Origin: a bacterium HR17
Lineage (GTDB): Bacteria > Armatimonadota > Fervidibacteria > Fervidibacterales > Fervidibacteraceae
Reading direction: 5' to 3'
NCBI GenBank assembly: GCA_002898575.1
Contig: BEHT01000028.1
Span: forward strand, 1-48,964
Length of the DNA stretch: 48,964 nucleotides
Shown here: positions 1 through 48,964 of the stretch, one piece after another
Layout of the letters: each line of letters begins with the position of its first letter
Position numbering within the stretch: the first letter of the stretch is position 1
Notes under the pieces: generated by a model
The model's database searches: none
Told to the model about the DNA's origin: nothing
Seen by the model: the letters and a program-made list of their open reading frames with translations, nothing else
Position numbers and translations under genes: made by a program

Positions 1-537
1 GCGTTCTCCTGACGCACCGTTTTTCTTTGCGGCGGCTCAAGAGAGCCGCCCTCCGAATGTCTCGGAGGGTGCGTTCTCCTGACGCACCGTTTTTCTTTGC
101 GGCGGCTCAAGAGAGCCGCCCTCCGAATGTCTCGGAGGGTGCGTTCTCCTGACGCACCGTTTTTCTTTGCGGCGGCTCAAGAGAGCCGCCCTCCGAATGT
201 CTCGGAGGGTGCGTTCTCCTGACGCACCGTTTTTCTTTGCGGCGGCTCGGAGAGCCGCCCTCCGAATGTCTCGGAGGGCGCGTCTCCTTGACGCGCCGTT
301 TTCTTTGCGGCGGCTCGGAGAGCCGCCCTCCGAATGTCTCGGAGGGCGCGTCTCCTGACGCACCGTTTTTCTTTGCGGCGGCTCGGAGAGCCGCCCTCCG
401 AATGTCTCGGAGGGCGCGTCTCCTGACGCGCCGTTCTTTTCGCAGCGGCTCGGAGAGCCGCCCTCCGAATGTCTCGGAGGGCGCGTCTCCTGACGCACCG
501 TTTTTCTTTGCGGCGGCTCAAGAGAGCCGCCCTCCGA
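1..537. repeat. Tandem array of structured ~70-bp repeats (8 units, cut by left edge)
   Basis: Eight head-to-tail units begin near 1, 71, 141, 211, 280, 348, 416 and 483, so the period falls from 70 to 67 bp as small deletions accumulate. There are no spacers. Each unit contains hairpin 1 (GGTGCGT...ACGCACC), a T-rich linker, hairpin 2 (GGCGGCTC...GAGCCGCC) and outer arms TCGGAGGG/CCCTCCGA that could close both hairpins into a three-way junction. Units at 280 and 416 change both sides of hairpin 1 together (GGCGCGT with ACGCGCC), while units at 348 and 483 carry a C-A mismatch there. The array lies 3' of the HEAT-repeat gene. The function is unknown. Short ORFs inside it only reflect the repeat. 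Confidence 0.93.
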
Positions 538-859
538 CAAATCCCATTTCAACACCGCAGCGCCCCTAAACCACCCCTTGCAGGTGCGCTTGCGCGCAGT
601 TGCGCAGCGGTCTCAAGCGCGACAGCGGCGTCAGATGTCGGTTCACAGTGCTCGCCCAAGTCCAGGGGTTGGGGTCGCGGACATGAGCGCCTTTGCCGAA
701 GGCGTTTTTCCAGCGCCCGCACGACCAGCTTCACCGCCACTATTCGGCGATACTCCCACCTTGCTGAAGTTCCAGCGCGAAAAGGGTAACGGTTTAGGTT
801 GCACCGCAGCCCGTCGGACCGCCCCATCCGCACACAAGCTTTTTCCCATACTTTGCCAG
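538..859. other. Intergenic stretch with a flank motif shared with the second array
   Basis: No convincing gene is visible in these 322 bases. Immediately right of the array, 548-563 reads TTCAACACCGCAGCGC, which recurs with one change at 18019-18034 beside the second array. A GTG-initiated minus-strand frame (549-863) overlaps the stop of the HEAT-repeat gene as GTGA, but it has no ribosome-binding site, recognisable domain or protein-like composition. Confidence 0.5.
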
Positions 860-2176
860 TCACTGCCCGAACTGCCGCAAGTAACGGGCGGTTTGTTCGG
901 CTTGTTGGCGCACCAGCGGCGGCAGATTGGGCGTTTTCAGCAGCCGCTCAATAGCGGGCACTGCGTCCCGCCGGCGCAGACTTTGGAGCGCGCTGAGGGC
1001 GCTGACGACAACCTGCCAGCGGGTCGGTTGATTCGCTTGCGTGAGAGTGTGGCACAGCGCGGTAAAAGACCGAGGGTCTCCGATGATCCCCAAAGCGTTG
1101 GCAGCCGCTGCCGCCACGCCGATATCCGCTGCGTTCAACAACCGTATCAGCACCGGGACAGCATCCTGCATCCGCATCATGCCTGCCGCCAGCGCGGCGG
1201 CTTCCTGCACCCGAGGGGCTGGGGCGTTGAGCCACTGCAAAATCAGCGGGCGGGCATCGTCCACCTGTGCGCTGCCCAGAGCGACCACCAGTTGTGTCGG
1301 AGGCATCTGCTGTTCTTTAGCGAAGCGATGGGCTTGCTCCAGCAAGAAGCGTTTGGCAGTCGCGGTGCCGAGTTTACCGATCGCTTGCCACGCCGCCGGC
1401 GCCAACTGTGGGTCTTTGAGGGCTTGTTTCAAGAAGGGGAAGGCACGGTCACTTTGCGTGCCCCCCAGCACATAGACGGCGATTTGGCGGACCTCTTGGT
1501 CGGCAGGTGTTTTCGCCGTTTGACCGTTTTCCGTAAGGAATTTACCGATGGTGTCCACCGCGGCGTCACCGTAAGCGCCCAAGACGCTAAGCGCCGCCAA
1601 CCGCACCTCGCGGCGCTTGTGTTGCAAGAGGGGCAACACGGCTCTCATCGCTGGGGCACCCCCTTGGCGCAGGGCGTCTTGGGCGATGCTGACCTCTAAC
1701 GGGTCCTGGCTGGTAAGCAGACGGGTGACGAGGTGGACCTTTTGCGACGATTTAGCCCACTGGCTCAGGATGAAGACGGCGGCGTCGCGCGGGCGCCGCA
1801 AAAACTGCCCCGGCAAAAAGTGGACGGGTTTTTGGGGATCTCTGCGGGCTTCTTCCTCTGATCGGCGGACAAGGTTTAACAGCGGTGCCAAGGCAGGATC
1901 GCCCAGCCGTGTCAAAGCAACGGCTGCCGCCAACCGGACCTGATCGTCGTCGTCCAGCAACGCTTGGGTTAGCGCCTTCGCCGCTTGCGGGGCAGGGTGC
2001 ATTGCGAAGAACCATGCGGCATCAGACCGCTGAACTGGGTCAGCGCTGCTCAATTGGGTGACCACTTCACGCCATCGCACCGTCGGCAACACGCTCTTGA
2101 GCCACCAAGTGCTAACCCCTCCAACAGCGATGCCTATTAAAAAAGCAACGCCAACCCTGACCCGCTGCGGCGTCAT
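860..2176 (-). CDS. Membrane-anchored HEAT-repeat protein
   Basis: This 438-residue protein begins with a short basic stretch and one hydrophobic segment (about residues 8-24), so it is probably anchored with the rest outside the membrane. The remainder is a series of roughly 30-residue alpha-helical HEAT/PBS-lyase-type repeats, recognisable from recurring patterns such as VRLAAAVALTRLGDP, VRLAALSVLGAYGDAAV and ANALGIIGDPRS. Such repeats form solenoids that bind other proteins; no catalytic motif is visible. The ATG at 2176 follows a GGGGGGTG ribosome-binding site. It is the last gene of the minus-strand run of secreted proteins, 63 bp after the Fn3 gene, so it may act as a scaffold for them (inference). 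The exact binding partner cannot be read from sequence. Confidence 0.85.
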   Translation of the reverse strand: MTPQRVRVGVAFLIGIAVGGVSTWWLKSVLPTVRWREVVTQLSSADPVQRSDAAWFFAMHPAPQAAKALTQALLDDDDQVRLAAAVALTRLGDPALAPLLNLVRRSEEEARRDPQKPVHFLPGQFLRRPRDAAVFILSQWAKSSQKVHLVTRLLTSQDPLEVSIAQDALRQGGAPAMRAVLPLLQHKRREVRLAALSVLGAYGDAAVDTIGKFLTENGQTAKTPADQEVRQIAVYVLGGTQSDRAFPFLKQALKDPQLAPAAWQAIGKLGTATAKRFLLEQAHRFAKEQQMPPTQLVVALGSAQVDDARPLILQWLNAPAPRVQEAAALAAGMMRMQDAVPVLIRLLNAADIGVAAAAANALGIIGDPRSFTALCHTLTQANQPTRWQVVVSALSALQSLRRRDAVPAIERLLKTPNLPPLVRQQAEQTARYLRQFGQ

Positions 2177-2239
2177 ATTACACCCCCCAAAATAACCGGC
2201 AGGCGTCGTCGTGTCGCAAACTGAAACGGCTCCCAGCGC

Positions 2240-3625
2240 TTAGTTGATTGTCACGGTAACGACGACGCTCGGGGCGCTGATGTAATTTTGGACGCTGACC
2301 GCTCGCACTACATAAAAATAGGTTCCGCTTTGCAAGCCGCTATCAACGAAGGAGGTTGTGGAACCCGGCACCTCGCTGAGCAAATCAGCCTCGCTGGGAG
2401 GGGCACCGACCCGCCGGTAAATGCGGAACTTCGTGACAAAGCCAGAGGGGTTTGAATCATCCCAAGTTAACCGCACCGAGGAACCGCCCATGCTCTGAAC
2501 CCGTAAGTTGCGGGGCGGGAGCGGAACACCTAAACCGATAGGCACAGGCTCGCCAGTAATGTCTGTGTTGGCGAAAACCTTCCCACTTTCCACATTGTTC
2601 GCATATACAGCGGTGACAGCGTAGAGGTAAAGACGCCCTGCAACGACCTGGTTGTCCAAGTATTGGGTGTTAGGGACGGGCGCGATGTTGAGCCGCTGAA
2701 ACGAGATATTCTGGCGAGCGGATAGAGCGGGACCAACATCTGCCCGGTAGACATTGTAACCGATGGGTGTGCCCTGTTGAGGGGGTTGCCAGGTCACTGC
2801 GATAGTTGACCATTGTTGGAATGTCGTAACCCGTGAGGGGGCGTCGGCGGGGCTGGGGGGTTGAGCAGCCCTTCCGCTGCGGCTGGCAGCAATCATTGCC
2901 CCCAAGAGAAACAGCCCGATGAAGATGGGCAGCGCGTTTCTTAACCGTTGCTTCGGGCGTTCAACCGGCTTCACTGTCGGGGGGCGTCCCAAAAACTCGT
3001 CCACGACTTGGCGGACGGCGTTGCGAAAGGCTTCAGTGGCTAACACTTCTTCGGGCGTCGCTTGCAATTTCGGGGTGCTGCTGCCTTCCTTGGTGATTTC
3101 TTTTGTTGCGGTCACCGCACCTGTTGTGGGGTCAATGTTAAGAAAGCGAGCCGTCACTTTGATCTTGACGACACCGCCGTCGGCTTTGTCGTAGGCGTAG
3201 CTTTCCACAGTGCCAAACACAGCGTCGGCAATTTGCATGGCGCCGGCGATTTCGGCAATCCCTTCAGGGGTCGGTTGCTGAAGAACTTGAGCGACGGCAT
3301 CTTCTGTCAGGCGTCCTTCACCGATTAACCGTCGGACCGTCGGTTCTTCCAGTGACAAACGCGTGGGGCTGAATTGGCGGCTATTTTCCAACTCTTCCAC
3401 CAAAGCGTAAGTGACATGTGCGGCGGCGCTGGACGGCACGCCTTCCACCGTTTGGAAGGGCACGACAAGGATGGGGCGGGTGACGGTTTGCGCTGATACC
3501 TGCCCTGTCGCATTGAACCCGCTCGCTTGCCGCCCGACCAACGCCGGCAAGAACAAGAGGCTTAAAGTCAACAGTAAAGCGACATCGGCACGACAAGGTC
3601 GCCGACACCATGCCATCAAACGCAT
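2240..3625 (-). CDS. CsgG-like/fibronectin type III membrane protein
   Basis: This is a 461-residue protein starting at ATG 3625, where AAGGAGGG lies 8 bases upstream; a longer frame from 3658 has no such site. After an N-terminal signal or anchor segment (about 15-35), residues 45-215 resemble the CsgG/FlgT-like alpha-beta domain (ILVVPFQT, then ADAVFGTVESY). A second hydrophobic helix lies at about 230-248, followed by two fibronectin type III domains (about 265-355 and 370-461; marks include YNVYRAD and RIYRRVG). The architecture parallels the protein at 9573-11543, which also couples a CsgG-like domain, a central helix and a beta-rich C-terminus. This suggests two related envelope-associated components of one system. 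No enzymatic residues are seen, and the CsgG likeness is by pattern only. Confidence 0.8.
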   Translation of the reverse strand: MRLMAWCRRPCRADVALLLTLSLLFLPALVGRQASGFNATGQVSAQTVTRPILVVPFQTVEGVPSSAAAHVTYALVEELENSRQFSPTRLSLEEPTVRRLIGEGRLTEDAVAQVLQQPTPEGIAEIAGAMQIADAVFGTVESYAYDKADGGVVKIKVTARFLNIDPTTGAVTATKEITKEGSSTPKLQATPEEVLATEAFRNAVRQVVDEFLGRPPTVKPVERPKQRLRNALPIFIGLFLLGAMIAASRSGRAAQPPSPADAPSRVTTFQQWSTIAVTWQPPQQGTPIGYNVYRADVGPALSARQNISFQRLNIAPVPNTQYLDNQVVAGRLYLYAVTAVYANNVESGKVFANTDITGEPVPIGLGVPLPPRNLRVQSMGGSSVRLTWDDSNPSGFVTKFRIYRRVGAPPSEADLLSEVPGSTTSFVDSGLQSGTYFYVVRAVSVQNYISAPSVVVTVTIN

Positions 3626-3737
3626 CCCACAACGCCCTCCTTCATACCGAACTGACACAATTGCGTCGGTTTTTTACCACAGCGGTGAAAGATTGTAAAC
3701 GGCAAAGCGTCAGCGCCGCGCGGCTAAGCCCTCCAAC

Positions 3738-6305
3738 CTAACGCACCAGCGTTTGCGCTTGAACGCTGCGCCCGTCTTCGGCGACGGCTTGAACGACGAC
3801 CATGTAGGCACTCAAAGGCAACGGCTGCCCATGAGCGCCGCGTCCATCCCAGAGTATTGATTGCCGTCCACCAGGTAGGGCGTTGAGATAGGCTTCCCAA
3901 ATCGTGCGCCCTGTCAGGGAACGCACCTGCACCCGCACGCGGCAGGGTTGAGGGACGCTGAACTCAATCCGCGCCCCCTGCCCACGCAAGGGCACAACCC
4001 GTAACCCTTGCACCCGCAGCGGCACTTGATTGGATGCAACGGCGAGGACTTGGAGGCGCTTAGGACGCCTTGCGTCCGTGAGAACCTGAACGACAGGCGT
4101 TGTCCGCAGCGCCCATCGCTGCCCTGTCTCCGGGTCCACCAGCACGAGATGGACCGACCGAGGGACAGAGGAAAGGTTCTCCACCTGCAAAGTCACTTCG
4201 CCGCCTGCAGGGTTCACCACTTCCAAAGTCCACGCGACACGCGAGTTGGTCGGGCGCACATCCACGCTCAACGGTATTGCCGACCGTCCCGCAGCGACAA
4301 CACTGCGCACCTGCAAACCGTTGGGGACGGGCGGGGGTTTGGGGACATCTAAAGCGTCGTAGCCGTCATGGGCTCGTGGGCTTACCCCTATCCAAGTGGC
4401 AGCATCGCGCCCAGCGGCGCTGCGGGCAATCCAACGCACCGCCCAGCCGTTGGGAACAGACGGTTCGGTCGCCGTCACCGAAAGGGACGCTTGACGGGTC
4501 CGCCAAGTGCCGCTGAAACTGGGCGCTCCAAAGGTAATGGTGCTGTCGGCTTCGCTGAACAGCCAGAACCCTTGCCAAGGTTTTAACTGAACATCAGTCC
4601 CAAAAAGGGCGACATATTCGCCGCCGTAAGGCGGAATAGCGGGGTCCACATTCCAGACGAACATCACGGGGCGCACGATGCCTTGAGCGACCAAGGGCTC
4701 CAGAACACCGCGCAACAAAATTGGCCACGGAAAGGGGTTCGCCAACTGGTTCCAACCCCGTCGCAGGGGAACGGTAATGTCCTGCCGTGGCACCTGCACC
4801 CCGTTAAGGGTGATAGTTTGGACGGAAGGTAGCCGCAGCCAATAGCCCAGCCCTGGCTCCAACCGCGTGAACGCAGCGTCCCGACCGTAAATCAAGTAAT
4901 CGCCCACGCGTGGGTCGTAATGTGCCAGTTGCAGGCTGCCGGACGGAATTCCCAACGCCGCTGACGGTTCAGGGTTGACAAAAAGGAACGGGAAGCCGAC
5001 CAAGTTGACGCCGCCTTTCAGCGACATCGTAGGGGGAGCAGGGATGAGAAGGGTAAGCCGCACTTGCCGCGTCCCTTGGGCGTTGGTCGCCAGGACGGTC
5101 ACTTCTTTTGGACCACTGACGCCAGGGTCTATCTGCACCTGCCATGACACCTGCCGCTCCCCACCGGAAGGCACTGACGGGATAACTTTCGTCCCAGTTT
5201 CGCCGGGGGCGAACCGCAACCCGTCTGGCAGCGCCAGTGTCACCGTTGTCGTCGGCGCGCTGGCGGTGTCGCCGTTGGCGACCAGCGCCGTGACGGAAAA
5301 AGGATTGGGCGTCGGATATGCGGTTTCTACCTCAGGCGTCAAGGGGTTATCGCCTAATTGCAACTCAAATGGCGGGATAGGGAGCACCCGCAAACTGAAC
5401 GGGCGCCGATAGTCTCCATACGCCAGGTTCAACCCGATACTGGTCGTTACCGTCACCGCTCGCCCCGGCGGCACGGACAGGCGGTTCCAATACAGCCCGA
5501 CGGCTCCCGTGCCGGCGCCGGTCACGCTGTCAAAAGGGCTCAGCGTTGTGTAGTCAAAACCGTAGCCTGTCAGGGCATTTAAGTTGGCAATGTTGGCAAA
5601 GAGCAGACGGTCAGGTAGCGGTCCATCGGTGGGACGGACGGTGCCTTTGACCGACAGCACCGCTGCCGGCGCTTGGAGGGCGAACCACGCCTCCGGCATC
5701 GCTGCGTAGGCGGTCACCTCACGCTCACCGGTAATCGGCACCGAAGAGGTCGAGACGGCGTAAGGACCGCCAAACCCCCGCACCCAGATCATTCCGATCC
5801 CAATGTCGCGAGTGATGCTGCTGCGATTTTCCACCCGCAACCGCAACTCCAACGCATCGCCGAGCAAAGTGCACTCACGGACGACCCGCAAGGTCGGGGT
5901 GGTCGGAAGAAGACCCGTGATCGGGTCGGGGACAAAAATGAGCCACTCACGAAAAAGCGTGGAGCCCACCGCACCCTGCGATTGCACGGTAACTGTTACC
6001 AGCCCGACGGTGCCTGTAGCCCGTAGGTCTATGTCAACATTTGAGGCACCGAGCGAAGGAGAAGTGAGGACATTGTAAAGGCGCAACACAAACGCTGTCG
6101 CCGCAGGGGCGTTGAGCGGCAAATTGTCATCGGCAGGGTTGGTCGGGTCACCCCCTGTCGTAGCGATCGTCAAGTTGCCCGTATCGGTCGCCATCGTCAC
6201 TTGGAGGTAACTGTTGCTGATAGAAACCTGCCCGTGAAGGTGCCCCACACAAAGAAGGCTACAGAGCAGGCAACTCGCGCCCAACATGAAAATGTAATGC
6301 CTCAT
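3738..6305 (-). CDS. Secreted protein with FlgD-like C-terminal domain
   Basis: The 855-residue product has a clear signal peptide (residues 1-25, ending LHGQ). The middle holds beta-sandwich modules, including a DUF11/CARDB-like stretch near 330-430. Residues from about 430 onward (GVNLVGFPFLF, then GWNQLANPFPWP) match the C-terminal module of the M6 protease and the giant propeller protein in this run. The last 80 residues are a FlgD-type Ig-like domain (SLTGRTIWEAY, WDGRGAHGQPLPLSAYM), which in many bacteria caps exported proteins and can serve in sorting. Its ATG overlaps the stop of the upstream protease gene (ATGA at 6302-6305), indicating translational coupling. No catalytic site is evident, so a structural or adhesive surface role is inferred. 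Confidence 0.85.
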   Translation of the reverse strand: MRHYIFMLGASCLLCSLLCVGHLHGQVSISNSYLQVTMATDTGNLTIATTGGDPTNPADDNLPLNAPAATAFVLRLYNVLTSPSLGASNVDIDLRATGTVGLVTVTVQSQGAVGSTLFREWLIFVPDPITGLLPTTPTLRVVRECTLLGDALELRLRVENRSSITRDIGIGMIWVRGFGGPYAVSTSSVPITGEREVTAYAAMPEAWFALQAPAAVLSVKGTVRPTDGPLPDRLLFANIANLNALTGYGFDYTTLSPFDSVTGAGTGAVGLYWNRLSVPPGRAVTVTTSIGLNLAYGDYRRPFSLRVLPIPPFELQLGDNPLTPEVETAYPTPNPFSVTALVANGDTASAPTTTVTLALPDGLRFAPGETGTKVIPSVPSGGERQVSWQVQIDPGVSGPKEVTVLATNAQGTRQVRLTLLIPAPPTMSLKGGVNLVGFPFLFVNPEPSAALGIPSGSLQLAHYDPRVGDYLIYGRDAAFTRLEPGLGYWLRLPSVQTITLNGVQVPRQDITVPLRRGWNQLANPFPWPILLRGVLEPLVAQGIVRPVMFVWNVDPAIPPYGGEYVALFGTDVQLKPWQGFWLFSEADSTITFGAPSFSGTWRTRQASLSVTATEPSVPNGWAVRWIARSAAGRDAATWIGVSPRAHDGYDALDVPKPPPVPNGLQVRSVVAAGRSAIPLSVDVRPTNSRVAWTLEVVNPAGGEVTLQVENLSSVPRSVHLVLVDPETGQRWALRTTPVVQVLTDARRPKRLQVLAVASNQVPLRVQGLRVVPLRGQGARIEFSVPQPCRVRVQVRSLTGRTIWEAYLNALPGGRQSILWDGRGAHGQPLPLSAYMVVVQAVAEDGRSVQAQTLVR

Positions 6306-9300
6306 CGGAGGATCACCACCCTCTGGGTCTCGCGTCCGGCGAGGTCACGGGCACGCAGATGAAGGAGCAACGGGGTCGTCAGTGCCAGCGGGCGTCCGTC
6401 AGCGCCGCGTCCGTCCCAGACCCATTGCACCGCGGAGCGCGACGGTTCTGTCGGTGGCAGCAACCGCACCAAGCGCCCTGTCAGTGTGCGGATTTCGGCT
6501 TGCACTTGCGCCGGCGCTGTCAGCCGTGCTTGAATGAGCACGCCTTGTCCGCGCAGTTTCGTCCAGCGCACATCCACGATGCGCAACGGCAAACCGTCTT
6601 CAGCGACCCAGCGCAATGTCAGCGTTTTCTGACCCTGTTCGTCCGTCGTAACGGTCAATGACCCTGGGACAGCGAGCGAAACCGTTTGCAAAGTCTGCGG
6701 GTCTACCAACACCAACCGTCCGTCCCGCAGGGCGGACGGTAATCGCCAGCGCAAAGTTACCTTTTGGCGCGGCGCATGCGACTGAACGACTACGGTCCAT
6801 TGACGGTGCGTTTTGAGGCTGACTTCCATGAGGGGCAGTGCGCCGCGCGTCGGGCTCACAAAAGACGCCCAACCCGTCATGCCTGGTGCTGGTGGTGGGG
6901 CTGGCACGGTGAACGCATCGCGGTGCACTGCCAGACGGTAAGGCAAACTCGCCCCTTCACCCCAAACTTCCACGATGACAGACGGCGATGACACCAAAGG
7001 CGCTAACCGCCGGCGGATGGACGGCGACGGGGCGACGATCAACGAGCACGGTTGCCGTTTGAGCAGCCAATAGCCTTCAAACGGCTCCATCACCCAATCG
7101 GCGATGGGGATAGACAGGTAAGGGCTGGTCGGGTTGCCGGTGAAGGAGAAGACCGTGTCGCCGATGATTTGCCGGCTGACGGCTTCGCTCAGGCTCATCA
7201 GTGTGCCGTCCAGCGTGACGACTTGGATCGCAGTGGCATCAACGGAAAATGGGAAGGGGTTGCCGATTTGCTGCCACCCTCTGTCTAAGGCGTTGCGATC
7301 CCAAACCGGCTCGTTGGTGATGCGGAAGGGCTGTGTGCGGTCTACCGTCGTGCCCTCAATGTAAAAGGTAGCGTCGGCGGTCAACTGCACCCAATAGGCT
7401 CGTCCAGGCACGAAATGGTCCACGAACGCGCCAAAGACATGGTAGCCATACAACTGGTTGACGGCGTCAAGAACACCCCAACGGGCGATGCGTGCGAAGG
7501 CGTTCCCCAAAACGAAGGCGGGCGCCCCTAAAGAGGGGTTGAGCGCGAAATCGTAAGGGAGGCTGATCATGCGCACCCCGTTGCCCTGCTGGTTAAATGC
7601 CAAGCGACGGATGTCTACGACGAAAGTGGCTTGCACTGGGTCTACAGTGATGCCGGCTTTTGTGGTCGCTCGCACTTGCACTGTGTGCGTGCCAAGGGGC
7701 AACGGGCGGGTCGGGTCGTTTGGGTCACCCAGCGGTAAATTCAACAACTGGCGGTTCTCATCAAACGCCTCCGCTGCATTGAAGGGAAAGTCCCTTCCGT
7801 CCACCTTTACAGTGATGGCGTTCGGGGCAATGTCTGCCGGCGCGCCCGACGGTGTCACGAATTGCACTTGCAGCAATGGACGACGGGTGAAGACCCGTTC
7901 ACCGTCACGGGGGCTGACAATGACCGCCTGCGGTTTGATCGCTAACCGCACGGTCAACTGGACCGACCCGTCCCCTTGTGGGGTAATGTTTTCAATGACG
8001 ATACCGCTGTCCTGACCGGTGTAACTGGCGCTGGACGGGACGGTCGTGAAAGAAAATTGGGTTTTGTTGAGCCTGCCGGGGAAAGGATCACCGTCGTCAC
8101 CCCAGTTGCCCCTTTGCCAGCCGAGAAAACCAAAGTTGCTCCAGTTGAAGGTCCCGATGTTGGGCACGGCGTCGTCCATGTCGTTGCGCCCGTCGGCGTC
8201 CACCAAATCCACACCTTTGCGGGACGCGTTGGCTTGCACCGCGTTGTTAAAGAAGCGGGCAGGGTCCCACAGAATAGAACGGTCAATGTGAAAAATGTTG
8301 AGCCCTGAGGTTGGCAGAAACCGGTCAAAACCGCGCAACTGGCGATTGACCACCAAAAAGTATTCAGGTTGATTGACGCTCCCAAACGCCCAGATGCGGT
8401 AAGCCACCGGCTGGTCAGCGTAGGCTGGGACGGTCACCGTGCCAACGGTGCGGACAACTTCCACGGGCGTCAGCCACCCCCAAACCACCTTGCACCACGG
8501 GTCGTAATGAACGGCGAAACCGCCCGGACGCATTGGGTTCAGGGGGCGACCAGGGGCTTCAAATCGGTCCCCCACTGCCATCGTAGACCAGAGCCCCGGA
8601 TCCACCTGGTTCTCATTTTGTGGGCTGTAAAGATCGGGTAGACCAAAAACATGCCCCAATTCGTGGGCGTAGGTCCCGAAACCGTAAGTGCTGTCCACTT
8701 CATGGACGAGCGCCACGACATCCACCGCTACGCCGTCCTGAGTCGTTGCAAAAGGCGGCAGCATCGGGTTGACACGCCGCGCCACACCCCAAGGGACGGT
8801 GAACGCCCCTGAGGTCGGGTCCAATGTCAAATCACCGCTGGGCGGCTTCGCGCGAACATCGGCGGCGAATGTAACGAGGAGCGCGTCAATGCGCCCATCG
8901 CCGTCACCGTCATAGCGCGCAAAATCCACGACGGAGTCCAACCCGTTGAGCGCCTGTTGCACCAGTGATTGGACGGTCGCGTTGTTGCTGAGATTACTGA
9001 TGTAGGCGATCCTGACTTGATTGTTTTGGGTTTGCACGGTCAACGGCAAGTTCGCCGCCACCGGTCCGAGCGTTTCGCCCACCAACCGCAACCGTCCATA
9101 CGACACTTCCCGAAAGAAACTCGCCATAGAATCAGGGTTGCCTTCGTTAAACAACAAGTTGTTGTAGTAGTCGGGCGTATGGGTGGGGTCAAACTGCAGG
9201 CGCGGGACGAGTTGCTGGGTGCTCGGGTCGCTGTTGATGACATTGACCAATATGTGTAAAACCCGCACGGTGCCGACTAAACCGTTGGTCGGAACGAGCG

Positions 9301-9547
9301 CCGACCCCAACCCGCCGTAGAACGACGGCGGCAACTCCCGTCCCACCTGGCGGGGCACCGCGCCGAAAGTTTGGGCAAGTCGTTGAGGGGTGATGTTCGC
9401 CTGTTGGAACATTTGCCGGGTTACCCAATAGGTGCGGCAGCGCGATTGTCCTGTTGCCCCATGCCCCGTTAGCCACAGGACGATGAAAACCGCAGCCAAC
9501 CGCCATCGTCCCAGCACCGTCAGCCAACCACAACATCGCCAAGACAT
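6302..9547 (-). CDS. Secreted M6-family metalloprotease with FlgD-like C-terminus
   Basis: This 1081-residue protein starts at ATG 9547, preceded by AAAGGAGG ten bases upstream; the longer frame from 9658 would overlap the preceding gene. A signal peptide occupies about residues 1-35. The peptidase domain carries HELGHVFGLPD (His near 295), the zinc-binding HExxHxxGxxD signature of M6 (immune inhibitor A-like) proteases, with the downstream Met-containing turn (WSTMAVGDR). A beta-sandwich precedes the C-terminal module (GVRMISLPYDF, GWQQIGNPFPFSVD) and the final FlgD-like domain (WDGRGADGRPLALTTPL). M6 enzymes are extracellular endopeptidases. Here the target could be surface proteins or environmental protein; the substrate is unknown. 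The stop overlaps the next gene by four bases. Confidence 0.92.
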   Translation of the reverse strand: MSWRCCGWLTVLGRWRLAAVFIVLWLTGHGATGQSRCRTYWVTRQMFQQANITPQRLAQTFGAVPRQVGRELPPSFYGGLGSALVPTNGLVGTVRVLHILVNVINSDPSTQQLVPRLQFDPTHTPDYYNNLLFNEGNPDSMASFFREVSYGRLRLVGETLGPVAANLPLTVQTQNNQVRIAYISNLSNNATVQSLVQQALNGLDSVVDFARYDGDGDGRIDALLVTFAADVRAKPPSGDLTLDPTSGAFTVPWGVARRVNPMLPPFATTQDGVAVDVVALVHEVDSTYGFGTYAHELGHVFGLPDLYSPQNENQVDPGLWSTMAVGDRFEAPGRPLNPMRPGGFAVHYDPWCKVVWGWLTPVEVVRTVGTVTVPAYADQPVAYRIWAFGSVNQPEYFLVVNRQLRGFDRFLPTSGLNIFHIDRSILWDPARFFNNAVQANASRKGVDLVDADGRNDMDDAVPNIGTFNWSNFGFLGWQRGNWGDDGDPFPGRLNKTQFSFTTVPSSASYTGQDSGIVIENITPQGDGSVQLTVRLAIKPQAVIVSPRDGERVFTRRPLLQVQFVTPSGAPADIAPNAITVKVDGRDFPFNAAEAFDENRQLLNLPLGDPNDPTRPLPLGTHTVQVRATTKAGITVDPVQATFVVDIRRLAFNQQGNGVRMISLPYDFALNPSLGAPAFVLGNAFARIARWGVLDAVNQLYGYHVFGAFVDHFVPGRAYWVQLTADATFYIEGTTVDRTQPFRITNEPVWDRNALDRGWQQIGNPFPFSVDATAIQVVTLDGTLMSLSEAVSRQIIGDTVFSFTGNPTSPYLSIPIADWVMEPFEGYWLLKRQPCSLIVAPSPSIRRRLAPLVSSPSVIVEVWGEGASLPYRLAVHRDAFTVPAPPPAPGMTGWASFVSPTRGALPLMEVSLKTHRQWTVVVQSHAPRQKVTLRWRLPSALRDGRLVLVDPQTLQTVSLAVPGSLTVTTDEQGQKTLTLRWVAEDGLPLRIVDVRWTKLRGQGVLIQARLTAPAQVQAEIRTLTGRLVRLLPPTEPSRSAVQWVWDGRGADGRPLALTTPLLLHLRARDLAGRETQRVVILR

Positions 9548-9572
9548 AATGTCAGCGCCTCCTTTCCCTTCC

Positions 9573-11543
9573 CTACTGTGGCGGCGGTGGGGGCATTGAT
9601 GTCGCCTGGAACGTTTGAATTTCGCTGAACACATAACCGCCTTCCGGCGGCGTGGCATCGCGCGAGTTACGATAGCCTACCCGCCAGTAGAAGGGACCGG
9701 TCGTGTTGCCGATGGATTGAGCAAAGGGCAACAAGTTTTGATTGGCTAATGTCACGAGTTGGGCGTTTTGGTTGGGGTTGGGCAGCAACGGCACCGTCAG
9801 CGTCAAAGTGCGATTGGACGGGAAGGTGACTTGGTCGCTGACTTGTATGACATATTCGTCAGCACCTTGCGCTGACAAAAACCGAAAAGTCACGGCGCTG
9901 AGGTTCACCGCAGTGTTCGGGTTCGGCTCCAATAGGTCAGCAACGGTCAACCGCCGAACAGGAGTTGCAGGACCGATGGGTGCCGAATAGGCACTGTAAA
10001 TTAGTTCAAAAGGCGGGCGAGTTTGCTGCTGTCGGGAGCCTAAAGTGCCTGCCCCGCCGCCCGTTCCACCGCCTCCTGTGCCTCCGCCGCCTGTCCCGCC
10101 GCCTCCTGTGCCGCCACCCGTTCCGCCGCCTCCGACACCTCCGCCTCCGCCGCCCGTCGTTCCACCTGTCGGGATCGGGTTTATCGGAACACGCCGTGCC
10201 GTCACAAACCGCACGACATACCAATGGGAAGTGCCTATCTGGGGTGGGGTGTGCAGGAAAAAGACCTCATAGTTGTCTGGAAGAAACACGGGACCGACAG
10301 GCTGAGTTTGGGTAGGATCGCGTTGTAAACGCGGCAGGATGTTCGGGGGGTCACCGCTTTCCACGCTTATGGCTGCGACACCGGTGTAGAAAGTTTGATC
10401 GTCGTTGAAAACCGCCGTGCTTTGCGGGTCTATGACATCAATTAACTTGCTGAGTACTGGGTTTACAGCGGCGCTGGTGTCGCGGTAAATCTCAATGGCG
10501 ACCGTGTCACGAATGGGTTGCAGGTGCAGTATAACTCGTTGTCCGTCGCTACTGACTTGGGCTCGCGCAGGTGGGGGTGCCCCCTCACCACGGTTTGTGT
10601 TGCCTCGTCGCAGGAGATTGGCGGCGAGAAAAACTGCACCCAGCACCAAGATCAAGCGCGCAATTTGCGACCCCAATGACGGTCGTTTTACCTCCACCGG
10701 CGCTTCACGGGCGCCGATTTCGGGCAACTGGTAAATGGCAACGACTTTGTCCGGATACTGAACAGGCGTTGATTCCTCGTCAATACGGGCTTCAGCGGTG
10801 CGGGCTTCTACGGTCGTGAGGGTGACCCGTCCGACCCGTGACGGAATCGGTCCCAGTTCTGGGTCACGGACAGTGCGGACGACCCACATCCGCATGCCAG
10901 GCAACAGCCCATGATCGCGCCCGCGATTGATGATCACAGCGTTACCGACGCGTTGGGTGATTTGCCCTTCCGGCAACCGCACTGCAAGGGCTTGCTGAAC
11001 GGCTTGTGCAGCGGCTAATGTCAGGGCTTGGTCTATGGCGACATCGGGCGATGTGCCGGGGCGCGGCGGTGAGGTGAGACGCACATGCGCGCCGTTTGTC
11101 GGCACCTCCATGAAAGGGTCAAACCACAGCATTTGGAGTTGCACCGTTGCTTGTCCCGTTTTCTCGTTGACACTGACTTGAACGATTTTGCCGGTGATAG
11201 CATAGCGCGCTTGGACGGCACGGGTCAGTTGAATCAGTTGCGCCGGCAACAAGGGGAAAGACAGTCGCAATCGCTGCATCTGCGCTTCCATCTCACTCCG
11301 CGAGACGACCTCGTAGTTTTTGGCGTAGTTGATGAACGCCAGCGCCACGGCGTCGGCAGCCTTGCGCCCTAACAGCGCCGGTTGCCCTGCCGGCGTCTCA
11401 AAGTCCAGGATCAGCACGCGCGTGATCGGAGCCGGTGTGCTTGCTGGGGTTTGTGCCAGCGCTTGACCGCTCCACTGCAGCGCTAACGCCACCACCAAAC
11501 TCTGTGCGAACCATCGCCAGACACGAGACCGTCGCCAACGCAT
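9573..11543 (-). CDS. CsgG-like envelope protein with Gly/Thr-rich linker
   Basis: The 656-residue protein starts at ATG 11543 with GGAGG nine bases upstream; a GTG at 11558 is less likely. A signal peptide is followed by a CsgG/TolB-N-like domain (about 35-260; ILDFETPAGQ, YAITGKIVQV). The part NRGRDHGLLPGMRMWV resembles a small barrel found in flagellar/curli assembly proteins. A transmembrane helix lies near 293-311. Residues 461-503 are almost entirely Gly and Thr in GGGGT repeats, a flexible linker, and the C-terminal third is beta-rich and Fn3-like. It sits 39 bp after the giant propeller gene and 25 bp before the protease. A role in assembling or displaying the neighbouring secreted proteins is plausible but inferred. 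Confidence 0.82.
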   Translation of the reverse strand: MRWRRSRVWRWFAQSLVVALALQWSGQALAQTPASTPAPITRVLILDFETPAGQPALLGRKAADAVALAFINYAKNYEVVSRSEMEAQMQRLRLSFPLLPAQLIQLTRAVQARYAITGKIVQVSVNEKTGQATVQLQMLWFDPFMEVPTNGAHVRLTSPPRPGTSPDVAIDQALTLAAAQAVQQALAVRLPEGQITQRVGNAVIINRGRDHGLLPGMRMWVVRTVRDPELGPIPSRVGRVTLTTVEARTAEARIDEESTPVQYPDKVVAIYQLPEIGAREAPVEVKRPSLGSQIARLILVLGAVFLAANLLRRGNTNRGEGAPPPARAQVSSDGQRVILHLQPIRDTVAIEIYRDTSAAVNPVLSKLIDVIDPQSTAVFNDDQTFYTGVAAISVESGDPPNILPRLQRDPTQTQPVGPVFLPDNYEVFFLHTPPQIGTSHWYVVRFVTARRVPINPIPTGGTTGGGGGGVGGGGTGGGTGGGGTGGGGTGGGGTGGGAGTLGSRQQQTRPPFELIYSAYSAPIGPATPVRRLTVADLLEPNPNTAVNLSAVTFRFLSAQGADEYVIQVSDQVTFPSNRTLTLTVPLLPNPNQNAQLVTLANQNLLPFAQSIGNTTGPFYWRVGYRNSRDATPPEGGYVFSEIQTFQATSMPPPPPQ

Positions 11544-11582
11544 GTCCCTTCCCTCCACAGTCGCAGCGTTTTCGGCTTTGGG

Positions 11583-14500
11583 TCAGCGCCATCGCACCAA
11601 CAGCGTCGCGCGGACTTGCTCACCGCGCTCGCCGATCGCTGTCAGTTCCAGCAGATATGGCATTTGTGGCAACAGATTGTCTGCCCTTCCCCGCCCGTCC
11701 CAACGGAGCCGGTGGTCGCCGGATGGGAACCACCGACGCGGCTGAACGACTTGGACGACGCGCCCGGTCAGGGTCAGCAGGCGCCCCTCCAAAAACGCCG
11801 GCTCTGTCAATGCGAACTGAACGGCTAAGGCGCCGCCTCGGCTGGGTTGCTGCCGCAGCCCCACGATGCGCAACCCAGCGGCGCCGGTGCGCCGTTCAGC
11901 GATCACCCGCAGGCGACGGACGCCGCCGCGCAACTCCACTGTGTAACTGGTGGTCGTGCGCATGTAGCGGGCGTCGCCTGTCTCCAAGTCCACCAGCGTC
12001 AACCGGTAGTCGTTAGGCACAAGGTCGTTAAGGTTATCCCAAGTCAAAGTCAGCGGGGCATTGGATTGACCCTCCACGAGGATGTCCCACGCTTGTGGGC
12101 GCGCCGAGAGTGACCGAATGTCCGAAGCCCACAACCCCTCCCCGCGCCCCGTCCCGCTCACGATCGCAAAGGTCGTCCACGCAGGCACCAGTTGTCGCAA
12201 GGGCGGTGGCAAGGGCACATCCAGTGCATCTGGACCGTCAGATGCAGCGCGGTTCATCCCGATTTGCAGGGTCGCTATGACCCCGTCAGCGTTGCGCAGC
12301 GTCAGGGGTAGCAGCCAACCGTCTTTGTCCGACAGCGCCAACCGTCCTTCTCGTGCCATCCGTGAAGGGCGACCGGCATTGGTGACCAGCAGCGCCATGC
12401 GGTTAACAACAGGGGCGTTGTCAATTTGCAAAATGACCCCTTGCGACGCTTCCACCCGCACCCAGTAACCGCGAAACGGGTCTAAGGTAGCCGATAAGTC
12501 GTAGCCGGTGCCAGAAGCGTTGAGGGTAAAGAGGGCGTCCCGCAACAGCCCTTGCAAAACGGCGTCGCGCAAAGAGAGGTTTTGACCGTTGGCACGGTTA
12601 ATCACTCGTGTGCGTTGCCAGTCCACAGAGAAAGGAAACGGTGCACCAATCAACCACCAACCCTTTTTGTCCAGCACTAACGCAAAGGGTTGGTCGGTCG
12701 GTGCTGGGTTGCCTGGTGTCGTGAAGTCTACAGATTGAGTAAACCGCACGAAATAACCCCGCCCTAAGCGCACGACATCCGCAGGGGCTGTCGGGTAGAA
12801 AACATATTGCCCTCCGCTCGCGCCGGTCGTTGGATCGGTTAACGACGGGTCTGTGACCCAAGTCGCTATTTGGGTCGTGCCGAACAGTTGAGGCGGTGTG
12901 ATGCCCGTGCCTGTATAGTCGTAAGGTAGGCTCACCATTTGCACGCCGGGCGTGAAGGTGAACTGGGCGCGCAGAGTGAAGTTGATGTCGCGGGTTTCGG
13001 TGTTCTCCTGAACGGTCACGCCTGTCCTTTGAGACGGCGACGCCGTGTAACCGGGCGCGTTGACGCGCACGGTGTAAGTGCCCAACGGAACGCTGGCGAT
13101 CAAGTAGTTGCGTTGGTAGCCGTCCTGCGTCGTGAAAGAGGAGGCGGTCGTCGCTGAAGCGATGACTTGCCCGGTTGCAGGTTGGACTACTTCCACTGTG
13201 ACGCCGCCGATAGGTGTGCCGTCAGCGCGTGTGACGCGCCCTGAGATGCTCCCTGGCTGCGCCCGCGCCAATGCGATGGTCACCGTCACTGTTCCAGCGG
13301 TCGGCACTTGCACCCCCGTGACGGAGTTGGGCTTGTAATTGGAAGCCGATGCTTGCACCGTGTAAGTGCCGACAGGCACATCGGTGACCGTGAAGTTACC
13401 TTGTGAGTCGGTCGTCGCCGTCTTCACGACGGTGTTACCTGAAAGGACCTCCACGAGGGCGTTAGGAACGCCTTGGTTGGTCTGAGAGTCCACGACCTGT
13501 CCCGTGATCGTGCCGGGTGAGCCGGGCAACTGAAAATCCACACCGGTCGTTTCTTGTCCCGGGCGGACGACAATGCCCGTTTTCGTCACAGACGAATGCT
13601 GCGGCGCCGAGGCGGTAACCTCGTAAGTGGCGTTGGGCAACCCTTCTATCCGATAAGTGCCGTCACTACCTGTCGTCGCAGTGTAAGTGCTAGGGATACC
13701 CGGGGGAAGGACGATGGGGTTGCCTTGTTCATCGGCAACAATTCTCGCCGTCACCGTTGCCCCGACGATGGGCGTCGTTCCGTCCAGTTCCGTCACCTTG
13801 CCGCTAATGGCACCCGGCGGCAGTTTGGTCATCGTGAAGTCGTTGCCAGCGCTGACGAAACTGGATACATTGTCAAAGTCATTGACTCCCTCTGAGGTGG
13901 TGCGCAGCAAGCGGGAAGTCCAGCCGGGCGCGGCGACCTCTAGATCGTAGACACCGGTGTTAAGCCCGATGATCTGATAAGAACCGTCTTGTTGTGTGAT
14001 GGCACCACCGAAGACAATAGGCTGCTGTTGTAAACTGTTAATCTGGGCACGGACGGTAAAACCTGCCAGAGGTCGCCCTTGGGTGTCCACGACCTTGCCT
14101 GCTATCACGCCCGTCCGCAAAAAGTCCATGATGTAGTTCATCAGGGTGTGACGGAAGGTGAGGGGTTCCACAAAGGTCGTTTGACCGATCGTTGTGTTCT
14201 TAAAACCGTTGTTCATCGCCTCCATCGGGAAAAAGAAAGTGACGACCCGATAGTCTGTCGCAGGGTCACGATATTGAACGGCGGCATTGGTGCCTCCTTG
14301 CAAATAGGTGTAGGTCGCAAACGCCCCCTGCAGCACATCCACCGTATCCATCACCAACGCGTTCTCGCAACCTTCACCCATAAAGCCCCAACTCGGGTTG
14401 TATTGGCTGGGGTTGATGGGCGGGTCGTAGGTGGTGTCGGGACGATAGTTGAAGCCCAACAATTCAATGCCTGCCGCTGTCCCGTGTCGCTCTTGGTCAG

Positions 14501-17117
14501 GGTCTCTGTTTTGATTGTCTGCGGTGAGACGGTCTTCGTTAAAGGTAAACCCTTGCCCCCAGTCATAAAAGCCCGATGCGACCAATTGTCCCTGAAGTTT
14601 GTGGCGTTGGGCTTGGTAACTGCTGATAAGGTCGAGGCTGTAGTCGCCGTAGAATCCGCCGACAACACGGGAGAAGCGGGCTTTGAGATAAGTCGTGAGA
14701 AAATCGTTGTTCGTCTGCCCGTTCAAAGTCAGCGCCCAACCCAAGTCTTGCCCGCTGGCGATAAACAGGCGACCGCTGCGGCTGAGAAAGCGCGCCAGTT
14801 TGCCCTGCGTGACGGGGTCTTCCAAAGTCCCTTTGTCCACCCAAAGGCTGCCTGTGTAGGGCGCTAACCAGACAACGGCGCGCTCGGCATGCAAGCGGGT
14901 TGTGTTGAGCACCGGGTCTACAAAAGGGCGCGGCAAATAGAGGGCTAAAATCTCCTCAGGCACCGGTCCCCGACACAGCGTCCGCCAAATTGCGACCAAA
15001 TCTACATTGGGGAAAGGACAATGTTGAGTGTTACGAGAGATGACGCCTTTTTGCAAGTTGTAGGGCACGATTAACGGTGGTGGCTGGACATCGCTGAAGT
15101 AGTAGGTCTCAGTGGGAATGCCGGGGTAGTTAAGGAAGCGCTCAAAGTTCCCTAACCCCGCCGCTCTTTGCGTCGTCCACTTCTGACCGCAAGCGTAGTC
15201 ACTAACCAATAGCACATCCTTGTCAGCGGCAAAGGGTTTAGAGGTGCACCCCGTGATATTGTCGTAACCAATCGCGGGCACGGCGCTCAACGAGCGGTTA
15301 GGCTGCAAAATGCGCCCTTGTTGGGTCGTGATGATTTGGACATCAGGGCTTCTCGGATCGCTTGGCTGCGGCATCACCATATCGTCAGTTCCCAAAGCGA
15401 TGAAGGTCAAAGAGGCGGGTATGTTGCCCGCCCTGTCAACCGGGATGATGGTCACATAGTAGTCACGGGGCGTCGGCGGCAGTTTAATGCGGCGGGTGTA
15501 GATGCCGTCGCCTGCTTGCTGGTCACCGTGCGTGCCGTCGTCAAACAGCTCAATAGCGTAGGGCTGAATTTGCTGCCAAAAGGCTTGCACGCTGTTGCCC
15601 TGCCCGGCTTGGAACATTAACTCCAGTGTGTTGACCAGCGGCGGGTTGCGTTCCTGTCCCGTGTCGGGGTCAAAGTTGACGATCATCCAATCGGCTTCGT
15701 GGGCGATAGCGGCTTGGTCGCCAGGGTTTTGTTGTCCAGCGGAGTCAGGAAACCCTTCGTTGTGCACCGCCCACAAAAACAGCGGGTTGTCGGCGCTCTT
15801 GAAAACGGCGTAAACCTTGTCCACACCGCTTTCGGGGTCAAATGCGGCTGCCGTCAAAGTGACGGTGTCGCCAGGTAGGTTGATTTTGGGCGTAATTTGC
15901 GGCAGGATGGGGTTGCCGAACTGGTCTGCAAGCAGCGGCGGAAAGATGTCAATGGATGAGATCACCCAGATGTCCTCGCTACCGGCGCGGGTCGTCACAA
16001 AGGCAATGCGTTCAATCGTTCCAGGGACAGCGGGAAACGGCTCCACCGTCGGTTGAAACTCCTGAGTTTGGTTCCCAGCGGGAGAGACTTGCCGAACTTG
16101 AGAGCCGTCTTCATTGGTCAGGAAGACATCGCGGTTGCCGTTGCGGTCGGAAGTGAAAGCGACGCGAAATCCCCTTTGACCTAAGTTGCTGTTGGGGTTT
16201 GTATAATACACGGGCGCAGGGTCTGTGTCGTTCTGATTGCCGCTGGTAATCGGGCGGGGGTTTTGCCCGTCCCCACGCATGACCCAAATGTGGAAAAAGG
16301 CGCCAGGTTGCCCCGTGTTGGGGTCAAGGTTACTCTCAAACAGGATGCGCCCGTCAGGTAAATAGGCTGGGTTGCGATTAACACCTTGTGTCGTTAGTTG
16401 GCGAATCGCGCCAGTGTCCAGTGCTAACAAAAAAATCTGATTGTTTTGCTCAAAGGCGATTTCCGCTCCTGACGGGGCGACCGCAATGCGCCGAACGCCC
16501 TGCAGACCGAAAGTGCGCCGTTGAATCTGCACAGGCGATGTCCGTAAGTTGACGGTGTAAATGTCCGTAGTGCCACCGGCGCTGATGACGAGGGCAAGGG
16601 TGGCGCTGTCAGGAAACCACGCCGGGTATAACTCATCTCCCTTGGGAACACCAGAGGGTATGTCGCCTTCGGGGATGGCAGGACGCGCGTTACTACCGTC
16701 AGGGTTCATGAGCCAAATGCGCAGGCGCGTCCCGGTTCCGTCGTTTTGGTCTAGCCGCTTATTGCCGTTGCTGTCCACGCTGTTAGTGCTGAAGGCGATC
16801 GTTCGCCCGTCGGGCGACCAAGCCGGGTAAAGTTCCTGACCCGGTGCGGCGGTGAGCGAAATCTCTTGCTGACGCGCTTGGCGCGACTTCAACGCCCGCT
16901 GTTGCCATTCCGCTCGCAGACGCCGTTCCAACCCAGGTCCAAAACGGTCGCGGTCTCGGAGCCATCTCTGCATCGCAGCGGGGTCAAACAGTGGGCGCGG
17001 GGGTTGAGACGGCGGGGACGGTGGTGCCGGAGCGAGGGCTGCGAGCAAAAAGACGAAAAGCCCAGCCAACCCCATCAACCCATAACTTTGCCAAACCGTC
17101 GTGCCTTTTAGGCGCAT
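11583..17117 (-). CDS. Giant exported beta-propeller / carboxypeptidase-regulatory-domain protein
   Basis: The 1844-residue product begins at ATG 17117, with AGGAGG ten bases upstream; this removes a spurious long extension into coaE. After a signal or anchor helix (about 10-32), residues 85-400 form a TolB/PD40-type propeller (LYPAWSPDGRTIAFSTN, IAFVTTRAGSEDIWV). An Ig-like segment follows (400-560), then a region of about 400 residues with a glutamine-amidotransferase-like strand (RLFIASGQDLGWAL). About four carboxypeptidase regulatory-like domains come next (1020-1410; GAISGKVTELDGTTPIVGA and similar). The end is the MVSLPYDY/GWWLIGAPFPFSVDW module and a FlgD-like domain (WDGRGRADNLLPQMPYLLE) shared with two neighbours. 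No catalytic residues were identified; a very large surface or matrix protein is inferred. It overlaps coaE by 10 bp. Confidence 0.88.
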   Translation of the reverse strand: MRLKGTTVWQSYGLMGLAGLFVFLLAALAPAPPSPPSQPPRPLFDPAAMQRWLRDRDRFGPGLERRLRAEWQQRALKSRQARQQEISLTAAPGQELYPAWSPDGRTIAFSTNSVDSNGNKRLDQNDGTGTRLRIWLMNPDGSNARPAIPEGDIPSGVPKGDELYPAWFPDSATLALVISAGGTTDIYTVNLRTSPVQIQRRTFGLQGVRRIAVAPSGAEIAFEQNNQIFLLALDTGAIRQLTTQGVNRNPAYLPDGRILFESNLDPNTGQPGAFFHIWVMRGDGQNPRPITSGNQNDTDPAPVYYTNPNSNLGQRGFRVAFTSDRNGNRDVFLTNEDGSQVRQVSPAGNQTQEFQPTVEPFPAVPGTIERIAFVTTRAGSEDIWVISSIDIFPPLLADQFGNPILPQITPKINLPGDTVTLTAAAFDPESGVDKVYAVFKSADNPLFLWAVHNEGFPDSAGQQNPGDQAAIAHEADWMIVNFDPDTGQERNPPLVNTLELMFQAGQGNSVQAFWQQIQPYAIELFDDGTHGDQQAGDGIYTRRIKLPPTPRDYYVTIIPVDRAGNIPASLTFIALGTDDMVMPQPSDPRSPDVQIITTQQGRILQPNRSLSAVPAIGYDNITGCTSKPFAADKDVLLVSDYACGQKWTTQRAAGLGNFERFLNYPGIPTETYYFSDVQPPPLIVPYNLQKGVISRNTQHCPFPNVDLVAIWRTLCRGPVPEEILALYLPRPFVDPVLNTTRLHAERAVVWLAPYTGSLWVDKGTLEDPVTQGKLARFLSRSGRLFIASGQDLGWALTLNGQTNNDFLTTYLKARFSRVVGGFYGDYSLDLISSYQAQRHKLQGQLVASGFYDWGQGFTFNEDRLTADNQNRDPDQERHGTAAGIELLGFNYRPDTTYDPPINPSQYNPSWGFMGEGCENALVMDTVDVLQGAFATYTYLQGGTNAAVQYRDPATDYRVVTFFFPMEAMNNGFKNTTIGQTTFVEPLTFRHTLMNYIMDFLRTGVIAGKVVDTQGRPLAGFTVRAQINSLQQQPIVFGGAITQQDGSYQIIGLNTGVYDLEVAAPGWTSRLLRTTSEGVNDFDNVSSFVSAGNDFTMTKLPPGAISGKVTELDGTTPIVGATVTARIVADEQGNPIVLPPGIPSTYTATTGSDGTYRIEGLPNATYEVTASAPQHSSVTKTGIVVRPGQETTGVDFQLPGSPGTITGQVVDSQTNQGVPNALVEVLSGNTVVKTATTDSQGNFTVTDVPVGTYTVQASASNYKPNSVTGVQVPTAGTVTVTIALARAQPGSISGRVTRADGTPIGGVTVEVVQPATGQVIASATTASSFTTQDGYQRNYLIASVPLGTYTVRVNAPGYTASPSQRTGVTVQENTETRDINFTLRAQFTFTPGVQMVSLPYDYTGTGITPPQLFGTTQIATWVTDPSLTDPTTGASGGQYVFYPTAPADVVRLGRGYFVRFTQSVDFTTPGNPAPTDQPFALVLDKKGWWLIGAPFPFSVDWQRTRVINRANGQNLSLRDAVLQGLLRDALFTLNASGTGYDLSATLDPFRGYWVRVEASQGVILQIDNAPVVNRMALLVTNAGRPSRMAREGRLALSDKDGWLLPLTLRNADGVIATLQIGMNRAASDGPDALDVPLPPPLRQLVPAWTTFAIVSGTGRGEGLWASDIRSLSARPQAWDILVEGQSNAPLTLTWDNLNDLVPNDYRLTLVDLETGDARYMRTTTSYTVELRGGVRRLRVIAERRTGAAGLRIVGLRQQPSRGGALAVQFALTEPAFLEGRLLTLTGRVVQVVQPRRWFPSGDHRLRWDGRGRADNLLPQMPYLLELTAIGERGEQVRATLLVRWR

Positions 17118-17752
17118 GACGATGACACCTCCTGCCGTCCCGCGTGGGCGCGTAACGCTTCTGCAGCCCCATACCTGTCTGTCACAATTACCCGATGCGC
17201 CCGACGAATAAACGCAGAGGATGGGAGTTGGGACCGAAGGCGACGCCACATGTTTTGCCAACGCGGGGCAAACCGCACGGGGTAAGGTGGCTCCACCGGT
17301 TGTCGCACCAACCGGCGCAGTCGTTCCCGCTCGCTGGCGATGACCACCCACACTTCGTCCACGCTACGCAGCAAACCCATTTCAAACAACACCGCAGCTT
17401 CCACTCCCCCACACGGGTAACCGCGCCCAGCCAGCTGCCGCAAGCGCTTTTCAATGATGCAGCGCATCGCCGGGTGTGTCAATTGGTTGAGCCGACGCAG
17501 TGCCAACGGGTGCTGAAATACCCAGTGCCCCACTTTTACGCGGTCTAAATGCCCGTCAGGAGTCGTGAGGACACCGCTGCCGAAGGTCGCCACCAACGCC
17601 CGCAAGACGGGTGAACCTTTGGCGACGACATGACGCCCGACCTCATCAGCGAAGACGATGGGAACGCCCCGCCGTTGCAACTGGCACGCCACCGTCGTTT
17701 TTCCGGCTCCGGCTCCCCCTGTCAAGCCGATAACGCGCAACGAGCCACCCAC
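17108..17752 (-). CDS. coaE: Dephospho-CoA kinase
   Basis: CoaE phosphorylates the 3'-hydroxyl of dephospho-CoA with ATP, the last step of coenzyme A synthesis in the cytoplasm. The 214-residue frame has the family's usual length. It shows the P-loop GLTGGAGAGKTT near the N-terminus, the acidic FADEVGRHVV segment, THPAM, and the LFEMGL strand of the CoA domain. The start is uncertain: GTG at 17752, or TTG at 17740 which has a better spaced AGGTGG. The 3' end overlaps the start of the giant secreted-protein gene by 10 bp, so the two are probably translated together, an odd pairing of a housekeeping enzyme with exported proteins. A structured repeat array lies just upstream. Alternative identities are unlikely. 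Confidence 0.93.
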   Translation of the reverse strand: MGGSLRVIGLTGGAGAGKTTVACQLQRRGVPIVFADEVGRHVVAKGSPVLRALVATFGSGVLTTPDGHLDRVKVGHWVFQHPLALRRLNQLTHPAMRCIIEKRLRQLAGRGYPCGGVEAAVLFEMGLLRSVDEVWVVIASERERLRRLVRQPVEPPYPVRFAPRWQNMWRRLRSQLPSSAFIRRAHRVIVTDRYGAAEALRAHAGRQEVSSSCA

Positions 17753-17801
17753 CTCACCTTTTATCGCGGTTTGCTTTGTTGAATTTTCCCTTCAACACTG
17801 C

Positions 17802-18005
17802 CTCGGAGGGTGCGTCTCCTGACGCATCGCTCTCTTTCAGCGGCTCAGGAGAACCGCCCTCCGAGAGCCCTCGGAGGGTGCGTCTCCTGACGCATCGCTC
17901 TCTTTCGGCGGCTCAGGAGAGCCGCCCTCCGAGAGTTTGTTATTCGGAGGGTGCGTCTCCTGACGCACCGCTCTCTTTCGGCGGCTCAGGAGAGCCGCCC
18001 TCCGA
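17802..18005. repeat. Second structured-repeat array (3 units)
   Basis: Three units of the same family as the array at the left edge start near 17802, 17871 and 17944. Each has TCGGAGGG/CCCTCCGA outer arms, the TGCGT...ACGCA hairpin and a GCGGCTC...GAGCCGC hairpin; unit 1 has one arm mismatch (GAACCGCC). The array fills the space between rpsA and coaE, both on the minus strand. On its right it is bordered by TTCAACACAGCAGCGC (18019-18034), matching the border of the first array, and on its left by a related TTCAACACTGC (17791-17801). It could act in the 3' untranslated region of rpsA or be a non-autonomous mobile element. Confidence 0.92.
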
Positions 18006-18046
18006 ACGAAACCTATTTTTCAACACAGCAGCGCGGTTCCATGCCA

Positions 18047-19243
18047 TTACTCTGTCGGCTCATTTGTTTCCTGCGGTCGTCCCAGTTGGGGAAACAGGTC
18101 GCCGAGCGTGACTTGGGGGGCTTTTTGGTGCTCCATGTATTCGCGCAGTTCTTGGCGCTCTTGCTCTTGGGCGACCTGACGGATGCTTAACAGGATGCGC
18201 CGCTGTGCGGGGTTAACTTGGTAAACTTTGGCGGTCACTTCTTGACCGACTTTGAGCACTTCCTCGGCTTTCACATTCCGTCTGGATGTGAGTTCGTTGT
18301 TGGGGATGACACCCTCAATGCCAGTCGGTAAACGCACGAAGGCACCGAAGGGCACGATGCGGGTCACAACCCCTTTGACCGTGCTGCCGACGGGGTAATC
18401 GTGCTCCGCAGACCTCCAAGGGTCAGGCAGCAAGGGCTTGAGGCTCAACGAAATGCGGGGTCCGTTGGGGTCAAACCCGATGATGACCACCTGAAGGTGC
18501 TGCCCCTCCTTGACGACTTCCGAAGGATGGTTAACCCGCGTCCAACCCATCTCACTGACATGCAGCAACCCGTCCACGCCGCCCAAATCTACGAACACGC
18601 CGAAGTCGGTGATGCGTCGGACAATGCCTTCCACGACGGCGCCCTCATAAAGTTTTGCCAGCGTCTCTTGGCGACGCCGCTCGCGGTCTTCTTCTAAGGC
18701 GACTTTGTTGGAGCAAAGCACGCGACGTCGGTCACGGTCAATTTCCATGACTTTGACCTTAATGGTGCGCCCGACAAAGTGCTCCAAGCGCCAGCCGGGC
18801 GGAATGGCGACCTGGGAGGCGGGGACAAACCCATCCACACCCAAGTCGACCAACAGCCCACCTTTAATGCGGTCCTTAACCATCACCTGCAAGATTTCGC
18901 CTTGTTCGTAGGCTTCCTGCACCCGCTTCCACGCCCGCTCGTAATCGGCACGGCGTTTGGACAACACGACCATCCCTTCCGTCTCTTCCTTTTGCGACTC
19001 GGCGCGCAGGACGAAAACCTCCACCTCATCGCCGACTTTGGCTTCGGAAAGGTGGTTGCCGCCCCACTCAACGGCGGGGATGAAGCCTTCGGCTTTGCCC
19101 CCGATGTCCACCATCACACCGTCTTCGCGGACTTGAACGACAGTGCCTTTGATGATGGCGCCCGTTCGGACAGGTTGCACGGATTGCAACGCCTGCATCA
19201 TTTCGTCCGTGTTGTCGGCGGGCATCGTTGCTTGCTCACTCAT
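18047..19243 (-). CDS. rpsA: 30S ribosomal protein S1 (four S1 domains)
   Basis: Start ATG 19243 follows AAGGGGGA and gives 398 residues; a longer frame from 19348 adds a basic, unlikely leader. Four S1 RNA-binding domains follow one another: GAIIKGTVVQVREDGVMVDI (about 27-98), QVMVKDRIKGGLLVDLGVDG (about 115-182), EGIVRRITDFGVFVDLGGVDG (about 198-268) and KGVVTRIVPFGAFVRLPTG (about 285-355). The last two carry the canonical FGVFV/FGAFV core. A charged tail ends the protein. S1 helps the 30S subunit bind mRNA leaders. Four domains rather than the six of E. coli is common outside Proteobacteria. Its 3' end lies 13 bases from the flank motif of the repeat array. It lies downstream of polA with a 252-bp gap, so it may have its own promoter, though none is obvious. 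Confidence 0.92.
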   Translation of the reverse strand: MSEQATMPADNTDEMMQALQSVQPVRTGAIIKGTVVQVREDGVMVDIGGKAEGFIPAVEWGGNHLSEAKVGDEVEVFVLRAESQKEETEGMVVLSKRRADYERAWKRVQEAYEQGEILQVMVKDRIKGGLLVDLGVDGFVPASQVAIPPGWRLEHFVGRTIKVKVMEIDRDRRRVLCSNKVALEEDRERRRQETLAKLYEGAVVEGIVRRITDFGVFVDLGGVDGLLHVSEMGWTRVNHPSEVVKEGQHLQVVIIGFDPNGPRISLSLKPLLPDPWRSAEHDYPVGSTVKGVVTRIVPFGAFVRLPTGIEGVIPNNELTSRRNVKAEEVLKVGQEVTAKVYQVNPAQRRILLSIRQVAQEQERQELREYMEHQKAPQVTLGDLFPQLGRPQETNEPTE

Positions 19244-19495
19244 CGCCGTCGTTCCCCCTTGCCGATAAACCTTTTGGTGCCGTCGCTTTCGGCGCGCTCT
19301 TCGCCCACCTTGCCAGCACAATTTTGGCATCCCTTCGCCCACTTTCAACAGAGCACGCCGCTCCAGCGACTTTGAGGCAAAACCGGCAGCCCTGCCGGCA
19401 GGTTACATCGCGTGGGTCGCCTAATTCCCCACCGGAAGGGAGTTTTAGTGGCGTCGTCACCGGCGCGCAAAAGTCAGGGACATTGTCGGACGCCC
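19244..19495. other. polA-rpsA intergenic region
   Basis: These 252 bases separate the polA stop from the chosen rpsA start. An rpsA leader and promoter would be expected here, but I see no convincing -35/-10 pair and no terminator with a T run. The longer rpsA frame extends into this space without a ribosome-binding site. Confidence 0.4.
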
Positions 19496-22174
19496 TTAAA
19501 GGAGGCGGTCCATTTCGCCCCAGTGGGTGCCGACTTTGATTTCGGCGACGAGGGGAACGCGCAGCTTGGCGACGCCTTCCATCTTTTGCTTAACGAATTT
19601 GGCGACTTCCAGCACTTGCCGCTCCGCCACTTCTAAGACCAACTCATCGTGGACTTGCAGTGTGATGTGGGCGTCATAGCCCCGTTCCTTCAAGCCCCGC
19701 CAGATGGCGACCATCGCCGCTTTGATGATGTCAGCGCTCGTCCCTTGCACGGGCGTGTTGATCGCGACCCGTTGCGCAGCCTGCTGCACGCGAGGGTCTT
19801 GACTGTCAATGTCAGGCACAAATCGGCGACGGTTCATCAGCGTGCGCACGAATTTGTTCTGACGGGCGAACGCCAGCGTCCGCTCAATGTAATCGCGCAC
19901 TTTCGGGAAGCGTTCAAAGTAACGGTCAATGACGCGCTGGGCTTCGTCGGGCGTAATGCCTAACTGCTGCGCCAATCCGTTTGGGCTGATGCCGTAAACG
20001 ATGCCGAAGTTCAACACTTTGGCTTTGCGGCGCATGTCTTCGGTGACCTCTTCGGGTTGGACGCCGAAGACACTGGCAGCGGCTTGAGTGTGAATGTCCT
20101 CGCCCCGTTCAAAGGCACGGCACAACCCTTCGTCGCCTGAAAGGTGCGCCAAGATGCGCAGTTCAATCTGCGAGTAATCGGCGCTGACGAGCCGATAGCC
20201 CCTTGGGGCGATAATCGCCCGACGGATGCGGCGCCCCCATTCGCCTCGCGCCGGAATGTTCTGCAGGTTGGGGTCAGAAGACGCCAACCGCCCTGTGGCG
20301 GTGCCGGTTTGATTGTAAGTCGTGTGAACGCGTCCGTGTTCGTCCGCTGCCGCCAACAAACCGTCCACAAAAGTGCTGCGCAGTTTTTCCAACTCCCGAA
20401 ACTGCAAGATGAGGCGGGCGATCTCGTGCTCTTTCGCCAACGCTTCCAGCACCGGCGCCGCTGTGGAGATGCGCCCGCCCGCCCCTTTGCGGGGCGACGG
20501 CAGCCGCAACCGTTGAAACAACACTTCCGCCAGTTGCTGGGGCGAACGGATGTTGAACCGTGTGTTTGCTAATTGGTAAATGCGCTCCTCCAGTTGACGG
20601 GCGGCGCGGTGCAGTTCCTCGCTCAAGTTTCTCAGGTAAGGCACATCTACAAGGACGCCGCGCCGTTCCATGTCGGCTAAGACGAAGATCAGCGGCATTT
20701 CTACCCGTTCCCACAGCTCCCACATTCCCGCCTCCCGCACGGCGCTGACCAGCAGAGGCGCCAGTTCGGCGACCATCAACGCCTCCTCGTAGGCAGTGGA
20801 CGACACGCCATCGCCTTGCCATGTGACCCGAAACTTCGTCGGCAAACGGTGTTCCGCCGCAAGGCGCTGAAGGTTGTAGTCGCTTTGACCAGGGTTGAGA
20901 AGGAACGCGAGAACTTCTGTGTCTTCAAACCCGCGCGGGGCAGTGCCGCACTGCTCAATGACTTCCGCACCGAAAGTGTGCAAGAGGCGTTTCCAACCGT
21001 GCGCGGCTTTAATTACCGTCGGGTCAGCGCACAACGACAGCACCCACTCCCGCGCCGGCGGTTGACGCGGGGGTGAGTCCAAAGGGAAGAGCGAACCGGA
21101 CGCCGCTGTTTGCCCCGCACCGCTGACGGGCAAGTAAGCGAAGCAGTCTTTCCACGCGATAGCGACGCCTTGCAGCGTGCCGTCCACGATGTCCGCCGCT
21201 AGGGCGCACCGCCCTTGCTGCTTGACAGCCGTGTTGACCTTCGCCCACTCTTCCTCTGCGGTCACCACCGAACCGCGGACGGTCGCTTCCTCTGCCAACA
21301 AATCCATCAACCCCAACTCCTCCAGCAGCGTCCGCATTTCCAGACGCAGCAGCAACTCTGCGACCGGGCGTGACCGCAGGCGCCATCGGTTAACCGCCAA
21401 ATCATCCAGCTTGAGGGTAAGAGGGGCGTCGGTGCGCAAAGTCGCCAACTGTTTGCACTGACGGGCTTGATCGGCGAACCGCAGCAAATTGTCCCGCACT
21501 TGAGGGCGAGGAATTTGCGCGGCATTTGCCAACACTGCCTCCAGCGTCCCAAACTGTTGAAGTAGTTCCCGCGCCGTTTTTTCGCCGATGCCAGGCACGC
21601 CTGGCAAGTTGTCAGAAGCGTCGCCTGCCAACCCTTTCAAATCTGGAATGCGGTCAGGAGGGACACCCAATTCCGATTGCACCCGGGCGGCGTCGTAGCG
21701 TTCCATCTCGGTGATGCCCCGCTTGGGCATCAAAACAGTGACGCGGTCGTCCACTAACTGCAACGCGTCCATATCGCCCGTGACCAAAACGACCTGCAGA
21801 TTGGGTTGCTTTTTCGCCAACGCGACAGCGGTGCCCATCAGGTCGTCGGCTTCGTAGCCGTCAACCTCCCACACCGCCACGCCGATTGCCGCCAACACTT
21901 GCTTGAGCAGCGCAAGTTGGGGGCGGAAGGTCTCAGGGGCTTTGACGCGTTGGGCTTTGTAATCGGCAAACAGTTGGTGACGAAAAGTCGGCGTCGGCGC
22001 GTCAAAGGCGATGACGAGGTAATCGGGGCGCTCTTCGCGCCACAACTTGAACAGCATCCGCAAAAAACCGTAAACAGCGTTCGTGGGGGTGCCGTCCCGC
22101 GTGGACAAAGGCGGGACGGCAAAAAATGCCCGATACAACAAACTGTGTCCGTCTATGATGACCAATTTGGGCAT
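19496..22174 (-). CDS. polA: DNA polymerase I
   Basis: The 892-residue protein has the full family length. Residues 1-290 are the 5' nuclease (KLVIIDGHSLLYRAFFA, VTGDMDALQLV, GVPGIGEKTA). Residues 600-892 are the family A polymerase, with motif A DYSQIELRILAHLSGD near 665, motif B RRKAKVLNFGIVYG near 713 and motif C QVHDELVLEV near 838. The central domain of about 310-500 lacks the acidic residues needed for 3'-5' proofreading: the usual D-x-E strand reads ALAADIVDGT. It is therefore probably exonuclease-dead, as in Taq polymerase. PolA fills gaps and removes RNA primers in replication and repair. The ATG at 22174 has only a weak, distant AAAGGGG upstream. The assignment is secure; loss of proofreading is inferred from missing residues. 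Confidence 0.97.
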   Translation of the reverse strand: MPKLVIIDGHSLLYRAFFAVPPLSTRDGTPTNAVYGFLRMLFKLWREERPDYLVIAFDAPTPTFRHQLFADYKAQRVKAPETFRPQLALLKQVLAAIGVAVWEVDGYEADDLMGTAVALAKKQPNLQVVLVTGDMDALQLVDDRVTVLMPKRGITEMERYDAARVQSELGVPPDRIPDLKGLAGDASDNLPGVPGIGEKTARELLQQFGTLEAVLANAAQIPRPQVRDNLLRFADQARQCKQLATLRTDAPLTLKLDDLAVNRWRLRSRPVAELLLRLEMRTLLEELGLMDLLAEEATVRGSVVTAEEEWAKVNTAVKQQGRCALAADIVDGTLQGVAIAWKDCFAYLPVSGAGQTAASGSLFPLDSPPRQPPAREWVLSLCADPTVIKAAHGWKRLLHTFGAEVIEQCGTAPRGFEDTEVLAFLLNPGQSDYNLQRLAAEHRLPTKFRVTWQGDGVSSTAYEEALMVAELAPLLVSAVREAGMWELWERVEMPLIFVLADMERRGVLVDVPYLRNLSEELHRAARQLEERIYQLANTRFNIRSPQQLAEVLFQRLRLPSPRKGAGGRISTAAPVLEALAKEHEIARLILQFRELEKLRSTFVDGLLAAADEHGRVHTTYNQTGTATGRLASSDPNLQNIPARGEWGRRIRRAIIAPRGYRLVSADYSQIELRILAHLSGDEGLCRAFERGEDIHTQAAASVFGVQPEEVTEDMRRKAKVLNFGIVYGISPNGLAQQLGITPDEAQRVIDRYFERFPKVRDYIERTLAFARQNKFVRTLMNRRRFVPDIDSQDPRVQQAAQRVAINTPVQGTSADIIKAAMVAIWRGLKERGYDAHITLQVHDELVLEVAERQVLEVAKFVKQKMEGVAKLRVPLVAEIKVGTHWGEMDRLL

Positions 22175-22243
22175 GACGGGTCACCAATTGCCCCTTTCGT
22201 CCAAGGGTGAGAGTGTTCCCGCACCCGTAAAATTTCGCCACAC

Positions 22244-22271
22244 CCGCGCATTTATCGCGGAAAAATTTTTT
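22244..22271. terminator. Possible terminator-like hairpin upstream of polA
   Basis: A 5-bp GC stem (CCGCG at 22244-22248, CGCGG at 22256-22260) is followed on the plus strand by five A and six T. It lies between the Yip1-like gene and polA, both on the minus strand. The T run is on the wrong side for strong minus-strand termination, so the call is weak. Confidence 0.22.
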
Positions 22272-22318
22272 GTCTATTCCGTCCCCCGACAAACAGTGGC
22301 GAGTCAAGTTGGCGCCTC

Positions 22319-23020
22319 CTACCATGTCATCGCGCGCAGCGTCAGGTAAATGACACACGATAAAGGCAATGCCAAGACGACCGTCAAGAAGACGGTCAGG
22401 AAGGCTTGAGCGAGGGTGAAGCGGTAAGTTTCCCGCACCGCAAAGATGGTCAGCACTACCCACCAGGCGTGAACGCCGATGGCGAAAACGAACCAAAGGT
22501 GCCCGATGAACCCCGCATTTAAGTCTGGGTCGGCAAAGGCGACAGCCATCAACGCTGCGGGCAGGACCAACAGAAGGGGTGAGCAAGCGACTGCGGTCGC
22601 CGCCAACAAACTCAACCCGCGCGGCGGTCCGCCCAATAACTCCGCGACCAAGTTCAACACAGCAGCCTTAAGAAACCAAATGACCGGCGGGACAAACACA
22701 GCGTAGAAGATGACCCATCCCCACGAGGGCAAATTCTTGACGACCAGCGAGAGGACGAACCCGCCATGCTCGGTCGCGTAACGCGTGCCCACGGCGAGGC
22801 TCAACCCTTGCAGCAGGGTCAACCACATCGCCGCCAACACCGGTTTTTCGTCGGCTGCCTGCTGCAAAGTTGGCACCGGATGCAAAAGAGCGGCGATGCC
22901 CCACCGCCACGCCTCCACGAACGAACGCACAAACTGCGTGCGCCGCCAACTTTGCACACCAGCGACCGTTCGGCTTAAAGCATCGCCGAGTTTATGCCAC
23001 ACCAAACTGCCTCGCGTCAT
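22319..23020 (-). CDS. Yip1-domain-like integral membrane protein
   Basis: The 233-residue protein has about five hydrophobic helices: roughly 55-75, 90-110, 120-140, 150-170 with LLLVLPAALMAVAFA, and 185-230. A short amphipathic N-terminus precedes them. The layout and motifs such as SWGWVIFYAVFVPPVIWF and GGPPRGLSLLAATAVACSP resemble the bacterial YIP1 family, whose biochemical role is unknown. The chosen ATG at 23020 lies just after TAGGTGG; a GTG at 23029 is part of that ribosome-binding site. It lies 42 bp downstream of sppA, so the two membrane genes may be co-transcribed. No catalytic residues are seen. Confidence 0.72.
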   Translation of the reverse strand: MTRGSLVWHKLGDALSRTVAGVQSWRRTQFVRSFVEAWRWGIAALLHPVPTLQQAADEKPVLAAMWLTLLQGLSLAVGTRYATEHGGFVLSLVVKNLPSWGWVIFYAVFVPPVIWFLKAAVLNLVAELLGGPPRGLSLLAATAVACSPLLLVLPAALMAVAFADPDLNAGFIGHLWFVFAIGVHAWWVVLTIFAVRETYRFTLAQAFLTVFLTVVLALPLSCVIYLTLRAMTW

Positions 23021-23062
23021 CGGGACCACCTACAGGCTGCCATGATGGGATGGTTCAAATTG

Positions 23063-24028
23063 CTACCGCAAGTTTGCCATGCCTTGCCACAACAGGGCGG
23101 CGACCCCTAACCCTAACCGCCCGTCCACATGCAGCAACAACGGTTCAGTCGCTAAACCGCGCGGGAAGAAAGGCGGCGCGGTCGCACCGATCAAACGGTC
23201 TAACACGGACCGCTTTTCTTGCAACAGGATTGTCGGGGCGGAGGCAGGCAGGTTGGCTTGACGGCGGGCAAATTGGACGGCGTCGTCCATCGTCCCGAGG
23301 GCATCCACAAGCCCCTGCCGAAGGGCTTGCCGTCCCGTCAAAATGCGTCCGTCAGCGATGGCACGCACCCGCTCCAACGGTAAGCGCCGTGCCTGCGCGA
23401 CATCGGCGATAAATTGCTCATGAACATCGTTCAACAGGCTTTGCAACAGCGTCCGCTCCTGTGGCGTCATGGGGCGGAACGGTGACCCAGTGTCCTTGAA
23501 CCGCCCGGCTTTGAGGGTTTCAGGGCGAACGCCCAACTGCGCCAGTAACTTCTCCAAATTGACCGATTGCCAAATTACCCCGATGCTGCCTGTCAGCGTG
23601 GACGGAAGGGCAAAAATGCGGTCAGCGGCAGCAGCGACATAGTAACCGCCAGACGCCGCCACATCACCCATCGCCACCACGACAGGGTGGCGGGTGCGTT
23701 CTTTAAAGCGGCGGAGGGCGAGAAAAATCTCCTGCGCCGCAGCCGCGCTTCCGCCGGGGCTATCCACACGGACGACGAGGGCACGCACACGCACATCGTC
23801 TGCGGCGCGACGCAATAGGCGTGTTACGGAGCGGGAACCTGTCACTTCCATCGTCAGTGAAGATTCGCTCTCGCCGCCCAGCAGGAGCCCTTCAATAGGC
23901 AAGATAGCGACGCCGGGCACATGCATTCGCCCGAAGTTGGCTCCGGCGATGACGAGCAACAACAACAACACACCGATGACTGTCAGGCAACCGACGCAGC
24001 CCAAACAGGCGCGCCAGCGGGGGTCCAT
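23063..24028 (-). CDS. sppA: Signal peptide peptidase SppA (S49 serine protease)
   Basis: This 321-residue protein has one N-terminal membrane helix (about 12-32) and a single S49 protease domain, the length of short SppA enzymes. The nucleophile Ser sits in DVAASGGYYVAAAAD near residue 124. The catalytic Lys is the one in AGRFKDTGSP near 177, in the usual Ser-Lys dyad. TLTGSIGVI and the RMTPQER-like helix (FRPMTPQERTLL) also match. SppA degrades cleaved signal peptides and membrane-embedded fragments from the outer face of the membrane. The ATG at 24028 follows AGGTGATG at good spacing. It lies 81 bp after the NusG-like gene and could be read through from the polysaccharide operon. Given the many exported proteins in this window, an active signal-peptide turnover system fits. 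Confidence 0.93.
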   Translation of the reverse strand: MDPRWRACLGCVGCLTVIGVLLLLLVIAGANFGRMHVPGVAILPIEGLLLGGESESSLTMEVTGSRSVTRLLRRAADDVRVRALVVRVDSPGGSAAAAQEIFLALRRFKERTRHPVVVAMGDVAASGGYYVAAAADRIFALPSTLTGSIGVIWQSVNLEKLLAQLGVRPETLKAGRFKDTGSPFRPMTPQERTLLQSLLNDVHEQFIADVAQARRLPLERVRAIADGRILTGRQALRQGLVDALGTMDDAVQFARRQANLPASAPTILLQEKRSVLDRLIGATAPPFFPRGLATEPLLLHVDGRLGLGVAALLWQGMANLR

Positions 24029-24109
24029 TGTTCCATCACCTGCGGTAAAAGTTTTGCATCCTTGCGGTGCAAAAGCGATATCCGCTGGCGGGCATCGCCT
24101 GTTGAGCCT

Positions 24110-24625
24110 TTAGAAAGGGCAGGGACGCACCATCTTGGCGTCCACTGTCGCTGAGACCGCGCGCCCCAAAAGTTCAACCCCGACCACCAATCGGTGTTGC
24201 TTGCCAATTTCCAACAGGTAACCGACGACACCTTTGAGGGGTCCGGCGACCACCTCCACGCGGTCACCGACCTTCAACAGAGGGTGTCCTTCCACTTCGC
24301 CCTGCGTTCCATTGAGCGTTAGCCACACCGAACGAATTTCCTCGTCGGGGATGGGGCAAGGGCGCTCCATCCCCACAAACTCCACCACACCCCGCGTCTT
24401 CTGGACGGCTCGCCACTCCGCTGGCGTCAAACGACAATGCACAAACAGGTAACGGGGAAAAGCCGGTTTCCACAACAACACCCCTCGCCGTCGGTCCCAA
24501 CCCTTCATCAACGGTAGGAAAACCTCAAACCCCTGCGCTTGCAGCGACGCTGCGACCCGCTTTTCAAAGTTGACTTGGGTGTAGACAGCATACCACGCAT
24601 GCCCGTTGAGCGAAATCAGCTCCAA
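24110..24625 (-). CDS. NusG-family transcription antiterminator (RfaH/UpxY/LoaP type)
   Basis: About 171 residues comprise a NusG N-terminal domain (WYAVYTQVNFEKRVAASLQ, FPRYLFVHC) and a C-terminal KOW domain (VGDRVEVVAGPLKGVVGYL). NusG proteins bind RNA polymerase and suppress pausing or termination. Specialised paralogues such as RfaH, UpxY and LoaP act on long polysaccharide or secondary-metabolite operons. Its position directly after a sugar dehydrogenase and an SLBB export gene supports that specialised role rather than housekeeping NusG, which is usually next to secE and rplK. I place the start at TTG 24625 because AGGAGG lies eight bases upstream; the GTG at 24634 overlaps that site. 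Only the exact paralogue group is uncertain. Confidence 0.87.
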   Translation of the reverse strand: MELISLNGHAWYAVYTQVNFEKRVAASLQAQGFEVFLPLMKGWDRRRGVLLWKPAFPRYLFVHCRLTPAEWRAVQKTRGVVEFVGMERPCPIPDEEIRSVWLTLNGTQGEVEGHPLLKVGDRVEVVAGPLKGVVGYLLEIGKQHRLVVGVELLGRAVSATVDAKMVRPCPF

Positions 24626-24652
24626 CAGACTCACCTCCTACGGCGCCTTATG

Positions 24653-26542
24653 TCACCGGTGCAGCAAGTAATACGCTGCTGTCGCGAAACTTGTCACCAG
24701 TCCCAACGCTCTGGTGACATTTTCCCAGCCAGCCCGACGCCGTGGAGGAATGTAGAGGATGTCACCCGCTTGGATAGGAGGCGCCTGACGCGGGTCTCCC
24801 TCTTTGATCGCCTTGTCAAGGGCTAAGCGTATCACGGTAGGCTTTCCGTCCACCAACCGCACCAACACCGCATCGTCCAAGCGTGCGTCCTGAACCGGAC
24901 CACCCGCTGCACTGAGGATCGTGATAGCGGTCTCGCCCGTTTGCACCCGCACCGCACCAGGTCGGGCGACCGCACCGAACACATACGCTTTGGAGCGCTC
25001 GGGCACGATAATCACATCGCCTGGTTTGACCATTTCCATCGGGATGGTAGCGCCGCGGAACGCCGATTCCAAGTTCAGCACGCGGGTTTCACCGCCGCTC
25101 ACCAAGCGGACAGCGCTTAAATCGGCTTCTTCAAGGCTGCGCACGCCCCCGGCGGCGCTGATGGCGTCCACAACGGTCATGCGCGGTTGAAAGTCCAGTG
25201 ACCCTGGTCGCTGCACGGCACCGACGACCCAAACCTTACGCACCGCCGGCAGCAACAAGACATCGCCGTCCTGCAACTCCACATCGTTGTCCAAGCGCGC
25301 TTCCCAGAACAGTTGCAACAAATCCAATGTGCGGCTCTCCCCCTTGCGCACCAACACGGCGTTAGCCAAATCCGCCGTCGGCTGGACACCTTCGGCTCTC
25401 GCCAGCAAGTCGGTGACGCGTGATCCCGCAGGAAGTTCGTAACTGCCGGGTTTTTGGACAGGTCCGACGATGGTGACCCGAATGACCATCGGTTCCACGA
25501 CGACCAAATCGCCCGATTGTAGCTCCATACCCAACTCTTGGACGGGTGTGCTGGAGTTCCATTGGACTTGGGTGACTTCCTTACCGTCCCGCAGCACGCG
25601 CACGCGCAAGGGACGAGCAGGGTCCGCCGCGACACCCGCCATAGACAGGGCTCCTAAGACCGTGATGCGCCCGATCAGGTTAAACACACCGGGGCGTTGA
25701 ACACCGGCGCCGGTGACCACAACCCCGGCAATTTCCTTCACGGCGGCTAACACCGTGTCGCCCTCTTGCAAAGTGATGGGTGTTGCCACGCCCCCTTCGC
25801 TCAATTTAGTCCAAGGCACGCTGAGAATTTCCACACCGTTTCGGTAGACCCGAATGATGGCGCTGGGGTCTTTGACGCCGCCGGCACGAGCCAGCAGATC
25901 CAGCAAGGTCGTCTGCGCGGGCACAGGATGGTAGCCAGGCAGGTTGACAGCGCCCGCAATGCTCACACGCACAAACGCAGGGGGCACCCACACCAAGTCG
26001 CCTGGTTGTATCACCGACCCGTTGAGGCGAAACCCGTCGGCTTGGAAGTTGCGCAAGTTGAAGGTCAACACCTGTCCGTCCTTTTGAAAAACGCGCACCC
26101 GTTCCAAGTCGGCGTCCTCGGTGAACCCGCCAGCCAAGGCGATGGCGTCAAAGACCGTCGGCGATTCACCGACAGGGAGCGCATACGCGCCAGGCATCTT
26201 GACTGCACCCAGCACATATACCCGCCGAAACATCGGCGGCAACTGTTTGAGAGCGACGATGACCTTCGGTTCGCGCAGGAACCGCTGCAAGGCTTTGGTG
26301 AGCCGGTCGGTCAATTCGTCCAGCGTTAAACCGGCTGCCGTAACGCTGCCGATGAGGGGCAAACGAATTGTTCCGTCAGGACCGACCAGTTGGTCGCCCG
26401 ACAGCAGCGGCTCCCCCAAGACGGTGACGGTCACGACATCGCCTGGATTGAGGCGATAAGTTTCCGCACTCGCATTTTGTGCGGCAGCGACCGTCACCCA
26501 CATGCCCACAACGACGGCGGTCAGATAAACGGCACGCATCAT
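24653..26542 (-). CDS. Polysaccharide export protein with six SLBB domains
   Basis: The 629-residue protein starts at ATG 26542, ten bases after GGGGAGG. A signal peptide (1-23) is followed by the Poly_export domain (YRLNPGDVVTVTVLGE, IRLPLIGSVTAAGLTLDEL). Six SLBB repeats follow, each starting with a G-x-V-x-x-P-G motif (VLGAVKMPGAYAL, IAGAVNLPGYHPV, VTGAGVQRPGVFNL, IVGPVQKPGSYEL, VVGAVQRPGSLDF, VFGAVARPGAVRV). A C-terminal membrane helix (GLVTSFATAAYYLL) is typical of Wza-like secretins lacking a lipoprotein anchor. Such proteins form the outer channel for capsule or exopolysaccharide. No lipobox Cys is seen. It lies between the UDP-sugar dehydrogenase and the NusG-like regulator. No glycosyltransferases or Wzc kinase are nearby, so the rest of the pathway must be elsewhere. 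Confidence 0.92.
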   Translation of the reverse strand: MMRAVYLTAVVVGMWVTVAAAQNASAETYRLNPGDVVTVTVLGEPLLSGDQLVGPDGTIRLPLIGSVTAAGLTLDELTDRLTKALQRFLREPKVIVALKQLPPMFRRVYVLGAVKMPGAYALPVGESPTVFDAIALAGGFTEDADLERVRVFQKDGQVLTFNLRNFQADGFRLNGSVIQPGDLVWVPPAFVRVSIAGAVNLPGYHPVPAQTTLLDLLARAGGVKDPSAIIRVYRNGVEILSVPWTKLSEGGVATPITLQEGDTVLAAVKEIAGVVVTGAGVQRPGVFNLIGRITVLGALSMAGVAADPARPLRVRVLRDGKEVTQVQWNSSTPVQELGMELQSGDLVVVEPMVIRVTIVGPVQKPGSYELPAGSRVTDLLARAEGVQPTADLANAVLVRKGESRTLDLLQLFWEARLDNDVELQDGDVLLLPAVRKVWVVGAVQRPGSLDFQPRMTVVDAISAAGGVRSLEEADLSAVRLVSGGETRVLNLESAFRGATIPMEMVKPGDVIIVPERSKAYVFGAVARPGAVRVQTGETAITILSAAGGPVQDARLDDAVLVRLVDGKPTVIRLALDKAIKEGDPRQAPPIQAGDILYIPPRRRAGWENVTRALGLVTSFATAAYYLLHR

Positions 26543-26571
26543 GATTTTCAACCTCCCCAAAACAGATACAC

Positions 26572-27837
26572 TCACAACGGCACGACATTAGCCGCCGCCA
26601 GATGGCGTGTCACGCCCCGTGTGTCCACGACGAGCGGGGCGTGAGCGACGATCCACGCCCAGTCGTAAATATCATGGGGCGTTACGATGACGACACAGTC
26701 TGTGCGCCGCAGTTCATCCTCGGTTAATCTCACGGATTCTGCCCGCCAATCGCCGTAATTAACGGTCGGCACGAGAGGGTCGTGGTAATCCACGATGGAA
26801 CCTTTCGCGCGCAGCAACTCCGCTAACGCCAAAGCGGGAGACTCGCGGTAGTCGTTAACACCCGGTTTGTAAGCGATGCCTAAAAGTAATACGCGCGATC
26901 CCTTCAGCGGTTTACGGTGTTCGTTCAACGCGTCGGCGATGAGGCTAACGACATACTCGGGCATCTGTTTGTTGATGGCGTCGGCGACACGGATGAAACG
27001 GGGCTCATGGTTGAACTCGCGGGCTTTCCAAGCGAGATAGAGCGGGTCTATCGGGATACAGTGCCCCCCGATGCCCGGTCCAGGGTCAAAGCGCATGAAG
27101 CCGAAGGGTTTCGTGGACGCGGCGTCGATGACCTCCCACACGCTCAACCCCATGCGTCGGCACAAAATCGCAAACTCGTTCACCAACGCGATGTTGACCG
27201 CGCGGAAGGTGTTTTCCAACAGTTTCGCCGTCTCCGCGACCTTAGGGCTGGAGACAGGGATGACGCGGTCTACGATCCGCGAATAAAGCCGCACCGCACG
27301 CTGCGTGCATGCCGGCGTCAATCCCCCCACTAATTTGGGGACAATCCGCAGCGTCCATCGCTTGTTGCCAGGGTCAATTCGCTCAGGGGAATACGCCAGA
27401 TGGAAGTCTTGCCCTGCTTTTAACCCCGATCGCTCCAAAATCGGCTTTAAAACTTCCTCCGTTGTGCCAGGGTAGGTGGTGCTTTCCAGCACCACCAGCA
27501 TGCCGGGGCGCAGGTGCGGAGACAACCCTTCCGCTGCCGCTAAGATGTAGGAGATGTCGGGGTCACCCGTCTTCGCCAACGGGGTCGGGACACAAATGAT
27601 AACGGCATCACAGTCACGCAAGTCCGCGTAGGCAGTGGTGGGGAAGAACCGGTCGGCGACGCGCTGAACTTGTTCGTCGGTGACATCTACGATGTATGAC
27701 CGCCCCTGCCGTAAAGTCTGGACACGCTGCAAGTCCATGTCAACGCCTGTCACAGCCGCACCGCTTTCCGCAAACGCCAATGCCAGCGGCAAACCGACAT
27801 AGCCGAGACCAATCACTCCGATGCGGTCCTCATCCAT
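26572..27837 (-). CDS. Nucleotide-sugar dehydrogenase (UDP-GlcNAc/ManNAc type)
   Basis: This 421-residue enzyme oxidises the 6-hydroxyl of a UDP-hexose to a uronate using two NAD+. The NAD-binding GVIGLGYVGLPLALAFAESG opens the protein, the central domain carries KLLENTFRAVNIALVNEFA, and the catalytic Cys lies in GIGGHCIPIDPLYLAWK near 257. A C-terminal substrate domain follows (LLGIAYKPGVNDYRESP). The GHCIPIDP form with this length matches WbpA/WecC-type dehydrogenases of UDP-N-acetyl sugars better than UDP-glucose dehydrogenases, although substrate cannot be fixed from sequence. It is the first gene of the export operon and has the promoter and palindrome described at 27897-27942. Its stop is 29 bp from the next start. 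Confidence 0.92.
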   Translation of the reverse strand: MDEDRIGVIGLGYVGLPLALAFAESGAAVTGVDMDLQRVQTLRQGRSYIVDVTDEQVQRVADRFFPTTAYADLRDCDAVIICVPTPLAKTGDPDISYILAAAEGLSPHLRPGMLVVLESTTYPGTTEEVLKPILERSGLKAGQDFHLAYSPERIDPGNKRWTLRIVPKLVGGLTPACTQRAVRLYSRIVDRVIPVSSPKVAETAKLLENTFRAVNIALVNEFAILCRRMGLSVWEVIDAASTKPFGFMRFDPGPGIGGHCIPIDPLYLAWKAREFNHEPRFIRVADAINKQMPEYVVSLIADALNEHRKPLKGSRVLLLGIAYKPGVNDYRESPALALAELLRAKGSIVDYHDPLVPTVNYGDWRAESVRLTEDELRRTDCVVIVTPHDIYDWAWIVAHAPLVVDTRGVTRHLAAANVVPL

Positions 27838-27896
27838 GGCGGATCAGCCCCTTCAGTGTAACCCGCCCGGTCAAATTACCCCGTTCGGTTGTCTCA

Positions 27897-27926
27897 ATTA
27901 TGATGACCGTTGTGCCTGCCCGTCAA
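27897..27926 (-). promoter_or_regulatory. Sigma-70-type promoter of the polysaccharide operon
   Basis: On the minus strand, TTGACG (27926-27921) and CATAAT (27902-27897) each match five of six consensus bases and are 18 bp apart. Transcription would start near 27890 and reach the dehydrogenase ATG at 27837 after about 50 bases. Confidence 0.6.
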
Positions 27927-27942
27927 TGTGACAGAAGTCACA
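27927..27942. promoter_or_regulatory. CRP/FNR-type palindromic operator
   Basis: TGTGACAGAAGTCACA is a perfect TGTGA-N6-TCACA palindrome, the CRP-type consensus. It abuts the -35 box of the dehydrogenase promoter and is centred about 44 bases before the predicted start, close to a class II activator position. The regulator is not in the window. Confidence 0.5.
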
Positions 27943-27964
27943 AGTTTTGACCTCCCAAGCGGTG

Positions 27965-30232
27965 TCATTCAGGCACATCCTTTGTCGGCGAGGGTGAAGG
28001 AGACGGCGTTTCCGAGGCGTGGACGGCGCAAGCTTCCTTAGGGATTTGGCTCTGAGGGAACGAACGGGTGACGACGGCTTGTGTCGGGCAGAACGGCGTC
28101 GCCAATTGCCCGGATACGGTGCAAATGAGCACAGGTTGTTGGGGTTCCGTGTGCAGCGGACAGGTGCGTCGCGGGACTTGGTTTGCGGGAAAGCGCTCCG
28201 GATGCGTCACGGGACAATACTGCGTTGCCCGCAGCCCCGTCTGGGCGCAGACAGTGACCACCACTGACCCCTCGTGCTCCGCCGTCGCCTCGCCCGCCGT
28301 ATCTTCCTGCGCCCGTCCGTTGGACTGTTCTGCCCATCGGAAAGAGCGCTCGCCAGGGTAGTGCGTCAACGCCGCTGTCACCAAATCGCGAAAGACAGGG
28401 GCGCAAAGCGTCCCACCTGACCCAGCGCGCAAAGGGCGGTTGCGTTCGTTGCCGACCCAGACCCCACAGGCGATGGTCGGCGTGAACCCGACAAACCACA
28501 CATCTTTGATCTGTTCGCTGGTGCCCGTTTTGCCGGCGACTTGGTAGCCTTCAATGCGAGCGCGTCGCCCTGTCCCCTCAGTGACGACGGCGATCAGCAT
28601 CCGCAACAACTGACGGGCGACTTCCGGCGCAAGCACTTGGCGGGTTTCAGGGCGCGCCGCGAACATCAAGTTCCCTTCGTTATCGTAAATGCGCGTGATC
28701 GCGACGGGCGTTACTCTTACCCCGCCCGTCGCCACCGAGGCTAACGCCGCGGTGTGGTCTAGCACGGTAACGCCGATCGCCCCTAACGCTAACGCGTAAC
28801 TAGCACGGCGCGGGTCGCTCGGAAACCGAATGCCCATCCGCTGAGCGACTTCAATCGTCTTGTCCACGCCGACGGCGCGGATGAGTTTGACCGCGATGAC
28901 ATTGTTAGAAGTCGCCAACGCTTTCAGCAAGGTCATCGTCCGCCCATAGCGCCCATCGTAGTTCTTGGGCTTCCACTGTCGCCCGTTGCCCAACGGGAAC
29001 GCAATCGGGGTATCGCTGAAAAGGCTCTCAGGGCGAAAACCCATTTCCAACGCCGCCGCGTAAACATATGGCTTAAACGATGAGCCGGGTTGCCGATAGG
29101 CTTGCGTGGCGCGATTGAAGTGGTCTAGGACACGACGCCCCGTGCGCGGGTCGGTGCGATAAGGGCGACCGCCATACATCGCCACGATGCGCCCGGTGGG
29201 GATGTGGATGAGCACGAACGCCATTTGGTCAACACCTAAGGGGCGATACGCCCGCAAATAGCGTTCGGCGATTTGCTCCACCTCGCGTTGCAACTGATAG
29301 TTGAGGCTCGTGTAGACTTTCAAACCGCCGCGCTCCACGACATCGCTGCCGAAGCGCCGGATCAACTCGCGTCGCACAAATTCCACGAAATGAAAGGCTT
29401 TCGGCGGCGGCGTCGCCCACATCGGCGCGGGACGCAACCCTTTGGTGACAGGGACGCGTTTGGCAGTTTCCGCCTCCGCACGGGTGATGTAGCCCTCTTC
29501 CGCCATCCCGTCCAAGATGTAATCGCGGCGCGCTTTTGCGGCTTTCGGGTTTGTGAAGGGCGAAAGGTCAGCGGGGCGCTTGGGCAGCGCCGCTAACAAG
29601 GCGGCTTGAGGCAGCGTCAACTCGCTGACATCCTTGCCAAAGTAAAGTTCCGCCGCTGCCTGCACCCCGTAAGCGCCGTGCCCGTAGCACACCGTGTTCA
29701 AATAAAGTTCCAGCAACTCCTCTTTTGAAAACTGCCGCTCCAACTTGATGGCTAACAATAACTCTTTCAGTTTGCGCCGAATCGTTTTTTCCGAAGACAG
29801 GTAGAGGTTACGTGCCAGTTGCATCGTGATCGTGCTGCCACCTTGCACATACCTGCGGGCTTTCAGGCATTCCCAAACAGCGCGGACAATGCCTTTTGGG
29901 TCAACGCCGGGGTGGGTGTAAAACTTGCGGTCTTCGGCGACGATGGTCGCCCACTGCAAAGGCTTCGGAATTTTCTCCAACGGCACCCACTTGCGGTAGA
30001 CCGACATGATCGTCCCCAGCAATACCCCGTCCGCCGAATAAATATGCGTCGCTTGACTCAGGCGCAGTTTGGAGACATCGTTCAAATCCGGCAAATCGCG
30101 CCCCAGCCAAGCCACCAAAGCGGCGATGCCGCCGACAGCGAACAAGCAGGCGAGCAAACTCCCTAAGACGAACCATTGCAGCCACTTGAGAGAAGAAGCC
30201 GACGCCCGACGGGATACGGTCTTCCTGCCCAT
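27965..30232 (-). CDS. mrcA: Bifunctional penicillin-binding protein 1A
   Basis: The 755-residue protein has an N-terminal membrane anchor (about 18-42). A GT51 glycosyltransferase domain follows (EDRKFYTHPGVDPKGIVRA with catalytic Glu near 97, GGSTITMQLARNLYLS, LELYLNTVCYGHGAYGVQ). The transpeptidase carries the three penicillin-binding motifs: SSFK near 382, SNN in ATSNNVIAVKL, and KTGTSEQ near 566. The C-terminal extension has several Cys and ends in a Pro/Ser-rich tail. It polymerises and cross-links peptidoglycan outside the membrane. It lies 27 bp downstream of ftsZ, so cell division and wall synthesis genes are probably transcribed together. Motifs are intact, so it should be active. 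Confidence 0.95.
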   Translation of the reverse strand: MGRKTVSRRASASSLKWLQWFVLGSLLACLFAVGGIAALVAWLGRDLPDLNDVSKLRLSQATHIYSADGVLLGTIMSVYRKWVPLEKIPKPLQWATIVAEDRKFYTHPGVDPKGIVRAVWECLKARRYVQGGSTITMQLARNLYLSSEKTIRRKLKELLLAIKLERQFSKEELLELYLNTVCYGHGAYGVQAAAELYFGKDVSELTLPQAALLAALPKRPADLSPFTNPKAAKARRDYILDGMAEEGYITRAEAETAKRVPVTKGLRPAPMWATPPPKAFHFVEFVRRELIRRFGSDVVERGGLKVYTSLNYQLQREVEQIAERYLRAYRPLGVDQMAFVLIHIPTGRIVAMYGGRPYRTDPRTGRRVLDHFNRATQAYRQPGSSFKPYVYAAALEMGFRPESLFSDTPIAFPLGNGRQWKPKNYDGRYGRTMTLLKALATSNNVIAVKLIRAVGVDKTIEVAQRMGIRFPSDPRRASYALALGAIGVTVLDHTAALASVATGGVRVTPVAITRIYDNEGNLMFAARPETRQVLAPEVARQLLRMLIAVVTEGTGRRARIEGYQVAGKTGTSEQIKDVWFVGFTPTIACGVWVGNERNRPLRAGSGGTLCAPVFRDLVTAALTHYPGERSFRWAEQSNGRAQEDTAGEATAEHEGSVVVTVCAQTGLRATQYCPVTHPERFPANQVPRRTCPLHTEPQQPVLICTVSGQLATPFCPTQAVVTRSFPQSQIPKEACAVHASETPSPSPSPTKDVPE

Positions 30233-30259
30233 AGCCGAATCCCCTGCCCGTTGTCGCCG

Positions 30260-31414
30260 CTACGGTCGCCGGGAGCGACGCAGAAAGGTCGGAATATTTA
30301 ACGCTTCTTCGTCCAACTCCTCAGCGGGTGCCGGGCTGGGCGATGGCGGTGGCGACGGTGCGGGGGTCTCGCGAGCCGCTTCCTCCCGACGGTCCCACGG
30401 CAAGCGCGCTGGCGGCGATGCCGAGCGCGCCTCACCGAAACCGGTAGCGATCAAAGTGATACGCACCTGCTCTTTAAGCGTTTCGTCATACACCAATCCC
30501 CAGATGACATTGGCTTCAGTGGAGTTGACGGCGTTGGTGATAATGTCGGCGGCTTGTTTGACTTCGTCTACCAACAAGTCCGGCGGCGCGAAAATGGTGA
30601 ACAGCACATTGCGGGCGCCCGTGATGGACGCTTCCAACAGGGGGCTGGCGATGGCTTGTTGCGCGGCTTCCACGGCGCGGTTCTCGCCGCTCCCGTAACC
30701 GACGCCCATCAGTGCCGTGCCGGCGCTTTCTAGGACCGCCCGCACATCGGCGAAGTCTACATTGATCCAGCCGGGGCGCACGATCAAGTCGGTGATGCCT
30801 TGCACCGCTTGCGTCAGCACTTCGTCCGCTAACTTGAAAGCGTCCGCCATCGTCGTCCGCCGATCCGACAATTCAAACAGGCGCTGATTGGGGATCACGA
30901 TCAACGCGTCCACATTGTTGCGCAGTTCGTTGATGCCTTGCAGGGCAATTTCCATTTTGCGTTTTCCCTCAAACGCGAAGGGTTTGGTGACGATGGCAAC
31001 GGTCAAAATTCCTTTTTCGCGGGCGATTTGGGCGACGACGGGCGATGCGCCGGTGCCTGTGCCGCCGCCCATGCCGGCAGCGATGAAAACCATTTCTGCG
31101 CTCTCCAACAAGTTCGCAATTTGTTGGCGGTCTTCTTCGGCTGCTTGGCGCCCGACTTGCGGGTTGCCTCCGGCACCCCGACCGTTAGTCAAACGGCTCC
31201 CGATTTGCAGCTTCTTTTGGGCTTTGGACATCAACAAGGCTTGAGCGTCCGTGTTAATCGCGATCAACTCCACGCCCGAAACGCCGTTATCCACCATCCG
31301 ATTGACCGCATTGCCTCCAGCGCCGCCGACACCGATCACCCGAATGTCTACGGGCTTGATCGCACCCTCGTCGTGATTGTTGTCGGTAACCCAACGCCGC
31401 CGTTCGTCTAACAT
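30260..31414 (-). CDS. ftsZ: Cell division protein FtsZ
   Basis: FtsZ is the tubulin-like GTPase that forms the division ring. The 384 residues include IRVIGVGGAGGNAVNRM at the nucleotide pocket, the tubulin signature GGGTGTG near 113, NVDALIVIPNQRL, and the T7 synergy loop region (NVDFADVRAVL). A Pro-rich linker precedes the conserved C-terminal peptide (LNIPTFLRRSRR) that binds FtsA or other membrane tethers. The ATG at 31414 follows GGAGG at ten bases. No ftsA or ftsQ lies upstream: the preceding gene is divergent, so ftsZ leads a transcript with the PBP1A gene. The identification is secure. Confidence 0.97.
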   Translation of the reverse strand: MLDERRRWVTDNNHDEGAIKPVDIRVIGVGGAGGNAVNRMVDNGVSGVELIAINTDAQALLMSKAQKKLQIGSRLTNGRGAGGNPQVGRQAAEEDRQQIANLLESAEMVFIAAGMGGGTGTGASPVVAQIAREKGILTVAIVTKPFAFEGKRKMEIALQGINELRNNVDALIVIPNQRLFELSDRRTTMADAFKLADEVLTQAVQGITDLIVRPGWINVDFADVRAVLESAGTALMGVGYGSGENRAVEAAQQAIASPLLEASITGARNVLFTIFAPPDLLVDEVKQAADIITNAVNSTEANVIWGLVYDETLKEQVRITLIATGFGEARSASPPARLPWDRREEAARETPAPSPPPSPSPAPAEELDEEALNIPTFLRRSRRP

Positions 31415-31586
31415 GCTTCGTCGCCTCCGCTCAGGCTGTCAACGGCTGTGCCTTTACGAGACCATTACAAGACCATGCAGGATTGTGCGACCTGTCGCTG
31501 CCCCTGTCAATCCCTTAAGTCTCCCGAACGAGATCGGAACACTCTCGGTGCGCTAAAATCTTCTTCTGCAACAGGAGGAGAAACGG

Positions 31587-32264
31587 ATGACGATGCCTCA
31601 ACAGGTCACGCTGGACGAAGTGAAAGCCAACGAGAAAGTGCAGACATTTATCCGTCGCGCCGATGAGCAGATGGAAGCCATCGGCTATACCGAGCATGGG
31701 TTCCGCCATGTCAGCCTGGTGGCGCACAACGCCCGGCGAATCCTGGTGGAATTGGGCTTCGCCGAACGCGACGCCGAATTGGCTGCCATCGCTGGCTACC
31801 TACACGACATCGGCAACATGGTCTCCCGCATTATGCACAGTAAAACAGGCGCTGTCATCGCCCTCCAATTATTGCTGGAAATGGGCATGTCCGCCGATGA
31901 AGCCGCCGCCGTTGCCGCCGCCATCGCCAACCACGACGAGCAGGAAGGCGGCGCGATCATCAGTCCCATCACAGCGGCGTTAGTGATCGCCGACAAAGCC
32001 GATGTCCACCGCTCCCGCGTCCGCAACCCCAACATGGCAGCCTTTGACATTCATGACCGCATCAACTACGCCGCCCAGCACGCCGAATTGTGCGTCGGCA
32101 ACAGCGACCACACCATCACACTGGACTTGACGATTGACACCAGCATCGGCAGCGTCTTTGAATACTTTGAGATTTTCATGAGCCGCATGCTTTTTTCTCG
32201 CAAAGCCGCCGAGTTCTTGGGCTACCGCTTTCGGCTCACCATCAACGGCGTGCCGATGCTCTGA
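31587..32264 (+). CDS. HD-domain phosphohydrolase
   Basis: This 225-residue protein has an HD metal-dependent phosphohydrolase domain: HGFRHVSLVAHNARRI supplies the first His, AGYLHDIGNM the HD pair at residues 73-74, and ANHDE plus IADKADVHRSR the later ligands. The C-terminal 70 residues (ITLDLTIDTSIGSVFEYFEI) form an additional small domain often seen in this subgroup of HD proteins. The substrate is not known; nucleotides or phospho-signals are typical. The start follows AGGAGGAG at good spacing. It is transcribed away from ftsZ, with a 172-bp divergent region between them that contains a TAAAAT (31554-31559) as a possible -10 but no good -35. Confidence 0.88.
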   Translation: MTMPQQVTLDEVKANEKVQTFIRRADEQMEAIGYTEHGFRHVSLVAHNARRILVELGFAERDAELAAIAGYLHDIGNMVSRIMHSKTGAVIALQLLLEMGMSADEAAAVAAAIANHDEQEGGAIISPITAALVIADKADVHRSRVRNPNMAAFDIHDRINYAAQHAELCVGNSDHTITLDLTIDTSIGSVFEYFEIFMSRMLFSRKAAEFLGYRFRLTINGVPML

Positions 32265-32324
32265 TGGCGCCCGTCACAGGGCACGCCACCCTTTGAAGGG
32301 CATATGTCTTTGCGCCGCTGAAGT

Positions 32325-32353
32325 CGCTTCGTTCGCCCGCGAGTCACGAAGCG
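32325..32353. terminator. Hairpin between convergent genes
   Basis: CGCTTCGT (32325-32332) and ACGAAGCG (32346-32353) form a perfect 8-bp stem over a 13-base loop. It sits where the HD gene and sbcC converge and overlaps the sbcC stop. There is no T run, so termination is only suggested by position. Confidence 0.3.
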
Positions 32354-35300
32354 CTGATGTCCACCGGCATTGCGCCGCTACGGTCTATTTTGCGACATTT
32401 GGACCCTTTGCTGTCCTTCGTGACCTCAATGAGGGTCGGGAACTGGTCACGCAATTCCTCTAAGTGCGTGACGACCAACACGCGGTCAAATTCGCGGGCG
32501 ATCGTTTGAACCGCGTCCACCATCGCTTCCAAGCCTTCCTTGTCTTGCGAACCGAACCCTTCGTCAATGACCAGCGTCCGCAAGGCGGCACCAGCCCGCC
32601 GCGCCACCAACCGCGCCAACGCGATGCGAACGGCGAAGTCAATGCGAAACTTTTCTCCACCGCTGTAACTTTGATAAGGACGGTCGCCTAACGGGTCGGC
32701 GACAACGATGTCCAATGTTTCCCGCACGCCGTCCCCCGATTGCCGCGGTTGTGTCAGGACAAACCGCAAAAACATCTTGCCCCCCGTTAAACGCATGAGC
32801 AGTTCGTTCGCCTCTTGCTCCAACCACTGGACGGCAACTTTCAAGACCTCTTTGGGGATACCGTTACGCCCGAAGGCTTCCGCCAACAGTTCGTAGTCTT
32901 GGCGCTCTTGCTGCCACTCGGCAATTTCGTCGCGCCGCCTTACCATTTCCCGCTCACGCTTTTTCAGTTCCTCCAGCCGTGCCCTGAGCACTTGCACTTC
33001 ACCGTTCAGTTTCTGCAATGCCTCTTCACTTTCGCGCACCTGCCGCTCCGCTGCCGCCAGTTGCGCCTCAACTTGGTCCCACCGCTGCAGTTCGGCGTCC
33101 AACGCCCGCAGCCGCTCTCGCCCATCGTCGACGCGCTGTCGCAAAGCGGCTAGGTGTTGCCGCTCTTGCTCCAACTGCTCTTCCACCTGCGGCAATTGCG
33201 CCTCCGCGTCGCGGAGTTGTTGCTCCTGCTGCAAGACGGGTTGATGGTCCCGCAACCATTGGCGCAACTGCTCGTGCCGTTCAGGGTCGTAGTTGAGCGC
33301 CGCCAAGGCGCTTTCCACTTCTTGCAACTGCCGGCGTTCACCCTCAGCGTAATCGCCCGCGTCCAACCGCTGCTGCAAAGCCCGCATTTGTTCGTCCAAC
33401 CGAGCGATCTCATCGCGCAACCGTTGCGCTTTTTGCTGGGCTTCGGTCAACTGCTTTGCGACAGTTTCTGCGCGCGCCAGCGCTTCCACTTGCTGCTGGG
33501 CTTGGGCGTGTTTCTGTTGGTCATAACCGATCGCCCGCTCCTCGCTTTCCAGTTCCGCTCGCCATTGCTGCCAACGCCGCTCTGCAGCGACTTTTTGCCG
33601 CTGCAATTCGGCGAATTGGGCGCGCAGCGTTTGCAATTGCGTCTCGGTGCGGGCAATGTCTTCCAATGCCCGCGCGACTTCCCCTTTTTGTCGCTCCAGA
33701 TCCGCTCGTTTTTCCAACTCTTTTTGCGCCTCGCGCAAAAACGCGTCCAACTGGGCGATATGCCGCTCCAACTGCGTGTACGCGTCGTCCTGCGCCGTCA
33801 ATTGCGCCTGCAGCGCCTGCAACTCTTCCTTCAGCCGTTCCTGCAACATTGCCAACCGTTCGGGCGTTAACAAGTTTTCACACAACGGGCAACGAGGCTC
33901 GTCGGCGTGTTCCTGCAAGAGGCGCAATTTGTCCTGCGTCTCTTGCCGTTGCCGTTCGGTCTCCGCCCGTTGCGCGCGCAAAGTTGCCAGCCGCGTCGCC
34001 GTCCGCTCGCGCTCCTGCTGAACTTGCTCGGCGCGTTGCTGCCACTCTGCCAGCCGTTTGATCGCTTCGTCCAGTTGGCGGGCGCGTTCTCGGTAGGTAG
34101 TTTTGTGCTGGATGGCGTCTTCGCATCGCCGCTGAGCGGACAACAGTTCCCCTTCACGGCGCACCAAGGCAGCGCGCTCTTCCCCGATACGCCGCTCTGC
34201 GGCGTGCTTGCGCTGCTGCAACTCCATCCATTGTTTTTGCTTCTCGCTCCAGAGGGCTAACTCGTCGCGGGCATGCTGCAACGCCTGTAATTGCCGCTCC
34301 ACTTCAGGGCGCTGAAGCAACAATCGCTCCGTTTCCGCCAATTCACGCTCGCAGTCTGCTCTCCGCTGGCGGAGCAGATTAAGTTCGTTTTCCAGCAGCA
34401 ACCGCGCCTGTTCAACGGCATGGTGCAGTTGCTGGCGGCGTTGTGTCAGCGATTGGTAGGTGCGCTCTATTTGGCGAAAATGCGCCTCTTCTGCCTGCTT
34501 CTGCCGATATTCGTTGACCGCCGCTTTGATGGCGTCCCTCTGCGCCGCAATCGCCTGCAATCGTTGTCGTTGCTGCTGCAGCGCGGCGATGCGTTGCTGC
34601 GCCGCTTGAATTTGGCGCTCCCAATCGGCGACAGATTGGCGCAAGTTGCGCCGTTCGGTGTCGTGCTGCATCAGCCGCTCGCGTTCGCGCTGCCAACGCT
34701 GTCGTTCCTCGCACACCGTTTCGTGGCGCTGGCGGGCATCATCCAACTCGCGCTGTTTAGCGCTCAATTGCGCTTCCCACTGGGGCCGGTTGCGCAACTC
34801 TTCAGCGATGCGTTCTATCTCTTGCTGAGCGACACGGATTTGCCCGTCCAACTCCCGCAGGCGTTGAACGGCTTTTTCCCTCCATTGTTCATAGTCGCCC
34901 AGCCCCAAAATACTTGCCAGTGTGTCGCGGCGCTCGGCGGGCGTCAGCATCATGAACTCCCCGTGCCGACCTTGCAGCAAGAAGACGGTGTGCACAAAAG
35001 TGTCGTAATCCATGCGGAGTAGGCGCTGCAACTCCTTGTTGACGGCAGTGACGCTGTTGTTAGCGACCAGCGGGCGCCAATTGCCCGTTTGTGGGTCATG
35101 TTGCTCCAAAGTCACCGCGTGCTGCCGAGCGCGACGGGAGTATCTGCGGCGCACCCGATACAACTGCCCGTCCACGGAAAACTCCAACAAAACTTCCGCT
35201 TCCGTTGCCCCTTTACGGACCAATTCTTCATTTGCCGCACGCGCCTTACCGAAAAGCGCCCATGTAATGGCGTCCAAGAGGCTGGACTTGCCCGCCCCGT

Positions 35301-35403
35301 TGGGGCCGACCAAGGCGGCGACATGGACACCGGACAAATCAACGGCTTGCCCTTCCTCACCGTAACTCAAAAAGTTGCGCAGCCAAAGACGCACGGGCAC
35401 CAT
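32344..35403 (-). CDS. sbcC: Nuclease subunit SbcC (Rad50-like ATPase)
   Basis: The 1019-residue protein has a Rad50-type architecture. The N-terminal Walker A is VGPNGAGKSSLLDAI (about 32-46), followed by two very long Gln/Arg/Glu-rich coiled coils (about 170-500 and 520-840) around a zinc hook CPLC near 505. The C-terminal signature motif is SYSGGEKFRIDFAVRIALARL near 912, and Walker B is LVIDEGFGSQD near 943. With SbcD it forms the ATP-dependent complex that opens and cleaves hairpins and blocked DNA ends. The sbcD gene lies 37 bp upstream on the same strand, the usual operon order. Its start at ATG 35403 has a GAGGGGG further upstream than ideal. Palindrome-cleaving SbcCD is notable beside the many inverted repeats of this window. 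Confidence 0.96.
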   Translation of the reverse strand: MVPVRLWLRNFLSYGEEGQAVDLSGVHVAALVGPNGAGKSSLLDAITWALFGKARAANEELVRKGATEAEVLLEFSVDGQLYRVRRRYSRRARQHAVTLEQHDPQTGNWRPLVANNSVTAVNKELQRLLRMDYDTFVHTVFLLQGRHGEFMMLTPAERRDTLASILGLGDYEQWREKAVQRLRELDGQIRVAQQEIERIAEELRNRPQWEAQLSAKQRELDDARQRHETVCEERQRWQRERERLMQHDTERRNLRQSVADWERQIQAAQQRIAALQQQRQRLQAIAAQRDAIKAAVNEYRQKQAEEAHFRQIERTYQSLTQRRQQLHHAVEQARLLLENELNLLRQRRADCERELAETERLLLQRPEVERQLQALQHARDELALWSEKQKQWMELQQRKHAAERRIGEERAALVRREGELLSAQRRCEDAIQHKTTYRERARQLDEAIKRLAEWQQRAEQVQQERERTATRLATLRAQRAETERQRQETQDKLRLLQEHADEPRCPLCENLLTPERLAMLQERLKEELQALQAQLTAQDDAYTQLERHIAQLDAFLREAQKELEKRADLERQKGEVARALEDIARTETQLQTLRAQFAELQRQKVAAERRWQQWRAELESEERAIGYDQQKHAQAQQQVEALARAETVAKQLTEAQQKAQRLRDEIARLDEQMRALQQRLDAGDYAEGERRQLQEVESALAALNYDPERHEQLRQWLRDHQPVLQQEQQLRDAEAQLPQVEEQLEQERQHLAALRQRVDDGRERLRALDAELQRWDQVEAQLAAAERQVRESEEALQKLNGEVQVLRARLEELKKREREMVRRRDEIAEWQQERQDYELLAEAFGRNGIPKEVLKVAVQWLEQEANELLMRLTGGKMFLRFVLTQPRQSGDGVRETLDIVVADPLGDRPYQSYSGGEKFRIDFAVRIALARLVARRAGAALRTLVIDEGFGSQDKEGLEAMVDAVQTIAREFDRVLVVTHLEELRDQFPTLIEVTKDSKGSKCRKIDRSGAMPVDISAS

Positions 35404-35440
35404 CGGCGCCGTTCACCCCCTCGCTCAAAAGTCTCACACC

Positions 35441-36730
35441 CTACGGCGCGTTGGGCGAGTCCATCAAAGCGCGCGCGCGACGCAGCAATATCTCACGGCG
35501 TTGCGCGATGGACGGCTCGGTCGTCGCCCGTTCCATCAACCATTGATGCAGCAAGTCCAAAGGGCGCTGCAGCACCCGATTTAATGCGTCAGGGTCGCGC
35601 GGGTCAAGGAGCAACGGACGGTCGCCGTTGTGTTCTGTCGCCACTTGGACGCTGACGGCTGCCAAGTAATCCACGCGTTTTTCCAACTCGCCGCGCAATG
35701 TCGCTAAATTCAGTTGACCGCGCTGATGCTCTGCGAGGGTCACGAACAGCCGCACGACAGCACCGTCCAACCGCCGGTCACCCGCCAAAGCGTTGAGAGC
35801 GAACTGCGTGGGGTCAGCGGCGCTTGAAAGGTCCAACCGCACCGTGACGAACGGGCGCGTCGGTGTCGGCACGAACTGCAGATCTTCTACCCCCCAACGA
35901 CCGCTGGGAGAACGCCCCAACTCCACCACCAAAAACCCCTTGTCATCTTTTTCCTCGTCAAACGAGAGCCGTCCCATGTTGCCCGCATAGACGATCGGCG
36001 GTGTCATTGCACCGACAATTTGGTGGCGGTGAATGTGCCCTAAGGCGACATACGCAAAGGCTTGCTGGCGCAAAACGCCGGGCGAGACGGCAGGTTCGGC
36101 GAAGGGCGAAAGGATGCGTTCGGAGCCGACAAACGCGACGCCGTCTACCCAGATGTGCCCTGCCAATAGGGCAGGTTCGTCGCCGCCGAGGCGTTGGACG
36201 GTCTGGCAGAGCCGTTTCACCATCTCCGCCGCCCGCGCCGCCATCAAGGAACACACCTGTTCGTCGTTTAGACCCCGTTCCTCCTCTACCGTGATGAGGG
36301 CACGCCGAGGCAGGTAGGGCAAGCAGGCGACATGCAACGCACCGCGTTTTGTGCGCAGGGTAACGACCTTCGGGTGGCGGACAAACTCTATGCCTTCTAC
36401 CTTGAAAAGGTTCACGATGTCCAACGCTGCCGCCTCACCGTAGCCGGGCGGTAAGTCGTGGTTACCTGAGAGCAGCAACACGCTGATACCGCTTTCTGCC
36501 AGCGCCAAAACGCGGCGCAAAAATTCGCGCTGCGACAAAGGGTCAGGACGCGTGTAATGGTAAGCGTCGCCCGTGAACACGACAGCGTCAACCTGCCGCT
36601 CCCGCGCCACTTGCACCATGCAGTCCAGACAGCGCACGAAATCCTTGAACTGCGAATGGCGCCCGTCTGCGTCGCGGCGCCCGTGCATCTCCGCTCCTAA
36701 ATGCGCATCGGAACAATGCAGCAAACGCAT
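35441..36730 (-). CDS. sbcD: Nuclease subunit SbcD (Mre11-like)
   Basis: This 429-residue metallophosphoesterase contains the Mre11 motifs in order: CSDAHLG (metal site I), FTGDAYHYTRPDP (II), LLSGNHDLP (III), AGHIW (IV) and LGHIHRHQ (V). A C-terminal capping domain follows. It provides the nuclease activity of the SbcCD complex. I chose ATG 36730 because the protein then begins MRLLHCSDAHLG as is typical of the family; a GTG at 36742 is also possible. It is the first gene of the sbcDC operon and has a candidate promoter at 36807-36836. Confidence 0.94.
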   Translation of the reverse strand: MRLLHCSDAHLGAEMHGRRDADGRHSQFKDFVRCLDCMVQVARERQVDAVVFTGDAYHYTRPDPLSQREFLRRVLALAESGISVLLLSGNHDLPPGYGEAAALDIVNLFKVEGIEFVRHPKVVTLRTKRGALHVACLPYLPRRALITVEEERGLNDEQVCSLMAARAAEMVKRLCQTVQRLGGDEPALLAGHIWVDGVAFVGSERILSPFAEPAVSPGVLRQQAFAYVALGHIHRHQIVGAMTPPIVYAGNMGRLSFDEEKDDKGFLVVELGRSPSGRWGVEDLQFVPTPTRPFVTVRLDLSSAADPTQFALNALAGDRRLDGAVVRLFVTLAEHQRGQLNLATLRGELEKRVDYLAAVSVQVATEHNGDRPLLLDPRDPDALNRVLQRPLDLLHQWLMERATTEPSIAQRREILLRRARALMDSPNAP

Positions 36731-36806
36731 ATCCCCCGACACCCCGTCGGTCTTAGGCTATACGCAAAAGATGTTTGGAACACTAACCTTTGCGTTGGGG
36801 TTACCG

Positions 36807-36836
36807 CTTATAATTTTGCGGGTTTGGCAAAGGCAA
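36807..36836 (-). promoter_or_regulatory. Candidate promoter of sbcD
   Basis: On the minus strand TTGCCT (36836-36831) and TATAAG (36812-36807) are 18 bp apart, four and five of six bases matching sigma-70 consensus. A start near 36800 would give a 70-base leader. The rest of the sbcD-tRNA interval (36837-36997) shows no gene. Confidence 0.35.
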
Positions 36837-36997
36837 CGACATCTCAAAAGCAACCGTTGTGTTCCAAGATTTCAACGGCTGAAACCTAACACCACTTGCG
36901 CTCCCGCTCAGCGCTTTGTCAAGCCCAAAGTCCTTGGCACCGTCTGGACTGTTCAGCAACGCCGCTAAGGGAACCTCCGACCCCTCAAAGGGGTGTC

Positions 36998-37025
36998 TTG
37001 CCTTTGGGCTTGTTTGTGCTATCAT
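36998..37025 (+). promoter_or_regulatory. Candidate promoter of tRNA-Glu
   Basis: TTGCCT (36998-37003) and TATCAT (37020-37025) are 16 bp apart, and the mature tRNA begins 18 bases after the -10. This spacing suits a short tRNA leader. Confidence 0.42.
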
Positions 37026-37043
37026 GAATGCGCGCTGCCTTGC

Positions 37044-37119
37044 GGCCCCGTCGTCTAGCCTGGTCTAGGACACCGGCCTTTCAAGCCGGAGGTCGCGGGT
37101 TCAAATCCCGCCGGGGCCA
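37044..37119 (+). tRNA. tRNA-Glu (anticodon UUC)
   Basis: All arms fold: acceptor GGCCCCG with CGGGGCC, D stem GTCT/GGAC, anticodon stem CCGGC/GCCGG around loop CTTTCAA with anticodon TTC, and T stem GCGGG/CCCGC around TTCAAAT. The discriminator is A, and the 3' CCA is not encoded. The sequence closely resembles other bacterial tRNA-Glu genes (GTCTAG D loop, ACACCGG). It is a single tRNA, not part of a cluster. Confidence 0.97.
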
Positions 37120-37197
37120 CTGCCCGCCGACTTGTCGCTGCCTTACTTTGAGGAACGCCCGCGCCTGCCGCAAAATTTCCCGGCGGTGACCGCAAGT

Positions 37198-39510
37198 ATG
37201 GTTGGCGGGCAAAACGGCACTTGGGACGCGTTTTTGCGGAAGTTGAGCCGCCTCGTCGGTGGGGAGCGGTTGGTCGCCATTTTCAAAATCCCCGCCCGTC
37301 CCGCTGCGTTCGCCGACCCCGACGAACCGTTGGACCCACGCCTGAGCGCCGCTCTAAGACGCGTCGGTATTGAGCGCCTCTATCGCCACCAAGCGACAGC
37401 CCTAAATGCCGCCCGGCGCGGGCAGCATGTCGCCGTCTTCACACCGACCGCTTCGGGCAAAACGCTTTGCTACAACCTGCCCGTGCTGGACGCGTTGCTG
37501 CGCAATCGGAACGGGCGGGCGTTTTACCTGTTCCCGACGAAGGCGCTGGCACAAGACCAACTCCGCAAGTTACAGGAACTGGGGTTGATGGACGAGGTTC
37601 CCGCCGCTCCCTACGATGGCGACACACCCGCTGACCAGCGCCGCCTCATTCGTGACCGTTGCCGCATCGTTTTAACCAACCCCGACATGCTGCACGCGGG
37701 CGTTTTGCCCAACCACCGCCTTTGGGCACAATTTTTCCGGCACCTGCAGTTCGTCGTCGTGGATGAGTTGCACACCTATCGGGGCGTTTTCGGCGTCAAT
37801 TTCGCCTACACGGTGCGGCGGTTGCGCAGGCTCTGTCGCTTCTACGGCAGCGACCCGATTTTTATCTGCGCTTCGGCGACTTTGGGCAATCCCGAAGAAG
37901 CGTTGCGCAGCCTCATCGGTTTGCCCTTCTATATCGTCGGCGAGGACGCCTCGCCGTCGCCAGCGAAAACTTTGGCGATTTGGAACCCGCCTTATTTGGA
38001 TTTGGAAGCAGGCATCCGCGCTAAAGCCAGCACGGAAGCCGTTCGCTTGCTCGTGCAGTTGATGCGGGAAAGCATCCGCACCATCGTTTTCGTCAAATCA
38101 CGGGCGATGGCGGAGTTGCTTTTGCGTTACACTCGCGAACAGTTGGCAAGCGAACGGATGGATGACCTCAGGGACAAGGTGCAAAGCTACCGCGCCGGCT
38201 ATTTGCCCGAAGTGCGTCGCGATATTGAGCGGCAGTTGTTCAGCGGGGAACTGTTGGCGGTCATCGCGACCAGTGCGTTGGAGTTAGGGATTGATGTCGG
38301 CGAACTGGATGCCGCGCTGTTGGTCGGTTATCCCGGCACCATCGCCAGCACTTGGCAACGGGCGGGGCGTGCCGGGCGGCAGAAGGAAGGGTTGGTCGTC
38401 CTCATTGCGACCTCCAACCCTGTTGACCAGTACATCGTTCGGCACCCTGAGTTTCTGTTGCAAGGCGCCGAACCGATTGCCGTCTCACCCCGCAACCGCT
38501 ACATCGCTGCTGCCCATTTGATGTGCGCCGCTTACGAGTTGCCTCTCACCGAAAACGACCGCGAGTTTTTCGGCGACCTGTTTGATGAGTTGGTGGCGAG
38601 GATGGAAGCGGAAGGCGTCGTCAGTGCGGAGCGGCGCAAATTTTGGCTGTTGCGTCATCGCCCCCACGATGAGTTTGGACTGCGCACCGTCACTGGCGAC
38701 GAGTTTGAGATCGTTGACCGCTCCAAAGGTGTGGTCATCGGGCTCGCTGACCGTCAGCGTGTTTTCCGCAGCCTTTACCCTAACGCCATTTATCTGCACA
38801 TGGGCGATACCTACTTCGTGGAAGCGCTGGATTTGCCAAAGCGGGTCGCTTATGTGCAACCGGCGACGGTGGATTACTACACCGTTCCGCTGGAAGAGAA
38901 GGACACGCAGGTGCTCGCAGTGCGAGGCGAGACGCCGCTTAACTTGGGTCGGGCGTTTTGGGGCGAATTGAAGGTGCGCGAACAAGTCATCGGTTTCAAG
39001 CGCTTGCGCCTGTTCTCCGATGAAGTGCTGTCGGCAGAAGTGTTGGATCTGCCCGCCGACGAATTTGAGACGATGGGCTTTTGGATTTGCGTGGACGATT
39101 TGCTGGTGCAGGAATTGGATGAACGAGCACTGCATTTGATGGGCGCGCTACACGCCAGCGAACATGCCACCATCGCGTTGATGCCGTTGGTGGCAATGAC
39201 GGACCCCGAGGACATTGCAGGCATCTCCTACGCCCCTTGGCACCCCGACACGCACCGCCCGACCATTTTCGTCTACGATGGCGTGCCCGGCGGGGTCGGG
39301 TTTTGCGAGACGGCGTTTGAACGGCTGACCGAGTTGCTGGAACGGACGCTGGACACCGTCGCCCGTTGCCCGTGCAAATCGGGTTGCCCGTCGTGCATTC
39401 AATCGCCCCGTTGCGGGAGCGAAAATCGCCCGCTGGACAAACAAGGTGCTATTTACCTGCTGGCGCGATTGCTGGGCAAAAAACTGCCCGAAAGCCGCGA
39501 TGGGGGTTAA
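37198..39510 (+). CDS. mrfA: DEAD/DEAH-box helicase of the MrfA/YprA family
   Basis: About 770 residues align end to end with Bacillus MrfA (YprA) as I recall that sequence: LYRHQATALNAARRGQHV, Walker A TPTASGKTLCYNLPVLDAL, ITNPDMLH-like TNPDMLHAGVLP, DELHTYRGVFG (motif II), and the SF2 motif VI AWQ-AGRAGR form (STWQRAGRAGRQKEG). The C-terminal DUF1998-type zinc domain carries CPCKSGCPSCIQ. MrfA is a 3'-5' helicase that acts with the exonuclease MrfB in repair of mitomycin-type adducts; mrfB is not adjacent here. ATG 37198 is preferred on length comparison with the family; a TTG at 37132, just after the tRNA, would add 22 residues, and neither has a good ribosome-binding site. Confidence 0.92.
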   Translation: MVGGQNGTWDAFLRKLSRLVGGERLVAIFKIPARPAAFADPDEPLDPRLSAALRRVGIERLYRHQATALNAARRGQHVAVFTPTASGKTLCYNLPVLDALLRNRNGRAFYLFPTKALAQDQLRKLQELGLMDEVPAAPYDGDTPADQRRLIRDRCRIVLTNPDMLHAGVLPNHRLWAQFFRHLQFVVVDELHTYRGVFGVNFAYTVRRLRRLCRFYGSDPIFICASATLGNPEEALRSLIGLPFYIVGEDASPSPAKTLAIWNPPYLDLEAGIRAKASTEAVRLLVQLMRESIRTIVFVKSRAMAELLLRYTREQLASERMDDLRDKVQSYRAGYLPEVRRDIERQLFSGELLAVIATSALELGIDVGELDAALLVGYPGTIASTWQRAGRAGRQKEGLVVLIATSNPVDQYIVRHPEFLLQGAEPIAVSPRNRYIAAAHLMCAAYELPLTENDREFFGDLFDELVARMEAEGVVSAERRKFWLLRHRPHDEFGLRTVTGDEFEIVDRSKGVVIGLADRQRVFRSLYPNAIYLHMGDTYFVEALDLPKRVAYVQPATVDYYTVPLEEKDTQVLAVRGETPLNLGRAFWGELKVREQVIGFKRLRLFSDEVLSAEVLDLPADEFETMGFWICVDDLLVQELDERALHLMGALHASEHATIALMPLVAMTDPEDIAGISYAPWHPDTHRPTIFVYDGVPGGVGFCETAFERLTELLERTLDTVARCPCKSGCPSCIQSPRCGSENRPLDKQGAIYLLARLLGKKLPESRDGG

Positions 39511-39521
39511 AACCGCGACGC

Positions 39522-42158
39522 TCACGACACCCGTAACAGTTCAGCGCCGCCCTCCAGCGCTTCCACTTTTACCCGCAGGTGCTTATGCTCAGGGCGTTCA
39601 AGGCGTGGGTCTACTTCCACGATGTGCTCAGCGCACTCTCTCGCTTGCATCAAAATGTCCACATCGCGGACGATGTCCGCAAGTTTCAAGTCAGGCAGAC
39701 CGTGTTGGCGAGTGCCCAAAAATTCGCCTGGACCGCGCAACTTCAGGTCGTGTTCGGCGATGACGAACCCGTCGTTCGTTTTCGTCATCACCCGCAGCCG
39801 CTCTCTCGCTTCATCCGTTGACGGGTCGGCGATGAGGACGCAAAAGCAGGGGTGCTCGCTCCGCTCTACCCTACCCCGCAACTGGTGCAGTTGCGCCAAC
39901 CCAAATCGGTCGGCATCTTCCACGACCATCACGGTCGCGTTGGGCACATCCACACCGACTTCTACGACGGTCGTCGTCACCAGCACTTGAATTTCGTTGC
40001 GCCGAAACGCGTCCATGGTCTCGTCCTTCTCGTAGCCGGGCATGCGCCCGTGCAAGACACCGACTGTGTAGTCGGGGAAGACGCTTTGCTGCAGCCATTC
40101 GGCGTGGCGGTAAACCGACTGCACATCTTCCAGTTTCTCCGACTCTTCAATGAGCGGGCAAACGACATAGGCTTGGTGCCCTTTCGCCAGCTCCTTTTTG
40201 ACGAACTCGTAAGCCAGCATCCTCTTGCTCGTGTGCAACCAATAAGTTTTCGCCCGCTGCCGCCCTGGCGGCAGTTTGCGGATAACGGAGACATCCAGAT
40301 CTCCATAAACTGTCAATGCCAAAGTGCGTGGGATGGGGGTCGCTGTCATGATGAGGACATCGGGCGATTGACCCTTCCAAATCAGTTTCGCCCGCTGCAT
40401 GACGCCAAACCGATGCTGCTCGTCCACAACGACCAAACCCAAACGGTGAAACTCCGTCGCTTCCTCAATGAGCGCGTGGGTGCCGACGACGATTTGCGCC
40501 ACGCCCTCGCGAATTTTCATCCGCACCTTGCGCTTGTTAGCGGGTGTCAAACTCCCGACGAGTTGAACGACGTCAATGCCGTGCTTCCAGAAAAGTTCCC
40601 GCAGGACACGGTAATGCTGCTCGGCGAGGATTTCCGTCGGCGCCATGAAGGCGGCTTGGTAGCCGTTTTGCACGGCGACGAACATGGCAGTCGCTGCCAC
40701 GACCGTTTTGCCCGAACCGACTTCTCCGTGCAATAGGCGGTTCATCGGGTGGGGTGTTTGCATGTCCGCTAAAATCTCGCCGATGACCTTACGCTGGTCG
40801 TCGGTCAAATCAAAGGGCAAAGAGCGGAAAAACCCCTTAACGGCGTCCCAGTCCACATGAAAGGCGATGCCCTCATGTTCCTTGACGCCCTTTTTGCGCA
40901 GCGTCAGCACCAATTGCAGCGTCAAAAACTCGTCAAACACGACGCGCCGGCGCGCCGCTTCCAACCCCTCGTCATCGTCGGGAAAATGGATTTGCCGCAA
41001 TGCTTCGTTGAGGGGCATTAGGTTGTAACGCCGCCGAATTTCCTCAGGCAAGGTCTCTTCCAAGCGGCTAACGGTGCGGACGACTGTCTCTTGGACGAGG
41101 GTTCTAACAAAGTTTTGGCTCAAACCTTCTGTCAAGGGGTAAACGGGGACGAGCCGACCAACTTGCAACGCGGCGTCGCCTGTAACCTCTTCCACATCGG
41201 GCGTTTGGAAGGTCAACTGCCCGAAAACCTGCGTCGCCTTGCCGAACACAAACAACCTTTGCCCGATGTGGAACTTGCGCTCCATGAAGGGCTGGTTGAA
41301 CCAGACGAGAAAAGCACGCCCCGTTCCGTCACTGACAGGGACTTTGGTGATGAGTAGGTGTTTGCGCTCTTCGGTGAACGGTTTGCCGATGACCTGCACC
41401 TGCACGACGACTTTTTCGCTCGGCGCGACCTCCGACAGCGCCTTCAAATTGCGGCGGTCTTCGTAACGGCGCGGGTAAAAGCGCAGTAAATCGCCGACCG
41501 ACTCCACACCGAGCCGCTTCAGCAATTTCGCCCGCCGCGGTCCGACACCTTTGAGAAACCGAACGGGGTCGTCAAGCGACAAAGGCTTTGGGGCTGGGGA
41601 CTGGAGGTGGGAAGGCACAGGTCGGGGGGCGTTAACAGACAGTTGGGAACCGATCGGTTGGTCAGTGTGAGGCGTCACTGCATCGTCGGGCGGTTGAATT
41701 TGCCGCAGCGAAATAACGGTGGACGGCAACGACGGTTTTTCAGCACGGGGCGGCTCGCCAGGAGCACGCCGGTGGGCTTGGGGCGGTGTCGCAAACGGCG
41801 TAAAAGGAGGGGCACCCTCAGACGGCAGCGCCGGTTCAGACGATGGGGCAGGAGCGTTAAGGGCTGCTTGCTTCACTTCGCCCAACCGTTGGCGCAATTG
41901 GGTCAACAGGTGGCGAGCTTGTAGAATGCGACAGCGGCGCTCCGTCACCGCCGCATCAGCGTAACCTTCAAACAACTGGGCAATTTGAGCAAAATATTCC
42001 CTCAGTTCACCGTCACACAACTCCCCCGCCCGCTTCGCCCACGCCGCCATGTAGCGGTCAAAGCCTCCGATGACCGCAAAGTTGCGACAACCTGTTTTCT
42101 CCTCAACCGCCATCGGCTTTTCCAGTTTGTCCAGTATCGCATCAATTTCTGCTCGCAT
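39522..42158 (-). CDS. recG: ATP-dependent DNA helicase RecG
   Basis: RecG remodels stalled replication forks and Holliday junctions. The 878-residue protein starts at ATG 42158, with GGGAG about 12 bases upstream. Residues 1-95 form a helical extension and 96-190 a Pro/Ala-rich linker, both absent from the shorter E. coli type. The wedge domain follows ([30 protein letters not shown]). The helicase core has Walker [20 protein letters not shown] near 476, [29 protein letters not shown] and [18 protein letters not shown]. The C-terminal motif is [16 protein letters not shown]. The gene converges on mrfA with an 11-bp gap and no visible terminator. Confidence 0.95.
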
Positions 42159-42817
42159 AAGCGTAAGCGCTCCCGATTCGGGGTGATGTTTTGAGCGCGC
42201 GTTAAGCCGCAAACAATTTTGACACTGTCACCCTTTCCCGTCCACGATGTTGATTCTCTGACTAGAGCGGGGAGGGAAGCATTTGAAGGCAATAAGTTGA
42301 ATTGGGGAGCATCAACGAGGCGGCTGAAAAAACCTTCAAAAGCACATCCGTCCTAACTCGTAGGTGAAAAAAGTTTAATGCCCTTCCCAAACGCCAGTTA
42401 ACGACTTTAGGAGAGCGGCTCTCCTAAGCCGCCAAAAATCGGCGCATCAGAAGATGCACCCTGCAAAAGGCGACGAAATTTTTTTTGCCTCACCTTGCAT
42501 GTTAACGACTGTCAGGAACACACCCTGACGCTACCGTTTTGCATGCAACAACGATTAACCCGATGCTTTCCCGATTTGCCGACCTGCTCAACCTCCTCCC
42601 GCACCCTTCGTCTCGTCTCCTCAACCCCGTCAAAAGTCCCCACAAGTTGAAAACTTGACAGGTCAGGTAAAACACCCCACTCAAAAGCGTCGTCACCGAT
42701 CTCAAAAGTTTCAAGGCACAGTCGGTCTATTTAGAACCGTTGCGTTCACGCCCTCTTTGTGAACAAAATTTCGCCACAACGACCTCAGCGGAAAGGTTGT
42801 CGTGGGAGGTAACGGCG
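42159..42817. other. Long non-coding interval upstream of the sigma-like gene
   Basis: About 660 bases lie between the recG start and the sigma-like gene. They hold the isolated repeat copy at 42408-42462. The rest shows no ORF with a ribosome-binding site, recognisable domain or clear promoter. This is unusually loose packing for the window and marks the transition to the accessory region. Confidence 0.5.
42408..42462 (-). repeat. Solitary diverged structured repeat (inverted relative to the arrays)
   Basis: Read on the minus strand this copy has the same two hairpins as the arrays: GGTGCATC/GATGCGCC and GCGGCT/AGCCGC. Relative to the array unit, GCGT has become GCAT and ACGC has become ATGC, so base pairing is kept. 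Outer arms are shortened. It lies in the non-coding interval upstream of the sigma-like gene. Confidence 0.75.
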
Positions 42818-42832
42818 ATGGGTGACCCTTGA
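42818..42832 (+). CDS. Four-codon leader mini-ORF before the sigma-like gene
   Basis: GGGAGG (42804-42809) lies eight bases before an ATG that opens the frame MGDP and stops at 42832. Its TGA overlaps the TTG start of the sigma-like gene as TTGA. The real start of the sigma-like gene has no ribosome-binding site of its own, and an in-frame stop at 42823 blocks any earlier start. Translation of the sigma-like gene may depend on reinitiation after the mini-ORF. It might instead reflect a frameshift in the DNA. Confidence 0.3.
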   Translation: MGDP

Positions 42833-43338
42833 AGCGGGTGCAAGGGATCAAAGCCGCACTGCAAAGGGCGCAAAGGTGGCAACGCCCGCCAAACTGGACA
42901 AAAAGGGAGTGGCAAGCGGAACTTTTCGCCCTTGCTCGGGCGGCAGCATGTCAGTGTCTGTTTGAACAGCCTGATGCCGATGACAACACTTTGACCCGTT
43001 ACATTTTGGCGGCTCTCAAAAGGTTTTGGAGAGAGGAATGGGCTTACGCTGCCCGTTGCGTTCCCCTCGTTGAGCCCTCCCTCCCAACAGACGAGGGTGA
43101 ACCGTGCGATGTTTTGGAGTTTGTGGCAACCGATTGGGACGAAAACAGGATTATTTTGCGCCTTGCCCTTCAAGAAGCCCTTGCACGGTTGTCCGAAAAA
43201 GACCGCTTCCTTGTTCATTGTTTGTTCTGGGAGGGAAAAAGTCAGGCAGAAGTGGCGCAAGGGTTGGGGATCAGTCGCCGCGCTGTGCGAAAGCGCCTCA
43301 ACGCTGTCTTGAAGAAACTGAGAGCGATGTTGGAATAG
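42829..43338 (+). CDS. Small sigma-70-family-like protein (region 4 helix-turn-helix)
   Basis: The 169-residue protein ends in a clear sigma region 4-type helix-turn-helix: LQEALARLSEKDRFLVHCLFWEGKSQAEVAQGLGISRRAVRKRLNAVLKKL, spanning about residues 105-165 (DNA recognition in SQAEVAQGLGISRRAVRKRL). The N-terminal half (TRYILAALKRFWREEWAY) may be a divergent region 2 but lacks confident motifs. It could be an ECF-type sigma factor or an unrelated regulator with a sigma-4 domain. No anti-sigma gene is adjacent. TTG 42829 is the only start after an in-frame stop; GTG 42838 is an alternative. It lies at the border of the accessory region and might control the downstream cassette (inference). Confidence 0.75.
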   Translation: MKRVQGIKAALQRAQRWQRPPNWTKREWQAELFALARAAACQCLFEQPDADDNTLTRYILAALKRFWREEWAYAARCVPLVEPSLPTDEGEPCDVLEFVATDWDENRIILRLALQEALARLSEKDRFLVHCLFWEGKSQAEVAQGLGISRRAVRKRLNAVLKKLRAMLE

Positions 43339-43442
43339 GGCGCTGAAAGGTCATCGCCCAAAAACGCTAAAACTGGCGACGAAAGCGACAAAAATTAGGT
43401 TCCTCTTTTGACGGGCGAAAGGGGATTAATAAGTGGGACGGG

Positions 43443-43516
43443 TCATCGGAGGGCGCGTCTCCTGACGCGCCGAACGGATGTTTGATGAGGCGGTGGCTCA
43501 GGAGAGCCGCCTTCTG
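43443..43516 (+). repeat. Solitary diverged structured repeat
   Basis: This copy retains TCGGAGGG, the hairpin GGCGCGT/ACGCGCC and the second hairpin arm GGCTCAGGAGAGCC, but its linker and outer right arm (CTTCTGA) differ from the array units. A further TCGGAGGGTG at 43563-43572 looks like another fragment. It lies between the sigma-like and thioredoxin-like genes; the rest of 43339-43578 shows no gene. Confidence 0.75.
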
Positions 43517-43578
43517 AAGAGAATCATGGTTAAATGTGGTGTTACTGGTTTGGTAAAACAAGTCGGAGGGTGAAAAGG

Positions 43579-43623
43579 ATGGCAGGGGGCAGACAAGGCT
43601 TCAATGGCTGGAAGCGGCGATGA
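43579..43623 (+). CDS. Putative 14-residue leader peptide
   Basis: GGAGG nine bases upstream precedes an ATG opening the frame MAGGRQGFNGWKRR. Its TGA overlaps the ATG of the thioredoxin-like gene as ATGA (43620-43623). The thioredoxin-like gene itself has only a modest GGAAG site. The arrangement suits translational coupling. The product has no known relatives that I recognise and may serve only to be translated. Confidence 0.4.
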   Translation: MAGGRQGFNGWKRR

Positions 43624-44303
43624 AACCTGAAAAGAGGCTGAGGTTTTTGGTCGGTGTGCTGGTCATTCTCACGGGAGTGTTCGCTTTTCTTGCTGTCAAC
43701 TCCCCTGAAGGGAATACTTTGTTTGCTTTTTGGGAAGCCAAAAAGAGAGCGTGGGAAAATCAGCGCCGCTTTCAACAAGCCCTTGCTTCTGACCCGACTA
43801 TCGGCACAACCTTCAAGCAACTTGGCATCAATCTCTCGCCTCCTTCTAATTCATCGCTTCCTATGTTAGTTGTCGTTTTTGGTGGCTGTGAGGGATGCGG
43901 GGCACGAAATTTGGAAGAGTGGGCGGAAGTTTTCAGTAAGTGGGAGACTGTGAGGAAAGAGATAGCAGGGATTTTGGTTATCCGAGACAAAGCGGAGAAA
44001 GTGAATGAAGTTGTGAGCAAGAATGGATGGAAGGTTAAGGTTATTGCCGATGAGGATGGGTCAATAAGCAAGGCGTTGAACGCCTTCTTTTCACCGAGGG
44101 CGTATGGTTTCATTGAAGGGAAATTGGTATGGGTTCAGAAAGAGGCTGGGATGGGAGTAGTGAGGACATTGGAGGAGTTTGTGAAGGTGGTGAAGGGGGA
44201 AGAGGAGGCGAGTAGGTTGATAAATGCATGGTCAGCGGAGATGAGGGGGAAGGTGTGGGAGAAGGAGACATCAAGTCAAGTCAAAGGAAGTGATAAGCGA
44301 TGA
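43620..44303 (+). CDS. Membrane-anchored thioredoxin-like protein
   Basis: The 227-residue protein has an N-terminal membrane helix (about 8-26) and a thioredoxin-like domain whose strand MLVVVFGGCEGCGARN near 80-95 places a CxxC (CEGC) at the start of the first helix, as in TlpA/ResA-type proteins. The following text (IAGILVIRDK, VKVIADEDGSISKAL, RAYGFIEGKLVWVQ) matches the fold, including the position of the cis-Pro strand, where SPRAYGF has the Pro. It would handle disulfides outside the membrane. It immediately precedes the prepilin and 12-Cys genes, sharing an ATGA overlap with the prepilin gene, so cysteine oxidation or reduction of those products is a reasonable inference. Start ATG 43620 is also the end of the leader mini-ORF. 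Confidence 0.78.
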   Translation: MKPEKRLRFLVGVLVILTGVFAFLAVNSPEGNTLFAFWEAKKRAWENQRRFQQALASDPTIGTTFKQLGINLSPPSNSSLPMLVVVFGGCEGCGARNLEEWAEVFSKWETVRKEIAGILVIRDKAEKVNEVVSKNGWKVKVIADEDGSISKALNAFFSPRAYGFIEGKLVWVQKEAGMGVVRTLEEFVKVVKGEEEASRLINAWSAEMRGKVWEKETSSQVKGSDKR

Positions 44304-44484
44304 AGCGAACGGGTTTGACCTTGATAGAGTTGGTAGTTGTTTGTGCGATTATAGCGGTTTTGGTGGGGATAATTTGGGTAGTGATGGCGCCGGCGAGGGA
44401 GAAGGCGAGGCAGACAGTGTGCATCAGCAACTTGACACAAATTGGACATGCCTTCAGGATGTATCGGGATGATTGGGATGGTGT
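44272..44484 (+). repeat. 213-bp perfect inverted repeat, left arm
   Basis: This arm covers the end of the thioredoxin-like gene and the first 185 bases of prepilin A. It is identical, base by base on reading, to the reverse complement of 46922-47134, and similarity fades on both sides. The two arms lie 2.4 kb apart and face each other. Confidence 0.95.
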
Positions 44485-44908
44485 TGAGCCACAAAAAGGA
44501 ATGCGGTTAGAATATTGGCAAGTGGGGCTACCGCCAGAGAAGGGTTCTCCAAACTCGTGTGTAGAACCTTACCTAAAGACGAAATCTGTATGGATTTGCC
44601 CTTCTGAATTTCGTGACCCATTCATCAGAATCGCTTCCTACTTGCCTAATTACTGCACTCACGACGATGTTCGATTGTTCGGTTACCGATACGATGAATG
44701 TCTGCTATGGCCAGGTGGAGTTGTGTCTTTTAGTTGGGCAATTTCTCACATTCCTGATTGGCCTTTTCTTTATTGCGATGTGCATCATCTCCTGTGCGAT
44801 CCAGATTATAAATGGATGGATAGGCATTTACATGTGCTGCGTCTTGATAATTTTTCAGTAGAAGTAGTGAACTCAGCCGACTATGTATTAAGACTTCCAA
44901 CTTATTGA
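44300..44908 (+). CDS. Prepilin-like protein A (type IV / type II secretion N-terminus)
   Basis: The 202-residue product starts MKRTGLTLIELVVVCAIIAV, a class III signal with the cleavage Gly before LTLIEL and the conserved Glu5, followed by one hydrophobic helix. Such proteins are processed by a prepilin peptidase (not in this window) and assembled into pili or pseudopili. The C-terminal domain contains several Cys, a YDEC motif and SHIPDWPFLYCDVHH, also seen in the copies at 46630 and 48728. The ATG overlaps the upstream stop by four bases. The first 62 residues are encoded by DNA identical to copy B, whereas the rest has diverged. It might be a pseudopilin or a surface pilin; the extracellular function is unknown. 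Confidence 0.82.
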   Translation: MKRTGLTLIELVVVCAIIAVLVGIIWVVMAPAREKARQTVCISNLTQIGHAFRMYRDDWDGVEPQKGMRLEYWQVGLPPEKGSPNSCVEPYLKTKSVWICPSEFRDPFIRIASYLPNYCTHDDVRLFGYRYDECLLWPGGVVSFSWAISHIPDWPFLYCDVHHLLCDPDYKWMDRHLHVLRLDNFSVEVVNSADYVLRLPTY

Positions 44909-44921
44909 GGAGGTGTCAGTC

Positions 44922-45308
44922 ATGATGAGAAGACTGGAAAGGCTTAGGAGTAAAGTCTTGTTGGTGGCGTTGATAGTCGGGGGTGTGACAGTTCTCCCGT
45001 TAATGTTGCAGGTATGGTTGGTGGGGTATTGCTTATCGTGTATGATAACTTCTTGCCCCAAAGGCTGTGTAGATGGTAAGGTCTTGGGGCGTCCTTTCGC
45101 TGTATGTGCCCTGTGTGAAATTTCTGACCCGCAAAACCCTTACGCTTGCACGGCTTGTAACTTTGTCAATATTGAATGCGTTCCAGTTAATTCCGCCTAT
45201 GCTTGTCCACCATACCGCCAAGATGTCCAGCCATTTGTAAACATGGCAGGACCACGCCCATTTGATTGTGTTCCTCTCGATTCAATACTTCTCTGCGTGA
45301 TGAAATGA
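44922..45308 (+). CDS. Secreted 12-cysteine protein A
   Basis: The 128-residue protein starts at ATG 44922, eight bases after GAGGAGG. After a signal or anchor helix (about 10-33), the mature part has 12 Cys in the pattern CxxC-x4-C-x3-C-x12-CxxC-x10-CxxC-x6-C-x8-C-x20-C-x8-C. The paralogue at 48325-48675 keeps all 12 in the same order, with the first four at identical spacing. I recognise no known family. Candidates are a disulfide-rich structural protein or a metal-binding protein (paired CxxC). Its neighbours are prepilin A and an anchored protein. Confidence 0.7.
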   Translation: MMRRLERLRSKVLLVALIVGGVTVLPLMLQVWLVGYCLSCMITSCPKGCVDGKVLGRPFAVCALCEISDPQNPYACTACNFVNIECVPVNSAYACPPYRQDVQPFVNMAGPRPFDCVPLDSILLCVMK

Positions 45309-45333
45309 TTGAGTAAAAGGAGGGACACAATCA

Positions 45334-45888
45334 ATGAGGCTGAAAAGGGTAATGTTAGGGGGAATAGGTGTCGGACTATTGGTTGTCTTAGTATGGTGGT
45401 GGCAGTGGCAAGCACCTTATCGCACTTTAAAGACTTTTCTGGTTGCTTTAGAACGGAGCGATGTAAACACCCTTTACAACCTTGCACCTCCTAAGGAACG
45501 CAAACTTGAGATTATTACTCCCGACCTTATCCAATACACGGTTCAACATCTTTTGCGTCCGCTTCTCCTTGACCGCTACCAACTTGTAGGTATTAGACGC
45601 TCTTCTACAAGAAGTGGGAGACCAGAAATTTGGATTCGCGATACGGCGGTATTGTTTGTCCTTCACCACCGAGATAGGGAGGGAAATGAAATAAGTCCCC
45701 CTTTAGTTGCATTTGTCTCCCGCCCTCTGGGGGAGAAGAAATGGTATGTCCCTTTCAGTTACTTTGTCTACACAACAGCCCACTCCTTGATCGGTTTTAA
45801 TGAAGGAGACGCTTGGATGTATAAGGCAGGTTATCGGTTTGTGTATCTTCATAACGGCGGGATAATACCACTAAAACCACCTCGGTGA
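45334..45888 (+). CDS. Membrane-anchored protein A of the repeated cassette
   Basis: The 184-residue protein starts at ATG 45334 after AAGGAGGG. One N-terminal helix (about 8-24) ends in WWWQWQAPYRTLKTFLVAL, and a conserved extracellular domain follows (LYNLAPPKER, WYVPFSYFVYTTAHSLIG). The paralogue at 47781-48296 shares WQAPYRTL, the ER of the next helix and VPFSYFVW-TA. The domain is not one I recognise; a SnoaL/NTF2-like fold is a guess based on the helix-then-sheet pattern. It lies between the 12-Cys gene and the DUF2079 fragment. Confidence 0.65.
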   Translation: MRLKRVMLGGIGVGLLVVLVWWWQWQAPYRTLKTFLVALERSDVNTLYNLAPPKERKLEIITPDLIQYTVQHLLRPLLLDRYQLVGIRRSSTRSGRPEIWIRDTAVLFVLHHRDREGNEISPPLVAFVSRPLGEKKWYVPFSYFVYTTAHSLIGFNEGDAWMYKAGYRFVYLHNGGIIPLKPPR

Positions 45889-45894
45889 ACGGAC

Positions 45895-46593
45895 ATGACA
45901 CTTAAAGCGACACTATTGACAATAAATGGACGACTAAGAGCAATTACAATAGCCGCATTTGGACTTAGCATATGGGTTCTTTTGATGGTTGGAATTTCAC
46001 TTCGCCGTTTCTACCTTCTTGGCGCACAAGCCTTTGATCTGGGCATCTTTCAGCAAGGGGTTTGGCTTTTGGCAAACGGTTATACGCCCTTTGTGACCGT
46101 TCGCGGTTGGCATCTTTTCGCCGACCATTTCAGCCCCATATTGTTCGTCTTCGTTCCCTTCTACCGAATTTGGGCTCACCCTTTTTGGCTTTTCCTTGCA
46201 CAAACCATCGCTTTAGCGTTGGGCACTATCCCTGTCTACCGCCTCGCTTTCCGCCACACAGGCAACCAACGCTACGCCATCCTTCTTGCCCTTGCCTATC
46301 TGTTCCATCCCGCTGCTTGCACAATGCTCTTCTTTGATTTCCATCCTATCTTGCTTTCCATCCCCTTCATCCTTTGGGCAATTGATGCCCTTGACGAAGG
46401 TCGTCCAATTCCTTTCGCATTTGCTTGTTTCTTCGCTTTGCTTTGTCGTGAAGATGTCGCCGTTTCCGTTTTCTGTCTGAGCCTTTACGCACTACTTGTT
46501 CGTCGCAAAGTTTGGGGTGGTGCGATGGTGGTTGTTAGTGTGCTTTGGTTCCTTTTGGCGACCAAGGCGATGGCTTTTCTGAGTGGAAAGTAG
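45895..46593 (+). pseudogene. Truncated DUF2079 membrane protein
   Basis: The frame encodes 232 residues resembling the first half of DUF2079 family membrane proteins (GAQAFDLGIFQQGVWLLANG, HLFADHFSPILFVFVPFYRI, LFFDFHPILLSIPF). Family members are commonly about twice this length, with many more helices. It ends after FLLATKAMAFLSGK, exactly where sequence homologous to the 3' end of the prepilin genes begins on the opposite strand, so the missing half was probably removed by rearrangement. It starts six bases after the anchored-protein stop. It may be non-functional, or translated as a shorter protein. Confidence 0.7.
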
Positions 46594-46629
46594 AAATAAT
46601 GATGGGCTGGACAAAGTAGAATAGGCCAA

Positions 46630-47106
46630 TCAGGAATTTGGGAACAATTTCAGGAAAGGTAAAAAACGAGCCGCATTTAGACTTCCAAAAGGAGCACAAG
46701 CATCGTAAGGCAGACCGAAATCTACATAATCTCCTCCCACACAGTAATTGGTGGCGTAAGTAGTAGATGGCTTTGGAGGGCATCCTCCTGGTTGAAGAAA
46801 ACAACTGGGGCAGCGCAAAACATCTTTTGATTTGAGATAAGGGCGTATAGCTTTCCCCCAATACCATCTGTCGGGCAACCCTAACTGCCAATACTCCAAT
46901 TGCACACCTTTCTGCGGTTCCACACCATCCCAATCATCCCGATACATCCTGAAGGCATGTCCAATTTGTGTCAAGTTGCTGATGCACACTGTCTGCCTCG
47001 CCTTCTCCCTCGCCGGCGCCATCACTACCCAAATTATCCCCACCAAAACCGCTATAATCGCACAAACAACTACCAACTCTATCAAGGTCAAACCCGTTCG
47101 CTTCAT
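46630..47106 (-). pseudogene. Prepilin-like protein B, frameshifted and truncated
   Basis: The first 62 residues match prepilin A exactly (MKRTGLTLIELVVVCAIIAV and onward), the next 80 are related but diverged (YLKSKDVLRCPS, YDACAPFG), and the frame then stops at 46630. In another frame, just downstream, the DNA still encodes IPDWPILLCPAHHYFYFP, the counterpart of SHIPDWPFLYCDVHH in A, as far as about 46585. The gene therefore carries at least one frameshift and lacks its last part, running into the DUF2079 fragment. It could be a silent cassette or decayed copy; the 158-residue frame might still be expressed. Confidence 0.75.
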
Positions 47107-47134
47107 CGCTTATCACTTCCTTTGACTTGACTTG
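46922..47134 (-). repeat. 213-bp perfect inverted repeat, right arm
   Basis: This arm is the reverse complement of 44272-44484. It contains 28 bases upstream of prepilin B plus its first 185 coding bases. Recombination between the arms would invert the intervening 2.4 kb. Perfect identity beside diverged flanks suggests recent copying or gene conversion. Confidence 0.95.
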
Positions 47135-47193
47135 CTGTCTCCTTCCCCCCTCATCTTCTGAGAAGACATTGAACAAAAGAAGTGAAGACATCT

Positions 47194-47643
47194 TCAACGC
47201 TGGTCAACAGCCACAATGATGGTCGTGACTTTCTCTTTCGCCCGCTGCATGATGGTGACGGAAACCGTCCTTTTCTCCTCCCTAATCACAAACACGCCCA
47301 ACTTACCAGCCGGGTTGTCATCCCCAAAATAAGCGCTCACGATTTTCTCCTTCTCCGTCCCTGCATAAAATGTCCCACTTTTTATTTTCGGCAGCCCCGT
47401 GGTCATTCCCCTGCTCACTTTCTTCCAATAAAACTCCCATACCTTCTCAAAGGGGTCAGTAGTGGTGAGTTTCGTCCAGAGCAAAGGTGGTTGGTTTGTT
47501 CCTTCCGCTCCACGCTTTGCCTTTGGATATGCCCATTCAGCCAAAGGGTCTTGAGGCGCTCCAGACCAAACTCGCTGCATCATCACCGCCATCACTGTCA
47601 GTGCGACTCCCAGCATCACCGACTTTGCGACTTTCGCCATCAT
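47194..47643 (-). CDS. Exported protein of unknown function
   Basis: The 149-residue protein starts at ATG 47643, eight bases after AAGGAGG. A hydrophobic N-terminal segment (about 8-25) is probably a signal peptide or anchor. The rest (WEFYWKKVSRGM, SGTFYAGTEKEKIVSAYFGDD, KLGVFVIREEKRTVSVTIMQR) has a mixed alpha/beta pattern without a family I can name. It has no counterpart in the plus-strand cassette and lies between anchored protein B and prepilin B. Confidence 0.65.
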   Translation of the reverse strand: MMAKVAKSVMLGVALTVMAVMMQRVWSGAPQDPLAEWAYPKAKRGAEGTNQPPLLWTKLTTTDPFEKVWEFYWKKVSRGMTTGLPKIKSGTFYAGTEKEKIVSAYFGDDNPAGKLGVFVIREEKRTVSVTIMQRAKEKVTTIIVAVDQR

Positions 47644-47666
47644 GACCGACACCTCCTTTTTAGTAA

Positions 47667-47686
47667 GGCGCATCTTCCAATGCGCC
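47667..47686 (+). repeat. Solo hairpin related to the structured repeat
   Basis: GGCGCATCTTCCAATGCGCC forms a perfect 7-bp stem and matches hairpin 1 of the diverged repeat copy at 42408 (GGTGCATCTTCTGATGCGCC) with compensating changes. It lies just upstream of the ribosome-binding site of the 47194-47643 gene. Confidence 0.45.
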
Positions 47687-47732
47687 AATTTCCCCCTTGC
47701 TCCACGCGTTATGAACCTTACCCACTGATGCT

Positions 47733-47761
47733 ATGGCTACAGTTAAGGTCATTGTAGCCAT
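47733..47761. other. Intergenic hairpin
   Basis: ATGGCTAC (47733-47740) and GTAGCCAT (47754-47761) form an 8-bp stem with a 13-base loop, between anchored protein B and the exported protein. No T run follows, so its role is open. Confidence 0.3.
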
Positions 47762-47780
47762 CTCGTGTGACACCTCATTC

Positions 47781-48296
47781 TTACTGCAACCAAAATGTCC
47801 CACCGTCTGCCGTGGCAACTTTCTCATAACCTAATTGATGCATGATAGGTGTCGGATTGCCATACAACCCTTTCGCTGTCAGCCAAACAAAGTAACTGAA
47901 CGGAACCCGCCATCCCTGTCGGTCAGGTGGATGGCAAAGGTAAATGACCAAAGGATATCGCTCATCTCGGAACCAGAGATAGAAAAGCGCTTGACGGCGA
48001 GAACCGACATTCTTGGATGACTCCCGTTGGATGCGAACGAGTTTCTCACGCGGATAGTGCTGATCCAACAAGGGCTTAAGGAATTGGCGATAGGTTCGTT
48101 CAACTAACTCCATGTTCACTCCCGTTTGTTCCCGCTCATGAACAGGGGTTAGTTCATAGATGGTTTTGATGTCGCCTGCGTATAGTGCGTTCACAAAAGT
48201 GGTCAGGGTGCGGTATGGGGCTTGCCATACCCACCACCACACCCCGACCAGTGTGATTTCGAGAATGACAGAGGTTATCCATAACTTACGCCTCAT
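47781..48296 (-). CDS. Membrane-anchored protein B of the repeated cassette
   Basis: This 171-residue paralogue of the protein at 45334-45888 has the same plan: a membrane helix ending WWWVWQAPYRTLTTFVNAL, a charged helix (YELTPVHERE), then WRVPFSYFVWLTAKGLYG. ATG 48296 is chosen; a TTG one codon earlier has slightly better spacing to AGGAGG. It follows 12-Cys protein B by about 28 bases, repeating the order seen on the other strand. Function is unknown. Confidence 0.65.
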   Translation of the reverse strand: MRRKLWITSVILEITLVGVWWWVWQAPYRTLTTFVNALYAGDIKTIYELTPVHEREQTGVNMELVERTYRQFLKPLLDQHYPREKLVRIQRESSKNVGSRRQALFYLWFRDERYPLVIYLCHPPDRQGWRVPFSYFVWLTAKGLYGNPTPIMHQLGYEKVATADGGTFWLQ

Positions 48297-48324
48297 CAAT
48301 TATCTCAGTCCTCCTATTTCCTAA

Positions 48325-48675
48325 TCACTGGCACCGATACCTTTTTATACTCTCGACCCACACGCAACTGAACGGTGGGTAAAGTTGGCGCTTATTCTCC
48401 TCGTAGATAAGCACGTAGATGTATGGGGGACTGGAGCAAACATACCCCTCTCTCACGCAGTAGTATATTTGGAAATCGCAAGCGGTGCAGGCGAAAGAAC
48501 CATCTGGTAACTGACAGGCGACGCAGTAACTCACCACGTATGAGGTGGGGACCGCTGTGCACCCACTCTCGCAGTGTCCAGACACACAGTTCATACAATA
48601 CCCCGCCAAAAGCGGAGCAATAACCGACACGATTGAAAGAACCGTTGCAACGACCAACATTGTGCGACGGCGCAT
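48325..48675 (-). CDS. Secreted 12-cysteine protein B
   Basis: This 116-residue paralogue of the protein at 44922-45308 has a signal segment (about 5-24) followed by 12 Cys at matching positions (GYCMNCVSGHCESGC, YCVAC, FACTACDF and four later). The ATG at 48675 follows AGGAGGG at nine bases. The residues between cysteines are poorly conserved, so the cysteines are the selected feature. It lies between a prepilin-like fragment and anchored protein B. Confidence 0.7.
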   Translation of the reverse strand: MRRRTMLVVATVLSIVSVIAPLLAGYCMNCVSGHCESGCTAVPTSYVVSYCVACQLPDGSFACTACDFQIYYCVREGYVCSSPPYIYVLIYEENKRQLYPPFSCVWVESIKRYRCQ

Positions 48676-48727
48676 GGTTATCTCCCTCCTTTTGATTCCC
48701 CCACAATAGGGGGAATGATGGCAATTT

Positions 48728-48964
48728 TCACCTCAATCCAGGATATCGCGGCAATTTCCCTGAGTAATACGACGCTCGCCGCTTTTGCACCGAAAAGTCA
48801 GTGAGAATAATCTCAAAATAGAACCTATCTTCTAACCATTCGTCTTGAGGGTAATAAAAATAATTGTGGGATTCACAATAGACTACGGGCCAGTCAGGAA
48901 CATGCGAAACAACCCATCGGAAAGAAACAAATGGGGCAGGTGCATGTAACATCATGCACTCATC
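48728..48964 (-). CDS. Prepilin-like protein C, C-terminal part (runs off the window)
   Basis: The frame is open to the right edge. Its first visible residues DECMM and then SFRWVVSHVPDWPVVYCESHNYFYY align with YDECLL and SFSWAISHIPDWPFLYCDVHH of prepilin A. The 5' part lies outside the window, so the signal sequence cannot be checked. Its presence before 12-Cys protein B completes a second cassette of the same gene order. Confidence 0.72.
   Translation of the reverse strand, partial: DECMMLHAPAPFVSFRWVVSHVPDWPVVYCESHNYFYYPQDEWLEDRFYFEIILTDFSVQKRRASYYSGKLPRYPGLR

Follow-up and report, generated by a model that had tools for sequence, protein, structure and literature searches.

The Armatimonadota are a little-studied phylum whose genomes encode dozens of prepilins without known job. 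For Fimbriimonas ginsengisoli 79 PulG-type genes were reported (PMC4072686), and few conserved operons were described for Chthonomonas (PMC4959169). The closest described relatives of the prepilins discussed here are the PulG-type pseudopilins and the DUF1559/SBP_bac_10 (PF07596) proteins of Planctomycetes and Armatimonadota, to which they are linked by the N_methyl motif and by borderline matches to the beginning of DUF1559. The window analysed here, a stretch of 48,964 nucleotides, is the entire contig C28 of the bacterium HR17, whose genome of 3.15 Mb is 96% complete. This genome encodes 77 N_methyl prepilin N-termini, one per about 41 kb, which is close to the number in F. ginsengisoli, such high counts being typical of the phylum.

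The final 6 kb of the window contain a plus-strand operon followed by a minus-strand gene set which is read from the contig end (Table 1). A preliminary description of this DNA had noticed a trio of genes for a prepilin, a 12-Cys protein and a membrane-anchored protein, present twice on opposite strands, and all of these genes are found where it had placed them, as is the thioredoxin-like gene ahead of the first copy. The latter, here called the redoxin gene, overlaps the gene of prepilin 1 by ATGA, and the gap between the 12-Cys and the anchored gene is 25 nt in both copies. The paralogues are indeed only moderately similar: the two 12-Cys proteins are 34% identical, the two anchored proteins 37-41%, and the prepilins about 41% over the surviving C-terminus of prepilin 2. 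A whole-genome search revealed exactly two members each of the 12-Cys and the anchored family, and no further copy of the trio was found elsewhere in the genome. Three features go beyond the preliminary description, namely the sigma-70-like gene upstream of the operon, a junction at which two genes are truncated, and a third prepilin gene, which is broken. The gene of a 164-aa protein is inserted between the second anchored gene and the broken prepilin 3. Promoter and terminator scans gave numbers at chance level, and weak matches to PF06912, DUF4330 and cytochrome P450 were likewise put down to chance.

Table 1. Features identified near the contig end, with positions in the window.
Feature	Position	Strand	Evidence or remark
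Sigma-70 family (region 4) regulator	42829..43338	+	Sigma70_r4 4e-11; NCBIfam sigma70-ECF above cut-off; upstream of operon
Membrane-tethered thioredoxin/redoxin-like protein, CxxC (CEGC)	43620..44303	+	AhpC-TSA 1.7e-4, below gathering score; family alignment; remote ResA/YkuV E about 0.01
Inverted-repeat arm 1, 213 nt, identical; spans start and N-terminus of prepilin 1	44272..44484	+	Sequence comparison
Prepilin 1, DUF1559-type	44300..44908	+	N_methyl 1.1e-5 and NCBIfam IV_pilin_GFxxxE, both above cut-off
12-Cys protein copy 1, secreted	44913..45308	+	No Pfam family
Anchored protein copy 1, one TM helix and putative NTF2-like domain	45334..45888	+	AF2 pLDDT 81, fold comparison; no Pfam family
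DUF2079 membrane protein, truncated at junction	45895..46593	+	Pfam DUF2079 3.4e-36, profile positions 1-193 of 459; sequence read
Prepilin 3, C-terminus lost by frameshift; out-of-frame homology runs on to 46599	46630..47106	-	Sequence comparison
Inverted-repeat arm 2, 213 nt, identical	46922..47134	-	Sequence comparison
164-aa protein, N-terminal hydrophobic segment	47194..47688	-	No Pfam or NCBIfam match
Anchored protein copy 2	47781..48299	-	Paralogue of copy 1
12-Cys protein copy 2, secreted	48325..48675	-	Paralogue of copy 1
Prepilin 2, C-terminal 78 aa only	48728..48964	-	Cut by contig end (window end)

Prepilin 1 exceeds the cut-offs of N_methyl (PF07963; 25.2 versus 21.2 bits) and of IV_pilin_GFxxxE (17.3 versus 16.3). 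The DUF1559 matches comprise about 30 residues and scatter around the cut-off of 23.3 bits, with 21.7 bits for prepilin 1, 23.3 for prepilin 3 and 25.7 for the prepilin of the homologous locus L107. The genome encodes two prepilin peptidases and has nine T2SSE-type ATPase matches. Sequence criteria mark the prepilin as a genuine N_methyl protein, for the processing and assembly of which the genome should be equipped. The redoxin of the window stays below the Pfam gathering scores of AhpC-TSA (21.9 versus 26) and of Redoxin (18.1 versus 26.6). Most members of the redoxin group contain a CxxC motif, and some have CC in its place; the first Cys is invariant in 15 sequences. The upstream sigma gene is well above the cut-off for Sigma-70 region 4 (42.7 versus 24.1 bits).

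To follow the trio beyond this genome, 291 genomes of Armatimonadota and about 106 genomes from outside the phylum were searched. An anchored-protein profile made from the two window sequences gave weak matches in the phylum, the neighbourhoods of which showed prepilin and Cys-rich partners. With seven sequences the profile matched in 79 of the 291 genomes, and with 32 sequences in 122 genomes of the phylum, with one marginal match among the approximately 106 outside. The first 12-Cys profile, made from two sequences, found no homologues; deeper profiles did find them, in 28 genomes which all belong to the phylum, and no match was obtained among the approximately 106 others. A scan of a contig collection with the two-sequence anchored alignment gave no match, and a scan with three redoxins returned three contigs only, all from genomes already in the set.

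The loci were picked almost entirely by the anchored-protein profile and in few cases by the Cys-rich profile. A prepilin gene lies on the same strand beside 40 of the 46 anchored genes, which span many families and belong to related loci, so that the counts are not independent events. It is usually located 300-600 nt upstream, which leaves space for one gene. A Cys-rich gene accompanies 36 of the 46; a strict rule identified 28 of these genes, and eight were added by reading the gap between prepilin and anchored gene. In the control, such a gene was found directly upstream of one out of 278 other genes. CxxC redoxins occur with 24 anchored genes, so that roughly every second locus includes one, and a sigma-like gene was found near ten, related ones adjoining nine loci besides the window. 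Locus L105, which was found from the Cys-rich side, has the order redoxin, prepilin, Cys-rich protein. The preliminary description had regarded the cassette as an old functional unit that should recur in other genomes, and profile searches combined with the reading of neighbourhoods bear this out, since the trio was found repeatedly, in many families of the Armatimonadota. The genes recur together and form a conserved operon, typically in the order (sigma factor), redoxin, prepilin, Cys-rich protein and anchored protein, after which some loci have a glycosyltransferase gene. In many loci no redoxin could be detected, and because pairs of prepilin and anchored genes exist without a Cys-rich gene (L022 and the second pair in L071), the Cys-rich protein is dispensable in some cases.

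Some further observations were made at individual loci. Additional CxxC proteins at the redoxin position were recognized by eye only in L090, L093 and L096. A GT4 glycosyltransferase is encoded directly 3' of the module in four loci (L107 7663-9162, L021 10107-11828, L067 787-2448 and L073 3440-5143); this enzyme may belong to the operon as well and would then glycosylate the surface component proposed below. A PMT-like gene is found 3' of the module in one locus, L017. In L086 (5475-7464) the pair of prepilin and Cys-rich genes is duplicated in tandem, with one anchored gene seen beside it.

The Cys-rich proteins contain a transmembrane or signal segment and 6-17 Cys residues, and an alignment of 30 sequences has six invariant columns. 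The number of Cys residues in the mature part is even in 33 of 35 homologues (32 of 34 without L078, for which the transmembrane segment was wrongly assigned), as expected for disulfides. Outside of these conserved cysteines the family diverges fast. The dN/dS is 0.17 for a tandem pair of Cys-rich genes and 0.10 for the accompanying prepilins; the purifying selection on the Cys-rich gene marks it as a real one. A structure model calculated from five sequences was unusable (pLDDT 49).

The anchored protein is predicted by AF2 to consist of one transmembrane helix and a domain (pLDDT 81). The structural neighbours of this domain revealed by VIA are nearly all NTF2-like, with a best Z of 8.3 (4r1k), and include the MecA_N region of PBP5 and PBP2a (Z 7.7 for the N-terminal region of PBP5); Foldseek E-values are 0.019 or higher. 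An NTF2-like domain is therefore plausible, with the reservation that the fold is a common one, for which a Z of about 8 together with a Foldseek E above 0.01 is weak. The preliminary description had not been able to link the cassette to a named system, and neither the Cys-rich nor the anchored family has a match in Pfam; for the anchored family, no NTF2 family was hit at a meaningful score.

The genes of a filament subunit and of a membrane redoxin are consistently paired with that of a secreted, disulfide-rich protein. Our best explanation for this is that the conserved operon makes a disulfide-stabilised component of the cell surface which is connected with a type IV filament or pseudopilus, and we give this explanation an even chance of being correct. 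The prepilin would be processed and enter the filament or pseudopilus, the Cys-rich protein would cross the membrane by Sec and be oxidised by its dedicated membrane redoxin, and the filament would then display or secrete it. The anchored protein with its putative NTF2-like domain could be a docking or assembly partner at the membrane, and the two divergent copies in the window would provide two versions of the component. Correlations between distance matrices, which may partly reflect species history and for the Cys-rich family are based on a poor alignment, are 0.67 for anchored protein and prepilin, 0.72 for anchored protein and redoxin, 0.73 for prepilin and redoxin, and 0.29 for anchored and Cys-rich protein. 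These values suggest that the Cys-rich protein may be the part that changes fast in an otherwise stable machinery.

The same correlations bear on the main rival explanation, which sees the Cys-rich protein as a toxin or bacteriocin of small size that is secreted through a pseudopilus made of the prepilin, and the anchored protein as conferring immunity to it. Immunity proteins can have an NTF2-like fold, and small, secreted, Cys-rich proteins of rapid divergence next to a protein with a transmembrane helix and such a domain would fit this picture. So would the anchored genes that lack a Cys-rich gene (L022 and the second pair in L071) or occur twice per Cys-rich gene (L019), which resemble orphan immunity genes. 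However, the divergence of the anchored protein follows that of prepilin and redoxin far more closely than that of the Cys-rich protein, which, allowing for the poor alignment of the latter, is the opposite of what a toxin-immunity pairing would lead one to expect. Moreover, the Cys-rich family matches no toxin family in Pfam and PADLOC gave no match, for which reason a defence system was rejected too. We consider the toxin explanation as rather unlikely.

Third in rank, and less probable still, is a sensor of redox or envelope stress, in which the Cys-rich or the anchored protein would control the sigma factor through its redox state, and the prepilin would be a sensor and not a subunit of a filament. 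The sigma-like gene that precedes the redoxin gene both in the window and at several further loci suits such a module, and so does the CxxC of the redoxin, but a sigma gene near only ten of 46 anchored genes and the lack of any Pfam anti-sigma domain in the membrane proteins of the module argue against it. Methylamine dehydrogenase has a light chain with 12 Cys residues, which form six disulfides, and a MauD-type thioredoxin partner. The 12 Cys residues, a CCxY motif and the thioredoxin-like partner in the module would thus also be compatible with the small subunit of a quinocofactor enzyme. Yet the profile of 30 Cys-rich sequences matches no such PDB chain at E-values up to 10 and no member matches the Pfam family of dehydrogenase light chains, and this identity was rejected on these grounds. 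In addition, neither a heavy-subunit nor a MauE-like gene was seen beside the loci read by eye, and several Cys-rich members have no Trp, so that this explanation is largely refuted and highly improbable.

The preliminary description had interpreted the two copies as an inverted duplicate. The copies on opposite strands are real, but their tail-to-tail layout reflects a rearrangement junction and not a clean inverted duplication. The truncated DUF2079 gene and the homology of prepilin 3 end within a few nucleotides of each other (46593 and 46599), and because these two remnants meet at one point, the inverted layout is seen as the product of a rearrangement. Prepilins 1 and 3 share the 213-nt core in inverted orientation with zero mismatches, and past it their identity drops abruptly to about 50%, which looks like recent gene conversion. 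Both genes are convergent, and recombination between the repeats would swap their C-termini, similar to the pilin inversion in Moraxella; one of the two C-terminal tails of this pair is broken. Two other contigs, C64 (L146) and C5 (L147), have their first approximately 100 nt inside identical N-terminal DNA of another prepilin, which indicates that the assembly breaks at homogenised 5' ends of prepilin genes. Both were rejected as continuation past the contig end, because the prepilin in which they terminate is of another type. In L107 two duplicated prepilin genes also resemble each other far more closely in their 5' part, and together with the contig starts this suggests that homogenised N-termini may be frequent among the prepilins of this group.

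All gene types of the set are familiar ones, but no published description of the set of prepilin, Cys-rich and anchored genes was found in the open-access journal articles searched. Its recurrence suggests a disulfide-bonded structure of the cell surface that is as yet undescribed. In the phylum-wide operon a single type of prepilin is combined with a redox enzyme and with two families that have no Pfam entry. It thereby offers a testable function for part of the large prepilin repertoire of the Armatimonadota, and points to a disulfide-rich component associated with type IV filaments.

As for the known systems, the PulG-type and DUF1559 proteins differ from the prepilins of this module in that no dedicated pair of a Cys-rich and an NTF2-like partner was found described for them in the literature searched. 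The Verru_Chthon cassette (TIGR02596) is likewise a recurrent cassette that contains a prepilin; the window prepilin matches it with an E-value of 0.003 and does not reach the cut-off of 70 bits, the match is limited to the N-terminal helix, and the partner families are others. With TlpA, ResA and AhpC-TSA proteins the redoxins share the domain, the CxxC in most members and weak AhpC-TSA and Redoxin matches, but they form a subfamily of their own with a conserved N-A-x-W/F-x-x-R-x-Y, of which the window copy stays below Pfam gathering. The anchored protein resembles MecA_N, DUF3887 and other NTF2-like proteins in its predicted fold and in the layout of a transmembrane helix plus NTF2-like domain, and is distinguished from them by the lack of a Pfam NTF2 sequence match. 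The likeness to Moraxella pilin switching consists in the possible exchange of C-termini by inversion between identical N-terminal repeats. One may speculate, with considerable doubt, that the module is a phylum-specific surface structure, either a filament or a system for display. Its type IV prepilin would bear a dedicated disulfide-knotted protein matured by a redoxin of its own, and in this genome the C-terminus of the prepilin could also be swapped by inversion between the 213-nt repeats.
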